The translations under genes were made by a program, and so were the position numbers. A stretch of 22,396 nt of DNA from a virus: positions 1 through 22,396 of the IMG/VR virus record IMGVR_UViG_3300010885_009767, one strand, 5' to 3'. Shown here piece after piece: positions 1 to 22,396 of this stretch. Each line of letters opens with the position of its first letter. Position 1 is the first letter of the stretch. The notes under the pieces were generated by a model. It ran no database searches, was not told where the DNA came from, and saw only the letters and a list, made by a program, of their open reading frames with translations.

Positions 1-71
1 GATTCACCTACTTGTGTCGTGTTAGAGTCACGACTGACTACTTGCTGTCTTAATTGCGATGTAAAGATAAT

Positions 72-100
72 GAAAGTTATTTTATTTTATTGCCATCCAA
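72..100 (-). promoter_or_regulatory. Possible promoter inside the 3' end of the HNH gene
   Basis: On the minus strand a TTG (98-100) is followed 18 nt later by TAACTTTC (72-79), one mismatch from the Bacteroidota -7 consensus TAnnTTTG. A second near match, TATCTTTA, lies at 62-69. If real, it would restart transcription for genes left of the window, where the major capsid gene might lie, after the terminator at 678-705. The match is imperfect and could be chance in AT-rich DNA. Confidence 0.3.
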
Positions 101-660
101 TTATCTGAAACTGAATCTTGAAGTTCAGCAACATCGTTTGGTCTATAATCAATCTCGTTCTTATTTGATTTCTCAAGATTACAAGACTTACATAGCACTT
201 GAAGATTCTCAATACATAATTCCAATTCAATGAACTTTGACCTTGGCTTTATGTGGTCAATATGAAACTCTCCTTTTATTTCTCCGCATTTCATACAGCA
301 TCGACCGTGCTTATACAGAACTTTTCTTCTTAATGAAATCCATGCCTTTGATTTGTAGAAGTTTGTGTATGCTTTCTTCTCGTGCTTACCAAGGTCAATG
401 TATTGCTTAGTAGGTTTGATGCTTTCAAAAGTTAGATTGTTGGCTCTGAATTGTTTTACTATCCATTCAATATAATCACCCTCAACTGAATTTGAAGAAA
501 GTCTTGCGTAATCGTAGACAAGTTCTTTTTTGTTACTACTCCTTGTCTTGATTTTATTTATAATCAAAACTTGATGCAACCTATCAAAGCAATCATCAAG
601 CACAGTAACACCATGCAGTTTCATTAACCTTGTATCGAACTTGTATTTGTTGAATTTCAT
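82..660 (-). CDS. HNH endonuclease (probable free-standing homing endonuclease)
   Basis: The 192-aa protein has a C-terminal HNH nuclease domain at about residues 118-165. A zinc-knuckle pair C122-x2-C125 and C157-x2-C160 brackets the catalytic H133-I-D135-H136 segment, and N152 supplies the usual asparagine. HNH proteins of this kind make nicks or double-strand breaks in DNA using a metal in a beta-beta-alpha fold. The first 90 residues are unrecognised and may bind DNA. The gene is visibly more AT-rich (about one third GC in a sampled line) than the head genes beside it. It starts 17 nt after the terminator that ends the scaffold transcript, so it looks like an insertion rather than part of the head operon. 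A packaging-associated HNH is the alternative, but those usually sit beside the terminase, which is 14 kb away. Confidence 0.88.
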   Translation of the reverse strand: MKFNKYKFDTRLMKLHGVTVLDDCFDRLHQVLIINKIKTRSSNKKELVYDYARLSSNSVEGDYIEWIVKQFRANNLTFESIKPTKQYIDLGKHEKKAYTNFYKSKAWISLRRKVLYKHGRCCMKCGEIKGEFHIDHIKPRSKFIELELCIENLQVLCKSCNLEKSNKNEIDYRPNDVAELQDSVSDNWMAIK

Positions 661-677
661 AGGGTGATTTTTTAGTC

Positions 678-705
678 AAAAAAAGGGCAACATTTCTGCT
701 GCCCC
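678..705 (-). terminator. Intrinsic terminator after the scaffold gene
   Basis: Read on the minus strand, GGGCAGC (704-698) pairs with GTTGCCC (691-685) around the loop AGAAAT, with one G-U pair. A run of seven T (684-678) follows directly. It lies 36 nt after the scaffold stop codon and just before the HNH gene. This marks the end of the head-gene transcript. Confidence 0.85.
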
Positions 706-740
706 TTCTCAAACCACAATCCACAAAGCAGTCAAATATA

Positions 741-1562
741 CTATAATCCTAAGAACCGAGGGTTGACAGTTCTTGTTTTTTGTTCCGATGCTGGCGGTGC
801 TTGGAATGTCGGCTTGGCATTGTTTCCAAACGACTTCCCTGCGTGAGGGTTCTTCTGAATAATTCCTGCATCGGTAGCCTCCTTGAGTAACACCTCTGAG
901 ATAGCAAGAAACTGACCAGCCTTGGCAGTTGACTTCAACCGCTCTCCTGAAGTCTTATCCTTCATGATAGGGCTACCATCTTCTTCAAGGTCGATGACGT
1001 ACTTATCGGCAATCACCGACTTGAAACCACGAATAGTGATTTCACTAACGGACGGATCAAGTTTAATAGCTGATAATTCTTTCTCGAATACCGAGTTGAT
1101 GGTTGATGCTTTCTGATCGGTCTTCACTTTCTCCTTGTACTGGTCGAACTGAGAGATAGCATCCTGCCTCGCTCCGTCAAGTTCTGCTGACTTCTTTTCA
1201 AGGCTTGTGTATTTCTTCTCCCACTCTTTAATGACAGCCTCAGAACCGTTCCCTGATGCTCTGCTCTCCCATTCTGCCTTCTGTGCTTCGAATGACTCCT
1301 TAGCCTTCTCTGATGCTCCACGAATAACGTCCTCAATTTTTTTATCCTTGAAGTCTTCCTCGGTCAATACAACACCGAACGGCTCGAATGACTTACGTGC
1401 TACGTTGGCAATACTGCCCGTTACTCTTCCTATCTTAGAGGACAGTTCCTCTGACTTTATCCACGCTGCCGTGAACTTTTCCTTTGCCTCCTCCACCGTT
1501 TCTGCGTCGCTTAGGTTTAGGAATTTCAGTAACTCCAATGCTTCGTTCTCTTTGAGTGCCAT
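741..1562 (-). CDS. Phage scaffold-like coiled-coil protein
   Basis: The 273-aa protein is highly charged and mostly helical. It has a Lys/Glu-rich coiled-coil stretch at about residues 75-155 (AKESFEAQKAEW, KKYTSLEKKSAELDG) and a Pro/Asn-rich tail (KPTFQAPPASEQKTRTVNP). Capsid scaffolding proteins show this build: a helical rod that shapes the procapsid and a short C-terminal capsid-binding end. Its place directly after portal and MuF-like genes supports the call. There is no obvious protease triad, so it is not clearly a protease-scaffold fusion. The ATG start gives MALKENEALELL and overlaps the preceding small gene by 128 nt. The major capsid protein normally follows scaffold, but here a terminator and an HNH gene follow. 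The family call is by composition and position, not by a conserved motif. Confidence 0.7.
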   Translation of the reverse strand: MALKENEALELLKFLNLSDAETVEEAKEKFTAAWIKSEELSSKIGRVTGSIANVARKSFEPFGVVLTEEDFKDKKIEDVIRGASEKAKESFEAQKAEWESRASGNGSEAVIKEWEKKYTSLEKKSAELDGARQDAISQFDQYKEKVKTDQKASTINSVFEKELSAIKLDPSVSEITIRGFKSVIADKYVIDLEEDGSPIMKDKTSGERLKSTAKAGQFLAISEVLLKEATDAGIIQKNPHAGKSFGNNAKPTFQAPPASEQKTRTVNPRFLGL

Positions 1563-1677
1563 AGTTTAATTCAATTGGTTTAAGTTCAATTTCACGACCG
1601 CCATTCTTGAACAGCAGTTCAGCAACCATAGGGGATGCTTTCTTTATTGTGCCGTCAGGCATGACGATTATCTTCAC
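1435..1677 (-). CDS. Small phage protein, long overlap with scaffold gene
   Basis: This 80-aa frame begins with GTG (1675-1677); an ATG five codons on (1660-1662) is the alternative start. The first 40 residues (KIIVMPDGTIKKASPMVAELL) look like a genuine compact domain and resemble small proteins I recall beside head genes in Bacteroidota phages. The last 40 residues lie over the scaffold start in another frame and are very basic (KPKRRRNGGGGKGK), so they may be overprinted rather than selected sequence. The gene sits 34 nt after the MuF-like gene and is the only thing between that gene and scaffold. Its function is unknown; a small head-associated protein is the likeliest guess. The frame needed to join scaffold would be +1, so a programmed fusion is not suggested. 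Confidence 0.6.
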   Translation of the reverse strand: MKIIVMPDGTIKKASPMVAELLFKNGGREIELKPIELNYGTQRERSIGVTEIPKPKRRRNGGGGKGKVHGSVDKVRGTVL

Positions 1678-1711
1678 TTGACGAAGTTACGATTTATTTG
1701 ATTCTGTACTA

Positions 1712-2623
1712 TTATTGAATGTAACCTTCTGCCTTCGCTCTTGCTATGACTTCGGGTGGCACTCTCTTCAGTTCGAGAGGTAGTAACAAGTGCCGACAGT
1801 TCCAGCCACCAAGGAAGGTGAATATACTCTTGGAGTCCGTCCCTTCAATCTCTCCTGCCCACGTTCCGTTCTTAATGTCATTCAGTCCTCCTGCGTTCTG
1901 TCCGCTGCCCCATGCTGCTATCTCATCACGATGGAATACTTCGCCCTCCCTGTGCTGGCAGAACGGTCTTGTCGTTGGTATCTCACCACCGGCATAACGG
2001 AAGAATTGAATATCTAACTTCTCGGATACTACGACTGAATAGGAGCGATCTGATACCGCCTGTGCTGTTGTTGCCGTTGTCTTGATGTTGGCCAACAGTC
2101 TACCGTCTGCCTTATCGTTACCGAGCAGCACCGTTTCAAGAGCCTTGACCATTTGAGAGAGGGGCGCACGGGCAGCTACGTTAGATGTAAGCTGCTCAAG
2201 GAATGGAAGGGTGACGTTATTACGTAGCCCTGTGCCGATAAAAGCATCGATAGCGTTTGTCTTGGTTAATTGCAGTAGTGCTTTCTGTGCGGAGGTAGGC
2301 TCGAAAGATTGGTCGAACTTCTTGGCGATGTCGTTAGTAAGTTTAATCCCTTCGTCAATGCCATTGAGAAACGTCTTAACAGCATCCTGATACTCCGCTC
2401 CGGCAAGTAACTTATTCAGCCTTTCTCCTATCGCTCCGATTCGTTTGATGTTGTCATCTGTCTGCAAGATGTTACCATCAGCATCTACATCAAAGGAGTT
2501 GATTATAGGGGCAATCTCTCGCCATACCTTTAGCTGTATGCGTGTCGCTTCCGTTGCTAAGTTCTCAGGCGTAGCCTCAAACAGAGCAATCTTCTTCTTA
2601 GCGAGTTCCTCAAGCGATGCCAT
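1712..2623 (-). CDS. MuF-like minor head (head morphogenesis) protein
   Basis: The 303-aa protein has a helical N-terminal two thirds and a C-terminal module typical of the phage Mu gpF / SPP1 gp7 family. TRPFCQHREGEVFHRDEI at about residues 218-235 carries the R-x-F-C....G..F pattern, and GGWNCRH at about 272-278 is the conserved terminal box. Proteins of this family bind the portal and are carried into the head, acting in head assembly or DNA ejection. It follows the portal gene with a 14-nt overlap, the standard partnership. The C222 and C276/H278 pattern could bind a metal. No toxin domain, as seen in some MuF polymorphic-toxin fusions, is present. Confidence 0.87.
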   Translation of the reverse strand: MASLEELAKKKIALFEATPENLATEATRIQLKVWREIAPIINSFDVDADGNILQTDDNIKRIGAIGERLNKLLAGAEYQDAVKTFLNGIDEGIKLTNDIAKKFDQSFEPTSAQKALLQLTKTNAIDAFIGTGLRNNVTLPFLEQLTSNVAARAPLSQMVKALETVLLGNDKADGRLLANIKTTATTAQAVSDRSYSVVVSEKLDIQFFRYAGGEIPTTRPFCQHREGEVFHRDEIAAWGSGQNAGGLNDIKNGTWAGEIEGTDSKSIFTFLGGWNCRHLLLPLELKRVPPEVIARAKAEGYIQ

Positions 2624-4520
2624 TCAGTAAGTTCTGTTGGGCTTGTTGTATTGGATCGAGTACCTCACGCACCTTGCTTACCGCTGCCTCACGTAGGAGC
2701 GTTACTTGCTCCGACATCGGTAAGCTGATGAAGGTAGGGTTGTCGGTTGTTGGTACAAAATCCCTCATTAACTCCATGATAAGCTGCGGTGCTGATTGGT
2801 GGAGTACGTCTTGCCATTTCTCAACCGTTCCGTTTACTATCCTTGCCAGCACATCAGCACTACTCATAAGGAGTAACTCATCAGCGTTGACAATCAATTC
2901 ATAGATAGCAGAACTCTGGTCATCGGTGTAGTTGACCGCCTTGATGTAGTTATACACGTTGGCATAGGTCACCGCCGGAGGCACACCAGCCTTGATACCT
3001 TCGCTGATTAGTGCGAGATAATCGGAAGGTGTACTAATGTCGAATGAGGTAGGATAGACAAGTGTCACCCCTCCGAAGTATTCGCCATATCGCATCTTAC
3101 CCATTGTGACAAGGCAAAACTCATAGATTGAAAATAGTTGATCAGAAATGGGCTTGACAAAAGCGTACAATGCCCTCATCTTATTGAGTGATCCTGTCGC
3201 TGTGGATGCCTCTCCTATCGTTCCTGTTGAGTCGGAAGATGGAAGGTGAAGTATCTGTCTTGACTTGGCAATGTGTGAGTCTATCTCTGTCCGTAGGAAA
3301 TTGAGAGTATCCATCGGAGGACTAACAAACTTCATGTAGTCACCGGATAGACCGCTGTCACCTTCGCTCATTGAAGTTTTAGGCTTTACAAGTAGCATAC
3401 CTGTTGGGCTGAATCGGCTCTTGACACCAGCACCAGAACAAGATGGACAGGTGCGGTAACCGCCTCCGATAGCATCGAAGACTTGACCTGAGTCACATCT
3501 GTTACCTTCACGGTCTGTGAACTCACATATCTCACCAAGGGCAACCATGAACGGAAATGCCGATGTTGCCTTGCTCATCTGAAGGTAAGACTCATCAAGC
3601 ACTACCTGATCGAGTAGAGGAACTGCGGTAGTGAATGGTGACTGGAATAGTAACTCACTACCTATCATCTGAGGTGTACCCATCAACTTCTTGCACGGCA
3701 CATAACCAAGGTCGTGAGTGAAGTATAGTACAGGCTCACCAAAGGTCATATCTGCTTTCTTTCCTATCTGCTCGATTCTCCAAATGTTGGTGTCATCGTA
3801 TAGTTCGAGAATGATACCACTCTCTTCGCTCTTAGAGCCATTCTTAACGACTGACTTATCTTCATCGAGGACTAAGTACCACTCATCCAATTCCTGCCCT
3901 ACAATACGCTTGCATGAATAGTATGAAGGCATCGGCTTGATAAGGTTATTCGATAACCCCATCTCTTCGCTGTTGTTATCCATGCTCATATCAAAGTCTT
4001 CCGGCTCGATGGCGATAATACCGTTCGGGTCAATCAGCTTCAATGTTGGCAATAGTGATTTGATGAACGACTCAAGAGAGCCGAACTTATCAATTTCGTT
4101 ATTGACGAACTGCTGGAAGGTATCCTCACCGAACCGCTCGTCTGTTTCAGCGTTGTACTTAATGCTCCAGTTCTGATCGGCAAAGGCACGGGAGATGGTG
4201 GAGCGGAAGTCTTCAAACACATTCAGAGTCGATGGCTTGTAGTTCGCCTTGATGTACTCCGCTTGAGCGTCTGTCTGATTCGGTGCACGGACAGAGAGAA
4301 GATGCTCAGGGTAGACATCAGCACGGGCGTGAGGTAGAATAGAATCGTACAGCAGGGCTGCGAAGTTATAACCTTCCCAGTATTCGGGATATGGCAACAC
4401 TCCTACTCTGCGCTTGCTGATGTAGTTGGTCGCTGACTGTGCCTCTGCGTTCTTATGCGCCTTGGTACGTGCTGCGAACTTGCCTACTATCTTATTGATT
4501 TCTTCTACCGTTAGTGCCAT
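2610..4520 (-). CDS. Phage portal protein with an embedded zinc-like motif
   Basis: At 636 aa this has the size expected of a portal that forms the dodecameric DNA gate at one head vertex. Position supports the call: a MuF-like gene and a scaffold-like gene follow. Portal-like content includes the Pro-rich N-terminal region around VLPYPEYWEGYNFAALLYDS (41-60) and the segment SRQILHLPSSDSTGTIGEAST (420-440), like the portal region before the long spine helix. Unusually, residues 332-365 carry C332-x9-C342-x15-C358-PS-C361-SGAG. The final part matches the DnaJ-type CxxCxGxG knuckle, so the loop probably binds zinc. The ATG start comes 3 nt after the stop of the 39-aa gene. No search was possible, so the family is inferred from length, context and these segments. 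Confidence 0.82.
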   Translation of the reverse strand: MALTVEEINKIVGKFAARTKAHKNAEAQSATNYISKRRVGVLPYPEYWEGYNFAALLYDSILPHARADVYPEHLLSVRAPNQTDAQAEYIKANYKPSTLNVFEDFRSTISRAFADQNWSIKYNAETDERFGEDTFQQFVNNEIDKFGSLESFIKSLLPTLKLIDPNGIIAIEPEDFDMSMDNNSEEMGLSNNLIKPMPSYYSCKRIVGQELDEWYLVLDEDKSVVKNGSKSEESGIILELYDDTNIWRIEQIGKKADMTFGEPVLYFTHDLGYVPCKKLMGTPQMIGSELLFQSPFTTAVPLLDQVVLDESYLQMSKATSAFPFMVALGEICEFTDREGNRCDSGQVFDAIGGGYRTCPSCSGAGVKSRFSPTGMLLVKPKTSMSEGDSGLSGDYMKFVSPPMDTLNFLRTEIDSHIAKSRQILHLPSSDSTGTIGEASTATGSLNKMRALYAFVKPISDQLFSIYEFCLVTMGKMRYGEYFGGVTLVYPTSFDISTPSDYLALISEGIKAGVPPAVTYANVYNYIKAVNYTDDQSSAIYELIVNADELLLMSSADVLARIVNGTVEKWQDVLHQSAPQLIMELMRDFVPTTDNPTFISLPMSEQVTLLREAAVSKVREVLDPIQQAQQNLLNGIA

Positions 4521-4523
4521 CTC

Positions 4524-4643
4524 TTATGCTGCTTTTTTCAAGTCATTTAATGCCGTTCCGGTTGTCGCACCAGCCCAGTTGCTGCCACAGCGTTTACCGC
4601 CACAGCCTTTGATTGATTTTGTTGATGTCTTCAGTGCTTTCAT
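4524..4643 (-). CDS. 39-aa Cys-containing peptide before portal
   Basis: This short frame fills the gap between the methyltransferase and the portal. Its ATG (4641-4643) lies one base after the methyltransferase TGA, and its TAA (4524-4526) ends 3 nt before the portal ATG. The peptide starts MKALKTSTKSIKGCGGKRCG and ends ALNDLKKAA. It is strongly basic, with two cysteines in a CGGKRCG loop. The exact fit and tight coupling are the evidence that it is translated. Function is unknown; being basic and beside the portal, it might be a small head- or DNA-associated protein. Confidence 0.68.
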   Translation of the reverse strand: MKALKTSTKSIKGCGGKRCGSNWAGATTGTALNDLKKAA

Positions 4644-4644
4644 T

Positions 4645-5232
4645 TCAGGCGAAGTTACGATGTAAGATGGACAATCCCCGACCTTCGGGAGTGTTTAATG
4701 TAACGGTGTTATAACCGAATGCTTTAGCATACTCAACAAGGTGGCGAGGGTCATCGAGGTGGATGGTATCGTGATAGACGAACACACCACCATGGGAGAG
4801 TAACCGCTCAAGTACCTTGAACTCAGGTAAGATGTTATCCCACGAATGGTCACCGTCAACAAAGATAAGGTCGAAGTGGTTAGGCATCATCTTAGCGCAC
4901 TTGTTGATTGAAGTACCGAGAACGAACTCAATCACCTTGCCGTTGGTATTCTCCATCATCGCCTTGGTATCTTCTACCCTGTAATCGTTGATGTCAACAC
5001 CGATGTATTGACCGCCGTGTGGTAGTGCCTCAATGATAGACTTCGTTGTTTCACCCTCGAACACACCTACTTCAAGCACCGTCATCACACGGCTCATCTT
5101 TATCAGTGACCCGATAAACTTACCTACTTCGTCTTCTGAGTTCCACCCGTGACGGGCTGGCTCATTGAAGGTAGGTGTAGTTACAATAGCATCCTTCTTA
5201 GGTCTTCCGACCTTCTTCTTATCGTTTAGCAT
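4645..5232 (-). CDS. Class I SAM-dependent methyltransferase
   Basis: The protein has a Rossmann-type methyltransferase core. Motif I is LEVGVFEGETT, the acidic end of strand 2 is YIGVDIND, and the segment IFVDGDHSWDNILPEF followed by GGVFVYHDT is typical of the Methyltransf_24 group. Members are often found in glycan and polysaccharide clusters, where they methylate sugars. I chose the ATG at 5230-5232 (195 aa), which overlaps the glycosyltransferase by 14 nt. An upstream ATG at 5272-5274 would add 14 residues and a 56-nt overlap. The N-terminus has a basic KKVGRPKK stretch like an AT hook, so DNA binding is possible. Its pairing with a glycosyltransferase favours a sugar or glycosylated-protein substrate over DNA, and no DNA-methylase DPPY/NPPY motif is visible. 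Confidence 0.83.
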   Translation of the reverse strand: MLNDKKKVGRPKKDAIVTTPTFNEPARHGWNSEDEVGKFIGSLIKMSRVMTVLEVGVFEGETTKSIIEALPHGGQYIGVDINDYRVEDTKAMMENTNGKVIEFVLGTSINKCAKMMPNHFDLIFVDGDHSWDNILPEFKVLERLLSHGGVFVYHDTIHLDDPRHLVEYAKAFGYNTVTLNTPEGRGLSILHRNFA

Positions 5233-6169
5233 CAGCGTGTTTTTGTTCAGTAATTCGTACAATAGTAAATTCATGGTGAAGGTTTAACTTCCTCATGTTA
5301 ATCTTTAACAGCCTATCCAACCACTCGGTGTAGAATCGTGGTGTAAATCCTGCCCCTCCGTAGTATGACTGAAGGTAGAAGTTATCGGTCACCTGTTGGA
5401 AGGTTAACCCTCGGTGCATGGCGAAGTGGATGAAGCCCGATTCAGAACCTTGCACCCTGCCTTCGTTCTTATAGCCGGGATCGATACCAGCAAGGCACAG
5501 AGCGATGTTCATGTATAACTCATCAGGCTGCCCACCCCCCCACTTCATCCGTAGCTTCTCTGTTGGTATCTGATTGGTCGTGTATAGCGTCTTAGCGATG
5601 TCATACAGCTTGGCTGCCTCCTTGCCCATCGTGATGAATTGAAGGCTGCTGTTGATGGCTGGCAGGATTGCATCTGAGTCGAGTTTGTATCGCTCCCAAA
5701 TGTCATCCGCCCAAGCCCATTGCATAGAAGGTATTACTCGCCCTTGGTCGATTGTGTGGTAGCCTACGCAATGACTCACGTAAGGTCTTCCGGTTGCTAT
5801 CAGTTCATCCAATAAAGGAGTGATATCCTTAACGGCGATAGCATCAACATCAAGGTATAGATTGTGCTTGTATGGTAGGTAGTCGTACAGACTTACTTTG
5901 AGTTTGCCCGGATCGAACTTGTCTTCTGTGAATAGGTCGTTGTTGTCAACTTCCTTAATCTCATCAATGAACCGATGAAGATCGCAAGATGAAGTAGCGG
6001 TGACGTAGTTATCAACGAATAGCGTGATGTGGATATGAGGATTGAATGATTTGATACTGAAGGCAAGGTTATAGGCAGCCCAGTAATACCCTCTTTTCCC
6101 AAACGCAAACAGCACCACCCCTGCCGAAGTAGGAGTAGTGCCATTGTGTAGAGTTTGGTCGTTAGTCAT
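5219..6169 (-). CDS. Glycosyltransferase, GT-A fold (GT8-like)
   Basis: The 316-aa protein starts at the ATG 6167-6169, which overlaps the preceding TGA as TGATG; a TTG one codon upstream is less likely. It begins with a nucleotide-sugar fold (GVVLFAFGKRGYYWAAYNLAFSIK, about 18-40, then HITLFVDN). It has a DxD metal-binding motif in LYLDVDAIAVKD (D107-V-D109), as expected for GT-A enzymes that use UDP- or GDP-sugars with a divalent metal. WGGGQPDELYMNIAL near 210-225 resembles the acceptor-side region of GT8 relatives. No signal peptide or membrane span is seen, so it should act in the cytoplasm. It is transcribed with the tail-tube-like gene upstream and the methyltransferase downstream, which suggests it glycosylates a virion protein or a host surface precursor. 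Confidence 0.82.
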   Translation of the reverse strand: MTNDQTLHNGTTPTSAGVVLFAFGKRGYYWAAYNLAFSIKSFNPHIHITLFVDNYVTATSSCDLHRFIDEIKEVDNNDLFTEDKFDPGKLKVSLYDYLPYKHNLYLDVDAIAVKDITPLLDELIATGRPYVSHCVGYHTIDQGRVIPSMQWAWADDIWERYKLDSDAILPAINSSLQFITMGKEAAKLYDIAKTLYTTNQIPTEKLRMKWGGGQPDELYMNIALCLAGIDPGYKNEGRVQGSESGFIHFAMHRGLTFQQVTDNFYLQSYYGGAGFTPRFYTEWLDRLLKINMRKLNLHHEFTIVRITEQKHADAKR

Positions 6170-6708
6170 CAAGCAAAGATTCCAGCAGGTGCAGGTAACT
6201 GAGCAGGGATAGACTTAGAACGCCATGCAAATGTTACCTCGTAGCGTTGTAGTTCGTTGTTCTGCTCAGGGATAATGAACTGAGCGGAGGTAGTGATACC
6301 AACCGCAGGGTCAATCCATACAATCTTTCCTGAGTCGCAAGAATAAGCCATGATCCATCCGATACGTCTGTTGTTAACGTCATCCCAGAAGGTAGAGTTA
6401 GCATCAGTCACGTTAGCATCGTAGAGCGTAGCTGTACGGTCTTCGTTGATACGGATTGGAGTACCGCAACCGATAGGTGAGTCAACCGTTACTGGTGAGC
6501 CAGCAGGGAGAGCAAATCGGATGTCTTCGATAAGTTTAGCTGTTCCAGCATCAAGCAAAGCCTGTATCTCAACTGCTGAAGATGGATCTGCTACGGTCGT
6601 TCCGCAAGCCCCGATGATGATAGCGGAGATACCGCCGAGTTTATACTCCCCACAGTTAACCAAATCATGGCTAATAAGTGCGGAATCGCAATAAGATACG
6701 CATCCCAT
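6169..6708 (-). CDS. Putative tail tube / virion structural protein
   Basis: The 179-aa protein has no motif I can name. It opens with a Cys-rich segment (MGCVSYCDSALISHDLVNCGEYK) and continues with beta-rich, Thr/Ala-rich sequence, with WDDVNNRRIGWIMAYSCD near 108-125 and a C-terminal EVTFAWRSKSIPAQLPAP. Size, beta content and location among tail genes fit a major tail tube subunit, but this is inference. It follows a 93-nt gap with a promoter-like box, consistent with a need for high expression. The stop codon shares a base with the start of the glycosyltransferase gene (TGATG), so the two are translationally coupled. The alternative is a small baseplate or decoration protein. Confidence 0.5.
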   Translation of the reverse strand: MGCVSYCDSALISHDLVNCGEYKLGGISAIIIGACGTTVADPSSAVEIQALLDAGTAKLIEDIRFALPAGSPVTVDSPIGCGTPIRINEDRTATLYDANVTDANSTFWDDVNNRRIGWIMAYSCDSGKIVWIDPAVGITTSAQFIIPEQNNELQRYEVTFAWRSKSIPAQLPAPAGIFA

Positions 6709-6784
6709 TGTTGTAGTTGTTTAATCTGTTAGGTCGCTGTTGTACAGGTCGCTTCCTTGACACCTACGGGGCAATAAGACAAGT

Positions 6785-6792
6785 CAAAGATA
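6785..6792 (-). promoter_or_regulatory. Promoter-like -7 element before the tail-tube-like gene
   Basis: The 93-nt gap between the 538-aa tail gene and the 179-aa gene holds a perfect TAnnTTTG element (TATCTTTG on the minus strand). A TTTTG lies upstream with a spacer of only about 15 nt, shorter than the usual 17-23. Transcription would start near 6778, giving a leader of about 70 nt before the ATG at 6708. It would let the tube, glycosyltransferase, methyltransferase and head genes be boosted separately from the distal tail genes. Confidence 0.45.
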
Positions 6793-6801
6793 ATTAAATT
6801 T

Positions 6802-8418
6802 TCACCACAAAATATTCACGCTTCCTTCCGTTGTGATTCGTTCGCCTCCCTCGGTGAGTAGGAAGTTCTCAATATCGTTATCAAGGATAGAAGGTAGGCA
6901 GTTGGCATCGGAAGCAGTACACAGCACCTTAGACACCTTCTCGCTCTTGAGATACATCTCAATCTCTACCGCACCGAATCTGTTATCTGCTACCTCCCAA
7001 GTGACAGCAGGGAACTCTCCCTCTGACGGGTAGTATAACTCATCGTTGATGTAGCAGTTGTCGTAGTAGATGACAGTCGATAGGAAGTCAAGCACACGCT
7101 CAGGCACTCGCCCGAAGTTGAATGACCATTTCTTCCTACGGTCAACATAAGAGGCAGACCAACGACCTGATGCGTATCTGAATGAATCGACATCGGTATC
7201 GTACTGAGGCTTGTACTTTATTCCCTCAAGTCTGATAGAAGGAAGGAACGAAGAACCAGCGAAGGCAAACCCGAACTGATCAGCAGCGTTACAACCTCCG
7301 ATGTTCAGGAACTTGCAAGGGTCATCGTAGTCACCGACAGAGAGCGTATCCGAATACTGGGTGTAGTCAACAGAGGAAGGGAGCAGCTTAACGGTTAGCT
7401 GCTCAAGAGCGATGTAGCCCTCACCTATGATAGTTGCACGGAAGTTCATCGTAGTGGCAACAGCCGTCAATGTTTCGGTGTATGCTCCTGCTGCGGTGCG
7501 AATAGCACCGGGTCCGAGTCCTGTTATGCGGAATGAGTTACCCCCTTCACACGCTGTCAGCACATAAGATACCTCGTATACCGATCCGATACATAGCGGT
7601 GTGCTGTTGGAGAAGGTATAGATACCCGGTGCAACATCAGCCCCTTCAAGGGTAGCTTGTCCGCTTGGGAACAACTGCCATGAGTCAACCTCTGATGCCG
7701 TCCAGCAACCGCCGTCTGTCAGTAGTTCCTGATTGCACAGTCCGTCAAGTACACACGGGTCGCAGTTGTCGTTAATGGCAAGACGGTAACACCCTGCTCC
7801 GACTTCGTTAATCGTCATGTCGATGGCTACTGTTACCTTATTCTCAACCACGGTGGTGATATAAGTAGCAGCCTCGATGAAATCAAGTGTTTCGGCATCT
7901 ACCCAAGCCACCTGAATGTCGGTCTTGATTCCGGCTACGTAACAATCTAATGAGAAGCAGCCGACATAAGTATCAGAGGCAAAGAAAAGAAACAGGCTTA
8001 GGTCACCTAATATGGCATCTTGAGTAGATAGGAACAACTCATACGTGCCAGCGGTGTAGAAGGTGAACGAGTCACCGCCCTGCAAACTCATAGTAAGGCT
8101 ACCTTCATCCATTGAGTTGATGACAACCACCACTCTGAACACTTCGAACGGCTCAGTCATGGTGAACACCACCGTTGCGTTACCTCCTACCACAGGAGCG
8201 GTAGAGCATACATCGCCCTTGGTTCTGCTCCATGAGGTGTTATCAAAATCTGATAACGGTAGCTTCTCGGTGCAGTCACCAGCTTCAAGCTGAAAGAAGA
8301 CCTGATCATCAAAGTCGACTAACTGCTTCCACGTATCCGGTGAGCATCCACAGTCTACACCTAAGTCTGCTGCTGGCTGGAAGATAATCGGCTGGTTCGG
8401 TATTGAAGTATAACTCAT
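6802..8418 (-). CDS. Cys-rich distal tail / receptor-binding candidate
   Basis: The 538-aa protein is acidic, beta-rich and contains many cysteines (DCGCSPDTW near the start, CDPCVLDGLC near 220). Two stretches, about residues 55-160 and 235-345, read like carbohydrate-binding beta-sandwich domains: Trp/Ser/Thr-rich strands, then GTYELFLS or GIYTFSNS, then a Cys-bearing last strand. The C-terminal part (about 390-510) has aromatic beta sequence, and it ends in the Gly/Thr-rich LLTEGGERITTEG. The ATG overlaps the preceding stop as ATGA. Its place two genes after the tape measure suggests a tail-tip or adhesion component that binds host glycans. The sandwich assignment is my reading of sequence texture, not a recognised family. 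Confidence 0.6.
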   Translation of the reverse strand: MSYTSIPNQPIIFQPAADLGVDCGCSPDTWKQLVDFDDQVFFQLEAGDCTEKLPLSDFDNTSWSRTKGDVCSTAPVVGGNATVVFTMTEPFEVFRVVVVINSMDEGSLTMSLQGGDSFTFYTAGTYELFLSTQDAILGDLSLFLFFASDTYVGCFSLDCYVAGIKTDIQVAWVDAETLDFIEAATYITTVVENKVTVAIDMTINEVGAGCYRLAINDNCDPCVLDGLCNQELLTDGGCWTASEVDSWQLFPSGQATLEGADVAPGIYTFSNSTPLCIGSVYEVSYVLTACEGGNSFRITGLGPGAIRTAAGAYTETLTAVATTMNFRATIIGEGYIALEQLTVKLLPSSVDYTQYSDTLSVGDYDDPCKFLNIGGCNAADQFGFAFAGSSFLPSIRLEGIKYKPQYDTDVDSFRYASGRWSASYVDRRKKWSFNFGRVPERVLDFLSTVIYYDNCYINDELYYPSEGEFPAVTWEVADNRFGAVEIEMYLKSEKVSKVLCTASDANCLPSILDNDIENFLLTEGGERITTEGSVNILW

Positions 8419-10430
8419 CTCAGTATCTTATTGCTCTTTAGTTCAATCGCTGCGTTTTGCTTTATCAGGCTTGAAACGGTCAATGTCTTGATGTATCCCG
8501 GTATCACCCTGATAGGGTCATCGTACCGCCCAAAGGTAATCGGTTTACTTGTGTTGGCGAGTATAGATTCAATCTCACCCATGGTAAGCGGTCGCTCGAA
8601 CTTGTAGAGGTAAGCCCGTACATCATCAATGTTTACTGGTTGAAGTTCCGGCTCGTCAGGGTTGTTAGGGTTTAATGGAACACCGCTTCCGTTAAAGAAG
8701 GAGTAGATTGTAATTCCTGTTTCTAAGTAAAAGATATACCATAGCAAGTATTGACTTGCAGGGTCACCAGCAGAATTAAACTTAGCACTAACGTCAGCCC
8801 TTATCATATCGCCTTTATTGCAGACGAAGGTAGCCGTGACGTTTGTAATCACATAGTCTACCACGTTACCCGTTACTTGCGCTCCGTTGAAGTTCTGAAT
8901 AAGTACATCGTCTTCATTGTAATGCTTAATGGTGGCAAAGGCTGTCTTAGTACCCGTCAATGACATCGGGTCAAGCAATATCTGAGAGTTGAAAGTATAG
9001 AGTCCGGTGTACGGAATCACGTAAGTCTTACCATCAAAGTTATTACCAGCGTCAGTTATCTGATTCGGAAAGTCAATGAATGTTCCGTTAATCTCAACGA
9101 ATGAAACAAATGCTTCATCGTCAATACTCCAAAACTGTGTATCGTCTACTAAACGTGCATTGAATGGAGTAGTAGCAGGATCGAATGGAGTAGTTAGAAA
9201 GCTATACAAGCTATTTGGGTATCCGCTTATCCAGTTGTCTGATACGAAAATATTACGAAGGTTGCCATTGTACACCGTCTGCCCTATGCTGTAAGGGTCG
9301 AACTGATTAGCCTTAAACTGAGCAGGAGCAGAAGAGTACCAGTAGCAGTCAACTATCACCGGAGTGAGTTTATACTCTTCTGAATCGAACCGGAAGATGT
9401 CCTCAATCACATTGGTATCGAAGACCACCTCACTACTCTTTAGGTCGAGGATAGTTGAGGTGTTACACTCCCCTGAGAAGCCGAATGTTTCATCTCTGAA
9501 TCCTCTGAACGGTGTCTGTGTAAATGTGCAGGGAGTGTTACCGCTGTCACACGCTTCCTTCTCCAGCATCGGCTCACCACCGAAGTTGACAGCCTGATAC
9601 AATCGAGAGCGGTCAAAGGTTAAGTCTATGCTCGGCTGGTCGTATAGGTTGGCACTTGCCCCTGTCTGAAAGTAGTAAGTAGCTAATTCGATTCTTAGTA
9701 GCGGTCTGCCGTTGGCTTGCTTCTCAAATGAGATACCGAGATTCAGCTTCTTCTTAAGTGCGATGTATAGCGTTTCAAATGAGATGACCGTTTCTGTTGC
9801 CGACCTGTTCTTGATAGCATCACCGTTGGTAAGCAGCAAGAAGGAAGGATCTGATACGATAGACGAGAAGCTGAATAAAGTGCTGGCGAAGTCAATCTGA
9901 TTATCGCTCATGCAGCTTACCAAGTGAGTGAACGCATCAAACACGGATACCCCTGTGATGAACTCGTCATCGTACAACTCAGTAGCCGGATTGAAGAACT
10001 TACCGAACAGGGCAAGCGGTAGGCTGACGGGTAGCTGATTCTTTGTCAGGCTTGCCGACATAGAGAACGGGATACCTTTGTTGTTGTTTATCTTGGTGCT
10101 GAAGGATTCATCATACACCTTGCACTTAAGTTGACACTTGTCTAAGTCGAAGTTACACTCTGAGAGAATAATGTAGCCATCGACTAATTTCTTCCACGCA
10201 CCAGAGCAAAGGTATTCAACGCGAACTTCGATAAGGTTACAAAATCCTGTCTGGTCAAGTTTGCCAAACAGGTACTCATACATTCCACCGCTGAAGATAA
10301 GGTCGTTGTCGAACGATACTATCCGTGCGTTGATCTCTACGTTCTCTGTGATGGCGAAGCCGAACTCATCAGCGTTCAATGGCTGCCCACGGTCTGCCCC
10401 GTCAATAATGAATCTTATATCTACTGCCAT
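8415..10430 (-). CDS. Large distal tail / baseplate protein
   Basis: The 671-aa protein directly follows the tape measure with a 10-nt overlap, the position of distal-tail or tail-hub proteins in siphoviruses. The N-terminal 120 residues form a compact, Cys-containing beta region (FGKLDQTGFCNLIEVRVEYLC). Around 455-560, the pattern YVIPYTGLYTFNSQILLDP followed by further strands resembles a C1q/TNF-type jelly roll, a fold used in phage adhesins. A short Pro/Asn linker (LNPNNPDEPELQP) leads to a C-terminal domain (about 600-671) beginning YLYKFERPLTMGEIES. No enzymatic motif is visible. It is probably structural at the tail tip; a side-fibre role is possible. Confidence 0.66.
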   Translation of the reverse strand: MAVDIRFIIDGADRGQPLNADEFGFAITENVEINARIVSFDNDLIFSGGMYEYLFGKLDQTGFCNLIEVRVEYLCSGAWKKLVDGYIILSECNFDLDKCQLKCKVYDESFSTKINNNKGIPFSMSASLTKNQLPVSLPLALFGKFFNPATELYDDEFITGVSVFDAFTHLVSCMSDNQIDFASTLFSFSSIVSDPSFLLLTNGDAIKNRSATETVISFETLYIALKKKLNLGISFEKQANGRPLLRIELATYYFQTGASANLYDQPSIDLTFDRSRLYQAVNFGGEPMLEKEACDSGNTPCTFTQTPFRGFRDETFGFSGECNTSTILDLKSSEVVFDTNVIEDIFRFDSEEYKLTPVIVDCYWYSSAPAQFKANQFDPYSIGQTVYNGNLRNIFVSDNWISGYPNSLYSFLTTPFDPATTPFNARLVDDTQFWSIDDEAFVSFVEINGTFIDFPNQITDAGNNFDGKTYVIPYTGLYTFNSQILLDPMSLTGTKTAFATIKHYNEDDVLIQNFNGAQVTGNVVDYVITNVTATFVCNKGDMIRADVSAKFNSAGDPASQYLLWYIFYLETGITIYSFFNGSGVPLNPNNPDEPELQPVNIDDVRAYLYKFERPLTMGEIESILANTSKPITFGRYDDPIRVIPGYIKTLTVSSLIKQNAAIELKSNKILR

Positions 10431-12853
10431 GAATAGCGTGTATCTGTGCTGTTGTTAATTCCTTTGTGCCCTGACTTACGAATATCTTTCCGGAGTCCTC
10501 TTAGTTCACTCTCCATGCTCCGGCTGTCTAACTTAGCGTTAACCGTTACACCATCGCTCCTGCGCTTATCTTGCATCATGTAGGACATAACAGCAGGGCG
10601 AACATATCGCTCGTCTATCAGCTTCTTAAAGGCAGCAGACGAGGTATTCATAGCGTTCAGTTCTTGGCGATGCTTCACCGACTGCCCACGGTTGACAATG
10701 TACTCGTCCCGTTCGGCTTCTATCATAGTACCTCCTTGGCTGTGTCGCTGTCCTCCTATCACCCCACCTCGCTCGAACTTAGGTATTGGTTTGGCTGCTA
10801 CGGCTGCGAGTTGAGCAGCACCAGTTACCCCTGCGATAATAGATAGAGCAACACCTTTAGCCCCTCCGGGATTAGCAAGAAATCCGATGATAGCCTGTGC
10901 TGTGCTTACTGCGATGTTAAACAGGGCGAGAGCCTTATCCTGCTTCGCTTGCTTAGTCTTCTCTGCTGCGATAGCAAGTGCAGTACGTTTAGCTAATGCT
11001 GATCTCTCGCGTTCCTTTTGCCGTTCTATATCTGTCGAGTCGTTGATAGCCTTTAACTCTGCCTCGCTGGTCGCTGTGATGTCAGCTATACGGTTCTCAC
11101 TTAGTTGTCTGCTTAAGTCGTTGATAGAAGCAAATGCAGAAGCAACAGCATTAGCAAACTCTAACACGCTATCAATCCGCTTTTGATTCTCGGCTTGAGT
11201 TGCTTTTGTAATTGCATTTTGGGTATCTGCTTCAATCTTCTGACGTTTGGTAGAGTCTTCTGAAGTTAAGCCGAGTGCGTTCTTTTCTGCTTCTCCTTTG
11301 GCTTTTAATATCGCAATAGTATTCTCAAGGCTATCATCACCAAGCGACCTCTCTAATTCAAGTACCGAAATCTTTCCGCTAATTCTTTTAGCTTCTCTTT
11401 CCTGTTCTGATTCGTATATCTTTTGGCTTAACTTTAATTCTTCTTTCTTGATATCCACCAACGATAAGAGACCTTTCCTTTCAAGTTTTTCAATTTCAAC
11501 TATCGTATCTCTCCTGTTTTTAATTCTGAGAACTTTAATTGCTGTTTCACGGTCTAATATCTCAGCATTGATAGCATAGAAGTTTTCTCGAATTTGTTTC
11601 TTCTCATCAATGTCTAACTTCACTAATTGATCCGTGCCGTCTTTAATTGCCTTAGCTTGTCTTTTAAGGCTTTCAATCTGAATACGCTCCTTCTCAACCT
11701 CCAAATCAAATGTGTCTTTATTCTCTGCTTCAAGCAAACTTATTCTTCTATCAATGGCTTGCACTTGAAATTCTGTTCTTCTTTTTTCAACTCCTATCAA
11801 TCCCTCCAATGCTTGCTTTGCTTTCTCGCCTCCTGAGTCAATACCTAATAATTCCTTTGTCTTGTCAACTACTAAACCTATCCCATCAGCGATAGCTTCA
11901 AATCCGGGTACTGCATTTGATATTACTTTCTTGACCTTATCAAAATTCTGAACAAGTTCAATCAATCCAATTACAAGCAAGCCAACACCTGTCGCTGCTA
12001 ATGCAAGTCTGAATACTTTTAATGCTCCTGTTGATGTTCCTACTACGGCTGCATAAGCTGATTGTGTAGCTGATAAGATAGCAATCTTAGTAGCCCCCTG
12101 TCCGGTAACTATATTAGCTACTTCTTGTATTCCAGTCAGTAAGGCGGTAGCTGCTTGAACTCTTAGCAATGCTTTCTGTAAGTCTTCGCTTTCTTCTCCA
12201 AACAAAGCTGCTGCTCCTTGAACAACCGAGAACCCAGCAGCCAGCCCTTTGATAGCACCGACAGCAGCATCGAACTTAAACGTATCGGATGCCAGCACCC
12301 GTACTCGTTCATTGGTATCGCCGATCTGATCCTCTAACCGTGCTGCTTGGAATGCTGTGTCTTGAAATGCTTTGCTGTTCTCCTGTCCCTGTGCTTCAAG
12401 GTTTGATAACTCAGCCTTTAGATTCTTGAGTTGAGTCTTGAGTGATACCGCTGCCTTCTCTACCTTGTTCGTCTCGTTGCCGTAGACGTTCGTCCCTTTG
12501 CTCAGCTTCTCTATCTCTGCCCGTAGCTTAGCAGCCTCTTCTACGTTCTTCTTATACGCTGCCGACTGCTTCTGCCCGGCTGAGAGTAACTTTATCTCTT
12601 CCTTGTATAGCTTATCAATTCCCTGCTTGAGTGAGTCGATGCTCTTAATCTGTCCATCGATGGCTGCCTTTACTTGACCGCTACTGAACGCAGCAGCAGC
12701 AGACTTGCCAGCCTCCTTAAATGACTCAGATGCCTTAGCCCCTGCTTGTGCTGCCTTATCTCCGATGGAGGCTATGTCTTTAGTTGCTTGCTTAACTGAT
12801 GCGTCTAACGAGTCGCTATCGGCTGTGAAGGTTACGAGTATGTTAGCTGCCAC
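10421..12853 (-). CDS. Tail tape measure protein
   Basis: The 810-aa protein is almost wholly alpha-helical. Its N-terminal 200 residues are Ala/Lys/Ser-rich coiled coil with repeated ELxxLEAQ-like heptads. A hydrophobic segment at about 280-300 (ALAATGVGLLVIGLIELV) is a candidate membrane-insertion helix. Long charged coiled coils span about 360-600, a second Ala-rich hydrophobic patch lies near 670-700, and a Gly-rich tail domain (FERGGVIGGQRHSQGG) follows. Tape measures set tail length and help DNA cross the envelope; at about 0.15 nm per residue this predicts a tail near 120 nm. The start is GTG (12851-12853), overlapping the chaperone extension by 11 nt. Around 11.2-12.1 kb the gene is more AT-rich than its two ends, suggesting mosaic exchange. 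No lytic transglycosylase domain is apparent. Confidence 0.9.
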   Translation of the reverse strand: MAANILVTFTADSDSLDASVKQATKDIASIGDKAAQAGAKASESFKEAGKSAAAAFSSGQVKAAIDGQIKSIDSLKQGIDKLYKEEIKLLSAGQKQSAAYKKNVEEAAKLRAEIEKLSKGTNVYGNETNKVEKAAVSLKTQLKNLKAELSNLEAQGQENSKAFQDTAFQAARLEDQIGDTNERVRVLASDTFKFDAAVGAIKGLAAGFSVVQGAAALFGEESEDLQKALLRVQAATALLTGIQEVANIVTGQGATKIAILSATQSAYAAVVGTSTGALKVFRLALAATGVGLLVIGLIELVQNFDKVKKVISNAVPGFEAIADGIGLVVDKTKELLGIDSGGEKAKQALEGLIGVEKRRTEFQVQAIDRRISLLEAENKDTFDLEVEKERIQIESLKRQAKAIKDGTDQLVKLDIDEKKQIRENFYAINAEILDRETAIKVLRIKNRRDTIVEIEKLERKGLLSLVDIKKEELKLSQKIYESEQEREAKRISGKISVLELERSLGDDSLENTIAILKAKGEAEKNALGLTSEDSTKRQKIEADTQNAITKATQAENQKRIDSVLEFANAVASAFASINDLSRQLSENRIADITATSEAELKAINDSTDIERQKERERSALAKRTALAIAAEKTKQAKQDKALALFNIAVSTAQAIIGFLANPGGAKGVALSIIAGVTGAAQLAAVAAKPIPKFERGGVIGGQRHSQGGTMIEAERDEYIVNRGQSVKHRQELNAMNTSSAAFKKLIDERYVRPAVMSYMMQDKRRSDGVTVNAKLDSRSMESELRGLRKDIRKSGHKGINNSTDTRYSWQ

Positions 12854-13133
12854 GGTTGAGAGATTTTACGAACGATTCAAATTTAAGGATAAATACCTCA
12901 ACATCGTTACGCATCATCTGATTGTATGACAGCACATCACCGTCACACATCGCCATCACCTGTTCCTTTAGCTTCTCTTGGGCTTTGTTCGCCCTGTATC
13001 GCGGTGAGTATCGAGCAGGGTTAATGCTGCTATCAGCTTGCGTTGCTGTTGCACGTTGTATTCCCATAGCGTCTGAAAGTCTTCTGCTGACATAGACATT
13101 AAGGGAGTCAATGGCTCGATAGCCAGTCGTGTA
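12843..13133 (-). CDS. Frameshift extension of the tail assembly chaperone
   Basis: This -1 frame runs open for 96 codons from the T7 run at 13133-13139 to a stop at 12843-12845. In the same frame a TGA lies immediately before the run (13140-13142), so the frame opens exactly at the slippery site. The last 45 residues (MAMCDGDVLSYNQMMRNDVEVF and on) look like real protein. The part overlapping the other frame, around 13067-12970, looks more like shadow sequence. An internal ATG at 13065-13067 could instead start a separate 74-aa protein. By analogy with lambda gpG/gpGT, a fusion of about 254 aa made in small amounts would bring the tape measure to the tail assembly. It overlaps the tape measure start by 11 nt. 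Confidence 0.62.
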   Translation of the reverse strand, partial: YTTGYRAIDSLNVYVSRRLSDAMGIQRATATQADSSINPARYSPRYRANKAQEKLKEQVMAMCDGDVLSYNQMMRNDVEVFILKFESFVKSLNRGS

Positions 13134-13606
13134 AAAAAATCATGCGACCCCTCCTTGCACATCGCCTCGAATACGTCCAGCTTCTCCTTATGAATATCAG
13201 GGTTGATAATGTACGGGTCTTCATCATCACGCAGTACCCAAGTGGCAGCGATGTTAAGCAGCAAGTCACGATGTATCACCGTATCCTGTCGCTCCCTGAT
13301 AATATGGATATAGGTACCCATCAACGCTGCGTTCTTCGGGTTACCAAGTCCTGCGCTGAGTGCCTTCTCCATCTCGTTGAGAATGGATTCCATCTCGTTA
13401 CCTGACAGTCCGCTGCTCAACCGCTCAAGTAATGCCATCGACATACTGAACCGTTCAAGGGGCATATTTACTTCCTTCGGGAAGCGGAGGTAGTTATGTC
13501 CATCGTGCGTGAATATCTTAACGAGATTCAACGTGGACTGTTTAGCCGACCACCTATTGAATAGATGCCACAACTTGCGAGGCATTAATCTTCTGAATAA
13601 CTTCAT
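12968..13606 (-). CDS. Tail assembly chaperone (gpG-like)
   Basis: The 212-aa helical protein sits immediately before the tape measure gene, the standard position of tail assembly chaperones. I recognise no sequence motif, so the call rests on position and on the -1 frameshift arrangement within it. An in-frame T_TTT_TTT heptamer (codons 157-158, GAT-TTT-TTT) leads to a second open frame that runs to the tape measure start. The 54 residues after the heptamer in this frame (for example MSAEDFQTLWEYNVQQQRKL) also look genuine, so the unshifted product is probably functional. The ATG at 13604-13606 gives a 53-nt overlap with the previous gene; an ATG seven codons on (13583-13585) is a possible shorter start. 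Confidence 0.66.
   Translation of the reverse strand: MKLFRRLMPRKLWHLFNRWSAKQSTLNLVKIFTHDGHNYLRFPKEVNMPLERFSMSMALLERLSSGLSGNEMESILNEMEKALSAGLGNPKNAALMGTYIHIIRERQDTVIHRDLLLNIAATWVLRDDEDPYIINPDIHKEKLDVFEAMCKEGSHDFFTRLAIEPLTPLMSMSAEDFQTLWEYNVQQQRKLIAALTLLDTHRDTGRTKPKRS
13133..13139 (-). promoter_or_regulatory. Predicted -1 ribosomal frameshift site (U_UUU_UUU)
   Basis: Seven T in a row are read as GA[T TTT TTT] in the chaperone frame, so both tRNAs can re-pair after slipping back one base. The -1 frame has a stop (TGA, 13142-13140) directly before the run and is then open to 12846. I looked for other in-frame heptamers in the overlap down to 12968 and saw none of the XXXYYYZ type. A weak A_AAG site near the end of the zero frame is the only rival. 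Confidence 0.6.
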
Positions 13607-13838
13607 CGATTGAGTTTGTGCAGTATATCTTCTCTTGTCCTATTGTCTTTATCTCGCTTCTGTTCTCGTCCGGTAACTCTACCACCATCTCGATGTTAGC
13701 AATGCTGACTATCACCTTACATGATCCTATCTCGACAGCACTCATGTTTCGAAGTTCTTCATCTTCGATTGTGCCATCGTATTCCATCAGCACCGAGTTG
13801 ACTATGATAAAGCTGCTCACCAGTAACCGAATGGACAT
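13554..13838 (-). CDS. Hypothetical phage protein, 94 aa
   Basis: The protein starts MSIRLLVSSFIIVNSVLMEYDG and is rich in Ile/Val with alternating acidic residues, suggesting a small beta-sandwich (IGSCKVIVSIANIEMVVELP). The hydrophobic N-terminus is short and lacks a clear signal-peptide layout. It overlaps the Cys-rich gene upstream by 22 nt and the chaperone downstream by 53 nt, so it is part of the same transcript. Lying between terminase and tail chaperone, it could be a head-tail completion or tail-terminator protein. No motif supports that beyond position. Confidence 0.66.
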   Translation of the reverse strand: MSIRLLVSSFIIVNSVLMEYDGTIEDEELRNMSAVEIGSCKVIVSIANIEMVVELPDENRSEIKTIGQEKIYCTNSIDEVIQKINASQVVASIQ

Positions 13839-14023
13839 TGTGCATCTTCAACTCTCGTCTTCGCTGGCAGGAAGCAGCTACACTCTTTGCAGATGTTGAG
13901 CCTCTTGTCCTTGTGCTGGCAGGGTGAACAGATCGCCGTTCTCGGCTTACTCCTTGCCCGTGCCTCTCTGTTGCTGGTAGCGTAGTACCACCATCCTTCT
14001 ATGATAGCGAGTAGCATCTTCAT
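13817..14023 (-). CDS. Small Cys-rich zinc-ribbon-like protein, 68 aa
   Basis: After a short helical N-terminus with GWWYYATSNREARARSK, residues 32-63 carry C32-x2-C35, C45-x2-C48-x-C50 and C63 (CSPCQHKD, CKECSCFLP, QCPFGYW). This is the layout of a small zinc ribbon, and I recall similar short proteins among Bacteroidota phage structural genes. The ATG shares one base with the previous stop (TGATG). Its function is unknown: a structural zinc protein or a small adaptor is possible. It is kept apart from enzymes because no catalytic motif fits in 68 residues. Confidence 0.72.
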   Translation of the reverse strand: MKMLLAIIEGWWYYATSNREARARSKPRTAICSPCQHKDKRLNICKECSCFLPAKTRVEDAQCPFGYW

Positions 14024-14367
14024 CAGTCGGTAAGTGTTATAACTGCTGGCTCTGTGTCTGACTGCACGATAGAGAAGCTGATACAGGTGTATGCCACCGC
14101 ATCTACTGTAATCGTCTCATGCGCTCCGTTGACCCCTCCAAGGGTGACGAACAGCGTATAGCCTTGCAGGGCATCGACTACGATACCTTCAACCGTTATG
14201 ATACCATCTTCATCGGAGGTGGCAGGAAAGGTCTGTACTCGCCCTGTTGCGTTGTGCTGGAGGCATACGAGGAAGGAGGTGTCAGGTGTGACCGTCCAGA
14301 AGGTAAGCCCCGAAGCACAGGACTCAATATACGCTCCTGCATTATAGCATAGTGAACATACGCTCAT
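14023..14367 (-). CDS. Hypothetical Cys-containing beta-rich protein, 114 aa
   Basis: I place the start at ATG 14365-14367, which overlaps the terminase stop as ATGA; the longer frame begins 14 codons upstream inside the terminase and is less likely. The protein begins MSVCSLCYNAGAYIESC and continues as Thr/Val-rich beta sequence (GIITVEGIVVDALQGYTLFVTLGG). It resembles a single Ig-like or lectin-like beta domain. Its Cys-rich N-terminus recalls that of the 179-aa tail-tube-like protein (MGCVSYCDS). It may be a virion component; no family is recognised. Confidence 0.7.
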   Translation of the reverse strand: MSVCSLCYNAGAYIESCASGLTFWTVTPDTSFLVCLQHNATGRVQTFPATSDEDGIITVEGIVVDALQGYTLFVTLGGVNGAHETITVDAVAYTCISFSIVQSDTEPAVITLTD

Positions 14368-15641
14368 AAGTATCTCTTTAGAATTGCGTTTACAAAATAA
14401 CGAAAACAATCCAAGAAGTCAGCACGTTCCGCTAAGTTCTTTCTGTTGCTCTTCATGATTCCCCCGTCAGAGTTGCATTGCACTTGCTTGGCATCAAAGA
14501 CAAAGCCCTTGCACCGGACTGAGTTAACCTTAATGTCTAACTTCCTCAGTGCGTTGTTGCAATCAATCCGGCTATTGAAGTGTGTAGGGTTGGCTGGAAT
14601 GATTATCTGACTATCGCCCAGCTTTAGCCGTCTCTTGATCTGCGTGTATGCCGAACTGTTATCACGCTGTTGAATGCTCCTGCCGTTACCCATCGCATCA
14701 CCTGTTATCCTGAGCAGCCCTATCGGGATGCCGTAGGACTCAACGTGATCACAGAACGAGTCAACGCTTCCCTTCTCTATCTTGATCTCGTCCACCACCA
14801 CGCACCCTCTCGCCGTCTGTTGGATGACCAAGGCGCAGAGTGGGTTGATATTGAAATCGACTGAGATAAACACAGGGATATGAGGGTTGATGGCAAGGCT
14901 GTCATCTATGTGGTCGTTGTCATTCCATGCGTGCAAGAACGGGTTACTGATGTCATCCATCACGTCCCAGTCACCCTCTACGAATCGCTGGTACTGAATA
15001 GGTGGTAGTTCTTTTAAACTCTCCAGGTACTCAAGGCTGATGTATGGGTTGTCGGTGATACGTGAGTTGATATACTCCCATCGCTCCGGTAGCGTTCCCG
15101 TCCTCCACCGTTCGTAAATTACAGACTTCACCCAGTTATTGGCAGGATTACAGGTGGCAAGGCAAACGATAGGAGGATTGCCGACCGCCTTGTTCCAGCT
15201 TCCTATCCTCTCCTGTACCTTGTAGAAGGTAGCCTCTTGAAGTTCGTTCACTTCGTCAAGCCCTGCCCCGTTCACCTCAAGACCTCTGAACCTGTTCAAA
15301 TCCTTATCGTCATCGAATGACTCAGCCATGAATATTAACTCACTACCGTTGATGAAGTGAACCACGTTGGTGTCTAAGTTCCATTTCTTGACATACTTCT
15401 GCATCCCGTCATTGAGGATAGACGAGAACGATGGAAAGGTTGTTCTCTTGAGATCGGGTAGTGTCTTACGAATAATCACCCACCGTGAGCGAGGGTATGA
15501 CATACAGAGTGAACAGAGGGTTAGTAGCAGCCAATAGGTCTTACCACCTCGTATTGCCCCTCCGAATACTACTACTCGTTTGCTACCATTAACCGAAAGG
15601 TCGAACGCTGTTGTCTGTCGTTCTGTTAATGTGAAACTCAT
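14364..15641 (-). CDS. terL: Terminase large subunit
   Basis: The 425-aa protein is the ATPase-nuclease that pumps and cuts phage DNA. The ATPase half has a Walker A GGAIRGGKT (27-35), Walker B GAGLDEVNE (D129, E130), and a coupling motif CNPANNW (164-170). The RNase-H-like nuclease half has metal-binding aspartates in SVDFN (D262), TGDAMG (D315) and ERADFLDCF (D408/D411). Layout and length match the PBSX/XtmB type (Terminase_3/6 families). The start overlaps the small subunit stop as ATGA. It sits about 9.8 kb upstream of the portal, whereas these genes are usually adjacent. Confidence 0.96.
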   Translation of the reverse strand: MSFTLTERQTTAFDLSVNGSKRVVVFGGAIRGGKTYWLLLTLCSLCMSYPRSRWVIIRKTLPDLKRTTFPSFSSILNDGMQKYVKKWNLDTNVVHFINGSELIFMAESFDDDKDLNRFRGLEVNGAGLDEVNELQEATFYKVQERIGSWNKAVGNPPIVCLATCNPANNWVKSVIYERWRTGTLPERWEYINSRITDNPYISLEYLESLKELPPIQYQRFVEGDWDVMDDISNPFLHAWNDNDHIDDSLAINPHIPVFISVDFNINPLCALVIQQTARGCVVVDEIKIEKGSVDSFCDHVESYGIPIGLLRITGDAMGNGRSIQQRDNSSAYTQIKRRLKLGDSQIIIPANPTHFNSRIDCNNALRKLDIKVNSVRCKGFVFDAKQVQCNSDGGIMKSNRKNLAERADFLDCFRYFVNAILKRYL

Positions 15642-16078
15642 TCACTCTTAACCGTTCTAATAATTATCAATGGCTCTGTGGTGGTGATGTTAGTATCGCC
15701 AAGGTTAGCCCATAGCGCACGTTGACGGTTAGCCAGCCAATGTTTAGCAGCAGCCGTATCCGATGGTAGTTCTTTCTTCAAGTCTACCACCTCACCATCC
15801 CTCGTCAATGCCTGCTCAACTACCGTCACCCCTAACGCTCGGTTATACATCGCCTTGGCTACTTTGCCGTCTGCTTCGGTTTTCCCTTGCGTTAATGACT
15901 TAAAAAAATCTGGGTAGTCTTTTTTCCAAGCGTTGAATGTTGGCTCACTAACTCCTAAGATATTGCACATCTGAACATCAGTAAGTCCAAGTAGTGCCAT
16001 TTCGAACACTTGCTCGTTGAACGCTTCCTTGTACACAATCGGTCTACCACGTTCATTCTTTGGCTTCAATTCTTCCAT
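15638..16078 (-). CDS. terS: Terminase small subunit
   Basis: The 146-aa protein recognises phage DNA and hands it to the large subunit. An N-terminal helix-turn-helix is plain at about residues 33-55 (LTDVQMCNILGVSEPTFNAW), followed by DYPDFFKSLTQGK and a helical oligomerisation region with AKHWLANRQRALW near 110-123. The N-terminal GRP element is common in this group. The stop overlaps the terL start as ATGA. The ATG follows the 58-aa gene by 9 nt. A TAACTTTG just before the ATG resembles a -7 box but has no -33 match and lies too close to the start. Confidence 0.92.
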   Translation of the reverse strand: MEELKPKNERGRPIVYKEAFNEQVFEMALLGLTDVQMCNILGVSEPTFNAWKKDYPDFFKSLTQGKTEADGKVAKAMYNRALGVTVVEQALTRDGEVVDLKKELPSDTAAAKHWLANRQRALWANLGDTNITTTEPLIIIRTVKSE

Positions 16079-16087
16079 ACTCCAAAG

Positions 16088-16264
16088 TTAGTCAATATCA
16101 TAAACCGTCTTATCCTTCTTCACTCCGAAACGACTTCTCTGACGTTCTGCGAACTGAACGGCTAACACTTCCGCTTGTTGTGGTGTAAGTCCTTTAGCAA
16201 TCAGCCTACGGGTGTTAGCTGAGATAGCTTGCTTGCTCTTACCGAACAGTAAGTCATCCGTCAT
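16088..16264 (-). CDS. Small helical protein before terS, 58 aa
   Basis: The ATG (16262-16264) overlaps the stop of the 126-aa gene as ATGA, and the TAA (16088-16090) falls 9 nt before terS. The product starts MTDDLLFGKSKQAISANTRR and is basic and helical, with KGLTPQQAEVLAVQFAERQ in the middle. The full use of the gap and the coupled start are the evidence that it is a gene. Its function is unknown; a packaging accessory is suggested only by position. Confidence 0.78.
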   Translation of the reverse strand: MTDDLLFGKSKQAISANTRRLIAKGLTPQQAEVLAVQFAERQRSRFGVKKDKTVYDID

Positions 16265-16641
16265 AGCGTATAGGTATCGATTCGTTTCTTTACCATGTCG
16301 ATAAACTTCTCCATCATAGAAGCATAGTAGCTGTTGAAGTCGTTATGCCCTTCTGCGTTACGCTCGAAGAGGACGTATAGGCAAGACCTCAACCGTTGGC
16401 TGGGTGTCTTACTCCCCATCTCTTCTGCATCTATCTTGATTGACTTGAGTACCTCTTCATCGTTGAATGAGAATGACTCGCCCTTGAATGCCATCACACC
16501 GACTCCAGATGCCCATTGGTTAAGTAACTCTGCTGCCTTTGCTGGCGATAGTTCTTGCGTTCCTATCACGACTTTTAGTGTCTTGTCTCTTCGGGTGCTG
16601 ACTGACTCGATGGCGCATGGAATTAATAGTAAGTCGCTCAT
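16261..16641 (-). CDS. Conserved phage hypothetical protein, 126 aa
   Basis: The protein begins MSDLLLIPCAIESVSTRRDK, with an N-terminal beta part (TLKVVIGTQELSPAKAAELL) and a helical C-terminal part containing KTPSQRLRSCLYVLF and DFNSYYASMMEKF. The TPSQRLR...FN.(F/Y)Y..KM style of ending is one I recall from proteins near replication and packaging genes in Bacteroidota phages, but its role is not known to me. Start and stop both overlap the neighbouring small genes by ATGA. A role in replication or recombination is possible by position only. Confidence 0.85.
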   Translation of the reverse strand: MSDLLLIPCAIESVSTRRDKTLKVVIGTQELSPAKAAELLNQWASGVGVMAFKGESFSFNDEEVLKSIKIDAEEMGSKTPSQRLRSCLYVLFERNAEGHNDFNSYYASMMEKFIDMVKKRIDTYTL

Positions 16642-16814
16642 GCTGCCTTCTGTGTTGCTGCTACTTGGTCAAGGTAAACTCTGATAATCTTCTTGATTGA
16701 ATCCTTGTGGCTCTTAGGTATGCGGAATGCCACCGTAGTAGTCGGCTCGCCGTACTTATGCTTCGCCCCTGCTCCTACTCGCCTACCGCCTCTTGTTGAT
16801 ATTACTGCTTCCAT
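16638..16814 (-). CDS. Small ribbon-helix-helix-like DNA-binding protein, 58 aa
   Basis: The ATG lies at 16812-16814 and the TGA (16638-16640) overlaps the next start as ATGA. The protein begins MEAVISTRGGRRVGAGAKHK and continues YGEPTTTVAFRIPKSHKDSI. A basic Gly-rich arm followed by a short strand (TTTVAFRIP) and helices is the layout of ribbon-helix-helix proteins, and I recall GAGRPxKYGEPT-type relatives in Bacteroidota. It follows the best promoter match in the window (16821-16850) by six bases. It could therefore bind that promoter and control itself and the terminase transcript, which is inference. Confidence 0.78.
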   Translation of the reverse strand: MEAVISTRGGRRVGAGAKHKYGEPTTTVAFRIPKSHKDSIKKIIRVYLDQVAATQKAA

Positions 16815-16820
16815 GGTTTA

Positions 16821-16850
16821 CAAAGTTACTTATTCTAATTGATTATGCAA
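16821..16850 (-). promoter_or_regulatory. Promoter with -33 TTG and -7 TAnnTTTG
   Basis: The minus strand has TTG (16850-16848), a 19-nt spacer and TAACTTTG (16828-16821), a complete match to the Bacteroidota consensus and spacing. It lies in the end of the 78-aa gene and just before the RHH-like gene. Only six bases separate the box from the ATG, so the message would be nearly leaderless. It could drive terminase and tail genes at a later time than the replication genes. Confidence 0.5.
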
Positions 16851-17066
16851 TACTATACCGTTGTTTTTTAGTAGGTGCAGCCACGATAAACACCGACTGA
16901 GGTAGGTCTTGTAGATATTGCTGTTAGGTTCTAAGTTAACTAAATGAGCCGTGAATGATCGATGTGTGCGCCGTGCGTTATGGTAGGTCGTTGCCCTGTC
17001 CTTCACCTCAACTTCATCAGGTAGGTAATTGACCATGTAGTGCGTTATCTTTTCTGAGTCCGTCAT
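16830..17066 (-). CDS. Hypothetical phage protein, 78 aa
   Basis: The protein starts MTDSEKITHYMVNYLPDEVE and is helical and basic in its second half (THRSFTAHLVNLEP, YKTYLSRCLSWLHLL). The ATG overlaps the stop of the 49-aa gene as ATGA. It lies after the helicase genes and before the terminase group, where small regulatory or replication accessory proteins are common. I recognise no motif and assign no function. Confidence 0.75.
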   Translation of the reverse strand: MTDSEKITHYMVNYLPDEVEVKDRATTYHNARRTHRSFTAHLVNLEPNSNIYKTYLSRCLSWLHLLKNNGIVLHNQLE

Positions 17067-17212
17067 TTACAGCCCTCCTTCACGCACCATATCTTCCCGT
17101 GGTATACTTTAGCGAATGGACATTTACCTGCCCTGATGTCGTAGTAGGTTAGGTTGCAAGGTTGGTCTTTAGAAGGGGTTGGTGGTGGTGTTATCCCAGT
17201 CGTTGTCTGCAT
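17063..17212 (-). CDS. Small Cys-rich zinc-finger-like protein, 49 aa
   Basis: The ATG (17210-17212) lies inside the end of the helicase gene (44-nt overlap in another frame). The TGA (17063-17065) overlaps the next ATG as ATGA. After a Thr/Pro-rich leader (MQTTTGITPPPTPSKDQ), it carries C19, C31, C43 and C48 within LTYYDIRAGKCPFAKVYHGK and WCVKEGCK, a spacing that suits one zinc site. It fills the gap between helicase and the 78-aa gene. Its function is unknown. The leader may be only a by-product of overlapping the helicase frame. Confidence 0.68.
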   Translation of the reverse strand: MQTTTGITPPPTPSKDQPCNLTYYDIRAGKCPFAKVYHGKIWCVKEGCK

Positions 17213-18563
17213 AGTTTCTTAGGTCTTTAGGTTGTGGTAAAAAGCTGCTTCCTTGTGGTGATGATCCTGAGTCGCTGAAGGAGGTCATATTGGATGAATG
17301 CCGAAACTCTACCGTTCCTGTTGCCCCTTGTCGGTGCTTCTCGAATAGGTAGAATATCTCGTTGGTGTATGGTGTTCCGTTGTCGTCGTTCAGCCCGTAG
17401 TATGAAGGTCTCCAAACAAATGCTACCGTGTCTGCATCCTGTTCAAGTGATCCTGATTCTCGAAGGTCTGAAAGCATCGGTTTCTTATCGGCTCGCTTCT
17501 CTACCTCTCGACTAAGCTGGGCAAGTGCTATGATTGGTATTCCTAACTCTTTCTGTGCTGCTTTTATCGTTCGGCTTATCTCTGCGACCTCTGCCTCTCT
17601 GTTACCGCCTCTAAATCCCTCTATCGTCATCAGTTGAAGGTAGTCAATGATTACCCACTTACACCTCCCTTTGCGATGCTCTCGCTTAATTACCCTGATC
17701 GCTTCGTGTACTCCGCACCGTGCCTTGTCGTAGATCAGGAATGGTGACTTCTCAATCTTACCTATCGTCTGTTCGAAGGCTGCCAATTCAGGCTGTGTTA
17801 GGTTGCCATCCCGAAGTCTTGAAGATTGAATCTTATCTTCTGCCTCCATCAGGATTAACCGCTGGCACAGTTGAGAGGGGTTCATCTCAAGGTTAAAGTA
17901 GATGCCCGGTTCTTTGGATTGCATCCCGTGGAACAGGGCAAGTGCTGTCTTACCCATCGATGGTCTTCCGGCTATGATGATAAACTCAGGATGCCATCCA
18001 CCGGTGAACCTGTTGATTGATTGTATGCCTGTTTCTATGCCTGTGGTCTTCCCTGCTGCCGTTAATGCTGCTCGGCGGTAGTATGCCTCCCTTTCATCGT
18101 TTGTAAGCTGTAAGAGGTCGATTATGTTATCAGTCGTTCCTCCGGTGTCGAGTAGGCTGGTGAGTCTCTTGATTATTCCGGTAGCTGCCGTGTAGCCGTC
18201 CGAGGTGTTGTGCATCCCTAACGACTCCTCGGTGAGTATCTGCCCGATGCTTCTCTTGATGTTGGCATCCTTGAGGGTGGCGATGTACTCGTTGATCGGT
18301 TCGTTGTAGGTTAGGATGCTGCTCCAGTTGACAACTGTGGCGATGTATTTCGGATCGAATCCTTCTACCTCCTTAGAATACTGGAAGAAGTTAACTGCAT
18401 CAGGTGTCTTTCCTTTGGCGATTAGTGCCTCGATAACCTTGAATGCCTTGTTCGTTAACTCGTCCGTGAATAGGTTGGCTGATAGTTGAGGTAGTAGGTC
18501 TCGGTGTGTGTCACCCGTCATCAGTATGGCGATAAGTGCTTGCTCTGTTTTGCTTGTGTTCAT
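17169..18563 (-). CDS. dnaB: DnaB-type replicative helicase
   Basis: The 464-aa protein has the two-domain build of replicative hexameric helicases. An N-terminal helical domain spans about residues 1-135. A RecA-like C-terminal domain has Walker A GRPSMGKT (199-206), Walker B IIDYLQLM (305-312), and the H3/arginine-finger region LAQLSREVEKRADKKP followed by LRESGSLEQDAD. It unwinds DNA ahead of the phage fork. It stops at TAA 17169 and begins 2 nt after the initiator-like gene, the arrangement seen when a phage carries its own helicase with its origin-binding protein (as with P22 genes 18 and 12). No primase domain is fused. Confidence 0.96.
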   Translation of the reverse strand: MNTSKTEQALIAILMTGDTHRDLLPQLSANLFTDELTNKAFKVIEALIAKGKTPDAVNFFQYSKEVEGFDPKYIATVVNWSSILTYNEPINEYIATLKDANIKRSIGQILTEESLGMHNTSDGYTAATGIIKRLTSLLDTGGTTDNIIDLLQLTNDEREAYYRRAALTAAGKTTGIETGIQSINRFTGGWHPEFIIIAGRPSMGKTALALFHGMQSKEPGIYFNLEMNPSQLCQRLILMEAEDKIQSSRLRDGNLTQPELAAFEQTIGKIEKSPFLIYDKARCGVHEAIRVIKREHRKGRCKWVIIDYLQLMTIEGFRGGNREAEVAEISRTIKAAQKELGIPIIALAQLSREVEKRADKKPMLSDLRESGSLEQDADTVAFVWRPSYYGLNDDNGTPYTNEIFYLFEKHRQGATGTVEFRHSSNMTSFSDSGSSPQGSSFLPQPKDLRNYADNDWDNTTTNPF

Positions 18564-18565
18564 GG

Positions 18566-19327
18566 TTACTGGTCTTGATTAGCACCTGAGAAATGGACTC
18601 CGTTAGCAGCCCTGCTGAAGGTGGTTTGAATAGGTTTTGAAAAGGAGGTAGGTGAGTCAATGTCAAAGAATCCTGCCCAGTTACGTTCGATAGAGTTCTC
18701 TATTATCTTCATCGCCTTTGCCTTGTTTCCTTTCGATAGTTCTCTCAACTTATTGGTAAGTAGGTCAAGTGCTTTCTCGGTAGGTGTTTTCTTTATTCGT
18801 ATTCTCATGTCTATGAAGTCAACAAATAGTTCTTTGAGAATTGGATCGTTGTTGAAGTATTTCTTAGAATCAACCAACAGGACAAAATCACTTTTAGATT
18901 TTGGCTCTTTTGTTTTATTCTCTTTATATTCTTTATTCTCTTTATCCTCTTTAAACGTCTTATGAATATGGGTTGTGCCTTGGTCAGTGCCTCGGTCATG
19001 CTCTATACCGTGCTTCGGTCGTGCTATGGTCAGTGCCTCGGTAAATTTTACTAGGGCAATTACATTGCATTTGTATTGATTTATTGATGGCTGAACTACT
19101 TTTATAAGTCCATTATCTATCAACTCATCAAAGTGCTTTTTATAGGTTTTGTAAGTAGCGATATTTACTCCGTTCATTATCTGAGTAGCACTTAGCCCAA
19201 ACGATTCTCTCCAATGTAATTCATTCGCCACGGATAGAATGTAGAAATAGATTGATGTAGTCGTAGGATTAACCTTTTGAGGGTTGACACTTGCCCAGTT
19301 CCAATACCCATTGAAATATTCAAACAT
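18566..19327 (-). CDS. Replication initiator-like protein (lambda O-like organisation)
   Basis: The 253-aa protein has an N-terminal winged-helix-like domain (about 1-90: FYILSVANELHWRESFGLS, then ATYKTYKKHFDELIDNGLIKVV). The linker at 96-145 is charged. The C-terminal helical domain (about 150-235) ends AKAMKIIENSIERNWAGFFD, a pattern shared with DnaD/DnaT-type primosome domains. Phage initiators bind origin DNA through the first part and recruit helicase through the second. The linker is encoded by tandem 11-12-bp repeats and an AT-rich tract, so the origin probably lies in this gene. The helicase gene follows by 2 nt. It overlaps the 67-aa gene by 8 nt. A transcription regulator with the same winged helix is the alternative. 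Confidence 0.78.
   Translation of the reverse strand: MFEYFNGYWNWASVNPQKVNPTTTSIYFYILSVANELHWRESFGLSATQIMNGVNIATYKTYKKHFDELIDNGLIKVVQPSINQYKCNVIALVKFTEALTIARPKHGIEHDRGTDQGTTHIHKTFKEDKENKEYKENKTKEPKSKSDFVLLVDSKKYFNNDPILKELFVDFIDMRIRIKKTPTEKALDLLTNKLRELSKGNKAKAMKIIENSIERNWAGFFDIDSPTSFSKPIQTTFSRAANGVHFSGANQDQ
18890..18960. other. AT-rich tract, candidate DNA-unwinding element
   Basis: This stretch of the initiator gene is nearly all A/T with an A-rich minus strand. It contains a 13-bp direct repeat, TTATTCTCTTTAT, at 18915-18927 and 18933-18945 (plus strand), 18 bp apart. It adjoins the iteron array on one side only, as the AT-rich region does in lambda ori. In the protein it encodes a low-complexity Lys/Glu/Asn linker, which suggests the DNA sequence matters more than the amino acids. 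Confidence 0.55.
18975..19042. repeat. Iteron array, candidate replication origin
   Basis: Six tandem units of 11-12 bp run GTGCCTTGGTCA, GTGCCTCGGTCA, a degenerate TGCTCTATACC, GTGCTTCGGTC, GTGCTATGGTCA and GTGCCTCGGT (plus strand). The 16-mer TGGTCAGTGCCTCGGT occurs perfectly at 18981-18996 and 19027-19042. The units lie inside the initiator-like gene, next to the AT-rich tract at 18890-18960, as in lambda ori within gene O. They probably bind the initiator's N-terminal domain. Confidence 0.66.
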
Positions 19328-19523
19328 CGTATCCGAAATAAGTTAATATTTTTTCATCCAAATGCAATGCAGTTTCAAGTAGTAACTCTTCCATTGCCAT
19401 TTCTTTCTTAAAATCATCACTTCTAAATTCTGAATCTAAATGCCTCAATCTGCTTTCAATCCATAATGACTTAATCATTTCAATCAACTTATCTTTTTCA
19501 AGGTTCTCGATTTTTGCTTTCAT
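19320..19523 (-). CDS. Hypothetical protein at head of replication operon, 67 aa
   Basis: The protein begins MKAKIENLEKDKLIEMIKSL and is acidic and helical throughout, probably a short coiled coil. Its ATG comes about 12 nt after the T-run of the terminator hairpin, so its expression should depend on readthrough or on a local start. TATTTTTG (19529-19536) next to the ATG matches TAnnTTTG but lacks a -33 partner. It overlaps the initiator gene by 8 nt and may act with it. No family is recognised. Confidence 0.76.
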   Translation of the reverse strand: MKAKIENLEKDKLIEMIKSLWIESRLRHLDSEFRSDDFKKEMAMEELLLETALHLDEKILTYFGYDV

Positions 19524-19535
19524 AATTTCAAAAAT

Positions 19536-19643
19536 AAAAAAGCCCTATAAAGGCTGCGGTCAGAGCGGGTTAGATTTCTCTTTCCCATCGCAGCCCGTAT
19601 AGGGCAAAATGTTTTCTTATTATTCAGGCTCTGACCTCTGAAT
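19536..19643 (-). ncRNA. Structured RNA or leader with complementary loops and terminator
   Basis: The minus-strand RNA would start near 19643. Hairpin 1 is ATTCAG (19643-19638) / CTGAAT (19627-19622) with a 10-nt loop containing GGTCAGAGC (19636-19628). Hairpin 2 pairs GCCCTATA with TATAGGGC and GGCTGCG with CGCAGCC across a 2x2 internal loop (19605-19589 with 19558-19542). Its 30-nt loop carries GCTCTGACC (19566-19558), the exact complement of loop 1. Six T follow hairpin 2 (19541-19536), so it is an intrinsic terminator. A 9-bp kissing or pseudoknot pairing is predicted. It is either a roughly 108-nt small RNA or a leader that controls readthrough into the replication operon. I recognise no known RNA family. 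Confidence 0.6.
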
Positions 19644-19648
19644 CTTCA

Positions 19649-19656
19649 CAAAGATA
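19649..19656 (-). promoter_or_regulatory. Promoter-like -7 element for the structured RNA
   Basis: TATCTTTG on the minus strand is a perfect TAnnTTTG, placed so that transcription would begin at the foot of hairpin 1. It directly follows the terminator of the lipoprotein gene. No TTG is found 17-23 nt upstream, so only half of the consensus is present. Confidence 0.45.
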
Positions 19657-19714
19657 AAATAAAAGCAGGTGACTTAATCGCTCCCTTAAATATTTATTTG
19701 CGACATCACCTGCT
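19657..19714 (-). terminator. Terminator after the lipoprotein gene
   Basis: On the minus strand AGCAGGTGA (19714-19706) pairs perfectly with TCACCTGCT (19672-19664), followed by TTTATTTT. The 33-nt loop is long for a terminator, though inner GTCGC/GCGAT-type pairing may shorten it. It lies about 20 nt after the stop of the lipoprotein gene and before the structured RNA promoter. Confidence 0.6.
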
Positions 19715-19734
19715 CTGTGGCTTAGTGCCGATTT

Positions 19735-19992
19735 TCATTTAATGTAGTACGTACAGGTCGTAGTCACCGTGACTTTATTATTACCGACTCCGGTTGTAGC
19801 TGTGCTTGCCATTCCATCAGCTACCTTCCGTGCTTCCTTAGCTGTCAATTCGCATTTCTTAACGTAGGTGATCACTTCTGAATCGCTGTACTTCGACTCT
19901 GTGACTGTTTTGATGTTGAACTGGTAGCATGACTTCTCACAGGAGGTCAACGTAGCTACGATGATCGTTAGTAGGATGATTGCTTTTTTCAT
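19735..19992 (-). CDS. Small lipoprotein, 85 aa
   Basis: A lipoprotein signal is clear: MKKAIILLTIIVATLTSC, with basic start, hydrophobic core and lipobox L-T-S-C18. The mature part is about 67 residues with a Cys soon after the lipid anchor (EKSCYQFN) and a further pair, C47 and C80, that could form a disulphide in the periplasm. It is Thr-rich and probably beta. Phage-encoded small lipoproteins often block superinfection or alter the cell surface. It is the last gene before a terminator, so it belongs to the early/accessory transcript. A spanin-like lysis role seems less likely here, because no lysis genes are near. Confidence 0.76.
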   Translation of the reverse strand: MKKAIILLTIIVATLTSCEKSCYQFNIKTVTESKYSDSEVITYVKKCELTAKEARKVADGMASTATTGVGNNKVTVTTTCTYYIK

Positions 19993-20015
19993 GGTTTAGT
20001 TGTTTAGGTTGGTTG

Positions 20016-20618
20016 TTATCTTTTTCCCAAGTTTTTAATGAAGTTGTCCATTGTGCTTTTAGAGATTTCATAAAAATCTCTATTTGTAAATATTCCTTGC
20101 TTGTCAATAAACTTTCTCACATCACTAAATTGGCGATAAAAACTATTATCAATTTCATCTATTAAACGATTTTCGTCATTTCTTTCGCTTAACTTTTTGA
20201 ACTGTTCCCAGTATTTTAAAGCATGATGTATTTTAGTTTCAATAAAATAAGAGCGTCCAAAATTGCCTGCAAACTGAAATTCATAGAAACTTTCATCTTT
20301 ACTAAAATTGAAATAATCAGGTATTTGATTCTCTCGCAAACACATAATATTTCTTTTTTCAAGGCTTAATTTTTCGCAAACCAAATCAATAATTGACTGA
20401 TAGACATCCATAGTATATATTTTACCTATCATTTTTGGTACTGTTTGAATTGAACAACTATCAATTGTGTTTGTGGCAAGATTATGATATTGACTTTCGG
20501 ATGTTACGAAATCATACTTGAATACTACTGAAATTGGAATCAAGTCTATAGTAAAATAAATTTGATATTTCTGTTCGCCTTCGCCACAGGTAAATATCTG
20601 TTGGTTTTTAATTTCCAT
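20016..20618 (-). CDS. Unknown AT-rich accessory protein, 200 aa
   Basis: I take the ATG at 20616-20618, which shares a base with the previous stop (TGATG); a GTG one codon upstream is possible. The N-terminal half is beta-rich (QKYQIYFTIDLIPISVVFKYDF) and the C-terminal half helical and charged (KIHHALKYWEQFKKLSERND, IDEIDNSFYRQFSDVRKF). A sampled line is about 27% GC against about 45% in the next gene, suggesting recent acquisition. It may be a moron or anti-defence gene, but I cannot name a family. It ends 24 nt before the lipoprotein gene. Confidence 0.76.
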   Translation of the reverse strand: MEIKNQQIFTCGEGEQKYQIYFTIDLIPISVVFKYDFVTSESQYHNLATNTIDSCSIQTVPKMIGKIYTMDVYQSIIDLVCEKLSLEKRNIMCLRENQIPDYFNFSKDESFYEFQFAGNFGRSYFIETKIHHALKYWEQFKKLSERNDENRLIDEIDNSFYRQFSDVRKFIDKQGIFTNRDFYEISKSTMDNFIKNLGKR

Positions 20619-20857
20619 CACTCAAAGTTTTTGCCTTCTGCTTCCCTGAAATCAATATCATTACCATAATTGATTCTATGCTCAGATATTTTAATAAGCA
20701 TAGAGGCTCTCTCAAGTTCATACTTTAATGAATTGTTTGCTTGCTTCGCTAAGTTGGCTTGAGCCTTCGCTTGGTCAACTGATATATCATTCTTGTCCAA
20801 CTTTTCCATTTGGTCAAAAATGAAGTGCAGTAGTGATTTGTTGTTTACTGGTGTCAT
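20618..20857 (-). CDS. Small helical phage protein, 79 aa
   Basis: The product, MTPVNNKSLLHFIFDQMEKL and onward, contains ISVDQAKAQANLAKQANNS and a Tyr/Glu/Arg-rich helix. I recall very similar short proteins (LLHFIF..M..L....I....AKAQA.LAKQANN) in many Bacteroidota phages and prophages, usually near nucleases and regulators, with no known function that I can cite. It ends by TGATG coupling with the 200-aa gene and begins 4 nt after the VRR-NUC stop. Confidence 0.8.
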   Translation of the reverse strand: MTPVNNKSLLHFIFDQMEKLDKNDISVDQAKAQANLAKQANNSLKYELERASMLIKISEHRINYGNDIDFREAEGKNFE

Positions 20858-20861
20858 GGTT

Positions 20862-21242
20862 TCAGTTGTTTAGGTATTCGTCAATTAACTTGATGCATTG
20901 GTCTGTTCCTGTTCCGAAGACTGCTAAGTAGCCAGCCTCGTTGAGCATCTCTAATATCTCAGCCTGTCGCTCTGTATGCTCGTTTGCCTTCATCTGACCG
21001 TCTTTCTTGAACGGGTTGCCCTTCTCTGTCTTTATCTCGATGAAAAGCCCTGAGAAGTCTTTATTTGGCTTTGCGATAAATAAGTCAGGATAGCCACGTA
21101 TAGGATTCATAGCCTTGTGGTTCTTCGATTGGAAGACGCTCATGTACATTCCGGCAGCGAAGTCAAACCGGAAGATGACCTTCGGGTACTTGATGCTCAT
21201 GTAGCGAGCAATCACTCTATAAATCTCGGCTTCGTGCTGCAT
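20862..21242 (-). CDS. VRR-NUC domain nuclease
   Basis: The 126-aa protein is close to a stand-alone VRR-NUC domain of the PD-(D/E)xK fold. Visible catalytic elements are RGYPDLFIA (D53), FIEIKTEKG (E69-x-K71) and HTERQAEIL (Q93), then LNEAGYLAVFGTG leading to a final helix. Phage members cut branched or flap DNA and probably resolve replication or recombination intermediates, much as Holliday-junction resolvases do. It sits in the early region upstream of the replication genes. The ATG start lies inside the end of the preceding gene (26-nt overlap). Confidence 0.88.
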   Translation of the reverse strand: MQHEAEIYRVIARYMSIKYPKVIFRFDFAAGMYMSVFQSKNHKAMNPIRGYPDLFIAKPNKDFSGLFIEIKTEKGNPFKKDGQMKANEHTERQAEILEMLNEAGYLAVFGTGTDQCIKLIDEYLNN

Positions 21243-21606
21243 GGTAGTTGGCGATTAGTTCTTCTCGTGAATTGTTAGCAAGGTAGAGGTAATATTCAGT
21301 CGTGTAGGGAATAGCCGATCTTTGCTGGAAGTTATTCTGCAACTCTTTGATGGTCGATTCAAGGACAAGAGGGATTGCTGTGTTCAGTATCTTAATCCCT
21401 GCCTTCTTCCCGATCTCGTACTGGATGCGCTCCGTCATGCTCGATAGATTGACCTTGAGGCTTTCGGCTATGATGCAAGCTGGAATCTCGCCATTCATCG
21501 CCCACCATCGCCCTATCGCTATCTCTATCCTTACCTCTGCCTCCCGGTAGAATAGCATCTTCTCGGTCTCGTATTGTTCGTGGTAGTGCTTCGCTAAATC
21601 TGTCAT
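21217..21606 (-). CDS. Hypothetical helical phage protein, 129 aa
   Basis: I place the start at ATG 21604-21606 (MTDLAKHYHEQYETEKMLFY); the frame runs 24 codons further up, but that part overlaps the preceding gene and looks like shadow sequence. The protein is helical, with GRWWAMNGEIPACIIAESLK and ERIQYEIGKKAGIKILN in the middle. It could be a small DNA-binding or primosome-like protein, since an inserted helix-turn-helix could lie around ESLKVNLSSMTERI, but this is weak. It overlaps the VRR-NUC gene by 26 nt. Confidence 0.74.
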   Translation of the reverse strand: MTDLAKHYHEQYETEKMLFYREAEVRIEIAIGRWWAMNGEIPACIIAESLKVNLSSMTERIQYEIGKKAGIKILNTAIPLVLESTIKELQNNFQQRSAIPYTTEYYLYLANNSREELIANYHAARSRDL

Positions 21607-21796
21607 GGCTTGTAGGTTTGGTGTAGTATTGTTCGGCATCTTCTTCTGAGCAAGGGAATCTGTCTGCTGAATAGGCAATAATTATCTGCTGCTTTTGCAT
21701 CTCCATAATTATGTCAAATTCTTCACGGCTTATTCGCCCTTGTTTTTCAAACATAATTATATACATGGACTCAACTGCTGTTTGTTTAGTTTCCAT
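21392..21796 (-). CDS. Paralogue of the next upstream gene, reading frame disturbed near its end
   Basis: Translation from ATG 21794-21796 gives METKQTAVESMYIIMFEKQG with EMQKQQIIIAYSADRF and then EEDAEQYYT, closely matching the gene at 21786-22016 (EQDAEQYYTETYGN, stop). Here the frame continues about 75 codons into the next gene as low-quality, Arg/Asp-rich sequence. Inserting one G between 21619 and 21620 would give EQYYTETYKP and a stop at 21603-21605, overlapping the next ATG as ATGA. The native product is therefore probably about 63 aa, and the window carries a 1-nt deletion or a sequencing error. The start overlaps the upstream gene by 11 nt. Its function is unknown. Confidence 0.62.
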   Translation of the reverse strand: METKQTAVESMYIIMFEKQGRISREEFDIIMEMQKQQIIIAYSADRFPCSEEDAEQYYTKPTSHDRFSEALPRTIRDREDAILPGGRGKDRDSDRAMVGDEWRDSSLHHSRKPQGQSIEHDGAHPVRDREEGRD

Positions 21797-22016
21797 AGGT
21801 TTCGGTATAATATTGTTCTGCGTCTTGTTCACTATCCCAATTTTTTGCACCTATCCAATAGGCTTCAATAATCTGCTCCTGTTGCATCGATTTAGCTTGC
21901 TCAAATACCAACTTAACATCGTAAAGTGAATCTATTACATACAAACCATTGGGTTGTCTTTCACTTATCTGCTGAACCAACCACTCTACTGCTGTGACCT
22001 TCGTTTCTTTGCTCAT
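21786..22016 (-). CDS. Small phage protein of the AEQYY type, 76 aa
   Basis: The protein starts MSKETKVTAVEWLVQQISER and contains VFEQAKSMQQEQIIEAYWIG and DAEQYYTETYGN at the end. I recall this pattern (TAVEWL...FEQAK.ME..QI..AY..G......AEQYYNETY) as very frequent in Bacteroidota phages, often in tandem copies, with no known role that I can cite. The ATG overlaps the previous stop as ATGA. Its tandem neighbour (21392-21796) shares the TAVE start, the MQ(K/Q)(Q/E)QII core and the EQYYT end. Confidence 0.84.
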   Translation of the reverse strand: MSKETKVTAVEWLVQQISERQPNGLYVIDSLYDVKLVFEQAKSMQQEQIIEAYWIGAKNWDSEQDAEQYYTETYGN

Positions 22017-22180
22017 TGTTTCTCTTTTTTAAATTGGGTAAACCAATAATCTCTTGCTGCATCAGATTTAGCACCTTCAATAAACATATCTTGCCAATAA
22101 CCACCATCTTGCGGTGGATGATAAGGATACTTACTATATAATAATTTAATAGCAGCTTCTTCAATCGTTTCGTTCTTCAT
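22013..22180 (-). CDS. Small phage protein related to the tandem family, 55 aa
   Basis: The ATG (22178-22180) begins MKNETIEEAAIKLLYSKYPY and the TGA (22013-22015) overlaps the next ATG as ATGA. The middle, WQDMFIEGAKSDAARDYW, has the F-x-x-(G/Q)AK signature seen in the next gene, so it may be a third, more divergent copy. It is absent from longer frames because of its size. A competing 67-aa frame over the same DNA has odd composition and is rejected. Its function is unknown. Confidence 0.82.
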   Translation of the reverse strand: MKNETIEEAAIKLLYSKYPYHPPQDGGYWQDMFIEGAKSDAARDYWFTQFKKEKQ

Positions 22181-22374
22181 TTCTCTTTGGGTTTTAAATT
22201 GTGTATGCGAAGGTTTGTTGCGGGTATAAGTAAGTTAGCTGCAAGCACTACTTTTGTGCTTCGATTAAATTTCTGTGAGGAAAATATTTTAAAAATGCCC
22301 CACCGCACTTTTGTTTTTTCAAAACAATTTGGTTTGGCTTCGTTCAAGGTCAAACCGTTTTTTTGCTTTTTCAT
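22177..22374 (-). CDS. Doubtful 65-aa frame at the right edge
   Basis: An ATG at 22372-22374 (MKKQKNGLTLNEAKPNCFEK) opens a basic frame whose TGA overlaps the next ATG as ATGA. The later part (KVVLAANLLIPATNLRIHN) reads more like translated non-coding or repeat DNA than a folded protein. The DNA here is AT-rich and includes the hairpin at 22331-22356. I keep it only because of the coupled stop. The stretch 22181-22396 otherwise holds nothing I can support. Confidence 0.25.
   Translation of the reverse strand: MKKQKNGLTLNEAKPNCFEKTKVRWGIFKIFSSQKFNRSTKVVLAANLLIPATNLRIHNLKPKEK
22331..22364 (+). terminator. Possible terminator facing right
   Basis: On the plus strand GGTTTG (22331-22336) pairs with CAAACC (22351-22356), with an inner CTT/AAG pairing, followed by G and seven T (22358-22364). 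No plus-strand gene lies to the left, so it may serve antisense transcription or be chance in AT-rich DNA. Confidence 0.3.
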
Positions 22375-22396
22375 AATATTGTTTATCAATTTCGCA

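Follow-up and report, generated by a model that had tools for sequence, protein, structure and literature searches.

The c4 RNA of phages P1 and P7 controls an antirepressor operon; it lies upstream and carries loops complementary to sequence farther along the same transcript, and differences between alleles define immunity. In plasmids pT181 and pIP501, an attenuator is located ahead of rep. In phage P4, pairing of the CI RNA inside the leader brings transcription of the replication genes to a stop (PMC4825925). As for IsrK of Gifsy-1, two products come from one promoter, a short RNA that ends at a terminator and an mRNA made by read-through, and the former acts on the latter (PMC4825925). 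Antisense RNAs whose first contact is between loops typically have U-turns in these loops, and mutations there produce new incompatibility groups (PMC4485353).

We analyzed a 22.4-kb virus (the whole stretch of 22,396 nt is referred to as the window), whose gene content, including terminase subunits, is that of a tailed phage. Like the P4 CI/seqA-seqC leader, the element described here is an untranslated leader of a replication operon, with complementary segments in one leader (for P4, PMC4825925), and the premature termination that limits the replication genes in P4 (PMC4825925) has a predicted counterpart here. However, while P4 CI RNA arises by processing of a longer leader and has two separate segments to pair with, the present leader has one loop with one target in the terminator tip, the box, hairpin, and terminator fit within ~120 nt, and a gene comes right after the T-run. 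Lysogeny is a feature of the P4 system, with no evidence of it for the present leader. Compared with c4, the leader has its complement in a terminator ahead of replication genes and gives no match to the Rfam c4 model.

As in RNAI/RNAII, CopA/CopT, pT181, and pIP501, the design is one of predicted loop–loop kissing with replication as the presumed target; in the plasmids, the kissing is characterized by fast contact and U-turn loops (PMC4485353). Plasmid antisense RNAs come from the opposite strand, while the leader has both partners on one strand. IsrK belongs to other hosts, acts by switching on translation of an antirepressor operon, and has no Rfam-detectable relation to the leader. Fluoride-type riboswitches share a pseudoknot adjoining an intrinsic terminator in the leader, but in contrast to these there is no conserved ligand core here, and unrelated sequences share the plan. 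The earlier note on the window had pointed to P4 CI RNA and c4 RNA as analogues, which holds up well; by analogy, they are the nearest working analogues, alike in outline. We have filed the element under neither, because it matches no Rfam model and its action in trans is speculative. As far as Rfam shows, it is an undescribed family in a broader architecture class, although it may already be listed in a catalogue of viral structured RNAs that has reportedly been published.

Anatomy of the leader

All the features that the earlier note had listed are present (Table 1): the perfect TAnnTTTG box, the hairpin at the expected start, the second hairpin with its T-run, and the two 9-nt complements on the minus strand. 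It had placed both complements in loops, which is correct for the first, found in the loop of P1, but not for the second, which lies between P4 and the terminator 3′ arm, ~60 nt downstream of the P1 loop, with no free loop. An H-type pseudoknot and a kissing complex are both possible drawings of the pairing between the P1 loop and the terminator tip, which has 5–6 bp in P1, a crossing loop of 1–2 nt, 8–9 bp of loop pairing, and 0 nt to the 3′ strand of P1. The loop pairing does not overlap the terminator stem, and the two are mutually compatible. Computed without the pseudoknot, the folding energy of the 121 nt on the minus strand is −39.3 kcal/mol, with a z-score of −3.57 (0/200 shuffles as good). 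The first gene 3′ of the leader encodes a 67-aa protein that has no match in Pfam or PHROG.

Table 1. The predicted leader and the genes that follow it, in window coordinates
Feature	Position	Strand	Basis
Promoter −7 box TATCTTTG (Bacteroidota TAnnTTTG)	19656-19649	−	predicted from sequence; same place in relatives
P1, 5′ hairpin, ATTCAG (19643-19638) / CTGAAT (19627-19622)	19622..19643	−	at expected transcription start; covariation
Loop arm of kissing pairing, GGTCAGAGC	19636-19628	−	compensatory and mirrored changes in relatives
Terminator 5′ arm, P2 GCCCTATA and P3 GGGCTGCG	19605-19589	−	fold and covariation
P4, small apical hairpin	19567..19586	−	alignment; sequence and length freely variable
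Terminator-tip arm of kissing pairing, GCTCTGACC, exact complement of P1 loop	19566-19558	−	covariation
Terminator 3′ arm, P3 GCAGCC and P2 TATAGGGC	19557-19542	−	fold and covariation
T-run, six T, intrinsic terminator (predicted)	19541-19536	−	conserved in relatives
67-aa ORF, first gene 3′ of leader	19320..19523	−	ATG at 19523, 12 nt past T-run
Replication initiation O-like protein, winged-helix type	18566..19327	−	PHROG 678, E 2.2e-16
DnaB-like replicative helicase	17169..18563	−	Pfam DnaB_C, E 3.6e-75

A side observation, suggestive only, is that an alternative local hairpin (P2*, GCCC..GGGC, window 19589-19610) in the 5′ terminator arm excludes the terminator. Hairpins of this type are found elsewhere (GTCACC CTAT GGTGAC in locus L006, CCGCC CAAA GGCGG in L019), and some form of P2* folds in 29/29 distinct segments. 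Judging from sequence, P2* may be an antiterminator or a pause hairpin. We rejected it as a general antiterminator: this role is plausible in the window's family (−7.5 kcal/mol matched vs −5.9 swapped), but several other families have no evident form.

Relatives, covariation, and genomic position

Searching with the O-like protein yielded 22 viral contigs, in all of which the element is directly ahead of the O-like gene or of the small ORF preceding it. In a first alignment of 14 distinct copies, 93.1% of the cells are paired and 15/29 pairs have changed on both sides (0/500 shuffles). A covariance model, R1, was built without the loop pairing, which is thus absent from the aligning model. Together with an RNA pattern, R1 brought in 69 further viral loci, every one matching, and the resulting 70 distinct rows again show covariation, including in 6/9 loop pairs. 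The bias of the pattern was then removed by refetching loci through their downstream proteins only, before scanning with R1, which gave 83 distinct copies. In these, 22/29 pairs vary on both sides, with a score of 0.391 vs 0.132 when shuffled, and P1 is paired in 100% of the cells, all five of its modeled pairs varying on both sides somewhere. The earlier note had named an absence of covariation as refuting its proposal; covariation is present in stems and loop pairing alike, at a level reached by 0/500 shuffles. Structure, covariation, and position all support its central claim, a kissing-loop leader with a built-in terminator before the replication operon, and we regard a conserved leader of this kind as very probable.

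The least credible reading, to which we give practically no weight, is that a plain terminator adjoins a hairpin unrelated to it, the complementarity having arisen by chance. Although terminators are common between phage genes, this is already refuted by the covariation, none of the 500 shuffles reaching the observed value. In addition, a finder of the architecture, run over 84 loci (738 kb, both strands), returned 83 matches at the element vs 36 scattered elsewhere.

In total, the element is found just ahead of a replication or DNA-metabolism gene in >100 related viral contigs. As a rule, a phage record has a single copy; extra weak matches fall on the opposite strand at the same site, and such low-scoring matches to the covariance model are an artefact of the near-palindromic terminator. 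The −7 box of relatives has an essentially invariant TA..TT and is a perfect TAnnTTTG in 34/72, while there is no conserved −33 box upstream of their leaders. One 52-kb viral contig (L119 and L120, at 38204 and 3489), which is either a joined phage pair or a real double, has two replication modules, both preceded by a leader, and the two leaders carry different loop alleles, GGTGGAATC and GGTCGAAGC.

As the earlier note had said, the element has no recognized sequence: none of the 4227 Rfam models, which include c4 and riboswitches, reaches the gathering threshold in the window and 12 related loci, and the Rfam matches listed at the element are chance matches only, with E-values up to 10. A distant DNA search against cultured phages gave no match. 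The sole match of an exact 9-mer pattern search (L002) was judged to be chance, being inside a long coding ORF, and pattern matches in the genome collection (L116-L118) do not fit the covariance model. An R1 scan of 395 Bacteroidota genomes, a screen without positive control, gave no match, and DUF6291, one of the proteins encoded downstream of the element, is itself present in only 3/395; both results fit mainly lytic phages.

Few unpaired bases are conserved in the family: a U and an A in the loop arm, and an invariant CGA after P3. These bear on another suggestion of the earlier note, a leader sensing a ligand. On such a reading, binding of the pseudoknot by a small molecule, or by a protein (the replication initiator, for instance), would control the terminator. 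A pseudoknot with a terminator is a common riboswitch plan, and the few invariant bases would be in keeping with it, but a large conserved core is absent, the helices covary freely, the downstream protein families differ, and unrelated sequences share only the architecture. We therefore disfavor a riboswitch or protein-binding leader, which appears quite improbable.

As for the surroundings, all copies for which downstream sequence is available have an ORF that starts 0–14 nt past the T-run, whatever its gene family, and there is therefore no room for another promoter. The proteins encoded downstream are O-like winged-helix proteins or DUF6291 proteins, the latter bearing a replication-protein annotation in several cultured phages; small ORFs, nucleases, and a DNA methyltransferase, classes that were judged by eye, are less frequent. 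When phages are compared, similarity of their DNA often sets in at the promoter box and breaks off past the T-run (e.g., L088 vs L038). With such sharp borders between otherwise unrelated flanking genes, the element is therefore a self-contained cassette at a module border, and it appears from these alignments to mark a point of module exchange.

A complete cassette of promoter, RNA, and terminator would also suit a free small RNA of ~105 nt that acts on RNAs or proteins of the host or of rival phages, for example in counter-defense, its closeness to genes then being a matter of genome packing. We find this improbable, since the element repeatedly precedes replication genes, also in leaders of unrelated sequence and in cultured phages, and leaves no promoter space for the genes downstream. 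The stable small RNA mentioned in the earlier note may hold for the terminated product, but leaves the position unexplained. Two further candidates were rejected. A Type III toxin–antitoxin RNA (ToxI) does not fit a single unit with no tandem repeats, followed by replication and DNA-metabolism genes rather than a toxin, and a phi29-type packaging RNA does not fit a phage with large and small terminase subunits. On the other side of the leader, the window has an 85-aa lipoprotein-like ORF (MKKAIILLTIIVATLTSCEKSCY, 19735-19992) directly preceding it, and small lipoprotein-like ORFs are likewise found ahead of the leader in L005, L017, and L023; a role in superinfection exclusion or as a surface protein is possible.

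Alleles of the loop pairing and a proposed model of attenuation

The 9-bp loop pairing, which the earlier note had described as perfect, is strict in relatives for eight pairs, while the outermost pair is missing in 19/83 copies. The helix is 97.5% paired over the 83 copies, and the outermost pair accounts for all of its unpaired cells. The eight inner pairs show no G-U, mismatch, or one-sided change, two of them never varying and six varying on both sides, whereas P1, P2, and P3 repeatedly hold G-U. Accordingly, in the RDTCIFY-type set, a perfect 8-nt complement is present in 61/61 intact copies. At least 22 loop alleles exist, 22 of them within the 83-copy set, and the commonest (GGTCAGAGC, GGTAGTAGC, and GGTCGAAGC) reappear on divergent backbones. 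The loop arm has an invariant U-N-purine in the R1 family, and a similar motif is found in 15/18 loop contexts, including unrelated loops. This is possibly a U-turn, although the position ahead of it is usually a G rather than the pyrimidine of YUNR.

Since P1 and part of P3 were fixed by the search pattern, a first test of allele rates was biased, and it was redone on protein-retrieved copies only. On a backbone tree of 83 tips, we counted 37 allele switches. Loop columns underwent 8–9 changes each, against 9.4 for the unpaired linker and 1.5–3.8 for other helices, i.e., more than twice as many as the latter. Changes are mirrored in both arms, the counts along the loop arm being 10, 3, 0, 22, 9, 21, 0, 16, and 1. 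Neighboring phages can differ in two to three loop pairs with almost no other change; for example, L077 and L029 differ at 1/90 backbone sites, yet at two loop pairs. When 29 disjoint closest pairs were compared, 14/261 sites had changed in the loop pairing, which is about as fast as in unpaired sequence (80/1223 sites) and five times faster than in stems. From these comparisons, we claim that the loop pairing changes fast, in an allele-like manner, and with strictly Watson–Crick pairs. Selection for diversity of loop alleles is only suggested, because only six of the disjoint pairs change allele and the paired tests fall short of significance (P = 0.25 and 0.16). Quasi-palindrome repair as the source of the mirrored arms is disfavored, since P2 and P3, which are longer stems with closer arms, change slowly.

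The arrangement is that of an attenuator: the terminator lies between the promoter box and the replication gene, with no promoter after it, and the complementary segments are conserved by compensatory change. We infer that the promoter box and the terminator are in use, in which case the mRNA of the replication genes would have to pass the terminator; attenuation of these genes by the leader is probable. Transcription would start at P1, exposing the 9-nt loop, and the complement would emerge ~60 nt later at the tip of the intrinsic terminator and pair with this loop. Transcripts would then either end at the T-run as structured RNAs of about 105–110 nt or continue into the replication genes. 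The loop pairing, perfectly Watson–Crick and with many interchangeable alleles, would be the specificity element. Terminated leader RNA of the same allele would use this loop pairing to compete with the one formed within the nascent leader, and this competition would set transcription past the terminator, resulting in copy control or in immunity to phages with the same allele.

Trans action and the direction of the effect are speculative, and we hold self-recognition in trans through the loop pairing only tentatively, at slightly less than an even chance. The reading as a whole, an RNA–RNA attenuator of the replication operon with the loop pairing as its specificity determinant, probably for self-recognition in copy control or immunity, seems to us evenly balanced. 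Among the functions proposed in the earlier note, immunity or copy control is favored by the allele-like pairing. The manner in which the pairing might alter termination is not evident, because the pairing is clear of the terminator stem.

The main rival to self-recognition is a kissing terminator acting only in cis, in which the pairing serves only to stabilize or time the terminator on the transcript that carries it and sets a fixed leak into the replication genes. Both arms are always in one RNA, the geometry suits an intramolecular H-type pseudoknot, and the kissing pairing is compatible with the terminator. Moreover, we found no other target of the loop in the phage DNA, matches to the loop 8-mer being at or below chance with no consistent site, the strict test on disjoint pairs is not significant, and a purely cis pairing could also stay perfect. 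What this reading leaves unexplained are allele-like jumps as fast as the change in unpaired sequence and without G-U intermediates, the contrast with the other helices, which are slow and tolerate G-U, and the presence of the same alleles on divergent backbones. We thus consider it unlikely, though a serious competitor.

The same plan in unrelated sequences

Many DUF6291 loci with no R1 match share the plan of the leader in unrelated sequence, i.e., a 5′ hairpin loop complementary to a segment just before the terminator 3′ arm, followed by a T-run and a start codon. In viral contigs, the gene behind such unrelated leaders is a DUF6291 or an O-like replication gene. When 74 upstream clusters were scanned with a finder of this plan, complements of at least 6, 7, and 8 nt were found in 43, 36, and 27 clusters, respectively, while dinucleotide shuffles gave 3%, 1%, and 0.3%. 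Among the positive clusters, the R1 family makes up the majority, and ~15 are outside it. Cultured phages carry the plan in the 150–200-nt gap before the replication gene or its preceding small ORF. This is the case for Flavobacterium phages tooticki6-1 and hemulen9-1 (GTGAGACG/CGTCTCAC) and 11b (CGGGCAGG/CCTGCCCG), Olleya phage Harreka_1 (GTGGTGG/CCACCAC), and Polaribacter phage Danklef_1 (GGTGGAA/TTCCACC), and Flavobacterium phage elemoC_14-1A has the plan with a longer gap. In Cellulophaga phi13:2 and phi19:3, a 9-nt complement unreported by the finder was seen by eye. The plan was not seen in Riemerella RAP44, Vibrio 1.265, and one faecal contig.

Early-gene regulation by lytic Bacteroidota phages is little known, and the leader provides a conserved, testable RNA control point for their replication; with the plan present in cultured phages, it is testable now. 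A bolder possibility, which we put forward with some doubt, is that the leaders form an undescribed, widespread class of RNA self-recognition in Bacteroidota phages, with dozens of alleles selected to differ, such that only same-allele phages within one cell would sense or silence each other's replication operon. If true, mostly lytic phages would have an RNA counterpart to the incompatibility groups of plasmids or to arbitrium. Should the alleles set who recognizes whom, they would constitute a same-strand RNA system of immunity or copy control whose simple code could be read from the sequence, and which could supply an orthogonal family of RNA switches.

Two other kinds of leader were observed upstream of DUF6291 genes. 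A recurrent one of another design (GGGGCTAGG..GAAAGCCC..TTCGTC), without loop–terminator complement, is found in L242, L246, L250, and L254, and comes possibly from non-Bacteroidota phages. In a Bacteroidota genome (L286, ~1230-1490), the DUF6291 gene is behind the same plan as in the phages, with GATTGACA / TGTCAATC as the complement and a hairpin ahead of the second arm. This leader, missed by the finder, was spotted by eye, and the locus is probably a prophage.
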